DNA of 64,000 bases from Bifidobacterium breve (GCA_945889475.1 CAMDBT010000002.1:62001-126000), one strand, 5' to 3'. Positions 1 through 64,000 are shown, counted from the first letter of the stretch. Notes: generated from the sequence alone by a model not told the origin. Translations and numbers: made by a program.

Positions 1-1
1 C

Positions 2-103
2 GGGCTACCGCTCGACGAAGCGAAAGAGCGTCTACACGAGGCATTCCCGGGGGTTGACGCCGACGCGGTGCTGCGCGCGGTAGGCGCAACTCCAAGCCCT
101 TGA
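2..103 (+). CDS. C-terminal end of a CDS truncated by the left window edge (…GLPLDEAKERLHEAFPGVDADAVLRAVGATPSP*)
   Basis: Open frame from base 2 to TGA at 101-103; family not recognisable. Confidence 0.45.
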   Translation, partial: GLPLDEAKERLHEAFPGVDADAVLRAVGATPSP

Positions 104-119
104 TTGCGTTGTAGCTGCT

Positions 120-1250
120 GTGGGTCGCTTCACAACACTGCTTGTCGTCGCCGCCGCGGCAGTTCTCGCGGCCGCGCCGGCGCAGGCCGCTTCGCTCTCG
201 CCGTCGTTCTTTGGCGTGATGGCGAACGGCCCGCTCGACGCGCCGGGGGTCGACCTCGTCAAGGAAGGCGCCGCGATGAAAGCCGCCGGCGTCGGCTCGA
301 TTCGGCTGCCGGTGCAGTGGCCCCTGCTGCAGCCGTACGCAAGCTTCGACCAAGCGCCGCCAGATGCTCGCGCCAATTACACCGATGTTGGTGGAATCCC
401 GACCGACTTCTCAAAGACCGACGCGCAGATCGCCGCCGCCGCTCGCAACAAGATTGAGGTGACGGCCTTGGTGCTGCGCGCGCCGGCGTGGGCGGCGCTC
501 GATCCAGCCGGTCTCTTTTCGCCGCCGCGCAACCCTGCCACATACGGGCGCTTCCTGACGACGCTGATCCGACGTTATGGGCCGAAGGGGAGCTTCTGGG
601 CCGCCAATCGGTCGCTGCCGAAGAGGCCGCTCCGCGCCTTCCAGATCTGGAATGAGCCAAGCCTTTCGCGTTACTTCGCGGTCAAGTCTTGGGCGCCCGC
701 CTACGCCAAGCTGCTGCGCGCCTCGTACAAGGCTGTGAAGGCCGCCGACTCCGGCGCGACTGTTGTAACGGCCGGTCTTCCCAACTTCTCCTGGCGTGAT
801 TATTCGACCCTGTTCAAAGCCGGGATGCGTTCCAGCGGCTACTTCGACGCCGTCGCCGTCCACCCGTTCACCGGAACCGCCAATGGAAGCGTCAAGATCC
901 TCAGCTTCGTCCGCGCGGTGCTCGACGCAAACGGCGCGCGCAAGGCGCCGCTCTGGGTTACCGAGATCGCCTGGCCATCTGGCCGCGGGAAAGCCGACGC
1001 CAATCAGAGCTGGCTCACGACTGAGGCCGGTCAAGCAACGAAGGTTGATCAGGTTTACCGGGCCTACGCGAAGAGCGCCAAACGGCTGAAGCTCAGGCGC
1101 GCCTACTGGTACAACTGGGTCAGTAGCGACAGTGGCAACCAGGACGCTTTCGAATATGCCGGACTGCGGCGCGTCGCTGCCGACGGCAGCTTTGTTGACA
1201 AGCCTGCGCTAGCGGCCTATCGCAAAGTCGCGCGCGCACTCACGCGCTGA
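120..1250 (+). CDS. Secreted glycoside-hydrolase-like protein (TIM-barrel cellulase/GH39-like)
   Basis: 376 aa, GTG start, signal peptide ([19 protein letters not shown]), motifs 'FQIWNEPS' and '[10 protein letters not shown]' typical of acid/base and nucleophile strands of clan A hydrolases. Confidence 0.75.
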
Positions 1251-1306
1251 GCGGACCGACGCGCCACGCGACACCGCGGCGGCTGGCGGCCAATAGACTC
1301 GCGGTG

Positions 1307-4228
1307 ATGGCTTCGACCAATTCAATCGTCGTTTCCGGCGCCCGCGAGCACAATCTGAAAGAGATCTCGCTGGAGCTGCCACGAGACTCGTTGATCGTCA
1401 TCACAGGGCTGTCCGGATCGGGGAAATCTTCGCTCGCCTTCGACACGATCTACGCCGAAGGGCAGCGCCGATACGTCGAGTCGCTCAGCGCTTACGCGCG
1501 CCAGTTCCTCGGTCAGATGGACAAGCCAGACGTTGATTCGATTGAAGGGCTTTCGCCAGCGATCTCGATCGACCAGAAGACGACCTCGCGCAACCCGCGC
1601 TCAACGGTCGGCACGGTCACCGAGGTCTACGACTACCTGCGCCTGCTGTGGGCGCGAGTGGGCCATCCCCATTGCTACAAGTGCGGCGCCCCGATCGCCG
1701 GTCAATCGGCCGACCAGATCATCGACCAGGTGACCGAGCTGGCGGCGGGGACGCGGCTGATTGTGATGGCGCCGCTGATCCGTGATCGCAAGGGCGAGTA
1801 CGGCAAGCTCTTCGAAGGGCTCCGTGCCGACGGCTACGCGCGCGTGAAGGTTGATGGCGAGCTACGGATGCTCGACGAGGAGATCGAGCTCGACCGCAAG
1901 TTCAAGCATTCGATCTCAGTCGTGATTGACCGGCTCGTGATCCGCGACGGCGTCCGCAAGCGGCTAGCCGATTCGATTGAAACTGCAATCGCGCTGGCTG
2001 GCGGCATCGTTGAGGTCGAAACAGCTCCCGAGCAGGGCGAAGGCGAGCTGCTGACCTTCTCGGAGAGTTTTGCATGCCTCAAGTGCGGCGTCTCGATGCC
2101 CGAGCTTGAGCCGCGGATCTTCTCCTTCAACTCGCCGCACGGTGCCTGCGAGCGCTGCACGGGCCTCGGCTCGCAGATGGAGATCGATGCCGAGCTAATC
2201 GTCCCCGACCCGTCTCGTTCGATTGACGAGGGCGCCCTTGCCCCATGGGCGGCCAGCAGCTCGAACTACTACCAGCAGATTACGCAGGCCCTCGCAGCGG
2301 AGTACGACGTCGACGTAACCGTTCCATGGAAGTCACTTGCGAAGGCCGAGCGCGACTACTTCCTGCTCGGGACCGGGACTAGGGCGGTCGAGGTTAGCTA
2401 CCGCAACCGTTACGGCCGTACACGCGTCTACTCAACGCGGTTCGAGGGAATCATTCCGAACCTTGAACGCCGCTACCGAGAGACCGACTCGGAAGCAATG
2501 CGCGAACGGATTGAAGAGTTCATGGCGGTCGCCGCCTGTCCGGCCTGTGAAGGCTCAAGGCTGCGACCCGAGTCGCGTGCGGTGCTCGTCGGGGGGATCG
2601 CGATCAACCAGTTCACGGCGCTCACCGTGCGACGCGCCTTGAAGTGGGTTGAGGCCGTTGAGCTCTCCGAGACGGAGGCTCACATCGCGCGCCTGATCAT
2701 GCGTGAGATCTCCGAGCGGCTCAGCTTCCTTGAGAACGTTGGGATCGGCTACTTATCTCTCGACCGGGCAGCTTCGACGCTTTCAGGCGGCGAAGCGCAA
2801 AGGATCCGCCTAGCGACGCAGATCGGCTCAGCCTTGGTCGGGGTGCTCTACGTGCTCGACGAGCCGTCAATCGGCCTCCATCAGCGCGACAACGGCAAGC
2901 TGATCAAGACGCTAGAGAACCTGCGCGATCTGGGCAACACGGTGTTGGTCGTTGAACACGACGAGCAGACGATGCGTGCCGCAGACTGGCTCGTTGACCT
3001 AGGCCCCGGCGCCGGCGAGCACGGCGGCCAGATCGTCGCCGAAGGAACCGCTGCGACGGTCGAGAAGAACCGGCGCTCGCTGACCGGCCAGTTCCTCGCT
3101 GGAACGGCGAAGATTGAGGTACCTAGTACGCGCCGCGAGCCGAGCGGCGTGGTCGAAGTCATTGGGGCCCGCCAGCACAACCTGCGTGGGATCGACGTTC
3201 CGTTCCCGCTCGGCGTCTTCACGGTCGTTACCGGCGTCTCCGGGTCAGGCAAGTCGACGCTCGTCAACGAGGTGCTTTTCAAGTCGATTGCCGGCCGACT
3301 CCACCGTGCACGCCAACGGCCGGGTGCGCACGAGCAGGTGCTTGGGCTAGAGCAGCTCGACAAGATCATCCAGGTCGATCAGTCACCGATCGGCCGCACG
3401 CCACGCTCCAATCCGGCCACCTACACCGGCCTCTTCGACGTGATCCGAGACCTTTTCTCAAAGACGCCGGAGGCGCGCGCCCGTGGCTACAAGCCGGGCC
3501 GCTTCTCGTTCAACGTCAAGGGCGGCCGCTGCGAAGTTTGCCGCGGCGATGGGCAGATCAAGATTGAGATGCACTTCCTTCCCGACGTTTACGTTCCCTG
3601 CGAGCAATGTCACGGCAAGCGCTACAACAAGGAGACGCTCGAGGTTCGCTTCAAGGGACGGACGATCGCCGACGTGCTTGACATGTCGGTTGAGCAGGCG
3701 CTGGAGTTCTTCGTTCACATCCCGAAGGTGCACCGTCGTCTGCAGACGCTGAGCGACGTTGGCCTCGGTTACCTGCGCCTCGGGCAGCCAGCCACGACGC
3801 TCTCCGGTGGCGAGGCGCAGCGCGTCAAGCTGGCAACCGAGTTGTCGAAGATCGCTACCGGCAAGACGCTCTACATCCTCGACGAGCCGACCACCGGGCT
3901 TCACTTCGCCGACGTCCAGCGGCTGCTCGAGGTGCTCCACCGTCTCGTCGACTCAGGCAACTCGGTCGTCGTGATCGAACACAACCTCGATGTGATCAAG
4001 ACAGCGGACCGAATCATCGACATGGGCCCTGAAGGCGGCGACGAAGGCGGCATCGTTGTCGCCGAGGGGACTCCCGAGCAGGTCGCTGGCACGCTCGGCT
4101 CGCACACCGGCAAGTTTCTCGCCGAGCTGGTAACCGCGACGAAGCCGGCGGCGAAGGCCAAGCCGAGAGCGAACGGCGCTGCGCCGAGGCGTAAAGCCGG
4201 CGGGCGGCCGGCGAAGGCCGCGGCGTAG
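1307..4228 (+). CDS. uvrA: Excinuclease ABC subunit A
   Basis: Walker [15 protein letters not shown] and [10 protein letters not shown], two LSGGEAQR signatures, zinc-finger cysteines (CEVCRGDG…[10 protein letters not shown]); ATG at 1307 preferred over GTG 1304; Lys/Ala/Pro-rich C-terminal tail. Confidence 0.98.
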
Positions 4229-4237
4229 GGCGGGGCG

Positions 4238-4843
4238 ATGGAGGAAACGAAGCTGACAGCCGAGCTGGCGCGCCTCTGGGCAGTCAAGTGGCGCTGGTAC
4301 GAGCGCGACTCGCTCCCCTGGCGCCGTTTTCTGATCCACCGCGAGATGGCCAAGCGTGGCGCCTTTGCGCGCTGGCCGCTGCAGGGAGAGCCGCTCGAGA
4401 TGTTCCGTCAAGGCAGGCTTGAGGTGGGCGAAGGAACGCTCTTTGAGCCAGGCGTCTGGCTGACTGCTGGCGACGCGGGCCGAATCACGATCGGCAACGG
4501 CGTCTTCCTCAACCAGGTCGTGATGGTGGCGGCGGTTGAGTCGGTGACAATCGGCGACCACTGCATGGTCGCCAACGGCTGCGTGATCACCGACGGCGAC
4601 CACCGTTTCGACCACCCAACCACACCGATCACGCACCAGGGCTTCAGGCACAAGGGCGCGACGGTGATCGGAGAGAACGTCTGGCTAGGAGCCAACTCGG
4701 TCGTGACCGGTGGCGTCACGATCGGCGCCCGCTCGGTGATCGGCGCGGGGAGCGTCGTTACCAGCGACATCCCGGCCGGCGTCATCGCTGCCGGCGCACC
4801 GGCGCGGGTGCTGCGGGAGATCCAGTTTGCTAGCGCCAACTGA
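4238..4843 (+). CDS. Acyltransferase with hexapeptide repeats
   Basis: Left-handed beta-helix repeats (VTIGDHCMVANGCVITDGDH…VIGENVWLGANSVVTGGVTIGARSVIGAGSVV). Confidence 0.9.
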   Translation: MEETKLTAELARLWAVKWRWYERDSLPWRRFLIHREMAKRGAFARWPLQGEPLEMFRQGRLEVGEGTLFEPGVWLTAGDAGRITIGNGVFLNQVVMVAAVESVTIGDHCMVANGCVITDGDHRFDHPTTPITHQGFRHKGATVIGENVWLGANSVVTGGVTIGARSVIGAGSVVTSDIPAGVIAAGAPARVLREIQFASAN

Positions 4844-4849
4844 CGAGCA

Positions 4850-5737
4850 TTAGCGCTCGCTGCGGAAGGCGGTCAGCTGGTCGTAATCAATCGAGTAGCC
4901 GTGCTCAGGGCCAGGGAACGAACGGTCGCGTACATCCTCGGCAAAGGCGCTAACGCCGTCAACCATCTCGTCAAGGATGTTGGCGTAGCGCTTGACGAAA
5001 CGCGCCCCTAGCCCTTCGCGGATGCCGAGCAGATCGTGGAAGACGAGGACCTGGCCGTCGACGCCGCCGCCAGCGCCAATGCCGATCACCGGAACCGAAA
5101 TCCGCGGCATAATCTCGGCCGCCAGCTCCGATGGGATTGCCTCGAAGACGATCGAGAAGCAGCCCGCCTCTTGCAGCGCAATCGCCTGATCACGGATCAG
5201 CAGCGCCTGCGCGGCGGTCTTCCCTTGCGCGCGGTAGCCACCTAGCGCCGTTGACGTCTGCGGCGTCAACCCAACGTGGCCCATCACCGGGATACCGGCG
5301 TTGCTGATCGCGCTGGCGCGGGCAACCGACGTTGGCCCCCCGCCTTCGAGCTTGACCGCTGCGCAGCCAGCTTCCTTCACAAATCGCAGCGCTGTCGTCA
5401 CCGCCTGCTCGTCGCTTACCTCGTAGGAGCCGAAGGGGAGATCACCAATCAGGAACGGTGAATGGAGGCCGCGGCGCGCGGCCTTGGCGAGCATCAGGAT
5501 CTCGTCGAGCTCGACCGGGACGGTTGAGTCGTAGCCGAGCACTGTCATCGCGCCGGAGTCGCCGACGAGGACCACATCAACGCCGGCCTTCTCTGCTGCC
5601 AAGGCGCTTGGGTAGTCGTAGGCGGTGACCATCACGATCGGCTCACCGAGCCGCTTCATTTCGACCAGGCGCGGAAGCGTCATAGGTAGGCGCGAGGCGT
5701 CGGCCGGGATTTCGATTCGGTTTGGCATCGTTGACAT
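4850..5737 (-). CDS. panB: 3-methyl-2-oxobutanoate hydroxymethyltransferase
   Basis: PanB motifs (MVTAYDYPSALAAEKAGVDVVLVGDS, VKLEGG, GHVGLTPQ, PVIGIGAG). Confidence 0.97.
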   Translation of the reverse strand: MSTMPNRIEIPADASRLPMTLPRLVEMKRLGEPIVMVTAYDYPSALAAEKAGVDVVLVGDSGAMTVLGYDSTVPVELDEILMLAKAARRGLHSPFLIGDLPFGSYEVSDEQAVTTALRFVKEAGCAAVKLEGGGPTSVARASAISNAGIPVMGHVGLTPQTSTALGGYRAQGKTAAQALLIRDQAIALQEAGCFSIVFEAIPSELAAEIMPRISVPVIGIGAGGGVDGQVLVFHDLLGIREGLGARFVKRYANILDEMVDGVSAFAEDVRDRSFPGPEHGYSIDYDQLTAFRSER

Positions 5738-5763
5738 CGGTTGCTCCTTCTGGTCGGCGCCGC

Positions 5764-6657
5764 CTAACGGTTGGCGGTCGCCGCCTCTCGGTCGGTACAG
5801 ATGGTCAAGTTGTCGATCAGCCGAACCCCGTCGATCGTCGCGGCGCAGGCGATCAGCAAGGTGCCGCTCAGCTCTTGGGCTGGCTCGAGCGTGGTGGGGT
5901 CCGTGATCGCGAAGTACTCGGGAGTGATACCCGCCTCACGGAGGTGGTCAACGGCGACGGCAATAGCGGCCTCAGGCGAGGGAGTGCTGTGATCGCTTAT
6001 GGCATCGGCCGCGACCTGCAATGCGGCTGAGATCTCGAGTGCCTGCTCGCGCGCCGGCGTCGTCAACCGTGCGTTGCGGCTCGAGAACGCTAGCCCGTCC
6101 TCGTCGCGAACAGTTTCGGCCGTGACAATCTCAACTGGGATCCGGAGTTCGCCAACGATTTTGCGCACGACCAGCGCCTGTTGCGCGTCCTTGGCGCCGA
6201 AGTAAGCGACGTCCGGGGCAACAATATTCAGCAGGATTGTCACAACGGTCGCCATCCCGTCGAAGTGGCCTACGCCGCGCGCTTCACCTTCGAGCGTTTC
6301 AGTCAGTGGCCCGCGCACTTGGACGCCGGTCGCAAAGCCATCCGGGTAGATCTCTTCGACGCTCGGCGCAAAACAGATCGTCGCTCCTGCGGCGGCTGCG
6401 AGCTCAACGTCGCGCTGCTCGTCGCGCGGGTAACGCTCGAGATCGTCAGCGCGGTTGAACTGGGTCGGGTTGACGAAGATCGACACGACGACAACTTCAT
6501 GTTCGCTCGCGGCGCGCTCGATCAGCGCTCGATGGCCGGCGTGCAGCGCGCCCATCGTCGCGACGAACCCGACCGTCGCACCGCTGCATCGAAGCGCAGC
6601 GATCTCGCCCCTGATCTGAGGAACTGTTCGAATCGTTTGAACGATGCGTTCTGTCAT
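5764..6657 (-). CDS. panC: Pantoate--beta-alanine ligase
   Basis: PanC motifs (VGFVATMGALHAGHRALI, SIFVNPTQF, DVAYFGAKDAQQ, SSRNARL). Confidence 0.97.
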   Translation of the reverse strand: MTERIVQTIRTVPQIRGEIAALRCSGATVGFVATMGALHAGHRALIERAASEHEVVVVSIFVNPTQFNRADDLERYPRDEQRDVELAAAAGATICFAPSVEEIYPDGFATGVQVRGPLTETLEGEARGVGHFDGMATVVTILLNIVAPDVAYFGAKDAQQALVVRKIVGELRIPVEIVTAETVRDEDGLAFSSRNARLTTPAREQALEISAALQVAADAISDHSTPSPEAAIAVAVDHLREAGITPEYFAITDPTTLEPAQELSGTLLIACAATIDGVRLIDNLTICTDREAATANR

Positions 6658-6798
6658 TTCGGTCCAGTTCCCGTCAGGGATACCGGTCGCGCATTAGGTC
6701 GTACTTCAGCTGCCAACTGCAATTGCCACTACACGGTCCGCGCCCGAGGGTTACGGCCAGTTGCTGAAAAGGTAGCAGTCCGCCCCGCGGTACTTGCT

Positions 6799-7950
6799 CT
6801 ACGAGTCGTTCTGCGCTGCTCCGATCGGCATCTGATCGCTCACGCCCGCGGATGTCTCACGTGCCCCCCGATCGGCCGCGGTCTTCAAAACGTCCAACGT
6901 TCTGCGGGCTGAAAGCGCCCAGCTGAGACTTTCGGCACGCGCACGCGCCTGAACGCTGATTCTCGTTCTCAGCGGCTCGTCGTCGACCAGTCGTTTGGCG
7001 GCAGCAACAAAATCACCGAGCGTCTCAGCATGGAGCCCAGTCTGGCCGTCGACGATCGACTCCTTTAGTCCGCCGACAGGGTGCGCGACCGTCGGGGTGC
7101 CGCTAGCCGCCGCCTCCAACGTCGCCGAAGACCATCCCTCTGCCGCCGATGCTGTGGCAGCAAGCCAGGAGCGGCTTAGTAGCGCCCGCTTTGCCTCGTC
7201 GTTGACGTGGCCGTGGAAGCGGACGCGGTCGTCCAGCCCCCGCGCGACGACCTCTGCCTTCAGATCGGGTCCGTGGTCGCCATCGCCGACCACATCAAGC
7301 GTCAGGCCGTCGACCGCGCTGACTACGTCGAACAGCGTCTCGACCCGCTTGTAGGCCTTCAGCCTGCCGAGGAAGACCATCGTTGGCTGGTCACTCTTGG
7401 CCCCAGGCTGAAAGAACTCGCTGTCGACGCCTGGGTAGACGACGTCGATTGCGGAGCTGGGAATCCTGTGCGTTCGAGCGACCTCATCCTTCGTTGCTTC
7501 GGAGACGACGAGGAAGTGCGAACGCCGGTAAAGCGAACGGAGCGGGATCGTCTCCAGCGCCTGCGCAGCTACTCGACCGAACTGTCCCATCTCGTCGACG
7601 TACATCGATTGGTGGACGTGGTGAATCAAAGAAACGCGCGGACCCTTCAGCCAAATTGGCGTCATCCAGCAGATTCCGTTGATGATCTCGAGCGTCACGT
7701 CAGCGCTGGGGACGCGACCGGCGAGGCCGCGAAGCAGCGTCCTCGGGAAGACACTGATGCGCGAGCCAACACGGTAGACCGTAAGGTTAGGTCGGCGTTC
7801 GACGGACGGCGCGCCGTCGAAGCCACCAGCGATCACGGTCACGCGATGCCCCCACCGAAGCCAATGGTCGATCTGGCCGGTCAAGTGGACACCGACTCCA
7901 CCGGAGTCAGGGTTTTCCCAGTCACGATCTGTGAGGATCGAAATGTGCAT
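6799..7950 (-). CDS. Glycosyltransferase family 4 (GT-B)
   Basis: GT4 fold: GGVGVH…, VVYPGVDSEFFQPG, 'AAEGWSSATLEAAASGTPTVAHPVGG'. Confidence 0.88.
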   Translation of the reverse strand: MHISILTDRDWENPDSGGVGVHLTGQIDHWLRWGHRVTVIAGGFDGAPSVERRPNLTVYRVGSRISVFPRTLLRGLAGRVPSADVTLEIINGICWMTPIWLKGPRVSLIHHVHQSMYVDEMGQFGRVAAQALETIPLRSLYRRSHFLVVSEATKDEVARTHRIPSSAIDVVYPGVDSEFFQPGAKSDQPTMVFLGRLKAYKRVETLFDVVSAVDGLTLDVVGDGDHGPDLKAEVVARGLDDRVRFHGHVNDEAKRALLSRSWLAATASAAEGWSSATLEAAASGTPTVAHPVGGLKESIVDGQTGLHAETLGDFVAAAKRLVDDEPLRTRISVQARARAESLSWALSARRTLDVLKTAADRGARETSAGVSDQMPIGAAQNDS

Positions 7951-8081
7951 TCGGACAATTTACGCGCTCGCGAGCGATATTGACGGTTGCTTACCAACGC
8001 GGGCTTGCAGGACGTTGGCAGGGTCAGCTTCGGCTGTCAACTTGCGGGTCGGAATCCTGCGGTGTTGTAGGTTCTCGGCCG

Positions 8082-9149
8082 ATGAGGTCTCTCGCCAGAA
8101 GTCCTTCACCACTTGGGCGGCTGACCGATCGGTCCGGCAAGCAAGCATTCGCTAGGGCACCGATGAGGATCAGCTTCGCCGGCGGTGGCACCGACGTTGC
8201 GCCCTACCCGGAGCGCGAAGGAGGAGCAGTTCTGAGCGCTGCGATCAGGCGCTACGCCTATGCATCGGCGCGAATTCGAGAGGATGATCAGTTGGTGATT
8301 CGCAGCCTTGACCTAGGGCTGGTTGCAGCAGGGCGGATCGGCGAGCTCAGCGAGCTCGACCAACGGCTTCATCTGCTCAGCGGACCGGTTGGACGTTTGG
8401 CATCGGACGGGCGCGGCGTTGAGCTGCGCGTCCAGTCGCAGGCGCCGCCAGGGTCTGGACTCGGCGCCTCGTCGACGATTGTCGTCGCTGTGGTCGGCGC
8501 ATTGCTCGCCGCTTACGGGAGGAGTGCGTCGGCTCATCAAATAGCCCAAGCAGCGATCGAGATTGAACGCCAGGATCTCGGCCTGACCGGTGGCACCCAA
8601 GATCACTTCGCCGCGGCTTTCGGAGGTGTCAATTTCCTCGAGTTCAGCGGCGACGAAGTGACGGTTAACCAACTCAAGCTGCCGACGGCGACGATCGCAA
8701 CGCTGGAACACAACCTGCTGCTCTGTCATCTCGGAGCATCGCGCGAGTCGGCAACGATCATTGATGACCAGAGCGAGCGGTACCAGAGCCACGCTGGCAC
8801 AACCGCCGCGGCGCTTGATCGCCAGAAGGAGTTGGCGCAGGAGATGAAGAAGATCCTGCTCGCTGGTCAGTTGGACGAGTTTGGCTGCCTGCTCAACGAG
8901 TCCTGGATTTCGAAGCAGCAGCTCTCCCCATTGATCTCGACTGAGGCTGCCGTGCAGGCCCACCGAACGGCACTCGATGCCGGTGCGCTTGGAGGGAAGA
9001 TCACGGGTGCCGGTGGCGGCGGATACATGCTGTTCTACGCTCCGTTCGATTGTCGTTTCGAGGTTGCCCAGGCACTCCGTGATGACAGCTTTGATGTGCT
9101 GGACGTCTCATTCGACGAGATCGGTATGGAGTCTTGGACCGATGAGTGA
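8082..9149 (+). CDS. hddA: GHMP kinase, probable D-glycero-alpha-D-manno-heptose-7-phosphate kinase
   Basis: RAPMRISFAGGGTDVAPYPE, PPGSGLGASSTIVVAVVGAL, GGKITGAGGGGYMLFY; start at 8082 (within ORF 7980-9149) preferred because TAGGTT lies 8 nt upstream. Confidence 0.87.
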   Translation: MRSLARSPSPLGRLTDRSGKQAFARAPMRISFAGGGTDVAPYPEREGGAVLSAAIRRYAYASARIREDDQLVIRSLDLGLVAAGRIGELSELDQRLHLLSGPVGRLASDGRGVELRVQSQAPPGSGLGASSTIVVAVVGALLAAYGRSASAHQIAQAAIEIERQDLGLTGGTQDHFAAAFGGVNFLEFSGDEVTVNQLKLPTATIATLEHNLLLCHLGASRESATIIDDQSERYQSHAGTTAAALDRQKELAQEMKKILLAGQLDEFGCLLNESWISKQQLSPLISTEAAVQAHRTALDAGALGGKITGAGGGGYMLFYAPFDCRFEVAQALRDDSFDVLDVSFDEIGMESWTDE

Positions 9150-9759
9150 GCTAGCTGGCGGGCCGGATGGTTCGTCCCGCGACGCCGCTACGGCGGTAAC
9201 ACATCGCCGCGTCATTCATGACGAGCTGCTGGCGAGCCTTGCTAGCCCTGAAGCCGCCGCGGCGATCGAACGATCGGCGGCATTGATTGCGCAGAGCCTC
9301 GCGCGAGGAGGGAAGGCGATCTTCTTCGGTAATGGTGGCAGCGCCGCTGACGCTGAACACATCGCCGCTGAGCTGGTTGGGCGCTACCGCGCCGATCGGC
9401 GACCACTGGCAGCGATGTCGCTTGGCGCTAATGCTGCGGTTGCTTCGGCTTTGGCCAATGACTTCGGTTACGAGCAGGCGTTCGCGCGTGAACTAGACGC
9501 TCTGGCGAGCCCTGATGATGTGGCAATTGCGATTACAACTAGTGGCCGCTCCGCGAACATCCTCGCCGCGCTCCAGTTGGCGCGATCAAAAGGGGTCTCG
9601 ACGGTGGCAATAACCGGCCTCGGCCACCAGCTCGATCAGTTGGCCGACTCGCTAGTCGTGGTTGAATCGTCGGTGGTGGCGCTGATCCAAGAGATCCATG
9701 CTGTTGTTGGCCACGTGATCTGCGAGCTAGTTGAGGCGGAGATGGGCTTCGCCGCGTGA
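9142..9759 (+). CDS. gmhA: Sedoheptulose-7-phosphate isomerase / SIS-domain protein
   Basis: SIS domain 'GKAIFFGNGGSAADAEHIAAELVGRY', ITTSGRSANI; ATG at 9142 overlaps end of hddA. Confidence 0.92.
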   Translation: MSELAGGPDGSSRDAATAVTHRRVIHDELLASLASPEAAAAIERSAALIAQSLARGGKAIFFGNGGSAADAEHIAAELVGRYRADRRPLAAMSLGANAAVASALANDFGYEQAFARELDALASPDDVAIAITTSGRSANILAALQLARSKGVSTVAITGLGHQLDQLADSLVVVESSVVALIQEIHAVVGHVICELVEAEMGFAA

Positions 9760-10307
9760 TTCCGATCGCGACCGTCTTTGTCGACCGCGACGGCGTTATC
9801 AACCGTAAGCTGCCCGATGGCGAATACGTCAACAGCCTCGATCAGTTCGACCTTCTCCCCGGCAGCGTAGAGGCGCTCGCTGCGCTCTCAAACGCCGGCT
9901 CGCGCGTGATTGTCGTGACAAACCAACAGGGAGTCGGCAAGGGTCTCACGCAGCCGCACGCGCTCGATCAGATTCATCAGAGACTACGTGCCGCAGTCGC
10001 GGCCGCGGGCGGTGTGCTCACGGCGATCATCGTCTGCCCGCACATAGAGGGCAGCTGCGATTGCCGTAAACCGCGGATCGGTCTTTTCGTTGAGGCGAAG
10101 CGGCGCTATCCGCAGATCGAATTCTCCGACTCGGTGGTGATCGGCGACTCGACCTGCGACATCGAAGCGGCTGGGCAGATTGGCGCTAATGCGATTCTTG
10201 TGACCGACGAGCAGGGCGAGCCGGCAAGTGGTCGTAGCACTGTGAGCTCGCTGGCCGGCGCAGTGGAGCTGTTGCTGACCCCAGAGCGCGCCGACAATGA
10301 AGTTTGA
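9756..10307 (+). CDS. gmhB: D-glycero-D-manno-heptose-1,7-bisphosphate 7-phosphatase (HAD family)
   Basis: VFVDRDGVINRKLPDGEYV, VVTNQQGVGKG, CPHIEGSCDCRKP zinc-binding motif; GTG start overlaps gmhA stop. Confidence 0.93.
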   Translation: MIPIATVFVDRDGVINRKLPDGEYVNSLDQFDLLPGSVEALAALSNAGSRVIVVTNQQGVGKGLTQPHALDQIHQRLRAAVAAAGGVLTAIIVCPHIEGSCDCRKPRIGLFVEAKRRYPQIEFSDSVVIGDSTCDIEAAGQIGANAILVTDEQGEPASGRSTVSSLAGAVELLLTPERADNEV

Positions 10308-11037
10308 GAGCCCGCCCCGCGAGCACGGACTGGAGCGGGTTCGTCAGTTGTGGACGCTGTGGCGAAACGAGCCATCTGATCCTGGCCCGTTCTACTCCTT
10401 GATGGCGACCGAAGCGGCCGCTCAGCTCGACGTTGAAGTTGGTCCGCTAGCAGGTCAGCGAATCGCTGACCTAGGCTGCGGGCCTGGTTTCTACAGCCGC
10501 AGTCTTCGCGACGCGGGCGCCGAGGTAGTCCCGATCGATAACTCTCTTGGCGAGCTTTCGCTTCAAGGCGAGCCGCCGCCTGGCTTCGTGCTAGCTGATG
10601 CCAGCGACCTGCCGTTTCCCGACCGATCGTTCGATGGTGTGTTCTGCTCGAATCTGCTCGAGCACACGCCAAACTCGCCTGACGTTCTGACCGAGATCAC
10701 CCGCGTGCTCAAGACCGGTGGGTGGGGCTACCTGTCATGGACGAATTGGTATTCGCCTTGGGGCGGCCACGACATTGCTCCTTACCACTTCCTCGGTGTT
10801 CGGGTCGGACCAAGGGTCTACCAGATGCTCCACGGGCCGCCCGCAAAGAACGTCGTCGGCAAGACCTTGTGGCCGGTTCACATCGGGCAGACGCTGCGGC
10901 TGCTGGAACGCGATGATGCGATCGAAGTCACGCGAGTTGAGCCTCGCTATTGGCCCCAGTTTCGGTTCATCATGCGGATCCCGGGGCTCCGCGAACTGCT
11001 CTCGTGGAACTGCGTTGTGTACTTCCGCAAGCGGTGA
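10297..11037 (+). CDS. Class I SAM-dependent methyltransferase
   Basis: IADLGCGPGFYSRSLRDAGAEVVPID, FDGVFCSNLLEHT; overlaps gmhB by 11 bp. Confidence 0.88.
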   Translation: MKFESPPREHGLERVRQLWTLWRNEPSDPGPFYSLMATEAAAQLDVEVGPLAGQRIADLGCGPGFYSRSLRDAGAEVVPIDNSLGELSLQGEPPPGFVLADASDLPFPDRSFDGVFCSNLLEHTPNSPDVLTEITRVLKTGGWGYLSWTNWYSPWGGHDIAPYHFLGVRVGPRVYQMLHGPPAKNVVGKTLWPVHIGQTLRLLERDDAIEVTRVEPRYWPQFRFIMRIPGLRELLSWNCVVYFRKR

Positions 11038-11057
11038 GGTCGGCGGCAGGTTCTGTC

Positions 11058-11837
11058 TCAGTACGGCCAGCTGCCGTCGTGGCCGAAAACGCGTGTCAGA
11101 CGACCAAGTTTCGCCGTGATCAGCAGCTTGATCACTAGGTTGCGGGCGAACAAACCGAGTTGAGCCGTCTGGCGAGCGGCGTTGGAAGCGCGCTGCCTGT
11201 GGGACAGCGTCGTAGCGCAGTACTGAGCGAGCGAACCATCTCGGCCGACGTAGAGCCACCGTGATGAAGCGAACAGTAGGCGCATGCTGGCAAGCGTTAC
11301 GCCGATCGACGAGAAGGCGTCATGGATAAGCATCAATCCACCGTCGCTCCTGACGCGATCGCCCCAGCGAGCTATGTCGTCGCGGGCCGGCGCGTAGCGG
11401 TGAGCACCGTCGATATAGAGCAGGTCAATCCGGCCCGTTACGCCGTCGAGCGCGGCCATAGCACCAGAGCGTTGCCGGATCAGGGTGACCCGATCCGAGA
11501 GGCCTGCTCGCGCCATCTGCCCGGTGAAAAGCGCCATGTCAGCTTCTCCGCGGTCTCTGTCCTCCGAGATCTCCTGCGGCCCGCGATCGCTGCCGAGGAA
11601 CGGATCAACAGCGAAGACGCGCACGTCGGACGACGATCCAAGGCTGAGCACGGTTGTTGAGCGCCCGCGGAACGAGCCGATTTCAACGATCTGGCCTGCG
11701 GCGGGAACCTGATTGGCTGCGCGCCAAAGCCGCGTTGCCTGCGCGCGAGTTAGCCAGCCTTCGACCCCTTCGATCGCTTCGAGCGTGGTGGTGAGAGGGA
11801 CGCTTGCCGCGCTGTCTGCGTGAGGTGGGGATTCCAT
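11058..11837 (-). CDS. Class I SAM-dependent methyltransferase (Methyltransf_24-like)
   Basis: GQIVEIGSFRGRSTTVLSLG…IDLLYIDGAHRYAPARDDI; ORF 11058-11927, ATG 11837 preferred (TATCAT 8 nt upstream). Confidence 0.8.
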   Translation of the reverse strand: MESPPHADSAASVPLTTTLEAIEGVEGWLTRAQATRLWRAANQVPAAGQIVEIGSFRGRSTTVLSLGSSSDVRVFAVDPFLGSDRGPQEISEDRDRGEADMALFTGQMARAGLSDRVTLIRQRSGAMAALDGVTGRIDLLYIDGAHRYAPARDDIARWGDRVRSDGGLMLIHDAFSSIGVTLASMRLLFASSRWLYVGRDGSLAQYCATTLSHRQRASNAARQTAQLGLFARNLVIKLLITAKLGRLTRVFGHDGSWPY

Positions 11838-11944
11838 GTCGCTGCATGATATTCGCAGATCGCGCTGGCGGCCTGCCGGGGCGTTCCGTTGCTCAAGCAC
11901 CGCTCCGTTCGGAGATTTGGCGTACACTAGCTTAGGATCCCGCT

Positions 11945-14900
11945 GTGGTCGACGTGATTAAGAAAGCGCTTCAGCGACCGCCGGCCCCGGTTCTGCTCGC
12001 AGGCTTCGCGATGCTGTTGGCCTTCTGGCAGAGGCCGTACGAAGCGTTCAGCGACACGCGCGCGGAACTTGCCATCGATCCAGGCCTATTCCTCGCGCGT
12101 GCGCTGACGGTGTGGAACTCGACCTTCGACCTCGGCAGCGTTCAGAGCAGCCAGTTCATCGGTTACGCGTTCCCATCTGGCCCCTTCTTTACTCTCGGCA
12201 ACAACGCGGGTCTTCCGGTGGGGGTGGCACAGCGGCTCTGGATCGGCGGCATCTTGGCGTTGGCGGGCTGGGGTGCATGGCTCGCTGTGCGCGAATTCTT
12301 CCCGGCCCGTCGGCGCGGCGCCGGGCTCATAGCCGGCTTGCTCTTCATCGCCAATCCGTATGTTCTCATCGTCCTAAACAGGGGGAGCGCTTGGTTGCTC
12401 GCCTACGCTGCGCTTCCGTGGCTCTTGATCTGGACCCTGCGCGGCGTCAATCAGCCGCGTGGCTGGCGCTACCCAGCAGCTTTCGGCCTGACCCTGCTCG
12501 CGACTGAAGCTGGCCTGAACCTCGCGCTCGTGGTTTGGCCGCTCCTGGCAAGCGGGCTGCTGATGCTCGTCTTGCTCGTTGATGGCAAGAGTCTCGCGCA
12601 GCTCTACTCGTTCGTCTGGCGCACAGCGCTCTGCGCGCTCGCGGTTTCAATCTGGTGGGTCGTGCCGGTTATTGCTCAAGTCAGGTTTGGCACTGACTAC
12701 CTGACCTTCACCGAGCACGCTGAGACAATCCTTAGTACTCCCAGCAGCTCCGAGTCATTCAGGCTGCTGGGGTACTGGGTCTCGTACATTGACGGCTACC
12801 CGGCGCCCGGCCCGATGATTCCAGCCGTCGTGGCCTACCTGATAAGCGTGCCGACGATCCTCGCGACGTTTCTAATTCCCGTCCTCGCGATCACTGGGGC
12901 CCTCTTCTCTAGGGCGCGGATCTCGGCAATCTACTTCGCGTTGCTGTTGGCGCTGGCGGTGCTTGTGATGTCGCTCGGGTTCCCGCCCGAAGGACTGGTT
13001 GGCAAGGCGGTTGTCAACGCGTACTACGACGCCGGCCCGCTCCAGTTCCTGCGCACCACTTACAAAGCAGCGCCGCTCGCTGCGCTGGCCCTTTCGGTTC
13101 TGGCCGGAACATCGTTGGCAAGCCTCCTAGCTCTAGTGCGTAACCTCAACCTGTCGATCACGGTGAGGCGGCTGGACTCACGCTGGCTCTGGTCGGGGTC
13201 GGTTGTGGCGGTAGTCTTGCTGATCGTTCTCTGGGGGCGGCCGATCTGGGCTGGCAGCGCGATCGACAAGCAGCTCTTCTTTGGCTCCGTTCCGGCGGCG
13301 TGGACCGAGGCCGTTGCGGATGCTCAGAAGACCACTCCGGCAGATACACGGATAGCTGTCCTCCCGGGTGATCTATTCGGTTGGTACGAGTGGGGCGGCA
13401 CGCTAACGTCGGTGGTTCCCGGAATCTCCCAAAGGCCGGTGCTAGTGCGTCAGATTTTGCGTGCGGCGCCACCGTCCGCCGCGCAACTGCTCGAAAGCGT
13501 TGACAGCCGGATTCAGCAGGATCGCCTGACCCCGGGGCAGCTCAAGCCACTGCTTCAGCTGATGGGGGTCGGAAGGGTGCTAGTTGGGAGCGATGGATCC
13601 ACTGAGCGCGGCGAGTCGATTGATGCCGCGCGCGCTGCGGTGGTCCTCGGCCAGCAGGCTGGCTTCAATGAGCCAACTTCAGAGTTTGGTCCGCGCCATA
13701 CGAAGACGCCGCCAGCAGATCGCAGCGGGCCAAGCGTCACGCTCAGCGAGGTCAGAGCTTACGCCGTGCCGCGCCCAGCTGAGCCGCGGATTACCCGGGC
13801 CCACCCGGCTGGCGGAGCAAAGATTGTTGACGGTGACGCTGACGGAGTGGTCGCACTGGCTGGCGTTGGCGCACTTGATCCGCGGCGTGCATTGTTCTAC
13901 GCCGGCGACCTTTCGCGCCCGGCAGCGCAGGATCTCCTCGCTGAGAGCCCAACGCTTAGCTTTACTGACAGCAACCGTCGTCGGTACAGACTAGGAAGCG
14001 CCGTTGTCGCCAACCTGGGGCCGACGCTGGCCGCGAGCGAGCCGATCGATCGCATGTTCCCGGTCTATGACCCGTTTCCCGCGGCGGGCCTCGGCGCACG
14101 GACCGTTGCCGTCTACTCGGGGATCAAGTCGATTACCTCGCCGGCCAAACCTAGTTTCTTGTTGTTCCCGGAGCATCGTCCTTTCGCAGCGCTCGACGGC
14201 GACCGTTCAACCGCCTGGATTGCGCAGAGCGACAAGCCCTCGGAGCAGTACATCGAGGTCGTGTTCGCGCGGCCGCTCGAAGCGAATTCGTTCGACCTAC
14301 GGCCGCACATTGACCGCGCTGGCGCCACGCGCAGAATCGCGGTTTCAGTCAATGGCGGACCGGAACGGCGGCAGCGCGTTAGAAACGGCTGGAACAGGGT
14401 GACACTCGGTCAGGTCGCGGTGCGGAAGGTTCGGATTCGCGTCATCGGCACAGTCGGCATCTTCGGCCTCACGAAGGGTGGCATTGATGAGGTCCGTTTC
14501 CCGGGTGTTCGGGTGAGCGAAGCTCTGCGCCTGCCGACGAGACTCTCGGGGTTGGTAGCTGGGGGCGACCTGACCTCGGTGCCGATGCAGATCGTGCTCG
14601 AGCGGTCAACGGCGGACTTCCCGCGCAGATCAGGTGAGCGGATTGGGCCGGCGTTTGCGGGCAGCGCCAGCGACATGGCCGACAGCGAGGCTGGTATGCG
14701 ACGAATCGTAACGTTGCCGGCTAAGCGCGGATTCGCAGTCGAGGGGTGGGCTTCGTTGAGGCCAGCGGCTTCCGATTCGGCGATTGATCGGTTGGTCGGC
14801 ACAACGGGGAGCACCAGGTTCACCAGCTCCAGCCGGCGCGAGGGACTTGGCCGCTTCCGTTCCTCTTCGGCGTTTGATCGCAACCCAGCAACCTCGTGGC

Positions 14901-16180
14901 AGGCAGAGTTCGATGCCGAAAACCTGCCTTGGCTAGAGGTGGCCAGCGCGACGGCGTTTGGTGCTCGCGAGTTAGCGTTGAAGTTCCCTCGTGGCCGGTA
15001 TCTACGGCCGACGCGAGTAACTGTTGGCACTCCGGCCGGTGAATTCCAGCGCAAGGTCGATGTTGACGGTCGGATCCAATTGCCGGTTTCGGTAACAACT
15101 AGGACTCTGCGCTTGACGATCACGCGCGTCGCGCGGCTGCCAACTACGAAGGTTGTCCGCGCGCAGACTCGCACCGTTGCAATCGCAGAAGTTGAAGGTG
15201 CTGACATCCCGTCCGCCAACGTGCGCAGCACGGGGCAGTTCGGATCGCGTTGCGGTGCACTGTCGATCACCCAGGGGCGCACTCAACTGGCGCTGCGCGT
15301 GGCTGGCGACGTCACCGCGCTCAATGACGGCGGGGCACTCGCGCTTAGTCAGTGTGCCTCCCGCAAGCTCGTGCTCGGCCGCGGTTCAAGCCTCGTTGTT
15401 GCCAACCCGGGGCCGGTCTTCGCTCCCGATGCGCTTCGGCTTGACGGAGCGCCGGTCAGACCGCTTCCGGATAGGCGCGAACTCGCGGGCGCATCTCCGA
15501 GTGGCCGGATAACGCTGGACGGGCCAGGATGGCTCGCGCTGGGTCAGAGCTACTCGCCAGGGTGGCGGGCCTGGTGCCGCGCGACTTCCGGCCAAGAGCG
15601 AGAGCTGGGACCACCGGTCCAAATCGACGGGTTTGCTAATGGTTGGAGGATCAACGGCCGAAGTTGCGCTGCCGCTCGATTCGCTTTCGGGCCACAGAGA
15701 AGCGCCACGGTCGGTTACATCGTTTCGCTGATTGGAACGCTCGTTCTGCTGGTTGTTGTTGGACTCTCTCTGCGCCGCAGACGTCGCACAGAAGGCCCGG
15801 CTAGTGTGGCCGCACCCGCCGTCGAGCAGCTCGAAGTCCAGATTGGCAGCCGCCCCCCAGGGCGTGAGCTGTTCACTGCGCGCCGAGGAGTCCGTTCGCT
15901 CAAGACGACGCCGAATAGTCCAAAGCTCGATTTTGCGGGCAGAGTGATGGTGGCACTCGCTTCAGCCTTGATCGCTGTCGTCGCGTCGCTTTACGTGACC
16001 AGCGTCACGACCGAATATGCGAGCCTCAGCTTTCAATACCCACGTGAGCGTCTTTCTGCTCATTGGCTGGCGCTAGCGGCGGCGCTGCTGTTGCTGCTGG
16101 GGAGCACACTTAGGTTGGTGTCTGTTCGAGTCTCGCGAGCCGTCAAGGACAACAACCTCGGTCGGAGCGAAGAGCAGTGA
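11945..16180 (+). CDS. AftD-like alpha-(1->3)-arabinofuranosyltransferase family protein, large multi-TM protein with extracytoplasmic discoidin-like region
   Basis: 1411 aa; N-terminal GT-C fold with 'DPGLFLARALTVWNSTFDLGSVQSSQFIGYAFPSGPFFTLG' resembling AftD; soluble middle with discoidin-like segments (AALDGDRSTAWIAQ; AFDRNPATSWQAEF); C-terminal TM helices. Confidence 0.8.
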   Translation: MVDVIKKALQRPPAPVLLAGFAMLLAFWQRPYEAFSDTRAELAIDPGLFLARALTVWNSTFDLGSVQSSQFIGYAFPSGPFFTLGNNAGLPVGVAQRLWIGGILALAGWGAWLAVREFFPARRRGAGLIAGLLFIANPYVLIVLNRGSAWLLAYAALPWLLIWTLRGVNQPRGWRYPAAFGLTLLATEAGLNLALVVWPLLASGLLMLVLLVDGKSLAQLYSFVWRTALCALAVSIWWVVPVIAQVRFGTDYLTFTEHAETILSTPSSSESFRLLGYWVSYIDGYPAPGPMIPAVVAYLISVPTILATFLIPVLAITGALFSRARISAIYFALLLALAVLVMSLGFPPEGLVGKAVVNAYYDAGPLQFLRTTYKAAPLAALALSVLAGTSLASLLALVRNLNLSITVRRLDSRWLWSGSVVAVVLLIVLWGRPIWAGSAIDKQLFFGSVPAAWTEAVADAQKTTPADTRIAVLPGDLFGWYEWGGTLTSVVPGISQRPVLVRQILRAAPPSAAQLLESVDSRIQQDRLTPGQLKPLLQLMGVGRVLVGSDGSTERGESIDAARAAVVLGQQAGFNEPTSEFGPRHTKTPPADRSGPSVTLSEVRAYAVPRPAEPRITRAHPAGGAKIVDGDADGVVALAGVGALDPRRALFYAGDLSRPAAQDLLAESPTLSFTDSNRRRYRLGSAVVANLGPTLAASEPIDRMFPVYDPFPAAGLGARTVAVYSGIKSITSPAKPSFLLFPEHRPFAALDGDRSTAWIAQSDKPSEQYIEVVFARPLEANSFDLRPHIDRAGATRRIAVSVNGGPERRQRVRNGWNRVTLGQVAVRKVRIRVIGTVGIFGLTKGGIDEVRFPGVRVSEALRLPTRLSGLVAGGDLTSVPMQIVLERSTADFPRRSGERIGPAFAGSASDMADSEAGMRRIVTLPAKRGFAVEGWASLRPAASDSAIDRLVGTTGSTRFTSSSRREGLGRFRSSSAFDRNPATSWQAEFDAENLPWLEVASATAFGARELALKFPRGRYLRPTRVTVGTPAGEFQRKVDVDGRIQLPVSVTTRTLRLTITRVARLPTTKVVRAQTRTVAIAEVEGADIPSANVRSTGQFGSRCGALSITQGRTQLALRVAGDVTALNDGGALALSQCASRKLVLGRGSSLVVANPGPVFAPDALRLDGAPVRPLPDRRELAGASPSGRITLDGPGWLALGQSYSPGWRAWCRATSGQERELGPPVQIDGFANGWRINGRSCAAARFAFGPQRSATVGYIVSLIGTLVLLVVVGLSLRRRRRTEGPASVAAPAVEQLEVQIGSRPPGRELFTARRGVRSLKTTPNSPKLDFAGRVMVALASALIAVVASLYVTSVTTEYASLSFQYPRERLSAHWLALAAALLLLLGSTLRLVSVRVSRAVKDNNLGRSEEQ

Positions 16181-17403
16181 GCGCGTCGGCGGCCGAGCCA
16201 TCGCAGAACGATCAAGTGCCGGCAGTATTCGAACCGCCACCGGGGAATCCGCGGTTCCCGCTTTTCGACGGGCTTCGAGCAGTCGCAGCGCTCGGCGTGC
16301 TCCTCGGGCATTGCGCCAGCGCTTCGGGGGCCGCTTCGACGACGTTTTTCGGCCACGTTGTGGGCGACCTCCAGTTGGGAGTGACCGTCTTCTTCGTCAT
16401 CTCCGGTTTTCTTCTCTACCGCCCATTCGTCGCCAGCGACATGAGCGGTACTGAGCGTGCCGGACTCCTGACGTTCTACCGGCGCAGGGCGTTGCGGATT
16501 CTGCCCGGCTATTGGTTTGCGCTGATTGCAATATCACTCCTGCCCGGAGTGATTGGCGTGGCCGGCACTGGCTGGTGGCGCTACTTCCTGCTAATCCAGA
16601 ACTATTCAGGATTCGACTTCGCGTTCCGAGCAGGCATCGGTCCGGCTTGGAGCCTCTCCGTTGAGGTCGCGTTCTACGCGCTGTTACCGGCCTTTGCGTT
16701 CGCGCTGCGCCGTTTGGGCGGTAGCAGGCCAGGGCGGCGACTGGCAGTTGACCTTGTGGTGCTAGGTACGCTCGCTGCCGCGTCATCGTTGGCTCGGGCA
16801 CATTTGGTCAGCAGTATCAGCAGCACTGGGCTGCCTGACCCGATGTCGTTGTTGTTGATCATCACACTTCCGTTCTATCTCGCGTGGTTCGCGGTCGGGA
16901 TGGCTTTCGCGTCACTCAGCGCTTATTCCGTTCAGACGCGGCATCAGTCTCGCGCTCTCGCGCTCGCTAGTCGTCACCCAGGGGCCGCGTGGCTGCTGGC
17001 GGCTGCACTGTTTGCGATACTCGTGGTCGCGACACCTGTCCTTACGAGCGGCGAATTGCCCGCCCATCATCTGCTCACGCTATTGGTTGCTGCGGCAGTC
17101 GTCTTCCCCGCCGCATTCCCGGCTCCGGATGGCCGCGGACTGCCGGCGCGGCTGCTGGCCTTGCGCCCCGCAGTTTGGGTCGGGTTGATCTCGTATGGCA
17201 TCTACATCTGGTTCGATCCAATCAAGATTGCCTTGATAGAAATCGGGATCCTCGATGGGAGTTGGCCATTTCTGAGAATTGTGGTTGCGACCGTTGTGCT
17301 CGCCGTTATGGCTGGCGCGTTCAGTTACTACGTCGTGGAAAGGCCATTCCTGCTGCTCAAGTACCGCACCTGGCGAGGGAGGCGAGAGGCCCCGGGTGGC
17401 TGA
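16177..17403 (+). CDS. Acyltransferase 3 family (OafA/YrhL-like)
   Basis: 'FPLFDGLRAVAALGVLLGH', 'VTVFFVISGFLLYRPF', 'FYRRRALRILPGYW'; multi-TM; overlaps AftD-like stop. Confidence 0.92.
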   Translation: MSASAAEPSQNDQVPAVFEPPPGNPRFPLFDGLRAVAALGVLLGHCASASGAASTTFFGHVVGDLQLGVTVFFVISGFLLYRPFVASDMSGTERAGLLTFYRRRALRILPGYWFALIAISLLPGVIGVAGTGWWRYFLLIQNYSGFDFAFRAGIGPAWSLSVEVAFYALLPAFAFALRRLGGSRPGRRLAVDLVVLGTLAAASSLARAHLVSSISSTGLPDPMSLLLIITLPFYLAWFAVGMAFASLSAYSVQTRHQSRALALASRHPGAAWLLAAALFAILVVATPVLTSGELPAHHLLTLLVAAAVVFPAAFPAPDGRGLPARLLALRPAVWVGLISYGIYIWFDPIKIALIEIGILDGSWPFLRIVVATVVLAVMAGAFSYYVVERPFLLLKYRTWRGRREAPGG

Positions 17404-18061
17404 TTCGGCCAGCCAGCAGGAGGAGGCTCTCGGTGAGCTCGCCATCGGCTGCACTCGCTGCAGTCAGCTCGCGGCCACTCGCACACAGGTCGTTTTCGCA
17501 AGCGGGACTACGAATGCAGATCTGATGCTGATTGGCGAAGCGCCCGGCGCCAGCGAGGATCGCGAGGGAACGCCATTCGTTGGAGCCTCGGGGAAGCTGC
17601 TCAGCGGCCTGTTGGCCGGCATTGGGTTGACGCGCGAAGAGGTCTATGTCACGAACGTGCTCAAGTGTCGGCCGCCAGACAATCGTGACCCGCGCGCCGA
17701 TGAGATAGCGAACTGCGCGCCGTTCCTGCGCAGCCAAGTTGAGCTGGTAGCGCCGATCGTCGTCGTCACGCTTGGCAACTTTGCGACGAAGCTGCTGCGC
17801 CAAGATGACACCGCGATCACGGCAATTCACGGCAAGGCCGCACTGCATTCGTTTGGCGCAATGACGGTTTGGCTCTATCCCGTCTTTCACCCCGCCGCTG
17901 CGCTCTACCGTAGACCGAACTTGGAGCTGCTCCGTGAGGATTTCGCACGCTTGCCCAAGCTACTCGCCGCTGGCGCGCCGAAGCAGCGTGCAACCGGCGC
18001 GCCGAAGCCGAAGTCAGCGCGCGCGGAGGACGGAGGAGTCCCTCAACTCGATCTATTCTGA
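17396..18061 (+). CDS. Uracil-DNA glycosylase, family 4-type (4Fe-4S)
   Basis: LMLIGEAPGASEDREGTPFVGASGKLL, NVLKCRPPDNRDP, HPAAALY; cysteines CTRC + KC + NC consistent with Fe-S cluster; GTG 17396 (ORF 17279-18061). Confidence 0.92.
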   Translation: MADSASQQEEALGELAIGCTRCSQLAATRTQVVFASGTTNADLMLIGEAPGASEDREGTPFVGASGKLLSGLLAGIGLTREEVYVTNVLKCRPPDNRDPRADEIANCAPFLRSQVELVAPIVVVTLGNFATKLLRQDDTAITAIHGKAALHSFGAMTVWLYPVFHPAAALYRRPNLELLREDFARLPKLLAAGAPKQRATGAPKPKSARAEDGGVPQLDLF

Positions 18062-18918
18062 GCGCGCCGCAGGGCCGTGATGAGCATCTCGTTACGGGCT
18101 CTGTCGCGACCCGCCATGATGCGAAGCGTGAAGGTCAAATACTGGCTTCGGTCGTCTCGTGCAACGGCGCGAGCGCCGAGCTGGCGGCCGATCACCTCGC
18201 GTCGGCGCCAAGCTTGACGATCGAGCCTAGTTTGATCTGTCGTCCCGCCGCTGGTGTGGGCACCGCGGTGAACGAGCTTCACGGCAGGGTCGAGGGTCGT
18301 TGGGATAGCAAGTGCCCGCGCGCGCAGGCAAAGGTCAAGATCTTCTGCGAAGAGGAAGTCTTCAGCGTTGAACGGGCCAAGCTCGCGAAGGAGCTTGGTT
18401 TGCGCGACCAGACAGGCGCCAATCGCCCAACCAACGACGCGCTCGCGCTCCGACCGGAACGGCTGCGCGCGCTCGCGAAGGCGCCTCGGCAGCAAGCGTG
18501 GAACGGTCACCGCGGCGAGGTAACCATCCCAGCTGCCGGGCAGCGGGTGCGCACTGTCCTGAATGGTTCCGTCGTCATTGAGCAGTCTCGGCGCCATCAG
18601 CGCGCGGCGACCCTCGGCAGCGGCGACCAGTCGTTCAAGGCCCGCGTCAACCAATCGGCAGTCAGGATTGAGCAGCACACTGACCGCTTCGGTTGCTGCA
18701 GCTAGGGCTGCGTTGTTTGCCGCGCCGAATCCGGGGTTGCCATCCATCACGATCACTTCCGCGCCGCGCGAGCCTGCCAGCGCGGCGCCGTTATCGCTCG
18801 AGCCGCTGTCAACGCAGATGATCTGAGGCCGGATACTCAGATGCCGGTCAACCGAATCGAGCAGCGCTTCGAGCTCCCCAGATGAATTGTGCAGCACGAC
18901 ACAGAGCGAGAAAGTCAT
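18043..18918 (-). CDS. Glycosyltransferase family 2 (rhamnosyltransferase-like)
   Basis: SLCVVLHNSSGELEALLDSV, IICVDSGSSDNGA, NPGFGAANNAAL; internal ATG 18918 preferred (ORF to 18975). Confidence 0.88.
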   Translation of the reverse strand: MTFSLCVVLHNSSGELEALLDSVDRHLSIRPQIICVDSGSSDNGAALAGSRGAEVIVMDGNPGFGAANNAALAAATEAVSVLLNPDCRLVDAGLERLVAAAEGRRALMAPRLLNDDGTIQDSAHPLPGSWDGYLAAVTVPRLLPRRLRERAQPFRSERERVVGWAIGACLVAQTKLLRELGPFNAEDFLFAEDLDLCLRARALAIPTTLDPAVKLVHRGAHTSGGTTDQTRLDRQAWRRREVIGRQLGARAVARDDRSQYLTFTLRIMAGRDRARNEMLITALRRAQNRSS

Positions 18919-19997
18919 CGGCGCTCCAATGCTGCCGTGAACACTGCGTGTAGCTGCCGCGCCGATGCCGCCCAAGTAAGCGTCTTGACTGCTTCGCGAG
19001 CCTCCTCACCGAGCTTCGACCGGAGCCTGGCGTCGCCGCTGATCAGCACCATTGCCTTGGCGAGGGCCGTGGGGTCATTGACCGCGAAGCTGAGCTTCGC
19101 AGCGCCGAGCGTCTCATCGAAGACCTCGAGGTCGCTGACGACGCTGGGGACGGCGTGGGTGGCGGCCTCGACCGGCGGTAGCCCGAAACCCTCGAGCGTC
19201 GACGGCATCACCAGCGCCAGTGCGCCAGCGTAGAGGGCAGCAAGCTCTGCGTCGCTCTGCCTTCCGACCAGTCGGACTCCTGGAAGCCCTTCGAGCGCTG
19301 CCGACATTCGTCCCTCCCCAACGACCACCAGAGGCGCCCGCAGCCCCGCTTGCCGAGCCAATGGCATCGCTGCCGCCAGCGTTTCTATTCCCTTGCGCGG
19401 CTCAAGCGCGCCGACGTAGAGCAGAAACCGGCCAGCGTCGTCGGCGCTCGGGTCTGCTTCGGCAGGGCCGCTGACGATCCCTGTAGGAGCTGCCCGAACC
19501 ACCGTCACCCTGCTTGCGTCGACCGGCCAATCGGCAGCAAGTAGCTGTCGTTGAGTCGCTTCGCTGTCGACGACCACTTCTGCCGCACGCTCAGCGAGCC
19601 GTCTCGGCCGAGCAGCGCGATGCCAGCGTAGTTCGTAGTCGGTGAAGTCATCTGGCGCTAGCTCGAATGAGAGGTCGTGAATCGTCAGTACGTACGGGGT
19701 CTTGCGTCCGCACGCAACCGGTGCCGGGGCTGGCAGCCAGCAAAGATCAGCGCCGGCGGCGAGCTTCTCCAGCCGCGGCCGACCAAGGAGTGCTGCGCTA
19801 GCGAAGATTGGCTTCGACGGCAGCCGGGTTCGCCGAAGCTCAACTCCGAGCGGCACAGCTACCTCGCGGTCGCGGGGGACGACGGCGACCCACTCGTCAT
19901 CGGGAAAGCGATCCGCCAGTGCGGCCAGCATCTGTTCGAGATATCGCGCAATCCCTCGGCCTTGGCCGAGGTGTCGGGCGTCAATCGCTACGCGCAT
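18915..19997 (-). CDS. Glycosyltransferase family 4
   Basis: IDARHLGQGRGIARYLEQML, YVGALEPRKGIETL, MPSTLEGFGLPPVEAATHAVPSVVSD. Confidence 0.9.
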   Translation of the reverse strand: MRVAIDARHLGQGRGIARYLEQMLAALADRFPDDEWVAVVPRDREVAVPLGVELRRTRLPSKPIFASAALLGRPRLEKLAAGADLCWLPAPAPVACGRKTPYVLTIHDLSFELAPDDFTDYELRWHRAARPRRLAERAAEVVVDSEATQRQLLAADWPVDASRVTVVRAAPTGIVSGPAEADPSADDAGRFLLYVGALEPRKGIETLAAAMPLARQAGLRAPLVVVGEGRMSAALEGLPGVRLVGRQSDAELAALYAGALALVMPSTLEGFGLPPVEAATHAVPSVVSDLEVFDETLGAAKLSFAVNDPTALAKAMVLISGDARLRSKLGEEAREAVKTLTWAASARQLHAVFTAALERR

Positions 19998-20077
19998 CAA
20001 GCCAGCAACTTAGATCATCGGCCGCTGGTAACTGCTTGTCGCCTAATCGTGCCAGTGGCGATAGTCTTAGCGACTTG

Positions 20078-21274
20078 ATGCACGCAATCCCCGCCGCTAC
20101 GAACCTGCGCGTTGCGTTAGTTCACGATTTTCTGCTCGATCTGCGCGGCGCAGAGCGCGTCTTCTTGGAGCTTTGCGCGATCTTCCCTCAGGCTGACATC
20201 TTTTCAGCTGTCTACGATCCCGTCGGTACTCAGGGCCGCTTCGAGGATCGAGGCGTGATCACCTCGGGGCTGCAGCGCCTGCGACCAACCGCCCGCAACT
20301 TCCGCCCCCTGCTGCCGTTCTACCCGGCTGCGATCGAGTCGCTTGATCTGCGCGGCTACGACCTTGTCGTTTCGAGTTCATCTGCTTGGGCGCACGGAGT
20401 TATTCCTGATGAGAACGCCGTTCACGTCTGCTACTGCCATAACCCATTCCGCTACGCGTGGACGGAGCGCGAGGCGACGCTCGAGGCACGGAGTGGTCTT
20501 GTTCGGCCGGTTCTCGCTCAGGTGATGCACCGTTGGCGGCAGTGGGATTTCATCGCCGCCCAGCGCGTCGATGCTTACGTCGCCAATTCGAAGACAACCC
20601 AGCAGCGGATTGAACGCTACTTCTCGCGTGAGTCGACCGTGATCTACCCAGCGGTTGAAATCGACCGCTTCTCACCTGGAGCACTAGGCGAACACCATCT
20701 GGTTCTCTCTGAGCTGATCGCGCACAAGCGGATCGAAGTCGTTGTGCGCGCCGCCAGTCGACTTGGGCTGCCTCTGATTGTTGCTGGCGATGGCCCCGAT
20801 GCGCGGCGTCTTCAGCGGCTCGCCGGCCCGTCCGTTCGCTTCGCCGGCCGCGTCAGCGACCACGAGGCCGCAAGGCTGCTGCGCACTGCGCAATCACTGA
20901 TCGTTGCAGCGACCGAGGAGTTCGGAATTGCCGCGGTTGAGGCCCAAGCCTCAGGGCGGCCCGTGATTGCGCTCCGCGCCGGGGGGTTGCTCGAGACGGT
21001 GATCGAGGGCAAGACAGGACTTTTCTTCGATCGTCCCGAGCCCGCCTCGCTTTGCGCGACGCTCGATCGCTTCGATCCTTCAGTTTTCCAACCGGAGGAC
21101 TGCGTTGCTCAGGCGCAGCGCTTCAGCCCTGAGCGCTTCGGTAACGAGTTCTCTGCAGTTGTTGAGCAGATGCTCACGCGGGGGCCAGCGCGTTCGTCGA
21201 CGGGCCAGCATCGCGACGCCGCACGACGCTCGCGCGGCAGGGGGCTAGCACGCCCTGGCCGGACCAGGTCGTAA
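20078..21274 (+). CDS. Glycosyltransferase family 4
   Basis: VALVHDFLLDLRGAERVFLEL, VYPAVEIDRFSPG, ATEEFGIAAVEAQASGRPVIALRAGG; start at ATG 20078 within ORF 19808-21274. Confidence 0.9.
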   Translation: MHAIPAATNLRVALVHDFLLDLRGAERVFLELCAIFPQADIFSAVYDPVGTQGRFEDRGVITSGLQRLRPTARNFRPLLPFYPAAIESLDLRGYDLVVSSSSAWAHGVIPDENAVHVCYCHNPFRYAWTEREATLEARSGLVRPVLAQVMHRWRQWDFIAAQRVDAYVANSKTTQQRIERYFSRESTVIYPAVEIDRFSPGALGEHHLVLSELIAHKRIEVVVRAASRLGLPLIVAGDGPDARRLQRLAGPSVRFAGRVSDHEAARLLRTAQSLIVAATEEFGIAAVEAQASGRPVIALRAGGLLETVIEGKTGLFFDRPEPASLCATLDRFDPSVFQPEDCVAQAQRFSPERFGNEFSAVVEQMLTRGPARSSTGQHRDAARRSRGRGLARPGRTRS

Positions 21275-21277
21275 GCG

Positions 21278-21730
21278 TCACCGGTCCGCTGGGCCGTCCA
21301 GTGTGGCCGCCTGCCTGAACGCCTGATTAGCGGCAGGGGGGTCATCGGCGAGAAGCCAATTCCCTAGCAACAGCCAGCCGGTGCGGTTGCGTGGTTCGCG
21401 CCGAAGCAGCCGACGCAGATCAGCGGTTGCCTCGGCATGGTTTCCGAGCAGGTAGATAGTGGACGCTTCGAATAGCTGCGGCTGCAGGCTCGCGCTCATC
21501 AGCTGGGCGCCACGGAATTGCTCGAGTGCCTCGCGCGGCCGCGGCGGCTGCTCGGCAAGCATATGGATTCCTCGCGTCTGGAGTCGCTCATCGTGCCAGC
21601 TGACAAGCAGCCAGCTTCCCGCGAGCACTGCGATCAGGGAAAGCAGCAGACGTAAACCGATCGCAGGTCGTGAAAGGGCTCCGGTCACGAGCGGATCGTA
21701 TGCGCTCCGCGCCGGCCGCGTCTGGTTCAC
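21278..21730 (-). CDS. Membrane-anchored TPR-like small protein
   Basis: One N-terminal TM segment then TPR-like helices (HAEATADLRRLLRREPRNRTGWLLLGNWLLADDPPAANQAFRQAATLD). Confidence 0.6.
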   Translation of the reverse strand: MNQTRPARSAYDPLVTGALSRPAIGLRLLLSLIAVLAGSWLLVSWHDERLQTRGIHMLAEQPPRPREALEQFRGAQLMSASLQPQLFEASTIYLLGNHAEATADLRRLLRREPRNRTGWLLLGNWLLADDPPAANQAFRQAATLDGPADR

Positions 21731-21744
21731 TAGGCTCGCGGGCG

Positions 21745-23187
21745 ATGCCCGGGGCGATCAGAGGATTCACCGCTGTCGCGCTGTTGATCGTCCCGACGGT
21801 AGTGGCCTTCTATTCCGGGGGGTACTTTGCCGGCCCTCGGCTGCTTGCCGGAGCGGCTGTCTGGCTAATCGCATTGATTGCTTTTTGGCTCTCCGGCTCT
21901 CCTTTCCCGCGCGAGCGGCCCGGGCGGGTTGCCGTTCTTGGCCTAGCCGCCCTGACTTTGATTGTCGGGCTTTCAATTGCCTGGGCGCCACTGCGGGCAG
22001 TCGCGCAATCCGACCTTCAGCGGCTGCTGCTCTATCTCGGCGCTTTCGTCGCGGCTGCCGCGCTGCTGCGCGGCGCGAATGGCTTGCGGTTTGTCGAGCC
22101 GATCTTGGCATTAGGTGCGCTTGCCGTTACCGCCTATGCGCTCTCGGCGCGGCTGCTCCCGGGGCTGATCGAACAAGCAGCCAGCGCGTCGGCGGCCGGG
22201 CGTCTGGAGCAACCGCTGACCTATTGGAACGCCAGCGGCATGCTCGCCGCCGTAGGCCTGATTCTCGCGCTGCGCATCGCCGCTGACATGTCGCGGCAAG
22301 CTTGGCTGCGATCCGCTGCGGTGGCCTCATCGGTGCCGCTGGGGCTTGGCGTCTACCTGACCTTCTCGCGCGGGGCGCTACTCGGCGTTGCCGTTGGTGC
22401 GACGCTCCTGATCGTCTTCAGCCGCCAGCGGCTCCAGGGCCGCCTGCTGGCAGTTGGCATCGGCGGGTCGGTGCTCGTCGCCGTCGCCGCCGCGCTGCTG
22501 CCGGCTGTACGAACGCTGCAGGGCTCGGTCGCGACTCGCGAGCGCGAGGGGCTGATCCTCTTCGTTGTACTGGCCGTGGTGATGGTCGCTGCGGTCTTTG
22601 CGGCTAGCTGGTGGAGCGCTCGCCCTGATCGTGGTCCACTCTCGGCGCACCGGGCGCTCGCGGCATGCTTGGCGGCTGTTCTGTTGGTTGGCTTCGTTGC
22701 CGCGGCGGCCGGTGACGGCAGCAGCCGAGGTCAACCGCGGTTTGGAGCCGACACGCGCCGACTCACCTCGTTCGAGAGCAATCGCTACGCATACTGGAAA
22801 GTCGCGGCAGGGATGTTTGTTGACAAGCCGTTGGCCGGAGATGGTTCAGGCTCGTTCCGCGTCGTTTGGCGACAGCAGCGCAAGATTGCCGACCCTTCGC
22901 TCGACGCGCACTCGCTCTACTTTGAGACCGGAGCTGAACTAGGGGTCCTCGGTCTACTCGCGCTTGGCCTGTTCATCGCTGGCGTTCTCTGGGCGGGGCG
23001 AAACGTGCTGCGCGAACGCCGCGTCGAAGCAGCCGGAGCTCTTGCCGCGCTCGGGGCTATCGCGGTACACGCTGGCCTTGATTGGGACTGGGAGATGCCA
23101 GCGCTCGCGCTGGTCGGTCTACTGCTAGCCGGCGCGGTGGTTGCTGCCAATGACGAACTTGGCGACGCTGCTAGGCCCGAGTACTAA
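21745..23187 (+). CDS. O-antigen ligase/polymerase family membrane protein
   Basis: Multi-TM; 'RLEQPLTYWNASGMLAA' and 'FSRGALLGVAVG', 'DAHSLYFETGAELGVLGLLAL' typical of Wzy_C; ATG 21745 within ORF 21670-23187. Confidence 0.82.
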   Translation: MPGAIRGFTAVALLIVPTVVAFYSGGYFAGPRLLAGAAVWLIALIAFWLSGSPFPRERPGRVAVLGLAALTLIVGLSIAWAPLRAVAQSDLQRLLLYLGAFVAAAALLRGANGLRFVEPILALGALAVTAYALSARLLPGLIEQAASASAAGRLEQPLTYWNASGMLAAVGLILALRIAADMSRQAWLRSAAVASSVPLGLGVYLTFSRGALLGVAVGATLLIVFSRQRLQGRLLAVGIGGSVLVAVAAALLPAVRTLQGSVATREREGLILFVVLAVVMVAAVFAASWWSARPDRGPLSAHRALAACLAAVLLVGFVAAAAGDGSSRGQPRFGADTRRLTSFESNRYAYWKVAAGMFVDKPLAGDGSGSFRVVWRQQRKIADPSLDAHSLYFETGAELGVLGLLALGLFIAGVLWAGRNVLRERRVEAAGALAALGAIAVHAGLDWDWEMPALALVGLLLAGAVVAANDELGDAARPEY

Positions 23188-23815
23188 GCGGCGTCCCGTT
23201 GCCGGTTGCGATCACCACCGCAAAGCCGTTACCGACCTTCTTGTCCGGATCTTCGGTTTCGACAACCTTTAGCCCGATCCGTTGGCAGAGCTCGACAAAC
23301 GATTCGCAGCTCCAGACCGACCAGTGACGGTCCTCGTCTGAGGTGAAGCCCGCCTCGTGCCGCTCGATCAATTCGTCCGGCGTTGTCAGCTCGCGATCGG
23401 AGTCGAAGGTTCGGTCGCGGTGCGGGACGACGATGAACAGGTATCGACTGGCCACGCGTTCCCACTCCAGAAGCGCCTTGATCGGATCCGGGAAGTGTTC
23501 GATCACGTGTGAGGCGAGGACGAATTCGACCGACTTGTCTTCGAGCGGGAGATCGTCGCCAGGGGCGACGATGTCAACATCAAGTGCGCGCCCCGACAGC
23601 CGACGTTCCTCCTGCTTGTAGACCGTGTCCATCTCCTCGTAGCGGTCGATGTTGATCGCGTCGACCTGAAACCGGTTGTGCGCGCTGCCGCCGATCTCAA
23701 CGCCGCTGAGGTCTCGCAGGTAGCGGGCCGCCAGTTCGTACTCGCCGCGTTGGCCGAGCCACCATCCGACGCGGAGCGGTAGCAGGGCAACTGCGCGGTT
23801 TCGGACTGCTCCCAT
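23171..23815 (-). CDS. Class I SAM-dependent methyltransferase
   Basis: LEDKSVEFVLASHVIEHFPDPIKALLEWERV; internal ATG 23815. Confidence 0.8.
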   Translation of the reverse strand: MGAVRNRAVALLPLRVGWWLGQRGEYELAARYLRDLSGVEIGGSAHNRFQVDAINIDRYEEMDTVYKQEERRLSGRALDVDIVAPGDDLPLEDKSVEFVLASHVIEHFPDPIKALLEWERVASRYLFIVVPHRDRTFDSDRELTTPDELIERHEAGFTSDEDRHWSVWSCESFVELCQRIGLKVVETEDPDKKVGNGFAVVIATGNGTPLSTRA

Positions 23816-23851
23816 GCCGTTCGTTCTACCAGCGCGCGTAGGCTTGGTGCG

Positions 23852-25384
23852 GTGCGGACAGCCCAACGAAATATCAGCGCCAGCGTAATCACTGCGCTGA
23901 TCGGCATTCTCGCGGTCTTGATTGCGACTCCGTTGATCATCGATCACGTCGGCAAAGCGGCCTACGGCGTCTGGACCGTTTCGATGGCGATAGTGATCTA
24001 CGTCGGCATCGTCGAGGCTGGGATGGCACCAGCTGTGCAGCGGTACATCGCGGTCGCTCGAGGCGCCGATGACGATGCTGGCGCGGCCCGCGTCTTCTGG
24101 TCGACGCTGGCCTTCTATCTAGGCATCGGCCTGTTCGCGGCCCTGATCATTGAGCTACTGGCAGCGCAGATCGCCAGCATCTTTAGTTTTCCGTACGAGC
24201 TTGAGCAGCAGGCGACAGAGTTGCTGCGGATTGTTGGGCTCGCTGTCCCGCTTGGAATGGCGATGGCGGCGCTCGCCAATCTGTTACAGGGCCAAGGCAG
24301 GTTTACTTCGATCGCAGTTACCGCTGCGCTCGGGTCGGTTGGGTACCTCACGGCCGTCGCCGTGCTTGTCAGCTGCGGCGCGACGCTCGCTCAGCTTGGG
24401 TGGGCGGTGATAGCGCAGCAGGTCGTCTTGCTGGTCAGCCGTGCGCTGATCGCGGCAGGAAGTCTCCGCGTCAGGCCGGGCTTTGTCAGCGGCGAGGACG
24501 CAGTTGCGATTGTTGGCCTCTCCGCTCGCCTGCAGCTCTCAGTGGCCTCCTTGATCATCAACGGTCAGAGCGACCGCGTTGTCGCTGGTTTAGTCGCCAA
24601 GCCAGCGGTTGTCGGCGAGGTCGGAATCGCCTCCCAGCTAGCCGAGGCAGGGCGGCTCGTTGCGGCCGCTCCGCTGGTGCCGATCTTCAACCGTTTCGCT
24701 TCGCTGCAGGGAGCGCAGGATCGGGCTGCTCTACAGACGGTTTTCGCCAAGGTCGATCGCCTTTGGTTTACGGCGTCGATCGGCGGAACGTTGATCGGCA
24801 TTGCCGTCGCCCCGTCGCTGGTCAGCGGCTGGCTCGGCTCCGGCTTTGCGCTCGCGGGCGCCTTCGCCTCGATGCTGATCGCCGCCTATGGCTCCAATCT
24901 GCTCTTCGGCGTGCGGAGCTCATACCTGCGCGCGCGCGGTAGCGCCGGGCTTGAGGCAAGGCTGGCGGCGGTACTGATCGGACTCAATCTGGCCTTCACC
25001 GTGCCTTTGGCGATCGCCTTCGGCGCGACCGGCGTTGTCGCTGGCACGCTGATCGCCTACATCATCGGTGGCGGTTGGTTTGCGCTGCGATTCGGTGGCT
25101 ACGCGCCGGAGGTCGCTCGGATACCGCGTCGGGCACTGGCTGGAGCGGTTCTCTTGGGCGTCGCTTTTGCACTTGTAGGGGGCAGTCTTGCGGCCTTAGT
25201 AGCGTCGGTTGTACCAGCCGGTTGGGCGCTGTTGCCGATCGGGCTGATCACCGTGGCAGCCTGGATCGGTTTCCTGGCCTGCTCGCTGCGAGTCGTACCG
25301 ACGCGCAATGGGCTGGGCCGGTGGCGCAACGAGTTTGAAGCTCAGTTGGCAGGACGGGCTGAGAGCACTACCCAGTCGCCATAG
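23852..25384 (+). CDS. Polysaccharide flippase (Wzx/MOP-like)
   Basis: 510 aa, ~14 TM, MOP-type N-terminus; GTG start. Confidence 0.8.
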   Translation: MRTAQRNISASVITALIGILAVLIATPLIIDHVGKAAYGVWTVSMAIVIYVGIVEAGMAPAVQRYIAVARGADDDAGAARVFWSTLAFYLGIGLFAALIIELLAAQIASIFSFPYELEQQATELLRIVGLAVPLGMAMAALANLLQGQGRFTSIAVTAALGSVGYLTAVAVLVSCGATLAQLGWAVIAQQVVLLVSRALIAAGSLRVRPGFVSGEDAVAIVGLSARLQLSVASLIINGQSDRVVAGLVAKPAVVGEVGIASQLAEAGRLVAAAPLVPIFNRFASLQGAQDRAALQTVFAKVDRLWFTASIGGTLIGIAVAPSLVSGWLGSGFALAGAFASMLIAAYGSNLLFGVRSSYLRARGSAGLEARLAAVLIGLNLAFTVPLAIAFGATGVVAGTLIAYIIGGGWFALRFGGYAPEVARIPRRALAGAVLLGVAFALVGGSLAALVASVVPAGWALLPIGLITVAAWIGFLACSLRVVPTRNGLGRWRNEFEAQLAGRAESTTQSP

Positions 25385-26958
25385 CGGGTCCGTTGCTCGT
25401 AGTTGGCGGCGATGTAGCGGTCGAGGATCCGAACACCCGAGGAGCGACCTGAGCGGTTCGGCTCTGGAGCATCGGTGGTGGGCGAGTCCCAGCGGACGAT
25501 CAGCGGTGGTTTCGACCGCACGAGGTCGGCGACGATCTCTTGCTGAACCGGTGCGCTGGTCAGAACGCCTGGGGCAGCGATGTCGTAGCGGGTTGGGTTG
25601 GTGCGCTGGGCGAGCACGTAGATCAGGGGTGCGCCAGCGGTTGTGATGTCGGCGCGGCGGCCGACGACGTAGATCGGCGCGTCAGCCGCGGTGTTCTCTC
25701 GCACGTAGCTGACAGCCTGATCAAGCGCAACCGCTGTTCGGACATTCGTGCGCACCGGCTTGGCGACCGGAGTCGTCAGCGCGACTACCGGCTCGGTTAC
25801 TTGGAGCCAGCGCCGAGCAACGCCTTGGACCGTGAGGTAGGCGAGCGAAATCACCGCAAGCGCAGCGAACAGCGTTGCCGCCGCTGCTCGCGCCGACCCC
25901 GCATTCTCTTCACCGCGGCCGCTGCTAGCGCCGCCAATCCCCCAAGCTGCAACGAGCGACGACGCGATCGCCAGCGGCGCAGTGTGGAAGTAGTCGGGAC
26001 GGACCAGCATGTAGTGCGCCATGCCGATCGCGAAGACAGCTCCGGCGATTAGTGGCCAATCACGTCGGCGGGCGAAGCAGAGCGCAAGCGTCACCAATCC
26101 GCTCGCGAGCGTGATCAACAGCGCCAGCGGGAGATAGAAAGGAAGCAGCGCCCCGGCCCAGTCGTCGAATGAGGCCAGCGGACCGTCGTAGAACTTCGGC
26201 AACGGCAGCGCCTGGTAGGCCGAGAAATCCTCAATCGGATAGCGGACGAGCAGATCCCATGATTGACCAAGACCTGCAGCTAGCACGACCGGCAGGTAGA
26301 TCGCCGCAGCGACGACGGCCGCGCTGAGCGCAAAACGGCCGATCCGGCGAATCTTCTCGGGCGTCTCGGCGCCGCTGATCGCCAAGGCAAGCACAACCCC
26401 AGCACCGAGGTAGGCCGCAAACTCGATCCGCCAGGCTAGGCAGAGGCCAAGCAGAACGCCAGCCACCAGCGGCCGACGCTCAAACAGCAGCAGCGCGCCG
26501 AGCGCAAACACCAGCGCCAGCGCCGAGGGGTGGGGGCCGCTCGGAAAGGCCATCGCGCAGATGCTGATAAGCCAGACCACTAGTGAGAGGTAAGGGCCCG
26601 AGCGACGTCGCGCTAGGCGCCACGCAAGCAGCGCTATGGTCGCGTCGGCGAGCAGACGGACGATCCGCCACCACAGCAGCGAAGGGCCAAACAGCTCAAT
26701 AAGCCCTCCCAGCAGATACGGCTGGCCCGGCGGGTAATACCACCAGAAATCGCCGTACGGAACTTGCCCGTCGGCGATCCGAGCCGCGGCCTGGAGCATC
26801 AGCCCTTCGTCGTTCGGTTGGACGCCGCTGAGGATCGTTAGTCCGGAAAGCAGCAGGCCGCCCGCGAACAGAAGCAGTGGAACGAACCAAGCTGGCGCCG
26901 ACCGCAACGATTTCGGTCCGAGCGGACGCGCCGAGCCGTGGGCAACGTCGCTTTCCAT
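25342..26958 (-). CDS. GT-C/PMT-like multi-TM glycosyltransferase
   Basis: 'QPNDEGLMLQAAARIADGQVPYGDFWWYYPPGQPYLLGGLIELFG' typical of GT39-like membrane glycosyltransferases. Confidence 0.72.
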   Translation of the reverse strand: MESDVAHGSARPLGPKSLRSAPAWFVPLLLFAGGLLLSGLTILSGVQPNDEGLMLQAAARIADGQVPYGDFWWYYPPGQPYLLGGLIELFGPSLLWWRIVRLLADATIALLAWRLARRRSGPYLSLVVWLISICAMAFPSGPHPSALALVFALGALLLFERRPLVAGVLLGLCLAWRIEFAAYLGAGVVLALAISGAETPEKIRRIGRFALSAAVVAAAIYLPVVLAAGLGQSWDLLVRYPIEDFSAYQALPLPKFYDGPLASFDDWAGALLPFYLPLALLITLASGLVTLALCFARRRDWPLIAGAVFAIGMAHYMLVRPDYFHTAPLAIASSLVAAWGIGGASSGRGEENAGSARAAAATLFAALAVISLAYLTVQGVARRWLQVTEPVVALTTPVAKPVRTNVRTAVALDQAVSYVRENTAADAPIYVVGRRADITTAGAPLIYVLAQRTNPTRYDIAAPGVLTSAPVQQEIVADLVRSKPPLIVRWDSPTTDAPEPNRSGRSSGVRILDRYIAANYEQRTRYGDWVVLSARPAN

Positions 26959-26999
26959 CAGATCATCGTACGCGACGCTGCTGTCGCTGGAGATGATCG

Positions 27000-28655
27000 C
27001 TACCGGTCGGGTCGGTCTGCCGCTGCGGCCATCTCAGGGCGATCGCGAAGCTCGTACAGCGTTGCGCAGCCGAACCGCGCCGGCGGCCGCGCGAGCAGCG
27101 GCGCGAGCGACCTGTCAAGCGCGCTGACGTCTTTTAGGCGGCAGTCCGCGAGCAGCCAGCGGGCGCGGGACGCGATCACGAACGCTCTCGCCTCGGGCCC
27201 TCTGAGACGTCCTTCGAATAGGTCGTTGGCGGTGATCGCTCGCTGCGACCAGTTGGGGGTCCACGAGAACGGACCGACGTAGGTCTCGCGGCCAGTCCGT
27301 GCTGGCACAAGCAGGCTTGAGTAGCTCGGTGCCAGCACGCCGCCGGGACGAGGGTCGTTCTCGAGCGCGTTGAGCGCCTCAACCTCACCGGGGAATACCC
27401 AGTAAGGGTCGGCCGCCGAGTGGACGCTGTTGTAGAAGACCTCGATCTTGTGCGCGGTGCCAGGGATCGTCAGTAACCCAACGACACTTATGACGGCCCA
27501 TCTGGGGGTTCTGATCGGCAGACTCTGCACACCGATCACGGCGAGGATCGCGAGCGGCAGCATCAGCCCTTGCCAGCTGTGGTACGGGAAGGTGCCTGTC
27601 GGTGCGAGGTAGACGGCGAGAATTGCCAGCGGCCAAACACGGAGCGCTACGTCCTGCCAGCTTGGCGCCTTCAGGCGGTATGCGAATAGGGCCGGAAGCG
27701 CGAGCGGGATTAGCGTTGCGACGACGGCCCACCATGGCCAAGCCCAAAGCGCCTGCGCACCGGCGCGGTTGACCTCGCCGGCGAGCTTCCAGCCCGGGTC
27801 GGCGTGCGAGAGCCAGAAGTAGTAGATCGCAGGCAAGGCTGCTGCCGTCCCAACCACAACCAGCATCAGCCATGAAGGGCGACGGCCGCCAAGACGGGGG
27901 AGCGCCCGAAGCAGCTCGACTGCAAACACGATTGCTGCGATCTCGGCGCCCTGCCAAGGCTGCAGCCAAGTGATAAGCAGTACGCCGACAGCGGACCAGA
28001 TCAGAATCGCTCTGCGGCGGTTCTCGCGCCACCGCTCAAGCGCCAACAGGACGAGCGGGATCATGAAAACTGCGATCGCGGTGAAGAGATAGCCCCAGAG
28101 GTAATGGGCCGACCAGATCTCACCTGTGATGAAGCCGAAGGTGTAGGTCCGAGGCTTCCCGCCCCAGCCGGTCCAGGCGACAAGCGCCACGACAGGCATC
28201 ACGGTGAAGAGCGCCAGCGTCAGAGCCGCATGGCGGGCACCGTTGCCGGTTACGAGCCGGCGAACGTAGAGCAGAGAGCCAACGAACGTGACGCCGATTG
28301 CGACCGGCTTCCAGAGCAGATAGCTAAGGCCGACTGAAAGCCCGAGGTAACGGTCGACGAGGCCGCTGAAGAGGAAGCCGGGGTGGAGGAATCGTCGTTC
28401 GCCGGGCGCCAGATCCCACGGGTTGCCGATCAGGATGTGGTTGCCTGCGTCACGGATCCACCAGAGGTACTGCATCTGATCGGTCGCGAAGAGGCCGTCA
28501 GCGCCCGACAGGTCGCGGCCCTTGCTGGCTAGAGCAATAAGCGGCGCCATCGCCAGCGCTGTCAGCACGATCAAGCAGCCCAGCTCGAACGGGTCTAGCC
28601 CAATTCGTGAGCAGGCGCGACCGATCGGCCCCGGGCGGCCAGGATCAGCGGTCAT
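27000..28655 (-). CDS. Uncharacterised multi-TM protein, paralogue of 32561-34177 (possible GT-C)
   Basis: 551 aa, many TM; shares GADGxFxxDxMQY…DLAPG…HPG…SGL and YLWGYLFTA…QPWQGA with 32561-34177. Confidence 0.75.
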   Translation of the reverse strand: MTADPGRPGPIGRACSRIGLDPFELGCLIVLTALAMAPLIALASKGRDLSGADGLFATDQMQYLWWIRDAGNHILIGNPWDLAPGERRFLHPGFLFSGLVDRYLGLSVGLSYLLWKPVAIGVTFVGSLLYVRRLVTGNGARHAALTLALFTVMPVVALVAWTGWGGKPRTYTFGFITGEIWSAHYLWGYLFTAIAVFMIPLVLLALERWRENRRRAILIWSAVGVLLITWLQPWQGAEIAAIVFAVELLRALPRLGGRRPSWLMLVVVGTAAALPAIYYFWLSHADPGWKLAGEVNRAGAQALWAWPWWAVVATLIPLALPALFAYRLKAPSWQDVALRVWPLAILAVYLAPTGTFPYHSWQGLMLPLAILAVIGVQSLPIRTPRWAVISVVGLLTIPGTAHKIEVFYNSVHSAADPYWVFPGEVEALNALENDPRPGGVLAPSYSSLLVPARTGRETYVGPFSWTPNWSQRAITANDLFEGRLRGPEARAFVIASRARWLLADCRLKDVSALDRSLAPLLARPPARFGCATLYELRDRPEMAAAADRPDR

Positions 28656-30017
28656 CTATCGCCCCGGAGTGAGCGTGCGCCGAAGGTTGCGCCAAGCTCG
28701 GCTGCTAGCCCCACGGAGGCCATGGGTTTCTCGGGTCTCGGCCAGCAGTGGTGGATACTGGGCCAGCGTCACGCGGCGCAGCGCGGCGCGATCGGGTGCC
28801 CCAGTAGCGACCTCGCCGCTGCAGATCGCGCTAAGCGCCTCAGCCGACTGCTTCCAAGTCATTCTTGGCCCTAGACGCGCGATTGCGAGCTCTGCTGCTG
28901 CGAGCCGCGTCGGATCGTCAAGCAGGGCGCTTAGCGCCGCCGCTAGCGCTTCTGGATCGCCGGCGGCGACCGTCAAGCCGAGCCCTTCACGTTCAACCAG
29001 CCCTGAGAGCGTGTCGCCGCTCGTCGCGACGATCGGCAGCGCGGCCCAGATGTAGTCGAGGATCCTCGTACGGAACGCGAGGCGGCTCTCAAGGTGATCA
29101 TGGTGGGTGCTCACCCCAATATCGGCCTCCAGCAGCCATCCACCGCGCTCGTCGTAGTCAACCCAGCCGTGGTTCACGTGCACGACCTCCCCTTCAAGGC
29201 CGCTCCGCGTGAGATGGCCGAGCATCCGTTGGCCGGCGCGCATCGCGTCGAGTTCCTCGCTCGCCGGTCGCCCAATCCCCATCATCACCAGATGGGTCCG
29301 CGGCCCGCCTCCGCGGCGCTCGTCGATCAGGCCGATCGCGTCGATTGCCGTCTCCGGGTCAAGCCAGTTCCAGACGCCACCGCCCCAGAGCACGACGCGA
29401 TCATCGGCAGCGATAACCGGAAACATTGCGCGGATCGGTTGCACCGGCGGCGCTACCGGCTGCTCGCTCGGCAGGCCGAAAGGCACTACATCGATCACCG
29501 AGCGCAGCGTTGGATCGCGCGAGTAGTCCTCGATCCGAACCAGTCCCTCCGCCGCCATCACGCCAAGCCACAGGTCGCGTTGCTGTTCGCTGGCGCAGAT
29601 CACGTGCGAAGCGGCGGCAAGCTGCGCGATCGAAGCGAGCGTGACTGTGCGCTGCTGCCGCCTGCGCGCTGGCGTCGGCTTGTCGCGACCTGCTTCGAGC
29701 ACTTCGAAGACGGTCGGGTTATAGAGGTCGGCGATCAGGCGCGTATCGAGCGACGGCAGCTTCGAGAGCAGCCGCGGCGGAAGCGACTGAGCGATCACGA
29801 AGTCGGCCGCAGCGACGGCCGCGAGTAGGGCGTCGTAATCACCGAAGCCGGCCTCTACTAAGGCGATCCGCTGGTCGCCGGATTGGCTTGGCGCGGGCGC
29901 AGCGATTGTCACCTGATGGGAGTCGGCGAGCACCCGCGCCAGCTCCAGCGCGCGGATTGCCGGACCGGCGACCTGCGGGCCGATCGGCTCAGCGCAGACA
30001 ACGAGTACGCGTGCCAT
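28656..30017 (-). CDS. Glycosyltransferase family 4
   Basis: VVCAEPIGPQVAGPAIRALELARVL, DDRVVLWGGGVWNWLDPETAIDAI, ISTHHDHLESRLAFRTRILDYIWAALPIVATSGD. Confidence 0.85.
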   Translation of the reverse strand: MARVLVVCAEPIGPQVAGPAIRALELARVLADSHQVTIAAPAPSQSGDQRIALVEAGFGDYDALLAAVAAADFVIAQSLPPRLLSKLPSLDTRLIADLYNPTVFEVLEAGRDKPTPARRRQQRTVTLASIAQLAAASHVICASEQQRDLWLGVMAAEGLVRIEDYSRDPTLRSVIDVVPFGLPSEQPVAPPVQPIRAMFPVIAADDRVVLWGGGVWNWLDPETAIDAIGLIDERRGGGPRTHLVMMGIGRPASEELDAMRAGQRMLGHLTRSGLEGEVVHVNHGWVDYDERGGWLLEADIGVSTHHDHLESRLAFRTRILDYIWAALPIVATSGDTLSGLVEREGLGLTVAAGDPEALAAALSALLDDPTRLAAAELAIARLGPRMTWKQSAEALSAICSGEVATGAPDRAALRRVTLAQYPPLLAETRETHGLRGASSRAWRNLRRTLTPGR

Positions 30018-30025
30018 CGTCAGGC

Positions 30026-31750
30026 TCAGGGAACCGATTCGCTGTTAGGTGCGCCTTGTGCGCTCGGCTGAAGATCGACCGCCGGCCGACGCAGCAGCGA
30101 CCATCGACGACGCTTCTCGTCGACGCGATAGCGGGCTAGGACTGTCAGCGTTTCTAGCCCGTAACGAACCGAAGCGCGGAACGAAACGCTCGATGCTTCA
30201 AGGAAGTAACGCGTTGGGATCGGCAGCTCAACGACGCGCGCATTGCGATCGACGATCTGAGCGAAGATCTCCTGATCGAAGACGAAGCCGTCGCTGTTAC
30301 GCAGGAACGGAATCGATCGCAGAAACTCAGTTGAGAACGCGCGGTAGCCGGTGTGGTATTCGGAGAAGTCTTTTGTGAACGCTTGGTTCTCGGTCCACGT
30401 AAGCGCGCGGTTGCCGATCCACTTCCAACGCGGCATTCCGCCCGCGATCGCGCGATCCTCGAGCAGCCGCGAGCCCATCACAACGTCGGCGCGACCTTCG
30501 ACGATCGGGCGTACCATCTCCGTCACCAGCGCTGCGTCGTACTGATGGTCGGCGTGCACCATCACTACAACGTCGGCACCGTCGAGTATCGCTCGCGTGT
30601 AACAGCTCTTCTGGTTGGCTCCGTAACCACGGTTGGCGGGGTGGCGGAGTACCTCGAAGCCCTCGGCCAGAGCAACGGCGACGGTGTCGTCGCCGCTGGC
30701 GTCGTCAACTAGCAGCGCACGGTCGAATGATTCGAGTGGCAAGTCGGCGGCGACGCGCTCGATCGTTAGCGCAGCGTGGTAGGCCGGCAACACAACGTGA
30801 ACCTCGTTTGGGCCGCCGCGCCCGCGCGCGAGTCGGGACTCGGGTTCACGGACCGGTTCATTGACTGCCAACATCACGCGCTCGTCGCCGAGCGAGAGCG
30901 CAAGCGAGCGTTGCGGTGGCAGCTTGGCGGCTGCGCGGCGCACGGATGCGGCGGCCGGGCCAGCGATCCCTGCGAAGCCTTCAACCCAGTAGCGAGCGGA
31001 GAAGGAGCGCACCAGTGGAACGTCATCACTGAGGATCAGTCCTTGGCCGATCAGCAGCTCGCGCAGCGTTCGGCGCGCGATTAGGTAGCTGTGTGCTGGC
31101 AGCAAGCCCCACCAGCGCGGGCCAGCGATCCGGGCGGTCAGCGATGAAGGGTCCGGGGTTACGATGCAGAGCACTCCGCCCGGCGAAAGCAGTCTTGTTG
31201 CGCGTTCGATCGCTTCGCGCGGGTGATCGAGATGCTCCAGAACGTCGATCAGCAGCACCGCGTCCCAGCAGCCATTCTCCTCGTTACCTAGTGCTTCGAA
31301 CGGTTCTTCGCGGATGTCCAGCCCGAACCGTTCGCGGCCGTGGCGCGCCGAGCGCTCAGAGAGTTCAAGCCCGCGTGTCTCCCAGCCGCGGCGGCTTGCT
31401 TCGTCAAGCAGCAGGCCGTGGCCGCAGCCGATCTCAAGCATTCTCGCCGGCGCGCGGCGCCGTTCAACGAGGTCGAGCAGCCAGTTGGCGGTCAGGCGAC
31501 GGCCGCGCTCCTCGGCGAGGTAGTCGCCGTCGCCCATCTCGCGGTAAAGATCAATCAGGTCGACGCCGTCGGGCAGCGAGGGCTGCTGAACGGTCGCGCA
31601 CTCACGGCAGCGGTAAAGGTCGCCGTAGGCACGGGGTCGGTGGCAGGTCGGAGCGAAGTCGCCCGGCATCGGCGGTTCGCTCGAACCCGCGAAACGCAGT
31701 TCGAGCACGCCTTGGCAGATCCCGCAGGTGGCAGTCGTCGACATCGGCAC
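30026..31750 (-). CDS. Fusion protein: zinc-ribbon + class I methyltransferase, then family 2 glycosyltransferase
   Basis: N-term CGIC…CREC, MLEIGCGHGLLLDEASRRG, DAVLLIDVLEHLDHP; C-term HVVLPAYHAALTIERV, LLVDDASGDDTVAVA, ADVVVMVHADHQYD, FSTEFLRSIPFLRNSDGFVFDQEI. Confidence 0.88.
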   Translation of the reverse strand: MPMSTTATCGICQGVLELRFAGSSEPPMPGDFAPTCHRPRAYGDLYRCRECATVQQPSLPDGVDLIDLYREMGDGDYLAEERGRRLTANWLLDLVERRRAPARMLEIGCGHGLLLDEASRRGWETRGLELSERSARHGRERFGLDIREEPFEALGNEENGCWDAVLLIDVLEHLDHPREAIERATRLLSPGGVLCIVTPDPSSLTARIAGPRWWGLLPAHSYLIARRTLRELLIGQGLILSDDVPLVRSFSARYWVEGFAGIAGPAAASVRRAAAKLPPQRSLALSLGDERVMLAVNEPVREPESRLARGRGGPNEVHVVLPAYHAALTIERVAADLPLESFDRALLVDDASGDDTVAVALAEGFEVLRHPANRGYGANQKSCYTRAILDGADVVVMVHADHQYDAALVTEMVRPIVEGRADVVMGSRLLEDRAIAGGMPRWKWIGNRALTWTENQAFTKDFSEYHTGYRAFSTEFLRSIPFLRNSDGFVFDQEIFAQIVDRNARVVELPIPTRYFLEASSVSFRASVRYGLETLTVLARYRVDEKRRRWSLLRRPAVDLQPSAQGAPNSESVP

Positions 31751-31772
31751 AACAGCCTAACGCTGGGCTCCA

Positions 31773-31817
31773 CGCAGCCGTGCAAGGCTGCGCTCCCGCG
31801 CCGGTAGGCTGACCGGC
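31773..31817. promoter_or_regulatory. Two tandem inverted repeats in a divergent promoter region
   Basis: CGCAGCC-gtgcaa-GGCTGCG (31773-31792) and GCCGGT-aggctg-ACCGGC (31800-31817) between divergent genes starting at 31750(-) and 31818(+). Confidence 0.6.
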
Positions 31818-32564
31818 GTGTCCGCGCCGAAGTTCTCAATTGTCGTGCCGCTCTTCAATGAGCAGTTTGCCGTTGCTGGCACGATCGTCGACATCCGTGA
31901 TTGGTTTGAGCAGCGCGCAGAGAGCTACGAGATCCTGCTCGTCGACAACGCCAGCACCGACGCGACGCGCGCCCATGCTGAGCCGCTGCTCAACGGTGAG
32001 AAAATCCGGCTGCTGGTCAACGACGCTAATCGCGGCAAGGGCTATTCAGTTCGCCGCGGCATGCTCGAAGCGCGCGGCGAGATCCGCCTCCACTGCGACG
32101 CCGACTGTGCTCCATCATTGGCCTCGCTGCCGACGATGCTCACGCTGCTGGAGAACCATGACCTTGTCGTCGGCTCGAGGCTCGCGCCCGGCGCTCAGCT
32201 CGGCCAGCGTCAGACGTTGCCGCGACGCTTCGTCGGGCGCGGTTTTCAGCAGTGCTGCCGGGCGATTCTCGCTGAGCCGACTCGCGATCTCTTCTGTGGC
32301 TTCAAGCTGTGGCGTGGCGCCGCCGCTGAAGCTGTCTTCGAGCGGCTCAGTCTCGACGGCTGGACCTACGACGCCGAGGCGATTGCGATGGCCAGAGCGC
32401 TCGGATACCGCGTCACTGAAACCGGAATTCTCTGGACCGACCGCGAGGGTTCGCGGCTGCAGATGGCACGGATTCTGATCCCTGTTGTTAGAGACTTGCT
32501 TGCGGCCAAATCAAACGTGCGCGCTCATCGGGCAGCTCCTAGCCGCGAGCGCGGTGCCCAGTGA
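31818..32564 (+). CDS. Glycosyltransferase family 2 (dolichyl-phosphate glucosyltransferase-like)
   Basis: FSIVVPLFNEQFAVAGTI, EILLVDNASTDATRA, NRGKGYSVRRGMLEARGEIRLHCDADC, DLFCGFKLW; GTG start. Confidence 0.88.
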   Translation: MSAPKFSIVVPLFNEQFAVAGTIVDIRDWFEQRAESYEILLVDNASTDATRAHAEPLLNGEKIRLLVNDANRGKGYSVRRGMLEARGEIRLHCDADCAPSLASLPTMLTLLENHDLVVGSRLAPGAQLGQRQTLPRRFVGRGFQQCCRAILAEPTRDLFCGFKLWRGAAAEAVFERLSLDGWTYDAEAIAMARALGYRVTETGILWTDREGSRLQMARILIPVVRDLLAAKSNVRAHRAAPSRERGAQ

Positions 32565-34177
32565 TCACTTTTCTGGCGCGGAAGTCGCCGGGCCGGTGGC
32601 GCCAGATGGCGCGCGGCGACTGGGTCGTTCTGGCGCTCTACTCGTTGCTGGCGTTCGCGCCGCTGATCGGGTTGGTGGTCAGGGTCTGGACGCAAGGCGG
32701 AGTGATAACCGGCGCCGATGGTTTCTTTGTCGTCGACCCGATGCAGTACGTCAATTGGCTTCGCCAGTCCGGCGAATTCGGGGCCGCCGCCAACCTCTAT
32801 GACCTCGCGCCTGGGCCGCATAGCTTTGTGCATCCAGGACTCTTGCTCTCCGGGCTGCTCTACCGGCTCGGCTTCGGCGTCGTTCTCGCCTATCTGGTCT
32901 GGAAGCCGGTCGCGATCGTGGCGCTTTTCGCCGGAGCATTCTGCTTCTCATCCCGCTTCCTTGATCGCACCGCCGACCGCCGCGCCGCGATCATCCTGGG
33001 CCTATTCTTCGCCTCTCCGATCGCGGCCGTCGTCGGCTGGTCGGTGGCGGCCTCATCGGGCGTCAAATTCAATCTCGATTTCGTCAGCGGCGAGCTTTGG
33101 ACCGGCACTTATTTGTGGGGCTATCTCTTCACCGCCGTCGGCGTCGGCCTGATGCCACTCGGCCTGCTCGCGTTCGAGCGCGCGCGATCCGGTCTTGGCA
33201 TTCGGCCACTCCTTGCCGCGGCCGTCATCGGGCTGATCGTGTCGTGGTGTCAGCCTTGGCAGGGCGCGACCTTCGCGCTAATCCTGATCGCAGCTTCGTT
33301 CATGACCGACCGGCGCGACCGAACTGCGCTGGCCGCCTCCGCAAAGCTGTTGGCTCCGGTCATCCTGGCCACAGCGCTGCCGCTGGTCTATTACTTCCTG
33401 CTTTCGAAATTCGACCCCTCATGGCGCTTCGCGGGCGCGATCAACAACTTTGGCCGCTGGCCCTGGTGGGTGACCGTAGTTGGGATCGCGCCGCTAGCGA
33501 TCCCGGCACTTTTTGCCTACCGCGTGCGGCCACTGGACTTCGCTGGCTGGATCCTCCGTATCTGGCCGATTGCCGGGCTGGTGATCTTCTATCTGCCGGT
33601 CGGCACATTCCCATTCCACGCGTTTCAAGGGCTCGCTCTGCCGCTAGCGATCTTGGCCGTGATCGCAGTGCGCGGCCACTTCGGCGAGCGTTCGCTGCCA
33701 CCGTTCTGGACCGCGGCAGCTGTCGCGTTGATCGTCGTTCCGGGCACGATCTACCGCGCCGATCAGATCCGAGGGGCGGTCAAGGCCGGCAACCAAGCCT
33801 TCTTCCTCGAACCGGGCGAGCGCGATGCGATGCGCTGGCTGGAGCGCCAGCCGGGCCCCGGTGGTGTTCTGGCTCCGCTCCCTGACGGCTCATACATATC
33901 CGCCTATACGGGCCGCGAGGTTTGGGCCGGTGCGGGCTCATGGACGCCTGACTTTGGCTGGCGCGGCCTCGCTATCGAAGCGCTCTTCAACGGCGTCGGT
34001 AGTGCCGACGAGGATCAGGAAATTGTGGCCCGCAGTGGCGCCCGCTTCGTCTACGCATCGTGCCGCATAGAAGCGGCACTTGAACAGAAGCTCGCGCCGA
34101 TTGCGCTCGGACCCGCGCACCGCTTCGGTTGCGCACGGGTTTGGGAGATTCGGGCGCCAGCAGGGGGCTGGAAGTGA
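32561..34177 (+). CDS. Uncharacterised multi-TM protein, paralogue of 27000-28655 (possible GT-C)
   Basis: 538 aa; same motifs as 27000-28655; overlaps GT2 stop. Confidence 0.75.
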   Translation: MITFLARKSPGRWRQMARGDWVVLALYSLLAFAPLIGLVVRVWTQGGVITGADGFFVVDPMQYVNWLRQSGEFGAAANLYDLAPGPHSFVHPGLLLSGLLYRLGFGVVLAYLVWKPVAIVALFAGAFCFSSRFLDRTADRRAAIILGLFFASPIAAVVGWSVAASSGVKFNLDFVSGELWTGTYLWGYLFTAVGVGLMPLGLLAFERARSGLGIRPLLAAAVIGLIVSWCQPWQGATFALILIAASFMTDRRDRTALAASAKLLAPVILATALPLVYYFLLSKFDPSWRFAGAINNFGRWPWWVTVVGIAPLAIPALFAYRVRPLDFAGWILRIWPIAGLVIFYLPVGTFPFHAFQGLALPLAILAVIAVRGHFGERSLPPFWTAAAVALIVVPGTIYRADQIRGAVKAGNQAFFLEPGERDAMRWLERQPGPGGVLAPLPDGSYISAYTGREVWAGAGSWTPDFGWRGLAIEALFNGVGSADEDQEIVARSGARFVYASCRIEAALEQKLAPIALGPAHRFGCARVWEIRAPAGGWK

Positions 34178-35388
34178 TCGGCAGCGCCGTCCAGCCTGTA
34201 GTTCCCAGCCACGCGCGCTTCCCGCTCGTCGACGGCGTCCGCGCAATCGCGGCGCTGACAATCTTCGCCTTCCACATCTGCTTCCACCTCGGCCTGCTCA
34301 GCGACGACATGCTCGCGCGCTACCTCGGCAACCTCAACGTCGGCGTGCCGATCTTCTTCGTCGTTTCCGGCTTCCTGATCTATCGCCCGTTTGTCGCGAA
34401 ACGCTTCGCACAGGAACGCTCGCCCGAGCTTGAGCCTTACGCGATCCGCCGCGCCTTTCGTATCGTGCCGGCCTACTGGATCGCGCTCGTGATCGTCACG
34501 TTGATCCTCGGTTTGGAGGCGACGGTCTTCACGCCGAGTGGAATCGTGACCTACTTCGGCTTCCTTCAGGCCTACGACATCAGCACCGTGATCGGCGGAA
34601 TCGGCCAAGCGTGGACGCTCTGTATTGAGGTCAGCTTCTATATCGCGCTGCCCCTGTGGGCGCTGCTTGCACGCCGCTTGCTTCCCAGTGCTGGCGGTCG
34701 TCGGTCGCTGATCAAAGGGGAACTGTGGGCGCTAGCGGTGCTTTTTGCCGCTTCATTTCTCTGGCAGCTGTTGATCTCACCGCTATTTGTCCCCGGCGAT
34801 CGCGGCTATCTGACCGCGCAGATTGCACTCCCTGCCTTTGCCGACCAGTTCGCGCTGGGAATGGCGATGGCGGTAGTTAGCGTTGCGATTGGAAGTGGGG
34901 TGACGAAGCCGCGCTCGCTGCGTCTTGTCGAGCAGCGGCCCTGGATCTGGGTGCTGGCTGCGCTCGGCCTTTATTCGCTCCTTGGTCTAAAGATTGGCGC
35001 CGTTGGCCTCGGCGCGAGTTGGGCCGACGCAGGCCTCTTTCGGCACGTCGTGAAGGGACTGATCGGCGTCTGCGTGCTGGCTCCGGCCGTCTTCGGCGCG
35101 TCGCTCGGCGGAGCGGTGCGGGGCGCGCTGGGCTGGAGGCCGCTGATGCTGCTCGGATTGATCTCCTACTCGTTCTATCTCTACCACCTTGCGTTCATCC
35201 TCAAGCTCAACGAGGTCGCTTGGCTGCACGATCTCGGCTGGGTCGCGGTCGCGGCGGCGGCGTTTCTGTGCTCAATAGCGGCGGCGGCGGTTAGCTACCG
35301 GCTCATTGAGGCGCCCGGGATTGCGCTCGGTAGGCGCCTCGCGAAGGCTGCGGCGGCCCGGATCGAACGCCGACGCGCCCCCGTCTAA
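34174..35388 (+). CDS. Acyltransferase 3 family
   Basis: FPLVDGVRAIAALTIFAFHICFH, VPIFFVVSGFLIYRPFVAKRFAQ, YAIRRAFRIVPAYW; GTG 34174 overlaps upstream stop. Confidence 0.9.
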   Translation: MIGSAVQPVVPSHARFPLVDGVRAIAALTIFAFHICFHLGLLSDDMLARYLGNLNVGVPIFFVVSGFLIYRPFVAKRFAQERSPELEPYAIRRAFRIVPAYWIALVIVTLILGLEATVFTPSGIVTYFGFLQAYDISTVIGGIGQAWTLCIEVSFYIALPLWALLARRLLPSAGGRRSLIKGELWALAVLFAASFLWQLLISPLFVPGDRGYLTAQIALPAFADQFALGMAMAVVSVAIGSGVTKPRSLRLVEQRPWIWVLAALGLYSLLGLKIGAVGLGASWADAGLFRHVVKGLIGVCVLAPAVFGASLGGAVRGALGWRPLMLLGLISYSFYLYHLAFILKLNEVAWLHDLGWVAVAAAAFLCSIAAAAVSYRLIEAPGIALGRRLAKAAAARIERRRAPV

Positions 35389-36749
35389 GGCATTACGGCT
35401 TCGGCTGCCGCGCTCGCTTCGGCCAGCGCGAACGCCTCGGCATCGCTCTCGCTGAGGCCATGCTTGCCGGCGCCGCGGGCGGAGAACGAGAGACCCAGCA
35501 TCAGCGCCGCGAGAATCGCGTCAAGGATCAGCAGCCCGATTGCGACCGATTCCAGTGAGCTGTCTCGCAGCGCCGCGACGGCGGGAACTGAAACAGCACC
35601 GACCGCCAACACCAACAGAAACGCCCGACGGCCTAGCGCGAGCAGGAACTGCAGCGCTAGGTAAGAGATGCTTAGACAGGTCATTGCGCCGGCCAGCCAG
35701 GGGAGGGCCGATGCCGCCAGCTTTGCCTGGTCTCCGAAGACCAGCGAAAGGACCAGTTCCGGCGCGAACGTAAACAGCGCCAGGATTGGTATCGCGACTA
35801 GCATCAGTAAGCCGCCGGTTCGCGTCAACAGGTGGCGTGGATCCAAACCTTTTGCGGCCTCGCGCGCCGCCTCCGGCAGCAGGTACAGGCCGAGTCCGAT
35901 CGCGACCCAAACGACCCCTTTAGCGGCGACCGCAGCTTGGGCGTAAGCGCCTGACAGGGTCGTGCTGAAGAAGTGGCCGACCGCTATTACGTCAGCGTTC
36001 TGTAGCACCGCGAAGAGCGTCAGCGCCGCGACCGGCACCGGGTTGCGGGTCGCGAGTTGCCGCAAGCTGACGCGGGAGTGGGCGTGATCAGACGGGCCTA
36101 GCCGTCTACGGGTCAGGACACCCGTGGCGACGATGATTGGGATCGTTGCCAGCGGCACCGAGCAGAAGAAGATCACCCCAACCTGCGCGCCGAGGAGTGC
36201 GGCGACCAGTCCGAACAGCATCCTGAAGCTCTGCTCGCCGATCAGACTTAGCGCAACCGGCCGGTATCCGCCGACACCGAGCAGAACGCCTCGTTGGAGC
36301 GCAAGGCCGGTCCACAGCACCGCTGCCGGAAGCACCAGCGCGGCGGCCCACGGCTGGGAGACTTGGATGACATCCGCCAGTTGATCGCGGAAAACGATGC
36401 AGATCGCGAGCACGGCTGCAACGATCATGAAGATCCGCCCAAGCCAGCCTTGGAGCGCAGCCGCGGCGCGCCCACCCAACCCGAGTCGGCCGAGCGTCAT
36501 GTCGCGAGCCGCCGCCGCCTGGAGCGCGGTGGCTGGAACCATCAGGATCGTGAAGACAGAAACCATCCGCGCCAGCTCGCCGTAGTCAGCGGTGCCAAGA
36601 GCGCGGGCCAGCGCAACGGTTGTGATCAGCGCTAGCACGTTGGCGATCATTTGCGCCGAGGCGACACCTGCGGCGCGGACGGTATGCGATCCACTCGCGC
36701 GCTCGCGCCGCGTTTGGCCGCTGGACGGCGGCTCTGAAGTCTCAACCAC
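35385..36749 (-). CDS. Polysaccharide flippase (Wzx/MOP-like)
   Basis: 454 aa, multi-TM, 'ANVLALITTVALARALGTADYGELARMVSVFTIL' MOP signature; GTG start. Confidence 0.85.
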   Translation of the reverse strand: MVETSEPPSSGQTRRERASGSHTVRAAGVASAQMIANVLALITTVALARALGTADYGELARMVSVFTILMVPATALQAAAARDMTLGRLGLGGRAAAALQGWLGRIFMIVAAVLAICIVFRDQLADVIQVSQPWAAALVLPAAVLWTGLALQRGVLLGVGGYRPVALSLIGEQSFRMLFGLVAALLGAQVGVIFFCSVPLATIPIIVATGVLTRRRLGPSDHAHSRVSLRQLATRNPVPVAALTLFAVLQNADVIAVGHFFSTTLSGAYAQAAVAAKGVVWVAIGLGLYLLPEAAREAAKGLDPRHLLTRTGGLLMLVAIPILALFTFAPELVLSLVFGDQAKLAASALPWLAGAMTCLSISYLALQFLLALGRRAFLLVLAVGAVSVPAVAALRDSSLESVAIGLLILDAILAALMLGLSFSARGAGKHGLSESDAEAFALAEASAAAEAVMP

Positions 36750-36829
36750 GGTGCTGACGCTAGCGAAGGCGACGGCTTGCAGCCTTCCCTATCGGCTCCA
36801 TGTGGACGCCGCTGCTCTAGACTGGTTCG

Positions 36830-37210
36830 ATGCTCCGAGGCCGCAGATTCGCGCTAATCATTGCCTGCGCTGGCTTGGCGCTTCCGTCGGCTGCGTTCGC
36901 GCAGGGTGCCGGCGACGACCAGTACCTCGACCCGCTCGAAGGGCTCACCGGCTCAAACCATGCGAAGGAGCAGACGAGATCGGAGACGACTTCGTCGTCG
37001 GAAGTCCCCTCGACCGCGGCCACCCCGATCACCACGACGACCGCTACCGAGGAACCGAAAGCCAAAAGCAAGTCGAAAGCGACCACCGTGACCCAGCCCG
37101 AACGCGCCGCACTTGACATCAAGGGTCTCTCCGGCATTGGCACGCTTGTGGCAGTGCCGGTCAAGCATGTAACGCTCGTCATCGGCGACATCGCGCATGG
37201 GCGCGGCTAA
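36830..37210 (+). CDS. Secreted low-complexity hypothetical protein
   Basis: Signal peptide (MLRGRRFALIIACAGLALPSAAFAQ), Ser/Thr-rich middle; TAGACT-N6-ATG; overlaps tsaE start. Confidence 0.6.
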   Translation: MLRGRRFALIIACAGLALPSAAFAQGAGDDQYLDPLEGLTGSNHAKEQTRSETTSSSEVPSTAATPITTTTATEEPKAKSKSKATTVTQPERAALDIKGLSGIGTLVAVPVKHVTLVIGDIAHGRG

Positions 37211-37649
37211 AGCCTCGGCCAGCGGCTCAGCCGAAGAGACTGAAGCGCTCGCCGCGGAGTTCGCTGCCGAGCTGCGGCCGGGCCACATTGTCCACGTCCG
37301 CGGCGAGATTGGCGCCGGCAAGACGACCTTTATTCGCGGCGCCTGCCGTGCGCTCGGCTATCAGGGGCCGGTGACCAGTCCGAGCTACACGATCTGCAAT
37401 CGCTACGAGGACGGCGAGCTAGCGATCTCGCACCTCGACTGCCAGCGCTTGGACGGCGCCAGTGGCGAAGAGCCAGGGCTGCTTGACGATGAGGTCGGTG
37501 CCGATCGAATTTGCTTCATCGAGTGGCCGCAGGATTCCGAAGCTGCGGTCGGAATGCTCGCGTCGGCGCCAGCGGCGTTCAGGGTCGATCTAGAACACGT
37601 AAGCGAATGCGAGCGAACCATCGCGGTCGGTCGAAATGAGCGCTCGTGA
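37197..37649 (+). CDS. tsaE: tRNA threonylcarbamoyladenosine biosynthesis ATPase
   Basis: Walker A GEIGAGKTTFIRG, GPVTSPSYTICNRY. Confidence 0.93.
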   Translation: MGAAKASASGSAEETEALAAEFAAELRPGHIVHVRGEIGAGKTTFIRGACRALGYQGPVTSPSYTICNRYEDGELAISHLDCQRLDGASGEEPGLLDDEVGADRICFIEWPQDSEAAVGMLASAPAAFRVDLEHVSECERTIAVGRNERS

Positions 37650-38359
37650 AGGCCAGCGAGGCGGTGCTTGCCTTTGATTGCGCAACTGCGGCCACCGTCG
37701 TGGGCCTATCAATTGGCGGCGAACTGGTCTGCGACCTTGCCGACCGCCCGTCTGACGGCGAGCGGCCACGCCACGCTCAGCGACTGCTGATGCTCTGCGA
37801 GGAGGCGCTTGCGGAGGCTTCGATCGACTGGGGCCAGCTAGGCCGCATCGGCGTCGGCGTCGGACCGGGGACGTTCACTGGGCTGCGGATCGGCGTCGCA
37901 ACGGCGCAGGGTTTGTCGCAGGCCAGCGGCCTACCGCTGGTTGCAGTATCGACGCTTGAGGCGTTGGCGCTGCCAGCTAGGGCGGCTGACCCCTTGGCGC
38001 GGGTTGCGGCCGTCGTTGACGCCCGCAGGGGTGAGGCTTTCGTCGCCGGATGGGCGCCCAGCGGCGAGCAGGTCGTCGCCGATCAGTCGTGTGTTCCGGC
38101 GCGGCTGGCTGCAGCATTGGCTGCAAAAGCGGGTCCCAGCCTTGCCGTCGGCGATGGCGCGCTAATCTTTCGAAAAGAGCTGGAAATCGGCGCGATTACA
38201 GTCCCTGACGACGATTCGCCGTTGCATCTGCTGAGCGGCGGCGCACTCTGCGAGCTGGCAGCCGTCGGCGATCCGGTCGGGCTCGAACTATTGGTTCCCA
38301 ACTACGTCCGGCGCCCGGACGCTGAGATTTCAGTTCAGCGCAGCAGAAAGATCGAATGA
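37646..38359 (+). CDS. tsaB: tRNA threonylcarbamoyladenosine biosynthesis protein TsaB
   Basis: VLAFDCATAATVVGL, IGVGVGPGTFTGLRIGVATAQGLSQASGLPLVAVSTLEAL, VDARRGEAF. Confidence 0.95.
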   Translation: MKASEAVLAFDCATAATVVGLSIGGELVCDLADRPSDGERPRHAQRLLMLCEEALAEASIDWGQLGRIGVGVGPGTFTGLRIGVATAQGLSQASGLPLVAVSTLEALALPARAADPLARVAAVVDARRGEAFVAGWAPSGEQVVADQSCVPARLAAALAAKAGPSLAVGDGALIFRKELEIGAITVPDDDSPLHLLSGGALCELAAVGDPVGLELLVPNYVRRPDAEISVQRSRKIE

Positions 38360-38862
38360 CCCAGTCCACGCTTGAAATCCGCCGCCTCGTTTTCGCAGAC
38401 CTGCCGAACGTGATCGCGATCGAGCGCCGCGCCTTCCCAACGCCCTGGTCGCTGGCGATGTTTGTGCTCGAACTGAGCAAGTCAGAGGGAATCTGCCTTG
38501 CAGCGCTGCGCGATGGCCAGCTTGCTGGCTACACGATCTGTTCACGCTTTGACCAGGTATGGCACATCATGAACGTCTCGGTCGATCCCGACCTTCAGCG
38601 TCGCGGCATCGCAACGGCAATGATCGATGAGATTCTCCGGCGCGTCGGCGATCGAGCGCAGATCACGCTTGAAGTGAGGCCGACCAACGCCCCAGCGCTT
38701 GCGCTTTACGAACGCTTCGGCTTTCTCTCCGCTGGAACGAGGGCCCGCTACTACCAAGACAACGGTGAGGACGCGGTGATCATGTGGCGCACGGAGGCGA
38801 CCTTGCGCGGCTCGCTTGACGGCCTACCCGCCGCCGAGGCCAGGCCGGTCGCCGCGCCGTGA
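38356..38862 (+). CDS. rimI: Ribosomal protein S18-alanine N-acetyltransferase (GNAT)
   Basis: IERRAFPTPWSLAMF, VSVDPDLQRRGIATAMIDEIL, LEVRPTNAPALALYERFGF. Confidence 0.93.
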   Translation: MTQSTLEIRRLVFADLPNVIAIERRAFPTPWSLAMFVLELSKSEGICLAALRDGQLAGYTICSRFDQVWHIMNVSVDPDLQRRGIATAMIDEILRRVGDRAQITLEVRPTNAPALALYERFGFLSAGTRARYYQDNGEDAVIMWRTEATLRGSLDGLPAAEARPVAAP

Positions 38863-39851
38863 ACGCAGCAATCCTTGCGATCGAGACCAGCTGCGACGAC
38901 AGCTGCGCTGCCGTTCTCGCCGGCGACGGCTCAATCCTTTCCAACGTAATCGCCTCGCAGGGAATCCATGACAGCTACGGGGGAGTGGTTCCGGAGCTAG
39001 CCGCGCGCCATCACCTGACACTTCTGACGCCAACAATCACCGCGGCCTTGGATCAGGCGAATTTGACGCTCGGCGAGATTGAGCGCGTCGCGGTCACCCA
39101 AGGCCCGGGGCTGATCGGCGCGCTGCTGGTCGGCGTTGGCCAAGCGAAGGCGATCGCGGCGGCGCGAGCGATTCCGCTTGTAGCGGTCGATCACCTACAA
39201 GGCCACGTCGCCGCGAACTTCATCTCGCCGGATCCGTTCGAACCGCCGTTCGTCTGCTTGATCGCTAGCGGAGGCCACACATTGCTTGCGCGCGTTGACG
39301 ACCACAGCTCGTTTTCAGTGCTCGGCGAGACGCTCGACGATGCGGCCGGTGAAGCCTTCGACAAAGGCGCCCGTATGCTCGGGCTGGGGTTCCCGGGCGG
39401 CCCCGCCGTTGAGGCGTTGGCGGCCACTGGTGACCCAGAGGCCTTTGATTTTCCAACCGCCCGAAACGTCAAAGGCTGCGACTTTTCCTTCTCCGGCGTC
39501 AAAACTGCCCTGCTTTACGCGATCCGTGACCTCGGCGAAGCGCAAACCGAGGCTCGCCGCGCCGACCTCGCTGCTTCGTATCAGCGAGCGATCGTCGAGG
39601 CGCTGATCGGGCGGCTCACCCGTGCGCTTGATGCGAGTGGACTCGATCGAGCCGCGATCGGTGGCGGCGTCGCCGCTAACGGGCCGCTGCGCCAGCGGGT
39701 GGCCGCGCTCGGAGTCAGCAGCCACATTCCAGCGCTCAATCTGTGCACCGACAACGCGGCGATGATCGCCAGCGCCGCCCGCTTTTTGCCCGACTGCTCG
39801 TCGCAGGCTGCGCTCGAGCTTGACGCCTACCCGAGCGGCGGGCAGCGTTGA
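38859..39851 (+). CDS. tsaD: tRNA N6-adenosine threonylcarbamoyltransferase
   Basis: AIETSCDDSCAAVL, YGGVVPELAARHHL, VAVTQGPGLIGALLVG, GGGVAANGPLRQR. Confidence 0.98.
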   Translation: MNAAILAIETSCDDSCAAVLAGDGSILSNVIASQGIHDSYGGVVPELAARHHLTLLTPTITAALDQANLTLGEIERVAVTQGPGLIGALLVGVGQAKAIAAARAIPLVAVDHLQGHVAANFISPDPFEPPFVCLIASGGHTLLARVDDHSSFSVLGETLDDAAGEAFDKGARMLGLGFPGGPAVEALAATGDPEAFDFPTARNVKGCDFSFSGVKTALLYAIRDLGEAQTEARRADLAASYQRAIVEALIGRLTRALDASGLDRAAIGGGVAANGPLRQRVAALGVSSHIPALNLCTDNAAMIASAARFLPDCSSQAALELDAYPSGGQR

Positions 39852-40099
39852 AGCCGAGGATTACGATCTACCAGAGTGACGGATGCCACCTCTGCGAAAT
39901 CGCCCACGCCCAGCTCACTGCGCTGCAGGGCGATTATCGCTTCGAACTGGAAGCGGTTGACATCGGATCCAGCGATGACCTCCACAAGCGCTACCTAGAG
40001 CGGATCCCTGTGATCGCGCTCGGCGGCGAAGAGCTCTACGACTTCGAGATCGACTTGGCGGATCTAGAGAGTCGGCTGCTTACATTCTCGGCGCGGTAG
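39848..40099 (+). CDS. Glutaredoxin-like protein (DUF836 type)
   Basis: ITIYQSDGCHLCEIAHAQL, IPVIALGGEELYDFEI. Confidence 0.85.
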   Translation: MKPRITIYQSDGCHLCEIAHAQLTALQGDYRFELEAVDIGSSDDLHKRYLERIPVIALGGEELYDFEIDLADLESRLLTFSAR

Positions 40100-40109
40100 C
40101 ATCGAACCG

Positions 40110-40784
40110 ATGGCAAGCGGCGAGATCGAAGAGGTTCCGGTACTACTGGTTGATACCGACGATGAACCGGCGCGGCTCTCGCTCGGCCTAGCGGCGCGGC
40201 TCTCGCGCTACCTCCAGGTCTTGACGCAGGCCCAGAAGACGGGACGCGAAACGCTCTCGTCGCACGAGCTCTCGGAGTACACGCGAGTCAACAGCACGCA
40301 GATCCGCCGTGACCTTTCAGGTTTCGGCAAGTTCGGCAAACGCGGCGTTGGCTACAACGTTGACGCCCTCGTCGATCAAATTCGAGAGATTCTCCAGACC
40401 GGAGGGCAGCACAACATTGCTCTCTTCGGCGCAGGTCACCTAGGGAAGGCGATCGGCTCGTCCGACATCTTCGCCGACCACGGTTTCAATGTCGTCGCCG
40501 TATTCGATGCTGACCCGAAGAAGGTCGGCACGAAGGTTGGCGGCCAGGCGGTTCGCCCAGTTGAGGAGGCAGACCGCCTGATCGCCGAGGAGGGCGTCGT
40601 CGTCGCCGTCCTCGCCGTCCCAGGCACGGCCGCACAAGCACTCGCCGACCAGCTGGTAGCCGCTGGAGTGCGGATCATCTTCAACTACTCCGAATCACTG
40701 CTCGACGTTCCCGCCGAAGTGACCGTTCATACCTCGAACCCGGCCGTCGACCTGTTGCACGCGCTTTACTTCTACCTCTCATGA
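40110..40784 (+). CDS. rex: Redox-sensing transcriptional repressor Rex
   Basis: N-terminal winged helix (RVNSTQIRRDLSGFGKFGKRGVGYNVDAL), Rossmann GAGHLGKAI. Confidence 0.96.
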   Translation: MASGEIEEVPVLLVDTDDEPARLSLGLAARLSRYLQVLTQAQKTGRETLSSHELSEYTRVNSTQIRRDLSGFGKFGKRGVGYNVDALVDQIREILQTGGQHNIALFGAGHLGKAIGSSDIFADHGFNVVAVFDADPKKVGTKVGGQAVRPVEEADRLIAEEGVVVAVLAVPGTAAQALADQLVAAGVRIIFNYSESLLDVPAEVTVHTSNPAVDLLHALYFYLS

Positions 40785-41956
40785 GTCTGATCGATCTCGA
40801 GAAGGCCCGCGACGCATTCGCGCAGGCGACCGACGGTACGGTCGGGATTGAGGAGGAGTTCGCGATCCTCGACCGCGGCAGCCTAGACCTAACTCCACGC
40901 TTTGAGGAGCTAAACCAGCAAGCGGCGCAAACCGACTCAGAGCTAGCCACTTCGATCTCGTCGGAGCTGATTCTCTCCGAGATCGAGATCCGCTCCGGCG
41001 CCGGCAGCAACGTCGCCGACGCGCTAGCGCGGCAACGTGCGATGCGCCAGCGCCTCTTCAGTTTGGCCGCGAGCGAAGGAGTCGAGCTGGGGTCGACAGG
41101 CACGCATCCGTGGGCCGATTACCGCGAGCAGCTCAACGTCCAGTCTGATCACTACCGCCGCGTCGTTGACGGGTTGCAGTACGTCGCTCGCCGCAACAAC
41201 ACCTTCTCGCTACACGTTCACGTCGGAATCCGCGACGCCGACCGAGCCGTGAGGGTTTGCGACCGGCTTCGAGCGTTGCTGCCGACCTTGCTTGCCTTGA
41301 GCGCCAACTCGATCTTCTTCGAAGGGTTGGACAGCGGGCTGGCATCGGTTCGCACGCAAAGCTTCACGAAGTCATTCCCGCGTTGCGGTGTGCCCGACGC
41401 CTACGGGTCGTGGGCGAGCTACCACGATTACCTCGAGCTGCTGCTGGCCACGGGTTCGATCGAAGAAGACACGCAGGTTTGGTGGTCGGTGCGGCCGCAC
41501 CTAGCTTTCGGCACCGTTGAAGTGCGGATCTGCGACGCTCAGTCAACCGCTGAGGAATCGAATGCGCTGATCGAGCTGATCGTCGCTTGCGTGCTCCAAT
41601 GCGCCCGCGACGATGACGAGGGAAGGCCAATCTTTGAGCCCCCTGCGCGGCTGATTGAGGAGAACCTATGGCGCGCGATCCGCTGGGGTGCTAGCGGGGA
41701 GCTGATCGATCTGGAGAGCGGGCGCTGTCGGCCGGCGCGTGCCGCGTTCGACGATCTGCTCCAGTGGACGGCGCCGGTTCGAGCCGAGTTGGGGATAAGT
41801 CCCGTCTTCCCTGAGCTCAACGGCGCACAGCGTCAGGGCGGCGCGTTTGCGCAGGGCGACAGCATTCGCGACGTCTACGCTTCTACAGTGGCGCAGACGC
41901 GCGAATCATTTGGGGCCGATCAGCCGACAAGCACTACGGAGGTATCGACGTCGTGA
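40781..41956 (+). CDS. Carboxylate-amine ligase / glutamate-cysteine ligase GCS2 family (YbdK-like)
   Basis: TVGIEEEFAILDRGSLDL, GTHPWADYREQ, FSLHVHVGIRDADRAV, VEVRICDAQ. Confidence 0.93.
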   Translation: MSLIDLEKARDAFAQATDGTVGIEEEFAILDRGSLDLTPRFEELNQQAAQTDSELATSISSELILSEIEIRSGAGSNVADALARQRAMRQRLFSLAASEGVELGSTGTHPWADYREQLNVQSDHYRRVVDGLQYVARRNNTFSLHVHVGIRDADRAVRVCDRLRALLPTLLALSANSIFFEGLDSGLASVRTQSFTKSFPRCGVPDAYGSWASYHDYLELLLATGSIEEDTQVWWSVRPHLAFGTVEVRICDAQSTAEESNALIELIVACVLQCARDDDEGRPIFEPPARLIEENLWRAIRWGASGELIDLESGRCRPARAAFDDLLQWTAPVRAELGISPVFPELNGAQRQGGAFAQGDSIRDVYASTVAQTRESFGADQPTSTTEVSTS

Positions 41957-42453
41957 CCGACGAGAGCGTAATACCAGAGCAGCCCGAAGAAGTGGTTGAG
42001 GCCGAAGCGCCAGCTTCGGCTGCCGACGAAGACCAGGCGCCGCTCACGGAGGAAGAGATGCGAGCAGCGTACGAGGCCGAGCTCAAATCGCTGCGCGTAG
42101 AGGACCTCGTTGCCCAGACGGTCGTCTCGTTGCTCAACCTTGGCGCCCGTAAGGCAGGGCTACTGCCCGGAACTGAGGATGAGACCGACCCGCTCCAGGT
42201 CGGGATCGCGATCGAAGGGATCCGCAGGCTCCTGCCTCTGATCGAACCGGCGCTCGGTGAGAATGCGGCCTCAATCAAGGACGCGCTCGCCCAGCTTCAG
42301 GTCAGCTTCACAAAACTGACCGCTGATCAGGGCGGCGCGCCCGGTCCAGCAGCTGCGCCGGAGGGCGGATCGCCGCCCTCCGGACCTGGCGCTGACGGCG
42401 GGCAGGAGCCTGAGCAGAAGCCCGCCAGCGGCCTTTGGACCCCTGGCCCTTGA
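41953..42453 (+). CDS. DUF1844-like conserved protein
   Basis: SLRVEDLVAQTVVSLLNLGARKAGL…DPLQVGIAIEGIRRLLPLI; GTG start overlapping previous stop. Confidence 0.6.
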   Translation: MTDESVIPEQPEEVVEAEAPASAADEDQAPLTEEEMRAAYEAELKSLRVEDLVAQTVVSLLNLGARKAGLLPGTEDETDPLQVGIAIEGIRRLLPLIEPALGENAASIKDALAQLQVSFTKLTADQGGAPGPAAAPEGGSPPSGPGADGGQEPEQKPASGLWTPGP

Positions 42454-42593
42454 TGGCCGCAGAGCGTTGTTGCTGCCAATGACGGTATTATTGCCTAGCT
42501 TATGAGCGCTGGGGTCAGCAAATAGCCCTGCCGCAACGCGCCTGCTGCCTTATCGGCCGCTGTTAATTCAATCACTTCGGAGGATCCACCACC

Positions 42594-44666
42594 TTGTCTG
42601 CATTTCTTACCGACCATGGGGTCATCATTGCTGTTGTCTGCGCCCTGATTGCCGTCGCTTACGGCGTCGTGACGACAACGCAGCTGCTTGCGCTTTCGCC
42701 GGGTAACGCCGAGATGCAGCGCATCTCCGCCGCCGTCCAAGAAGGCGCACGCGCCTATCTCAACCGTCAATACCTCGTGATCGCCGGCGTTGGCGTCGTG
42801 CTCTTCATCGCCCTGCTGTTCATTCAGGACATCTACGTCGCGGTCGGCTTTGCGCTCGGCGGCATCCTCTCCGGAGCGGCCGGGTACATCGGGATGAACG
42901 TCTCCGTGCGCTCCAACGCTCGCGTCGCCGAGTCGGCTCGTGGCGGCATCGGCAAGGCACTGAAGGTCGCCTTCCGTGGCGGCGCGATCACCGGCATGCT
43001 CGTGGTTGGCCTAGCGCTGCTCGGCGTTGCCGGCTACTACGGCCTGCTCACCTCGTCCTTTGACCAGAGCCCCAAAGAGGCCGTTGACGCCTTGATCGGG
43101 CTCGGCTTCGGTGGTTCACTGATCTCCGTCTTCGCCCGCCTTGGCGGCGGCATCTTCACCAAGGCCGCCGACGTCGGCGCCGATCTTGTCGGCAAGGTCG
43201 AGGCCGGAATCCCTGAGGATGATCCTCGCAACCCGGCTGTGATCGCTGACAACGTTGGCGACAACGTCGGCGACTGCGCCGGCATGGCGGCCGATCTGTT
43301 CGAGACCTACGCGGTCACGGCCGTCGCCGTGATGCTGCTCGGTGTGCTGACCTTCAACGAGCAGACAACCGTTGCGCTCTACCCGCTGGTCCTCGGCGCG
43401 GTAGCGATCATCGCCTCGATCATCGGCACCTTCGCCGTACGCAGCGAGAAGGGCAACGTTGAACGAGCCCTTTATCAAGGGCTCGCCGTCTCCGGCATCA
43501 TCGCCGCAGTGGCGTTCTATCCGGTCACAGCTTGGATGATGGACTCGATCACCTTCAAGAGCGCCGCCGGTTCGGTTGCGGCTCCAAGCGTTCTCAACCT
43601 CTACCTCTGTGCGCTCGTTGGCATCGTCGTTACTGGGCTGCTGTTCGTGATCACCGACTACTACACCTCGACGCGCTTCCGCCCGGTCCGCAAGACCGCG
43701 GAGGCCTCTCAGACCGGCCACGCAACAAACATCATTTCCGGCCTCGCGCAAGGCCTTCAGGCGACTGCGCTCCCGGCCCTCGTGCTGGTGCTCGGCGTGC
43801 TCTGCTCATGGAAGCTCGCCGGTGGAGGCGTCCAAGGCATCTACGGAATCGGCGTCGCCGTGATGGGGCAGCTTTCGCTGACCGGACTGATTGTTGCGCT
43901 AGACGCCTTCGGACCAATCACCGATAACGCCGGTGGCATCGCCGAGATGGCAGACATGCCGGAAGAGGTCCGCGCCGTGACCGATCCACTGGACGCCGTC
44001 GGTAACACGACGAAGGCCGTCACGAAGGGCTATGCGATCGGCTCAGCGGTGCTCGCTGCAATCGTCCTGTTCGCCGGATTCAAGGCAGAACTTGCTGCCG
44101 AGTCCGTGGTTACGAGCTTCCCGATCGATGATCCAGCGATCCTGATGGGGCTGCTTGTCGGTGGCATGATGGTCACGCTCTTTGCTGCCCTCTCAATGGA
44201 AGCAGTTGGCCGCGCCGGTGGCATGGTCGTCGAAGAGGTCCGTCGTCAGTTCCGTGAAAAACCGGGGATCATGGACGGCACCGAGCAGCCTGACTACGGC
44301 ACCTGCGTCAGCATCGTCACCGCATCGGCACAGCGCGAGATGGTGATCCCGTCGCTGATTCCAATCGTTCTGACGACGATCGTCGGCTTGATTTCGGTCG
44401 CCGCTCTCGGCGGGCTGCTAATCGGCGTGATCGTAGTCGGCTTCTTCTTCGCGGTGATGATGACGGCCGGTGGCGGCGCATGGGATAACGCCAAGAAACT
44501 GATCGAGGATGGCGCGTTCGGTGGCAAGGGCTCAGAAGCCCACGCCGCATCGGTCACCGGTGACACGGTGGGCGACCCATTCAAGGACACCGCGGGGCCA
44601 GCAATCAACCCGATGATCAAGGTCGCGAACATCGTTGCGATCCTGATCATTCCGATCATCACCTAG
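42594..44666 (+). CDS. hppA: Membrane-bound proton-translocating pyrophosphatase
   Basis: 690 aa; [69 protein letters not shown] start with upstream GGAGG. Confidence 0.98.
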
Positions 44667-44684
44667 CGGCTGGATCGAAACGCC

Positions 44685-45953
44685 TTGACCAGCGAAACGA
44701 GCTTCTGGCATCCGTTCGCAGACATGGCCCAAGTTCGGGGCCATGAGTTTGTGATCGAGCGTGGCGAAGGCTCGTACGTCTGGGACGCGGACGGCAAGAA
44801 GTACTTCGACGGGACGGCCAGCCTTTGGTGCGTCAACGTCGGCCATGGGCGCCACGAGATTTCCGATGCTGCGCGCCTGCAGATGGACACGCTGGCGACC
44901 TACCAAACCTTCGGCGGCTTCGCCAACAAGCCGGTGCTGGAGCTGGCTGATCGGCTTTCGGCGAGCGTCCAGCCGATAATCGACGACGCCAAGATTTTCT
45001 TTGGTCTCGGCGGCGGCGACGCGATCGAGACCGCCGCGAAGCTCGCGCGCCGCTACTTCGCGGCGACCGGCCAGCCTCAGCGTGTCCACATCATCGGCCG
45101 CACGCAGGGGTACCACGGCACGCACGGGATCGGCACAAGCATCGGTGGAATCGCAGCCAACCAGGTCGGCATGGGGCCGGCCGATCCGGCCGTCTCGAGC
45201 GTTCCCTGGGATTCACTGGAGGCGCTTGAGGCGGAGTTCGAGCGCGTTGGTCCGGAGAAGGTTGCAGCAGTTTTCGCTGAACCTGTGATTGGCGCCGGCG
45301 GCGTCCACCGCGTGCCGCCCGGTTACCTTCAAGGACTCGCCGATCTCTGCGCCAAGCATGGAGCGCTCTTCGTCGCCGACTGCGTGATCGCCGCGTTCGG
45401 TCGCTTGGGGACGATGTGGGGGGTTGATCGCTTCGCCCTCCGCCCCGACATGATCACCTTCGCGAAAGGAATCACCAGTGGCTATCTGCCGCTTGGCGGC
45501 GTGGTGATCAGTGGCCGCATCGCGCAGCCGTTCTGGCAGGGCGACGGGCTCTGGTTCCGCCACGGGCAGACCTACTCGGGCCATCCGACCTGCTGTGCCG
45601 CCGCGCTGGCCAACCTCGACATTATCGAAAACGAAGGGCTGCTCCAGCGCGGACGCGAGCTCGAAGACGAGATCGCCGCCGCGCTGAGCCCACTTGAATC
45701 TGCGCAGATCGTTGACCAAGCGCGGGCCGGCATCGGAGCCCTCGGCGCAATCGCCTTCAAGCCCGAACTGCTCGCGAGTCACCCTGACATTCCGCTGCGC
45801 ACTTTCGTTGCCGCCAAGCAGCACGGCGTACTCGTCCGCCCGCTCGGCGACGGCGTCGCGATCTCACCTTCGCTGGTTACAACCGAGCGCGACCTTCAGC
45901 AGGCATCGGCGGCGTTAGCTGAAGCACTCTCGACCGTTGCAAGCTCGCTCTAA
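44685..45953 (+). CDS. Class III PLP-dependent aminotransferase (omega-amino acid/aspartate aminotransferase family)
   Basis: SFWHPFADMAQ, GTASLWCVNVGHG, GYHGTHG, MITFAKGITSGYLPLGGVVIS, YSGHPTCCAAALANLDII; TTG start. Confidence 0.93.
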   Translation: MTSETSFWHPFADMAQVRGHEFVIERGEGSYVWDADGKKYFDGTASLWCVNVGHGRHEISDAARLQMDTLATYQTFGGFANKPVLELADRLSASVQPIIDDAKIFFGLGGGDAIETAAKLARRYFAATGQPQRVHIIGRTQGYHGTHGIGTSIGGIAANQVGMGPADPAVSSVPWDSLEALEAEFERVGPEKVAAVFAEPVIGAGGVHRVPPGYLQGLADLCAKHGALFVADCVIAAFGRLGTMWGVDRFALRPDMITFAKGITSGYLPLGGVVISGRIAQPFWQGDGLWFRHGQTYSGHPTCCAAALANLDIIENEGLLQRGRELEDEIAAALSPLESAQIVDQARAGIGALGAIAFKPELLASHPDIPLRTFVAAKQHGVLVRPLGDGVAISPSLVTTERDLQQASAALAEALSTVASSL

Positions 45954-46035
45954 GCGGCTGGGAAACTCAGAGCGCTCTCGCTCCGCTACCGGCAATAGAG
46001 TGTTTAGAGCGACGATGAATGAGTTTTTGAGCTAG

Positions 46036-47955
46036 ATGGCGCGGCGCCGCCTCCATGGTCTCCAGCGCGTGCTGGGGGTCAACGCGCTCTTCTCCACCGC
46101 CTACGGCAACGTTGGCTCGTCGATCTATTACGCACTTGGCTTGGTCGCCTCGTTCGCGCTCGGTCTGACGCCGATCGTCTTTGTGATCGCAGGCCTGATC
46201 TTCTTCCTGACCGCCAGCAGTTACGCCGAAGCGACTGCCATGTACCCCGAAGCTGGCGGCTCGTCGAGCTTTGCGCGCCGCGCTTTCAACGAGTTCTGGT
46301 CCTTCTTCGCGGCCTGGGGCCAGATGCTCAACTACGTGATCACGATCGCGATTTCGGCCTTCTTCGTGCCGCACTACATCGGCGGGCTGTTCTGGGAGCC
46401 GCTGCGAACCGCCCCCGGAGACATCATCTTCGGCATCGGTGTGGTGGTCGTCTTGGCAGCGATCAATATCTTCGGTGCCAAAGAGTCGGCTGGCGTCAAC
46501 GTGACGCTCGCAGTGATTGATTTCGCGACGCAGCTACTGCTGGTGCTGATCGGCGGCATCCTCGTCTTCTCGCCCGATGTGCTGATCAACAACATCGCAT
46601 GGGGTGTGGCGCCGACCTGGACGGATTTTTTGATCGCGATTCCGGTCGCGATGATCGCCTACACCGGAATCGAGACGATCTCAAACATGGCCGAGGAGGC
46701 CAAGGACGAGGCGGTAACGATTCCCAAAGCGATCAATCGGGTAGTGATCGCCGTTTTTGCGATCTATGCGGCGCTGCCCGCCGTGGCGCTCTCAGCGCTC
46801 CCGGTTGTCAAGCAGCCGGACGGCAGCTACCAGACGCTGCTTGGTGTTTCGAGCGAGAACGGCGGCTACGCCGGAGACCCGGTACTAGGAGTCGTCAAAC
46901 AGATCGACCTTGGCATCTTCCAAGGCGCGGCAGAGATCTATGTCGGCCTGCTGGCGGCGACGATTCTTTTCATTGCGACGAATGCCGGAATCATCGGTGT
47001 TTCGCGCCTTGTCTACTCGATGGGGGTTCACCGCCAGCTGCCGGACAAGCTGCGCGAACTGCACCCGCGCTTCGGGACTCCTTGGATCGGGATCATCATC
47101 TTCAGCGCCGTCGCCTGTCTTGCGATCACGACCGGGCAGGCCGAGTTCCTCGGCAATCTTTACGCCTTCGGCGCGATGCTTAGCTTCACGATTGCTCACG
47201 TTTCGGTGATCAAGCTGCGCTTCCGGTTTCCCGATTTCCCGCGGCCGTATCTGGGGCCGATGAACGTCATGGTCGGCGGCGTCAACATTCCGATCTTCGC
47301 TGTCTTGGGCGCGATCGGCACCGGCCTCGCCTTCGTCGTCGTCACTGTGCTTCACCTCGACGTCGCAATCGCGGGGCTCGGCTGGCTGGCCGTTGGCTGC
47401 GTTGTCTACCCGCTCTATCGGCGCAGTCAGGGCCTCAGCCTGACGGAGACTGCATCGGTTGAGATCAAGGCGCAGGTCACGGCTGGTGAAGCGACCTACG
47501 AGTCGGTCCTCGTCGCGCTCGAACCGCCGTCGTACTCAGCGGCGGCGGTCGCCACGGCGGTGCGCCTAGCGGCCCGCAGGCGCCGCGGGATTCACATCCT
47601 CGTGCCGATTCCGATTCCATCTTCGCTACCGATCGATGCTGAAATGCCGGAGCAGCAGCAGCGCGCGCAGGCGATGATCGAGCAGGCGCGGCTTCAGGGC
47701 GGTCGTCTGGTCACCGGGCGCTGGATCAAAGTCCGCGCCGGGCAGGCCGGTGGGATGGTTGTGCAGGAGGCGATCGATCTTCGCGCCCGCGCGATCGTAC
47801 TCGCGCTGCCGCCTCGTCAAGGCGGCAAGCTTTTCGACAAGGCGCTCGAAACCGTGCTGCGCGAGCGCCCCTGCCGCGTGATCATCCAAAGCGACCCGGC
47901 GAGCCGCCAACCTGCCCTTGGCGAAGATCCAGCAGAGATGGAGGTGCCGCTGTGA
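46036..47955 (+). CDS. APC-superfamily permease with C-terminal UspA-like domain
   Basis: LFSTAYGNVGSSIYYALGLVASFALGLTP, YPEAGGSSSFARRAFNEFWSF; soluble C-terminus (YESVLVALEPPSYSAAAVATAV…VVQEAIDLRARAIVLALPP…RPCRVIIQS). Confidence 0.87.
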   Translation: MARRRLHGLQRVLGVNALFSTAYGNVGSSIYYALGLVASFALGLTPIVFVIAGLIFFLTASSYAEATAMYPEAGGSSSFARRAFNEFWSFFAAWGQMLNYVITIAISAFFVPHYIGGLFWEPLRTAPGDIIFGIGVVVVLAAINIFGAKESAGVNVTLAVIDFATQLLLVLIGGILVFSPDVLINNIAWGVAPTWTDFLIAIPVAMIAYTGIETISNMAEEAKDEAVTIPKAINRVVIAVFAIYAALPAVALSALPVVKQPDGSYQTLLGVSSENGGYAGDPVLGVVKQIDLGIFQGAAEIYVGLLAATILFIATNAGIIGVSRLVYSMGVHRQLPDKLRELHPRFGTPWIGIIIFSAVACLAITTGQAEFLGNLYAFGAMLSFTIAHVSVIKLRFRFPDFPRPYLGPMNVMVGGVNIPIFAVLGAIGTGLAFVVVTVLHLDVAIAGLGWLAVGCVVYPLYRRSQGLSLTETASVEIKAQVTAGEATYESVLVALEPPSYSAAAVATAVRLAARRRRGIHILVPIPIPSSLPIDAEMPEQQQRAQAMIEQARLQGGRLVTGRWIKVRAGQAGGMVVQEAIDLRARAIVLALPPRQGGKLFDKALETVLRERPCRVIIQSDPASRQPALGEDPAEMEVPL

Positions 47956-48152
47956 GTGCACCATCAGGGCGCAACTTTCACGCGTCGACGACAACGATCC
48001 TCTCCGCGCTGATGATCATCCTCGGCGCCGGTCTGGTGATTCGAACGATCAGCCTCGGCGGCGGCGTGTTTTCGATCGGCGTGGTCATGGGGGCTCTCTT
48101 TGTTGCCGCTGGCTGCGGTCGGCTTTGGGTCGCAAGCAAGGGGCGAAAATGA
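47952..48152 (+). CDS. 66-aa small membrane protein between two permeases
   Basis: GTG start overlaps upstream stop and stop overlaps next ATG; two hydrophobic segments. Confidence 0.7.
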   Translation: MSAPSGRNFHASTTTILSALMIILGAGLVIRTISLGGGVFSIGVVMGALFVAAGCGRLWVASKGRK

Positions 48153-50134
48153 TCGAAGGCGGCCAGCCAACAACCAAGCAGACGTTCAGCCGCGAACTCG
48201 GGTCGCCGATGCTCTTCAGCGTTCTCTACACGGTGATCGCGAGCGCGATCTACATCTGCCTCGGCGTTGTCGCGGGCTATGCGCTAGGCCTTACGCCACT
48301 CGTATTCCTTGCCGGCGGGTTGATGTTCGTCCTCGCCGCAATGACCTACGTTGAAGCTTCGTCGCTCCATCAAGAGCGTGGTGGATCGACCGTTTTTGCG
48401 CGCTTCGCTTTCAACGAGTTCTGGAGCTTCGTAGCTGGCTGGGCAATCTTGCTCGATTATGTGATTCTGCTCGCAGCGGCGGTGCTGTCGGCGACCAGTT
48501 ACCTGCAGGCCTTCTGGGCCCGGCTCGGCGAAGGCGCGCTAGAGAACGTCCTAATCGTCGCCATCCTGCTCTACATAGCGGTCCGCAACATCCGTGGCTT
48601 CTCGACTACTCGTTCGCGGCGGATCGCGGTGCTTGTTGTCGCCGACATCCTGCTGCAGTTGGCCTTGATTGGCCTCGGCGTGATCTTCCTGCTTCAGCCT
48701 GACACGCTGATCTCCTCGATCGAGCTCGGGAGTAGCCCAACCGTTCAGAACTTGATCGTCGCGCTCGGCATCGCGACCGTCGTTTCAACCGGCCTCGAAT
48801 CGGCCTCCGGACTTTCGGGCGAGGTCCGCGTCGGTCGCGCCGGCCTGCGCCGCCTCGTCACTAGCTCGTCGCTGACGGTTATCATCGTCTACACCGGGAT
48901 CGCAATCGTGGCGATCAGCGCTCAGCCCGTTATTGACGGCCGGACTGCTCTCTCCTCGACCTATAAGGACGCGCCGATGCTCGGGGTGGCCGCCGGCTTT
49001 GATCAACCATGGCTCGCTCAAGGCAGCCGCTTCGTGATCGCCGCAATCGCCGTCGTCACGCTGATCGCTGCCGCCAACTCGACGATGCTCGGCCTCTCAC
49101 GGCTGGCCTACTCGCTTTCGACCCATCGCCAAATCCCGAGTGCAATTGGCCGTCTACATTCGACCCGCTTTACGCCGTGGGTCCTGATTGTGATCGCCTC
49201 ACTCGTCGCGCTAGCGCTGGCCCTTCCTGGCGATCTTGAGCTGCTGCTCAACGTCTACGCGTTCGGCGCCCTGCTAGGGCTTGCGATCGCGCACGCCTCA
49301 GTCGTTCGGCTGCGGATCACCGAGCCGGACCGCCCGCGGCCTTACTCAATGCCGTTCAACATCCGAATCGGTGGCAAGAGCCTTCCACTGCCGGCACTAC
49401 TCGGCCTGGTACTGAGCGCGCTGGTCTGGGTCAGCGTCGTCTGGACCCATCCTTCTGCACGCTGGGTCGGCTTCGGCTGGATCGCGGCAGGGCTGCTGCT
49501 CTACCTCGTCTATCGGCTCTCGAGCGGCAAGACGTTGACAAAGCGCGTAACCGTTCCACGCAAAGCGCTGCGCGGCGAGCCTATCGAGGTCGAGTACGAG
49601 GCAATTCTGGTTCCAATCACCGGCAGCGTGCTAGACGACGACATCATGCAGACCGCTGGCCGTCTGGCTGCTGAGGCGAGCGAGGAGGAAGGTTTTGATG
49701 GAGAGTCACGGATCGAGGCGATCTGGGTGACCGAGGTACCGATGTCGCTGCCGATCGACGCCCGCCTGCCGGAGGAGGAGGCGCGCCGCGCCCGCACCGC
49801 GCTGGCCCGTGCCAAGGCCGTCGGCGAGGAGTACGACAATGTTCAGGTCGACACTGCGCGCGCGCGCGGCAGACGCGCTGGCCAGACGATCATCGCTGAG
49901 GCGCAGCGCCGCGGCGTGCAGGCGATCGTCCTCGCCGCCGAGGAGCCGACCGGGATTAGCGGCGGCGCTGTGCTCGGCGGCGCCTACTCAAGCGACCTTG
50001 TGATCGGCGACACGGCGCGCTACGTGCTCGCCAACGCACACTGCACGGTGATTGTCACGGCACCGCCATCGGGCGACCGCGCAGTCTCCGCAGCCGCAGG
50101 CGATGAGCCAGAGCCTGAAGCGCCGGAACGCTAG
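48149..50134 (+). CDS. APC-superfamily permease with C-terminal UspA-like domain (second copy)
   Basis: MLFSVLYTVIASAIYICLGVVAGYALGLTPLVFLAGGLMFVLAAMTYVEASSLHQERGGSTVFARFAFNEFWSF; C-term EYEAILVPITGS…GVQAIVLAAEEP…CTVIVTAPP; ATG 48149 within ORF 47918-50134. Confidence 0.87.
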   Translation: MIEGGQPTTKQTFSRELGSPMLFSVLYTVIASAIYICLGVVAGYALGLTPLVFLAGGLMFVLAAMTYVEASSLHQERGGSTVFARFAFNEFWSFVAGWAILLDYVILLAAAVLSATSYLQAFWARLGEGALENVLIVAILLYIAVRNIRGFSTTRSRRIAVLVVADILLQLALIGLGVIFLLQPDTLISSIELGSSPTVQNLIVALGIATVVSTGLESASGLSGEVRVGRAGLRRLVTSSSLTVIIVYTGIAIVAISAQPVIDGRTALSSTYKDAPMLGVAAGFDQPWLAQGSRFVIAAIAVVTLIAAANSTMLGLSRLAYSLSTHRQIPSAIGRLHSTRFTPWVLIVIASLVALALALPGDLELLLNVYAFGALLGLAIAHASVVRLRITEPDRPRPYSMPFNIRIGGKSLPLPALLGLVLSALVWVSVVWTHPSARWVGFGWIAAGLLLYLVYRLSSGKTLTKRVTVPRKALRGEPIEVEYEAILVPITGSVLDDDIMQTAGRLAAEASEEEGFDGESRIEAIWVTEVPMSLPIDARLPEEEARRARTALARAKAVGEEYDNVQVDTARARGRRAGQTIIAEAQRRGVQAIVLAAEEPTGISGGAVLGGAYSSDLVIGDTARYVLANAHCTVIVTAPPSGDRAVSAAAGDEPEPEAPER

Positions 50135-50145
50135 GATTCGCAGCG

Positions 50146-50583
50146 ATGTCATTCGTGCTCATTGTCGGCTCAGGCCGCGTCGGATCGATCGTTGCGCGCG
50201 ACCTTCTGGCAGCTGGCCATGAAGTCTCAGTGCTTGATGGAGATCCGCTCTCGCATGAGCGCCTCGACGCGGGACAAGAGTCAACGTGGGAGGGGGCAGG
50301 TGGCCGCTTCACGATCGGCCAAGCGATCGAACGCGACGCCCTAGTTGAAGCCGGCATTGAGCGCGCAGATGTCTTCATCGCCGCCACAAATGGCGACAAC
50401 ACGAACTTAACGATCGCCCAGATCGCGCAGAAGATGTTCAACGTTCCACGCGTTCTCGTGCGCGTGATGGATCCGGCCCGCGCAGAGTGGTACGGCTCGC
50501 AGGGAATGGAAATAATCTGCCCGACCAGCTATGCGGTAACGATGTTTGAGACGGCGCTCGGGCTTCCCGGAGCGGACGGCTAA
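50146..50583 (+). CDS. TrkA-N (RCK/KTN) NAD-binding protein, short form
   Basis: VLIVGSGRVGSIVARDLLAAGHEVSVLDGD, ADVFIAATNGDNTNLTIAQIAQ; no TrkA-C domain. Confidence 0.9.
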   Translation: MSFVLIVGSGRVGSIVARDLLAAGHEVSVLDGDPLSHERLDAGQESTWEGAGGRFTIGQAIERDALVEAGIERADVFIAATNGDNTNLTIAQIAQKMFNVPRVLVRVMDPARAEWYGSQGMEIICPTSYAVTMFETALGLPGADG

Positions 50584-51245
50584 TGTACGCGGTCGTCATC
50601 GGCGGCGGCAAGGTCGGTCTCAACTTGACCCGCGAGCTGCTCGCCAAAGGCACCGAGGTAACTTTGATCGAGGGGCGCCGCGAGCGTTATCTGCGGATGG
50701 ATGCCGAGCTCGGCTTCGTCGTTCAATACGGCGACGGCACCGAGTTGTGGGTGCTCGAGCGCGCAGGTATCCAGCGTGCCGATCTCGTGGTCGCGGTCAC
50801 CGGCGACGACGAGGACAACATCTTGATCTGCCAGATTGCGCGCGACAAGTACCAGGTCGAGCGCGTCATCTCACGCGTCAATAACCCGCGCAACAGGCAG
50901 TACTTTGAACTGCTCGACATTCGCCCCGCGTTTTCGGCGACAGACCTGATCCTGAAGCTGATCGAGCACGAGGTTCCGGACTACGGCCTCGTTCACCTGC
51001 TCGATCTTCCTGAACAGCGCCTTGAGGTGATTGAGATTGTTGTCTGCGAGGGCTGCCGAGCAGATGGCCTTGAGGTCCAGCAGCTTGAGCTGCCGGAAGG
51101 CAGCATCGTTATCTCGGTGCTGCGTGGCGGGAGCGGCTTCGTGCCCAAGGCGGAGACGGTAATCAACGCTGGCGACGAGGTGCTGGTCTGCCTCGATCCA
51201 AGTCTCGAAGCTCAGATCACGGCGCTCTTCGAAGCAGCCAAGTAG
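50583..51245 (+). CDS. TrkA family NAD-binding protein with TrkA-C domain
   Basis: YAVVIGGGKVGLNLTRELLAKGTEVTLIEG, VAVTGDDEDNILICQIARDKYQVERVISRVNNPRN; C-terminal TrkA-C. Confidence 0.92.
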   Translation: MYAVVIGGGKVGLNLTRELLAKGTEVTLIEGRRERYLRMDAELGFVVQYGDGTELWVLERAGIQRADLVVAVTGDDEDNILICQIARDKYQVERVISRVNNPRNRQYFELLDIRPAFSATDLILKLIEHEVPDYGLVHLLDLPEQRLEVIEIVVCEGCRADGLEVQQLELPEGSIVISVLRGGSGFVPKAETVINAGDEVLVCLDPSLEAQITALFEAAK

Positions 51246-51275
51246 GAGCTTCAGCGCCTATACTTGGCGGCGCAA

Positions 51276-51346
51276 TGCGGGATGGTGTAATGGCAGCACG
51301 CCTGGTTCTGGTCCAGGAAATTGGGGTTCGAATCCCTGTCCCGCAG
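51276..51346 (+). tRNA. tRNA-Gln(CTG)
   Basis: TGCGGGATGGTGTAATGGCAGCACGCCTGGTTCTGGTCCAGGAAATTGGGGTTCGAATCCCTGTCCCGCAG: 7-bp acceptor stem, anticodon loop TTCTGGT, T-arm GGTTCGAATC; CCA not encoded. Confidence 0.95.
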
Positions 51347-51348
51347 CT

Positions 51349-51999
51349 TCAGGCTGAGAACCCAGCAGAGAAGCCCTCGGCGACGAGCACCGGCCCCGCC
51401 GCGGACCGTTCGGCAACAGCGTTGTAGTGAGCTGCGAGCGTTGCGTTGTCGGACCAGCGGTCTTCAGTCAAGAGGTACTCGCCCCAGCCGGTCAACATCG
51501 CGAGAAAGGCGTCGGCGACAGTGAACCTGTCGCCGACCAGAAACGGGCCTGTATCGATCTGATCGGCGAGGATCGTCGCTACGCGACTGAGCTCGGCCAA
51601 TGAGGCCGCTCGCACGCCCTCGACGCCAGCTGCGTCGGCGGTGTACTGGACCGGGTAGCACAAGCGCAGGAACGAAGCCTGGGCCGTGTTTGTGAGCAGC
51701 GTTAGCCAGCGCAGCGTTGTCGCCCAATCGTCGCTGCCGGTGGCTGGCATTAGCGCCGCGTCGGGGTATTTCGCGGCAACATAGAGGCAGCATGCTGCGG
51801 CCTCGGTGAGCACGAGATCGCCGTCAACGAGGGTTGGAACCGTCCCCATTGGGTTGAGCTTGTCGTAGCCAGCTGGGGCGACGTTGGCCCCGCTTTCGTC
51901 GCGCTCGACTTCGATCAGCACGTATTCGGCGCCAGCCTCGTCAAGAGCGATCCGCGGAGCGGTCGCCGAGCTGGCGGGCATTCTGTAGAGAGTGATCAT
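51349..51999 (-). CDS. Glutathione S-transferase-like protein
   Basis: MITLYRMPASSATAPRIALDEAGAEYVLIEV, NPMGTVPTLVDGDLVLTEAAACCLYVA; ATG 51999 preferred (TAGCGT 7 nt upstream). Confidence 0.88.
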   Translation of the reverse strand: MITLYRMPASSATAPRIALDEAGAEYVLIEVERDESGANVAPAGYDKLNPMGTVPTLVDGDLVLTEAAACCLYVAAKYPDAALMPATGSDDWATTLRWLTLLTNTAQASFLRLCYPVQYTADAAGVEGVRAASLAELSRVATILADQIDTGPFLVGDRFTVADAFLAMLTGWGEYLLTEDRWSDNATLAAHYNAVAERSAAGPVLVAEGFSAGFSA

Positions 52000-52105
52000 T
52001 GTGCGGACGCTACCACCGCATCGCGGCTGGCTGGATGGCTCATCGGCTGCGTGGTTTCTAACGGCCCGCCGCTGAGGGCGGATAGCGCTCGGGTTGTCGG
52101 TCGCC

Positions 52106-53008
52106 TTACGAGGCGATCGGGGCGAAGCCACCGGCTTTGTACGTCAACCCCGGCAGATCAGCGCCGATCTGCCCAGAGAGCCAGCGCGACACCTCGAACA
52201 ACGCCTCAAGGTTGACACCGGTGGCGATCCCCATGCCCTCCAGCAGGTAGACGAGGTCCTCGGTTGCGATGTTGCCGGTCGCGTTCGGCGTGAACGGGCA
52301 GCCGCCAAGCCCGCCGGTCGAGGCGTCGAAGACCGTCGCTCCGGCTTCCACGGCGGCGACGGCGTTGGCATAGCCGGTGTTGCGGGTGTTGTGGAAGTGG
52401 ACGCCAACGGTCAGCCCCAAGCCCAGCGTTTCGCTCACCAACTCGCGGACCTGCGTCGGTACGCCGACACCAATCGTGTCGGCCAGCATGATCTCCTCAA
52501 CGCCACCGGCGGCGAGCTGTTCGGCGGCTGCGAGAACCCTATCCGGCTCGATCTTGCCATCGTATGGGCAACCGAACGCGACCGAGAGCGTGACCGCAAA
52601 GTCGACGCCGTCGCGCTTCGCCCGCGCCGCCAGCTCAATCCCCACCTGCGTCGCAGCCTCAACGCTGGTGCCTTGATTCTTCTCAGCAAACGACTCGCTC
52701 AAGGGAACGCCGTACTGAACCAGGTCAACGCCGCAGGCAAGCGCCCGATCGTAACCGCGCTCGTTGAGCGCGAGCCCGCTGTAGGTGACGTTCGCCTTGC
52801 GGTCAACCATCTCCATAACAGCCTCGGCTCCCGCCATCTGTGGCACGCGCTCTGGGCTGACGAAGCTGACGGCCTCGATTCGCGGTAGGCCTGTGGCTGC
52901 GAGTCGGTTTACGTAGTCGGCGCGAAGCTCGGGGCTGAGGATTGGCGCCGCGTTCTGCAGCCCGTCGCGGGGGCCGACGTCGCAGAGGATCAGCTTGGCG
53001 TCAGCCAC
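52106..53008 (-). CDS. Hydroxymethylglutaryl-CoA lyase-like (DRE-TIM)
   Basis: ILCDVGPRDGLQNA, VSFVSPERVPQMAGAEAV, VGVHFHNTRNTGYANAVAAVEAGATVFDASTGGLGGCPF. Confidence 0.92.
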   Translation of the reverse strand: MADAKLILCDVGPRDGLQNAAPILSPELRADYVNRLAATGLPRIEAVSFVSPERVPQMAGAEAVMEMVDRKANVTYSGLALNERGYDRALACGVDLVQYGVPLSESFAEKNQGTSVEAATQVGIELAARAKRDGVDFAVTLSVAFGCPYDGKIEPDRVLAAAEQLAAGGVEEIMLADTIGVGVPTQVRELVSETLGLGLTVGVHFHNTRNTGYANAVAAVEAGATVFDASTGGLGGCPFTPNATGNIATEDLVYLLEGMGIATGVNLEALFEVSRWLSGQIGADLPGLTYKAGGFAPIAS

Positions 53009-53016
53009 GGCTAGCG

Positions 53017-53823
53017 TTATGCAGGGCCGCGACCGTTGACGGGGAGCAGCTCGCGTTCGCTGACGCCGCGCAGCACGTGGAGGTCGATTGCGCCTGGCGG
53101 GAAGATGTCAATCGAGTATTGAACCGCGTCGCCGTCGCCGACGTGAATTGTCTCCGTGATCTCCAGCGCTCCGGTTGTTCGGCTCACACCGAGCGCGCGG
53201 CCGACGTCATCATCTTGCTCTAGCAATCGAGGGCGGATGCCGGTGCGCGCGAAGGCGACAGGAACGCCAGCGTCGATCACGATGTCAAGCATCATCTGGC
53301 CGCCTTCAATCGCCTTCTGAAGCTTTTCGATCGAAGGCAGTGGCACCGACGGGTGAATCCAGTCGCGCATGTGCGCGGCGGGCGCTTCGTCGACCAGCAG
53401 TGTTCGCTCAATGCAGAGCGCGTCGGTGTTCTTGCGCAGGTTTAGTGCCTCGGCGACATACCCTGGCGCGCGTCGTTGTGCGATCGATACGTCGCGACCC
53501 TCAACGCTGTGGCCTTGGCGACGCGCAAGTGACGCGTAGGACTCAAGGATCTCGAGGCCCTCGCTGAATGCCGACGGTACGGCGACGCGGCCGACGTAGG
53601 TGCCGGAGCCTTGGCGACGGACGATCTCGCCATTGGCGGCGAGCCGTTCGAGCGCCAAGCGCAGCGTGCCGCGTGAGATCCCCAGCATCGCTGCGATCTC
53701 CTGCTCTGGGGGTAGCCGGTCGCCGGGGCGATGGTTGCCAGGCCCAAGCCACTCGCGCAGCGAGATCTCGGCGCTGTCGACGACCGAAACTCGTGGGGCA
53801 GTTCTTGGCGGCGAAGTCGCCAT
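53017..53823 (-). CDS. GntR/HutC-family transcriptional regulator with UTRA domain
   Basis: GDRLPPEQEIAAMLGISRGTLRLALERLAANGEIVRRQGSGTYVG then UTRA-like C-terminus. Confidence 0.93.
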   Translation of the reverse strand: MATSPPRTAPRVSVVDSAEISLREWLGPGNHRPGDRLPPEQEIAAMLGISRGTLRLALERLAANGEIVRRQGSGTYVGRVAVPSAFSEGLEILESYASLARRQGHSVEGRDVSIAQRRAPGYVAEALNLRKNTDALCIERTLLVDEAPAAHMRDWIHPSVPLPSIEKLQKAIEGGQMMLDIVIDAGVPVAFARTGIRPRLLEQDDDVGRALGVSRTTGALEITETIHVGDGDAVQYSIDIFPPGAIDLHVLRGVSERELLPVNGRGPA

Positions 53824-53926
53824 CAGGTGGCTGTTGCCACTCCGACTAAGCGGTCAAGAGAGACTCGGTCTGCGGCCACGCCCGTCAGCTTACCGGCGGC
53901 GCCCGCGGTCATCGCTGCGAGCCCGA

Positions 53927-55603
53927 TTAGAACAGTCCGATCGTGTTGCCATCGGCGTCAATATCGATCTCGAATGCGGCCGGAGTCTTGCCGAGCCCAG
54001 GCATCTGCATGATGTCGCCGCAGAGCGGCACGAGCCAGCCAGCGCCGGTGTAGGCGCGCATGTCGCGAACCGGCAGCGTGAAGCCTTTCGGCGCGCCAAG
54101 CTGAGTTGGGTCGTGGCTGAGCGAGAGCGGCGTCTTCGCCATGCAGATTGGCAGCTTGTCGAGCCCGGCGGCGGTGAACTGCTCAATCTTGCGCTCGGCG
54201 TCCAGGTAGTAGACGACGTCATCAGCACCGTAGGCCTTGGTCGCGATCGCGTGGATCTTCTCTTTAATCGTTGCGTCCTCGGGGTAGAGGAACTGGAAGT
54301 CGGACGGCTGGTCGGCGGCAGCGACAACTGCCTCAGCGAGCTTCGCAGCTCCGTCGCCGCCCTTCTCGAACGCCTCATTGAGTTCGGCCGCAAAGGCACC
54401 GCCTGCAAGCGCTAGCGAGCGAACCATCTCAACCTCTTCGTCGCTGTCGCCGGGGCGACGGTTTACCGCGACGACGCAGGGGAGACCAAACTCTTTGACG
54501 AGGCTGAGGTGGTGGTAGACATTCGACATCCCGTCCTCTATCGCCTTGCGATTGACTTCCGGCGAGTCGCTCTCTTGATCCATTCCGCCGTGGTGTTTGA
54601 TCGCGCGCACGGTGCACACGAGCACCACCGCGTCGGGTCGAAGCTCGCCGGCGCGGCAGACGATGTCCATGAACTTCTCCATCCCCATGTCGGAGCCGAA
54701 GCCGGATTCGGTTAGGACGTAGTCACCAAGCTTGAGCGCAATGCGATCGGCGATCACCGAGTTATTGCCGTGGGCGATGTTGGCGAACGGGCCAGCATGC
54801 ATCAGCGCCGCTTGGCCCTCGAGCGTTTGGATCAGGTTCGGCTTCAGCGCGTCCTTCAGCAGCACGGTCATCGCGCCGGCTGCCTGGAGGTCTTCGCCTG
54901 TGACCGCAGTGACGCCGTCGAACTGGTAGGCGGCGGTGATTTCACCGAGCCGTTTGCGGAGGTCTTGAAGGTCGCTGGCGACGGCCAGGATTGCCATCAC
55001 TTCTGACGCCGCGGTGATGTCGAAGCCGGTTTCACGGGGATAGCCGTTGGCGCGGCCGCCGAGGCCGATCGCGACCTCACGCAAGGCGCGGTCGTTCATG
55101 TCGAGTGCGCGCTTCCAGTTGATCCGCAGTGCGTCGATGCTGTGCGGGTTTCCGTGAAGGATTGATGCGTCGAGCAGTGCCGCGAGCAGGTTATTGGCGG
55201 CGCCGACGGCGTGGATGTCGCCGGTAAAGTGGAGGTTCAGATCCTCCATCGGGACGATCTGGGCGTAGCCGCCACCGGCGGCGCCACCTTTGATGCCGAA
55301 GACCGGCCCGAGCGATGGTTCGCGCAGGCAGAGCACCGGCTTCTTGCCGATTTTGCCCATTCCTTGGGTTAGCGAAACAGCGGTAGTCGTTTTGCCTTCG
55401 CCGGCCTTCGTCGGCGTCATCCCGGCAACGCAGATCAGCTTGCCGTCAGGGCGGTCCTTCAGGCGCTCGAGAACTGAGAGCTCGACCTTGCCTTTGAAGC
55501 GGCCGTACGGTTCGACTTCGTCAGCTTCAAGACCGAGCGTTGCACCGACCTCGTCGATCGGGATTAGCTCTGCCTCCTGGGCGATCTCAAGACTGCTCTT
55601 CAT
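53927..55603 (-). CDS. fhs: Formate--tetrahydrofolate ligase
   Basis: TPTKAGEGKTTTAVSLTQGM, EPSLGPVFGIKGGAAGGGYAQIVPMEDLNLHFTGD, VRDMRAYTGAGWLVPLCGDIMQMPGLGKTPAA. Confidence 0.98.
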   Translation of the reverse strand: MKSSLEIAQEAELIPIDEVGATLGLEADEVEPYGRFKGKVELSVLERLKDRPDGKLICVAGMTPTKAGEGKTTTAVSLTQGMGKIGKKPVLCLREPSLGPVFGIKGGAAGGGYAQIVPMEDLNLHFTGDIHAVGAANNLLAALLDASILHGNPHSIDALRINWKRALDMNDRALREVAIGLGGRANGYPRETGFDITAASEVMAILAVASDLQDLRKRLGEITAAYQFDGVTAVTGEDLQAAGAMTVLLKDALKPNLIQTLEGQAALMHAGPFANIAHGNNSVIADRIALKLGDYVLTESGFGSDMGMEKFMDIVCRAGELRPDAVVLVCTVRAIKHHGGMDQESDSPEVNRKAIEDGMSNVYHHLSLVKEFGLPCVVAVNRRPGDSDEEVEMVRSLALAGGAFAAELNEAFEKGGDGAAKLAEAVVAAADQPSDFQFLYPEDATIKEKIHAIATKAYGADDVVYYLDAERKIEQFTAAGLDKLPICMAKTPLSLSHDPTQLGAPKGFTLPVRDMRAYTGAGWLVPLCGDIMQMPGLGKTPAAFEIDIDADGNTIGLF

Positions 55604-55619
55604 GACTACTCCTGTGCTT

Positions 55620-55632
55620 GTGTTTTAGACAA
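55620..55632 (-). promoter_or_regulatory. Candidate second copy of the sox operator-like motif, upstream of fhs
   Basis: + strand GTGTTTTAGACAA matches GTATACTAGACAA (60836-60848) at 10/13 positions. Confidence 0.35.
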
Positions 55633-55649
55633 CCGCTTCAACCTTGGCG

Positions 55650-56867
55650 CTAGTGCGAGACGGCCGCTGCGCCGAGCTCAGAGACCAGCTCGTCGGTGTA
55701 GAAGCGTTCTACTTCAAACGGCTTGATCAGCTCCGGCGTCTTGCCGGTCGCGATCAGCTCAGCCAACGTGACGCCGACGATCGGTGCTGCCTTGAATCCG
55801 TAGGTGCCCCAGCCGGTTGAGACTAGGAAGCCGTCAACCTCGGTCTTGCCAAGGATCGGCGAGTAGTCCGGACTAAGGTCGCAGAGCCCAGCCCAGCTGC
55901 GCAGCATTCGCGCACGCTCCAGCTGCGGGAACAGCTCCAGGGCGTGGCGCGTGGACTCCTGCAGGAAGTTGAGCGTGCCGTTCATCCGGTAGGTGGTCCA
56001 CGGTTCAATCTCAGAGCCGATCAGGAACTCGCCGCGGTCTGTCTGCGAGATGTAAACGTGCATCTGCGAGGAGACGATCACCTTGTCGAGGATCGGCTTG
56101 AGCGGCTCGGTAACGAACGCCTGCAGAATGTGGGTTGTGATCGGCAGTTCAAAACCGGCCATCTCGGAGAGGATCGACGACCAGCCAGCGGTCGCGGAGA
56201 GGACCGTGCCGCCGTTGACGCGCTGGTTGCCGTTTACGGTGACGCCGGTAACGCGGTCGCCGTCCTTGTGAATCGCGGTTACCTCGCTGTTGGGGTGGAT
56301 CTCAGCGCCACCGCGGTCGGCGCCGCGGGCGTAGCCCCAGACGACGGCGTCGTGACGGATGATCCCGCCTGGTGGGTGGTAGAGCGCTCCCATGATCGGG
56401 TACTCGGCGTCGTCGGTTACCTGCATCGCCGGCACCATCCGCTGAACCTCGTCGGCGTCAACTACAGAGGTGTTGATTCCGACGAGTCGGTTTACTTCGG
56501 CGCGCTCGTGCATCACGAACATTGCGCGGTCGGTGTGGCCGAGCGTCAGGTGGCCCTGCTGCGAGAACATCAGGTTGAACTGCAGGTCCTTGGAGAGGTT
56601 TTCATACAGCTTCACCGAGGCGTCGTAGAAGCGCGCCCCTTCGGGAGTCTTGTAGTTGGAACGCAGAATCGTCGTGTTGCGGCCCGACGCGCCGGCGCCG
56701 ATGTAGTTCTTCTCGAGGATGCAGATCTCCTTGATGCCGTGGTGCTTGGTCAGGTAGTAGGCCGTCGCGAGCCCGTGCGAGCCGCCGCCGATGATCACGA
56801 CCTCGTAGTTGTCCTTCAGTTTCGAAGGCGTGTGCCACATCTTGCTCTGGCGAAAAATGTCACGCAT
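55650..56867 (-). CDS. soxB: Sarcosine oxidase beta subunit
   Basis: VVIIGGGSHGLATAYYLTKHHGIKEICILEKNYIGAGASGRNTTILRSNY; ATG 56867 overlaps soxG end. Confidence 0.95.
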   Translation of the reverse strand: MRDIFRQSKMWHTPSKLKDNYEVVIIGGGSHGLATAYYLTKHHGIKEICILEKNYIGAGASGRNTTILRSNYKTPEGARFYDASVKLYENLSKDLQFNLMFSQQGHLTLGHTDRAMFVMHERAEVNRLVGINTSVVDADEVQRMVPAMQVTDDAEYPIMGALYHPPGGIIRHDAVVWGYARGADRGGAEIHPNSEVTAIHKDGDRVTGVTVNGNQRVNGGTVLSATAGWSSILSEMAGFELPITTHILQAFVTEPLKPILDKVIVSSQMHVYISQTDRGEFLIGSEIEPWTTYRMNGTLNFLQESTRHALELFPQLERARMLRSWAGLCDLSPDYSPILGKTEVDGFLVSTGWGTYGFKAAPIVGVTLAELIATGKTPELIKPFEVERFYTDELVSELGAAAVSH

Positions 56868-57609
56868 TGGTCGCTCCCTCCACCGCGCCGCCCAAAGGCC
56901 CAAGCGCATCGATTCCGACCGCCCGTCCGCCTAGCTCTGCGGCGGCGTCGATCACTGACTCCCACATGTACTGGGCGCTCGCGGCGCCGAAGAGATGGAG
57001 GAAGCTGTCCGCCCCCTGGCGCAACAGCAACCCCGGCACGCGGCCGATAGAGCCGGGCAGGAAGCCGTGGAGCGGGAACTCCCGCGCACGCAGGTCGAGC
57101 GCCGTGATCCGGGCGAAGGTGTCCCGAGCCAGCGGTCCGCTGACGCTGAAGCTAGTTAGCGTGCTCGTCAGGTCGGTCACCGAGACGAGCTCGCTGCGGC
57201 TGGCCGCAGCGGCCTGCAGCCGCTCGCGCAGCGCTGCCGTGTCGGCTGGTGACGTGATCGCCAGTACGCGATCGGGCTTGACCGTGCACCACCAAGCGTC
57301 TGCTGCGAAGACCGCAATTCCAAGCTTCGCGGCGGTTCCGGCGACCTCGGTTGTGATTGCTTCGATCACGGCCGGGGCCGCGAGCAGCTCGGTGATACCG
57401 AGGCTCGAGAGCTCTGCGACGCCGACGCTCTCGGCGCAGGCCCTCTTCTCGGCGATCGTGTCGCCAAAGCTCGCGGCGACACGCCAGCCGTCGCGCTCTT
57501 CGATCTGAGCACCGGCCGCAACGAGTTCGGCTTCGATGTTGCTTTGCAGCAGCGGCGTGAACGCTCCCTGCGGCTGGGCGCGGTCAGCGGATAGGAATTC
57601 AAGGCTCAT
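56860..57609 (-). CDS. soxG: Sarcosine oxidase gamma subunit
   Basis: Position in sox operon; SoxG-like sequence (LTSFSVSGPLARDTFARITALDLRAREFP). Confidence 0.85.
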   Translation of the reverse strand: MSLEFLSADRAQPQGAFTPLLQSNIEAELVAAGAQIEERDGWRVAASFGDTIAEKRACAESVGVAELSSLGITELLAAPAVIEAITTEVAGTAAKLGIAVFAADAWWCTVKPDRVLAITSPADTAALRERLQAAAASRSELVSVTDLTSTLTSFSVSGPLARDTFARITALDLRAREFPLHGFLPGSIGRVPGLLLRQGADSFLHLFGAASAQYMWESVIDAAAELGGRAVGIDALGPLGGAVEGATNA

Positions 57610-60476
57610 GAACGAAGGCGCTCCTGGTCGGGGTCGTAAAAGGCGCCGTGGACGATCGTCGCCGTTTGGCTCTTAGCGCCGTACTTGATCTGCAGCGAGC
57701 CACCGTCCTGGCCGTGGTCGGCTGGAACCCAGGCGAGCCCGATTGACTGGCCGAGCAGCTCTGAGTAGCGGGCCGAGGTGACGCGCCCTGCGGGCTGGCC
57801 GTCAATGACGATCGCGGAGCCCTCGATCGGCACATCGTCGCCGTCGATCTTGAAGCCAACCAGGGTGTTGACCATGCCGCGCTCGTTGGCGCGCTCCAAG
57901 GCCCACTTGCCCATGAAGTCCTCTTCCTTGTCGAGCTTGACGATCCAACCCATCTGGCTTTCGTAGGCGTTCGACTCGGAGTCGGTGTCCTGACCGACGA
58001 TGATGTGTGCCTTCTCGAGGCGGAGGATCCGTTGCGGCTCAAGGCCAAACGGCTTGATCCCGTACTCGGCGCCGGCTTCCAAGATCTGGTCCCAGAGGTA
58101 CTGGCCGCAGGCCGCCGGGTAGTGGATCTCGTAGCCGAGTTCGCCGACGAAGCCGATCCGCATTGCCAGGCATTGAACTCCTGCGATCTGGATCTGATGG
58201 CCATCGAGGTAGCCGAAGCCTTCGTTGCTGAGCTCGGCGTCGGTCAGCTTGCCGAGTAGGTCGCGTGCCTTCGGGCCGGCGACGTTGATCGCGCAGAGGC
58301 CTTGAGTCACGTCGGTCACGTGAACGTCCATCTCCCAGGCCGCCAGCCACCAGGTGAACCAGCGCTCAACGGCGTCGGCGCCGGAGGAGGTCGTCGTCAC
58401 GAGGAAGCTCTCTTCGGAGACGCGGCAGACCGTTCCGTCGTCGGTGATGCGGCCGGCGTCGTTGCCGAGCACGCCGTACCGGATACGGCCTACCTTCAGA
58501 TCGCTGAGGCGATTGGTGTACATCCGGTCCAGGAACTGGCCGGCCTCAGGGCCACCGACGATCATCTTGCCGAGCGTTGAGACGTCGATCATGCCGACGG
58601 CGTTGTGAACCGCTGCGGCTTCGGCCCTCACGTCGCCGTAGTCGTATGCGCGTCGCCAATCGCCGGCCCACTTGACGTGCGCGTTCAGCTCGCGCTGACG
58701 GGCGTGAATCGCCGAGCGCTTGGCCGGCGTGAACGGGCGTCCAGCCCAGGCGCCAAGCGGCACGCTCGACCACGGCGGGCGGGCGGTCGTGATCCCAGTC
58801 TCGTCGATGCTGAGGCCTGTCTGCTCGGCGACCATTCTGACGCTCGGCAGCTGCGAGACCCGACCCTGCGAAGGGCCCATCGTGACCGTCGTGTAGCGCT
58901 TGCTGAGTTCAATCGAGTCGTAGCCCTCCTCGATTGCGTACTTCATGTCCTTGGTCGTTACGTCTTCGTCGAGGTCGAGGAAGGCCTTCCCCTTCGAGCC
59001 CGCGGTCCGTTGGTAGGCGGGGGAGGGGGCGGACGGGGAGGGGGCGGGCAGGGCATCGAGCGCCGCCGCCGCAGCGCTGGCAGCCGACCCGTCGCCGAAC
59101 TCGCATTCCTGCGCTGCGCGTGCTCCCGCCAGCGTGCCGCTCAGCGCGGCCGCATCGAGCTCTTCTTTGCCGGCGACGGCGCCTGCAGGGTGAATTCCGG
59201 GCGGTGGATCTTCCGGCAGGAAGCAGTTGGTCTGAGAGTTGAACTTAGCCTTCGCGCCAGCCTGGAGCATCAGCGACGAGGCCGGGACGGTGCCGCCGGA
59301 GACGACTAGGAGATCGCAGTCAAAGCGCTCTTCAGTACCGGCCTTGGCGACGCCCTTGGCGTCAATCTCGGCGAGCGTGCAGCCTTTGATGTGCTTGTTT
59401 CCGGTCGCTTCGACGACCGTCATGCCGCGCAACAGCTGGATCCCCGCGCTCTCGATCGCCGCAGTCAGCTCGTTCGAGCGGTTCACCATCAGGTCGGCCA
59501 CAGCGACGACGTTCACGCCGACGGCATGCAGCGCAAGCGCAGCCTCGAGGCCGCGATCACCGGTTGTCGCGACGACGGCGTCGTCGCCGGGCTTGAGCGC
59601 GTAGAGCGCCGCCAGTTTGAGCGCGCCGGTTGAAAGCATCACGCCCGGTAGGTCGTTGTTAGGGAAAACCAATGGCTGCTCAATCGAGCCGGTTGCCGCT
59701 ACGTGGCGCTGGGCGCGAATCTGGTGCAGCGTGCTGCCCTGCCATACCGGCACCATGCCGTCGAAGTAACCGAGCGCAGGAGCGGAGCTCATGATCTCAA
59801 CGCCCGCAGCTTTCGCCTCGTCGGCCAACGCCCGCGCCTGTTCGTGCTTGCCTTGCCAGAGCAGCTGGCCGCCCGGCTCGATGTCTTCATCGACGAGAAC
59901 CACGTCGGCGCCTTCGCGCGCGGCCGCGATCGCAGCGCTGAGGCCGGCGATCCCGCCGCCGATCACGAGCACGTCGCAGTGGCGGCGACGGTAGTCGGTA
60001 CGCCACTCGCGGTGCGCCTGGCTCTTCTTCAGCACGCCAAGACCTGCGGCGTTGCGGAGCACCTTCTCGTAGAGTGGCCAAGCGCTGCGCGGCCAGATGA
60101 AGGTCTTGTAGTAGAAGCCAGCCGGCATGAATGGCCCGCCGAAGATGTCAGAGGCGCGCATCACGTCGAAGTTCAGTGACGGCCAAGCGTTCATGTGCTT
60201 GATCTCCGTCCCCTCTTGAGCGCGCTCGGTGGTGGCACGAATGCCGGGCCACTCGCCGTCTTGAACCAAGCTGTTGGCGGTCCAGCCGGAGGCGCTGACG
60301 ATGCCACGCGGGCGGTGGTACTTGAACGAGCGGGAGAAGATCCGCTGGCCCTGTGCGTAGAGCGCCGAAGCGATCGTGTCGCCTTCGAAACCGCTGACAG
60401 TCTTGCCGTCGAACTTGAACTTGAGCTTCTTCGAGCGGTCGATTCGCTCGGCGGGTTGTGGATCGAGGCGGCTCAT
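57606..60476 (-). CDS. soxA: Sarcosine oxidase alpha subunit
   Basis: 956 aa; GDTIASALYAQGQRIFSRSFKYHRPRG, CDVLVIGGGIAGLSAAIAAAREGADVVLVDE, C-terminal GcvT-like domain. Confidence 0.96.
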   Translation of the reverse strand: MSRLDPQPAERIDRSKKLKFKFDGKTVSGFEGDTIASALYAQGQRIFSRSFKYHRPRGIVSASGWTANSLVQDGEWPGIRATTERAQEGTEIKHMNAWPSLNFDVMRASDIFGGPFMPAGFYYKTFIWPRSAWPLYEKVLRNAAGLGVLKKSQAHREWRTDYRRRHCDVLVIGGGIAGLSAAIAAAREGADVVLVDEDIEPGGQLLWQGKHEQARALADEAKAAGVEIMSSAPALGYFDGMVPVWQGSTLHQIRAQRHVAATGSIEQPLVFPNNDLPGVMLSTGALKLAALYALKPGDDAVVATTGDRGLEAALALHAVGVNVVAVADLMVNRSNELTAAIESAGIQLLRGMTVVEATGNKHIKGCTLAEIDAKGVAKAGTEERFDCDLLVVSGGTVPASSLMLQAGAKAKFNSQTNCFLPEDPPPGIHPAGAVAGKEELDAAALSGTLAGARAAQECEFGDGSAASAAAAALDALPAPSPSAPSPAYQRTAGSKGKAFLDLDEDVTTKDMKYAIEEGYDSIELSKRYTTVTMGPSQGRVSQLPSVRMVAEQTGLSIDETGITTARPPWSSVPLGAWAGRPFTPAKRSAIHARQRELNAHVKWAGDWRRAYDYGDVRAEAAAVHNAVGMIDVSTLGKMIVGGPEAGQFLDRMYTNRLSDLKVGRIRYGVLGNDAGRITDDGTVCRVSEESFLVTTTSSGADAVERWFTWWLAAWEMDVHVTDVTQGLCAINVAGPKARDLLGKLTDAELSNEGFGYLDGHQIQIAGVQCLAMRIGFVGELGYEIHYPAACGQYLWDQILEAGAEYGIKPFGLEPQRILRLEKAHIIVGQDTDSESNAYESQMGWIVKLDKEEDFMGKWALERANERGMVNTLVGFKIDGDDVPIEGSAIVIDGQPAGRVTSARYSELLGQSIGLAWVPADHGQDGGSLQIKYGAKSQTATIVHGAFYDPDQERLRS
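59019..59053 (+). other. G-quadruplex-forming motif inside soxA
   Basis: GGGGGAGGGGGCGGACGGGGAGGGGGCGGGCAGGG: six G-runs of >=3 separated by 1-5 nt. Confidence 0.75.
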
Positions 60477-60800
60477 TTAGCGCAGCTCCTCGCCGCCGGC
60501 GGCGCGAGCCTCGGCGACAGGGGATACCGGTGCCTGCGTGGCGTCGGTGATCTCCGGAACGGCGGTCCAGAGGACTTCGTTTGTTGAGGTGTTGCGCTCG
60601 GCCTGGAACCAGGTCCGGCAGCCGGCGCGGTGCCACCACCATTCGCGCTGAACGCCGTCGGTGTTGGCACGGAAGTAGTTGTAGGCGTTCAGTTCACGCT
60701 CACCGGGGCGGCTCTGGGGGCGCACAACAATCTCTCCGCCGAAGGCAAAGTCGGTCACTTCACGGGTACCGCAGATGGGGCAGTTCAACAGGAACGACAT
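60477..60800 (-). CDS. soxD: Sarcosine oxidase delta subunit
   Basis: MSFLLNCPICGTREVTDFAFGGE…WWWHRAGCRTWFQAERNT; internal ATG 60800. Confidence 0.95.
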   Translation of the reverse strand: MSFLLNCPICGTREVTDFAFGGEIVVRPQSRPGERELNAYNYFRANTDGVQREWWWHRAGCRTWFQAERNTSTNEVLWTAVPEITDATQAPVSPVAEARAAGGEELR

Positions 60801-60835
60801 TCCACTCGCAATCGGTTGCTGATCTCCGTCGCTGC

Positions 60836-60867
60836 GTATACTAGACAAATAGGTACAGTAAATGCAA
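60836..60867 (-). promoter_or_regulatory. Candidate sox promoter with overlapping imperfect palindrome
   Basis: On minus strand TTGCAT-N18-TAGTAT; TTGTCTAGTATAC contains GTnTAnTAnAC imperfect palindrome. Confidence 0.45.
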
Positions 60868-60908
60868 GCGGCCGACTCAGGTTGTTAGCCGACGTTGCGA
60901 GGAAGCGT

Positions 60909-62153
60909 TCAGTTAGCGGCCTCGGTCTCGCCCGACTGAGGGCTGTCCAGAAGGCCAAGTCGCCGAGCAAGCCACGGTGCCGGCATCGCCTGAATCGCCA
61001 GCGTAACGATGATCGCGAGCGCTACCACGGCTCCGTAGATCTCGATGTCAGGAACTCCGAGGCCAGCGAGCACGCCAACTAGGGCAGCCGGCACGACGCC
61101 GGTTTCGCGACTCCAACTCATGAACGTGAGCTCCGAACGTTGCCACCGTGCGCGCCGGTCGGGAAGCGCGCAGACGATCACGACCAACGGCCGGGCGATC
61201 AGCATCAGCACGAGAATCGTCGCGAGCGCGGGCAGCCAGTACTCGGCAATCGCTGAGAAAGGGAGATTGATGCCAAGGATCAAAAAGACCAAGAGCGTCA
61301 CTATCTCAGCGACATGGCGCGCGAAATCTTTCAGCTCGCGTTCATGAACGCTGTGCATACTCAGCTTCAGAAGTCTCATGTTGCCGACAATGATCCCAGC
61401 CACGAATGCGCCCAGGTAGCCGCTGCCATCCGTGGAATCAAGCGAGAAATAACCGATCGTCACGACCATCGCCATCGCTATCGCCGAGGATTCGCTCCAG
61501 ATGCCAGCGCGATGGCTTGAAATCGTCGCCGCCAGAAGGATGCCAGCAACGAGACCGATGCCGACGCTGATCAACATGGCAACCACGAAATCGGCGGCCA
61601 GAGAGGGACCGACACCGGCCCCGGAGGATGAAACCACAGCGCCAGCCAGCGCGAGGGCAAGCACCGCGCCGACGGGGTCGTTGAATCCCGACTCAGCGAT
61701 CAGCGTGTGGCCGACCTTCGGACGTAGTCCTGAGCCGCTGAACAAGCCGACGAGGATTGCGGGGTCGGTGGGCGAGAGCACGGCGCCGAGCAGCAGAGCC
61801 TCGGTCCACCCCATCTCGAGCGCGTAGTGAGCCGGGACTGCGACAACGGCAGCTGTAAGCAAGATGCCGACGACCGATAGCAGCGCCAGGCTCGTCGCTA
61901 CCGAACGTAAGACCTTGAGCGAGAGGTTGAGCCCCCCGTAGAACAGAATCGCTGAAACGCCCAGCGTAAAAGTCAGCTGAGCGCCGAGCGAATCGAGCGG
62001 AACGTCAACCAGATTGCCCAGCGACGGTCCGATCGCAGCGCCGACCGCGACTAGGATCAGCATCTCCGGCACGCGCAGGAGCGTGGCGACCAAGCGAGCG
62101 AGCAGGCCGGCAGCGAGCAGCAACCCGAGCGTGAGGATTACCTCTGCGGTCAC
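60909..62153 (-). CDS. Cation:proton antiporter (CPA family, NhaP-like)
   Basis: AVLSPTDPAILVGLFSGSGLRPKVGHTLIAESGFNDPVGAVLAL; multi-TM. Confidence 0.9.
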   Translation of the reverse strand: MTAEVILTLGLLLAAGLLARLVATLLRVPEMLILVAVGAAIGPSLGNLVDVPLDSLGAQLTFTLGVSAILFYGGLNLSLKVLRSVATSLALLSVVGILLTAAVVAVPAHYALEMGWTEALLLGAVLSPTDPAILVGLFSGSGLRPKVGHTLIAESGFNDPVGAVLALALAGAVVSSSGAGVGPSLAADFVVAMLISVGIGLVAGILLAATISSHRAGIWSESSAIAMAMVVTIGYFSLDSTDGSGYLGAFVAGIIVGNMRLLKLSMHSVHERELKDFARHVAEIVTLLVFLILGINLPFSAIAEYWLPALATILVLMLIARPLVVIVCALPDRRARWQRSELTFMSWSRETGVVPAALVGVLAGLGVPDIEIYGAVVALAIIVTLAIQAMPAPWLARRLGLLDSPQSGETEAAN

Positions 62154-62246
62154 GGCCTAGGCTTTTTATCCAGTCGACCCATCGGTGTCGCGCAGTATGC
62201 CAGCTAGCAGTCGCCGCTTTGGAGGCAGTCGGTAGGATTGCGAGCC

Positions 62247-62477
62247 GTGCTCTTCTTCGTGATCTTCCAGCAGGCTCCAACCTTGCTGATCGTGGTGCTA
62301 GCGGTGATCGTCTGGTTGGCGATCATCGAGGTTCGCGGACAGAAGGACATGCCTCTGCTCCAGCAGGTCTGGTGGGTTCTGTTCGTGGCTCTGCTGAACT
62401 TCGTTGGCCTGATCATCTTGCGCGTCTACACCTACCGTCGAGCCAGAGGTGGCGATTCAACCGGGAAGGGCAGCTGA
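62247..62477 (+). CDS. Small membrane protein
   Basis: Two hydrophobic helices; GTG 62247 (ORF 62238) 8 nt after TAGGAT. Confidence 0.55.
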   Translation: MLFFVIFQQAPTLLIVVLAVIVWLAIIEVRGQKDMPLLQQVWWVLFVALLNFVGLIILRVYTYRRARGGDSTGKGS

Positions 62478-64000
62478 GCTGCGCAGGAGGCCGCTGTTGA
62501 GGCGCACTAGCTTGACGGCCAGACTGAGTGCGAGCGGATCCTCACTTGCCAACGTCAGGCCGCTCAATGCCTCAATGCGAGCGAGTCGCTGGCGAAGCGT
62601 GTTGGGATGGACGTACAGCGCACGTGCGCTGGCGGTGATTCGCCGTCCTTCAGCGAGATACTGCTCCAACGTCAGCACCAGTTCGCTGCGCCGATGATGC
62701 TTCAGATCGTAATCGGCAACTCTCGCGACCGCGCGGTAGCGCTCGTCTTCGACGACCGTTTCGAGGTCTAGCTTGACGAGTAAGCGGTACGCACCGAGCA
62801 TTTCGTTGGGCACGACCCCGCCAGCGCGGTGGAGGTAGGCGGCGGCTTTAGCTGCGGACTCAGCCGCGTCGAGGTTCGCTGCACAATCTTCGAGGCCTTC
62901 GGAGACCGGTCCGAGTCCGATCGCCACTTGGTGTCGCAACGCAAGCGGCTCCAAGGAACGAACTAGGGCCGTGCCGTCGGAGCTGCTCGTAAGCGGTATT
63001 AGAAGCGTCAGCACAGAACCGCTCGTTTCACCTAACCCATCCGGCGCGATCAGCGCCAGGTCGGCCCGCAGCTCAGAGAGGCGCGGCAGGCTTCGCATCG
63101 AAGGCGACCGTGGTTCGACGCTTGGGTGAGCTCGACCGGACGTGACTGCAGGGAGCCTCGCCACGAGCAGCACGTGTGGCTGGCGAAGGTCGACCCCAAG
63201 CGCCGACGCGGTAGTGATCGCAACCGAGCTGTCGCTACGTCGAAACGCTTCGATCAGCTCACCGAAGCTGCCTTGTGACGCGAGCCGCTCGATCAGCGCT
63301 ATCCGTTCCAGCGCAATCGAGACGAGGTTTGCTAGTGCGCGGAGCAGCTCACGTTCCTCTTCCTGCCAGAACGCAATCGAACGGTCTGTAGCGACCAGCA
63401 GGCCGATCTGCTCGTCGCTAGCGCAGAGCGGCACCGTGACTTTCGTTGAACGTCCTTTAGCAACCGAGACGGTTCGCAGCCGCGTGTCGCCGTCAATTGC
63501 GATCGCCACCGCGTCGGCCGGCTGCTCCTCGTCGGCGCTGAGTTCGCAGGCGGCGAGCCTCATCTCTGAACGATCATCAACGTCGCTCCCGGGTGCCAGG
63601 TAGATCTGGCAGCTGGCGACCTCGAACAGATCTCGGACAGCGCCTACGGTGACGTCGCACAAGCTCGGTTCGTTGCCGCAGGCAGCAATCGACGCACTAA
63701 CTTCTGCCAGCGTCGTCAGCCTGCGCACGTGGCGTTGGGTCTCGGTATGGGTGCGTGCATTCTCGATCGCGCCGCCGATCAGAACACCGCTCGAGACCAA
63801 GAAATCAAGCACTTCGGGCTCGAATTCACGCGGCGCGATCGTATGCAGCGACATCACTCCGATGACGGACCGGTCGCGCCCGATTATTGGCGCCGCGACG
63901 AGCGATTGATAGCGCTGTTCTTCGAGCTCGGGGATCACTTTCATTCGCGGGTCGTCCATCGCTGCCTCGCGAATGAACTCGGCTTCGCCGGTCCGCGCCA
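62457..64000 (-). CDS. GAF-domain + PucR/CdaR-type helix-turn-helix regulator, 5' end beyond window
   Basis: YRSLVAAPIIG-like GAF segments; C-term 'LVLTLEQYLAEGRRITASARALYVHPNTLRQRLARIEALSG'; frame stays open to 64000 (…ARTGEAEFIREAAMDDPRMK). Confidence 0.88.
   Translation of the reverse strand, partial: ARTGEAEFIREAAMDDPRMKVIPELEEQRYQSLVAAPIIGRDRSVIGVMSLHTIAPREFEPEVLDFLVSSGVLIGGAIENARTHTETQRHVRRLTTLAEVSASIAACGNEPSLCDVTVGAVRDLFEVASCQIYLAPGSDVDDRSEMRLAACELSADEEQPADAVAIAIDGDTRLRTVSVAKGRSTKVTVPLCASDEQIGLLVATDRSIAFWQEEERELLRALANLVSIALERIALIERLASQGSFGELIEAFRRSDSSVAITTASALGVDLRQPHVLLVARLPAVTSGRAHPSVEPRSPSMRSLPRLSELRADLALIAPDGLGETSGSVLTLLIPLTSSSDGTALVRSLEPLALRHQVAIGLGPVSEGLEDCAANLDAAESAAKAAAYLHRAGGVVPNEMLGAYRLLVKLDLETVVEDERYRAVARVADYDLKHHRRSELVLTLEQYLAEGRRITASARALYVHPNTLRQRLARIEALSGLTLASEDPLALSLAVKLVRLNSGLLRSSAALPG

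What the first reader, a model, noticed from the sequence alone, without database searches (positions are those of the whole stretch)
46036..51245. APC-UspA / 66-aa TM protein / APC-UspA / TrkA-N / TrkA locus: possible composite ion or solute transport system
Two APC permeases, each with a C-terminal UspA-like domain, flank a 66-aa membrane protein; all three overlap by 4 bp (47952-47955; 48149-48152), implying translational coupling. Immediately downstream are two TrkA-type RCK proteins (one lacking TrkA-C), with no TrkH/KtrB channel subunit in the window. Known precedents: KimA-type K+ symporters are APC-superfamily proteins with a UspA-like C-terminus, and paired TrkA proteins (CeoB/CeoC) occur in mycobacteria. 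Inference: the APC pair may be the membrane partner regulated by the RCK pair, with the 66-aa protein as accessory subunit. Substrate unknown; the N-terminal motif (FSTAYGNVGSSIYYALG) is not obviously KimA-like.
Basis: partly seen in the sequence, partly recalled or inferred. Interest (0 to 1): 0.68.

Follow-up and report, generated by a model that had tools for sequence, protein, structure and literature searches.

The report
Potassium-linked permease pair with RCK regulators
A conserved five-gene operon of soil and freshwater actinobacteria couples two transporter proteins to a pair of potassium-type regulators, and in many of these bacteria it is the only recognisable dedicated candidate for bringing in potassium, which could explain how actinobacteria with 'TrkA' regulators but no classical TrkH channel take up this essential ion.

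Summary
In detail: five co-directional, overlapping or nearly abutting genes (46036-51245) encode APC-Usp (APC1), a 66-aa two-helix protein (SMP), APC-Usp (APC2), an RCK_N-only TrkA (TKA1) and an RCK_N+C TrkA (TKA2). The order is conserved: of 74 loci fetched with TKA2 alone, all have TKA1 and 61 have the APC gene directly upstream. TrkH/KtrB is absent from the draft genome. Twenty-one relatives (89-99% complete) carry APC genes but no TrkH, KUP, KdpA or KimA; most do have small K+ channels. The three tested relatives without the APC pair carry KimA. Elsewhere the TrkA pair sits beside a true KimA, TrkH or kdp. APC1 keeps most of KimA's K+-site residues, several absent from amino-acid paralogues, but has Asn for Asp36; APC2's site is relaxed. 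TKA1/TKA2 match the TM1088A/B gating ring. Best reading (0.55): an RCK-regulated, heteromeric APC importer of K+ (or another monovalent cation), APC1 catalytic, APC2 accessory. Not KimA or KUP by sequence or tree. Substrate unproven; an amino-acid or osmolyte role remains possible. New variant of a known kind.

The parts
46036..47955 (+). APC1: 12-TM APC-superfamily permease with C-terminal Usp-like domain; candidate catalytic subunit
   Evidence: AlphaFold2 mean pLDDT 88; substrate-site residues near-invariant in 70 homologues
47952..48152 (+). SMP: 66-aa two-helix membrane protein, GTG start, 4-bp overlaps with both neighbours
   Evidence: conserved GGG loop and G..G.LF..aG..RL motif in 35 loci; only a weak HdeD-like hit E=0.0023
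48149..50134 (+). APC2: APC permease with C-terminal Usp-like domain; substrate site relaxed, candidate accessory subunit
50146..50583 (+). TKA1: TrkA_N (RCK N-domain) only, TM1088A-like
   Evidence: TM1088A 3l4b_A E=3e-20
50583..51245 (+). TKA2: TrkA_N + TrkA_C, TM1088B-like
   Evidence: TM1088B 3l4b_C E=3e-24; TKA1-TKA2 adjacent in all 80 loci
42594..44666 (+). HppA-type H+-pyrophosphatase, conserved neighbour of the operon (context, not claimed as a subunit)
   Evidence: identified by reading the sequence, no domain search run; homologue upstream of APC1 or TKA1 in many loci

Best explanation
The five genes encode one membrane transport complex for K+ (or another small monovalent cation). 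APC1 is the transporting subunit: a LeuT-fold secondary transporter, by analogy with KimA probably K+/H+ symport. APC2 is a paralogue whose substrate pocket is no longer constrained and which pairs with APC1 as a structural or regulatory half, plausibly through the Usp-like domains as KimA does in its homodimer. SMP is a small membrane subunit. TKA1 and TKA2 form a two-subunit RCK ring of the TM1088A/B type on the cytoplasmic face and set activity according to an adenine-nucleotide ligand. Shown here: gene content, operon structure, conserved synteny, residue conservation, absence of known K+ importers in many genomes. Inferred: substrate, coupling ion, complex formation, ligand.
For: Synteny: 61/74 TKA2-anchored loci have the APC gene directly upstream in the same orientation, TKA1 adjacent in 80/80; also single APC1-TKA1-TKA2 in L175 and APC1-APC1'-TKA in L169/L176. 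Genome content: TrkH in 90/199 Thermoleophilia but in no sampled genome of families f2-f4 of the order; 21 of 43 fully tested order genomes (20 of them >=90% complete) have APC genes and no TrkH/KUP/KdpA/KimA; G005 and G118 also lack Ion_trans_2 channels. Replacement: G121, G139, G142 lack the APC pair and all have KimA; in genomes >=90% complete KimA is in 3 of 4 APC-less against 3 of 46 APC-bearing (Fisher p=0.004, not corrected for shared ancestry). Same slot elsewhere: in L170/L171 a true KimA (E=4e-112 to 6S3K) is divergently adjacent to the TrkA pair; the closest outgroup TKA1/TKA2 pairs end a kdpABC-kdpD-usp operon; TrkH lies in the same locus as the APC genes in several f7 genomes. Site: APC1 Y100/T103/S107/T210/E213/Y376 match KimA Y118/T121/S125/T230/E233/Y377; T103, S107, T210 and Y376 are absent from all 16 amino-acid-type paralogues; APC1 site entropy 0.03 vs 1.12 for its membrane domain, APC2 1.29 vs 1.50. 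Two-subunit ring precedent TM1088A/B (PMC4380455). Rv2690c and adjacent ceoB share a rifampicin-survival phenotype in M. tuberculosis (PMC12216072).
Against: APC1 has Asn, not Asp, at the KimA Asp36 position in either possible TM1 register (N25, or the unconserved N16), and D36N abolishes K+ uptake in KimA (PMC6994465). Closest sequence and fold relatives are amino-acid transporters (BasC, GkApcT, CAT4); KimA ranks behind. Most genomes also have 2-TM K+ channels (52/61), and the window's own genome has a KUP, so sole-importer status is not general. 13 of 74 TKA loci lack an adjacent APC; Conexibacter S30A1 (L106) keeps the TrkA pair with no APC1/2 or TrkH. The KimA replacement rests on two neighbouring genera. 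No transport or binding data; no complex prediction was possible.
Confidence: 0.55

Rival explanations
1. APC1/APC2 transport an amino acid or compatible solute, and the RCK pair adjusts this transport to ionic or osmotic state; K+ is the signal, not the cargo.
For: Best sequence and structure matches are amino-acid transporters; AA_permease_2 domain; Asn instead of the K+-binding Asp; TM1 keeps a G-S-S-I-Y helix break like the GxGIY of amino-acid paralogues.
Against: Pocket residues T103/S107/T210/Y376 match KimA and not the amino-acid paralogues; complementary distribution with KimA and absence of other K+ importers in 21 genomes; standalone TrkA_N/TrkA_C pairs are known partners of K+ transporters.
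Confidence: 0.22
2. The TrkA pair regulates another K+ channel or transporter; the APC genes are functionally separate neighbours in an ion/osmotic-homeostasis cluster.
For: TKA pair kept without an adjacent APC in 13/74 loci and in Conexibacter S30A1, which has neither APC1/2 nor TrkH; APC pair about 150 kb from the TKA pair in Conexibacter DBS9H8; channels in 52/61 genomes; TrkH next to the locus in f7.
Against: Tight gene order across an order and recurrence of APC-TrkA adjacency in other families and, with a different APC (KimA), in other actinobacteria.
Confidence: 0.14
3. The complex exports K+ or a solute (efflux or exchange), with the RCK pair opening it under osmotic down-shift or acid stress, as in KefC-type systems.
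For: RCK domains also control efflux (KefC is among the PDB matches); a relaxed site in one of two halves would fit a regulated leak; SMP has a faint HdeD-like hit.
Against: Genomes otherwise lacking an importer keep the operon; KimA, the apparent substitute, is an importer (PMC6994465).
Confidence: 0.09

Closest known systems
KimA (B. subtilis, PDB 6S3K/8B70), K+/H+ symporter of the KUP family
   Same: APC fold, membrane domain plus C-terminal cytosolic alpha/beta domain, conserved Tyr/Thr/Ser/Thr/Glu/Tyr pocket, Tyr118 and Asn237 equivalents; KimA sits next to a TrkA pair in other actinobacteria
   Different: No Asp36 (Asn25), D117 mostly Asn99, no HNQS c-di-AMP motif, separate clade on a long branch, two non-equivalent subunits plus a small protein, and an RCK pair in the operon
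KUP/Kup family (PF02705)
   Same: TM1 stretch YGNVGSSIYYAL resembles FGDIGTSPLYSL of the genome's own KUP
   Different: No PF02705 match; profile comparison with KUP not significant
TM1088A/TM1088B-TM1089 Trk system of Thermotoga maritima
   Same: Two-subunit RCK ring: one RCK_N-only chain, one RCK_N+RCK_C chain (PMC4380455)
   Different: Membrane partner there is TrkH (TM1089); here an APC pair. Both chains here keep a GxGxxG motif
CeoB/CeoC Trk system of Mycobacterium tuberculosis
   Same: Paired TrkA proteins with an adjacent APC gene (Rv2690c; adjacency to ceoB stated in PMC12216072, its APC nature from general knowledge); described without a TrkH (PMC13163235)
   Different: Both CeoB and CeoC carry TrkA_C (general knowledge); the APC beside the pair in two Mycobacteriaceae-like genomes is a true KimA in divergent orientation, single, without SMP
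BasC / GkApcT amino-acid transporters
   Same: TM-domain fold (TM-score normalised to target 0.83-0.87), AA_permease_2 profile
   Different: No Usp domain, different pocket residues, no RCK partners

Membership tests
KimA | Falls in the KimA clade | tested here: not met
   KimA sequences form a separate 100/100 group; APC1 profile vs 6S3K E=3e-14, weaker than to amino-acid transporters
KimA | K+-binding Asp36 in TM1 | tested here: not met
   Asn in the window protein in both possible registers; N25 in 64/70, Glu in 6/70
KimA | Remaining pocket residues Y43, T121, S125, T230, E233, Y377 | tested here: met
   Y32 or Y23 by register, T103, S107, T210, E213, Y376, near-invariant
KimA | c-di-AMP site (His-Asn-Gln-Ser stretch, Arg337) | tested here: not met
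   No HN(Q) in APC1 or APC2; Arg337 equivalent not examined
KimA | Proton-coupled K+ uptake | not testable with these tools
   Needs a transport assay
KUP (K_trans) | PF02705 match | tested here: not met
   No match up to E=0.1
APC-superfamily permease with C-terminal Usp domain | AA_permease_2 plus Usp domains | tested here: met
   Both above curated cut-offs in APC1 and APC2; models
Trk/Ktr system | TrkH/KtrB membrane subunit | tested here: not met
   PF02386 absent from own genome and from all sampled f2-f4 genomes; own draft is 82% complete
Trk/Ktr system | TrkA/KtrA-type RCK subunits | tested here: met
   TrkA_N, TrkA_C; TrkA structures are best matches
TM1088A/B two-subunit gating ring | One RCK_N-only and one RCK_N+C chain from adjacent genes | tested here: met
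TM1088A/B two-subunit gating ring | Octameric assembly, AMP binding to the short chain | not testable with these tools
   Needs biochemistry

The most novel reading that the evidence does not exclude
A new class of K+ importer: a heteromeric LeuT-fold transporter made of one catalytic APC, one pseudo-transporter APC and a small membrane subunit, controlled by a two-subunit RCK ring instead of RCK gating a TrkH channel, serving as the main K+ uptake route of TrkH-less Solirubrobacterales.
Probability: 0.33. Interest if true: 0.82.

Novelty: new variant of a known kind. Interest (0 to 1): 0.6.

Why it matters
Actinobacterial 'Trk' systems such as CeoB/CeoC are described as two TrkA proteins (PMC13163235), which leaves their membrane pore unnamed. 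The data here suggest that in several actinobacterial lineages RCK regulator pairs work with APC-fold transporters (KimA in one group, the APC1/APC2 pair in another). That would extend RCK control from channels and antiporters to LeuT-fold importers and gives directly testable partners. None of the listed papers that mention CeoB mentions KimA.

Tried and rejected
Rejected: SMP as a spurious ORF (conserved in 35 intervals). Rejected: APC1 as a KimA or KUP orthologue. Rejected: 'no TrkH' as a window artefact. Weakened: 'the APC operon is always the only K+ route' (own genome has KUP; channels in 52/61). KimA in Solirubrobacterales is not next to TrkA genes, so the replacement argument is distributional only. 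Enrichment among APC-less genomes was significant for KimA only, not for Kdp (p=0.08) or KUP (p=0.27). TM1 register: MAFFT and hhalign align KimA D36 to N16, while motif logic and conservation favour N25; the AlphaFold2 model did not settle it.

Full report
What is there. The five reading frames are at the coordinates given, with 4-bp overlaps at 47952-47955 and 48149-48152, an 11-bp gap before TKA1 and a 1-bp TKA1/TKA2 overlap. Pfam gives AA_permease_2 plus Usp for both APCs, TrkA_N for TKA1, TrkA_N plus TrkA_C for TKA2, nothing for the 66-aa protein. The window lies in a 1.65-Mb, 82%-complete draft genome with no PF02386 (TrkH/KtrB) match.

Conservation. A search with TKA2 alone, blind to the APC genes, returned 80 loci, mostly labelled Solirubrobacterales or Thermoleophilaceae. 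TKA1 is adjacent in all 80; of 74 with at least 1.5 kb upstream, 61 have an APC gene directly upstream on the same strand. A hydrophobic 57-88 aa ORF with a common GGG...G..LF..aG..RL core fills the APC1-APC2 interval in all 35 intervals examined. Outside the order the unit is simpler: a single APC1-TKA1-TKA2 in L175, APC1-APC1'-TKA in L169 and L176. In the tree APC2 groups with APC1' (92/88), so APC2 probably descends from that second copy, which has Glu where APC1 has Asn25.

Genome content. TrkH occurs in 90 of 199 Thermoleophilia genomes, but in none sampled of families f2-f4 of the order. In a 61-genome order sample KUP is in 18 (including the window's own genome), KdpA in 16, a strong KimA in five plus one fragmented. 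Of 43 genomes tested for all four families, 21 (89-99% complete) have APC genes and none of TrkH, KUP, KdpA or KimA; the three tested that lack the APC pair (G121, G139, G142) all have KimA and Kdp. The KimA association gives Fisher p=0.004 in genomes at least 90% complete, but the three belong to two related genera, so it may be one event. Two-TM K+ channels are in 52 of 61, so a channel route remains possible in most; among the 21, G005 and G118 have none. In G005 the APC and TrkA genes lie on different contigs.

What the TrkA pair does elsewhere. In two large actinobacterial genomes of one family (unnamed; size and layout like Mycobacteriaceae) a TrkA pair is divergently adjacent to an APC that is a true KimA (E=4e-112 to 6S3K). 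I recall the same layout for M. tuberculosis Rv2690c-ceoB-ceoC; there, disruption of Rv2690c and of ceoB both enhance survival in rifampicin (PMC12216072). The closest non-Thermoleophilia TKA1/TKA2 pairs (139 and 220-222 aa) sit at the end of a kdpABC-kdpD-usp operon (gene names read from sequence). In other lineages TrkA genes sit beside TrkH-like proteins. In several f7 genomes TrkH is in the same locus as the APC/TrkA genes. All these neighbours are K+ importers.

Mechanism. TKA1 and TKA2 match TM1088A and TM1088B, a two-subunit octameric RCK ring in which the short chain has only the N-domain and binds AMP (PMC4380455). KimA is a homodimer held by swapped cytosolic domains, with K+ bound by Asp36, Tyr43, Thr230, Tyr377 and proton coupling by Glu233 (PMC6994465, PMC10284832). 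In APC1 the equivalents T103, S107, T210, E213, Y376 and Y100, N217 are near-invariant; T103, S107, T210 and Y376 are missing from 16 amino-acid-type paralogues of the same order. The exception is Asp36, which is Asn in APC1. Two TM1 registers are possible (N16 or N25); N25 is favoured because it is conserved and because YGNVGSSIYYAL parallels the KUP motif FGDIGTSPLYAL. D36N inactivates KimA, so APC1 must bind its cargo differently if that is K+. Cation-chloride cotransporters, which also match the model, use a TM1 Asn for K+ (general knowledge), so Asn is not disqualifying. In APC2 the same positions are relaxed (mean entropy 1.29 against 1.50 for its domain; APC1 0.03 against 1.12), suggesting a non-transporting half. 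Heterodimerisation through the Usp domains, the SMP role and control by the RCK ring are inferences.

Against. By overall sequence and fold the nearest solved proteins are amino-acid transporters. The TrkA pair can exist without the APC genes. No assay exists. I therefore put the K+ complex at 0.55 and the amino-acid/osmolyte reading at 0.22.

Novelty. The parts are known kinds; the combination (APC heteropair, small subunit, TM1088-type RCK pair, no TrkH) was not found in the held literature, which covers open-licence papers only.

Noticed in passing
window 42594-44666 and 41953-42453: An H+-pyrophosphatase gene (motif GNTTKA, the K+-independent type from general knowledge) and a DUF1844-like gene lie upstream; HppA is upstream of APC1 or directly upstream of TKA1 in many relatives, so it is a conserved neighbour of the operon.
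   Followed up: partly
L157, L158: In two outgroup genomes a kdpA-kdpB-kdpC-kinase-kdpD(N-terminal part)-usp operon ends with a TKA1/TKA2-like RCK pair, suggesting RCK control of Kdp.
   Followed up: partly
L170:5169-7340, L171:8446-11049: A true KimA orthologue is divergently adjacent to a CeoB/CeoC-like TrkA pair; candidate membrane partner of the mycobacterial Trk system.
   Followed up: partly
L087, L106, L177: Conexibacter genomes: S30A1 keeps the TrkA pair without APC1/2 or TrkH; DBS9H8 has the APC pair with SMP elsewhere in the genome in the order SMP-APC2-APC1.
   Followed up: yes
window 51276-51347: tRNA-Gln (CTG) directly after the operon.
   Followed up: no
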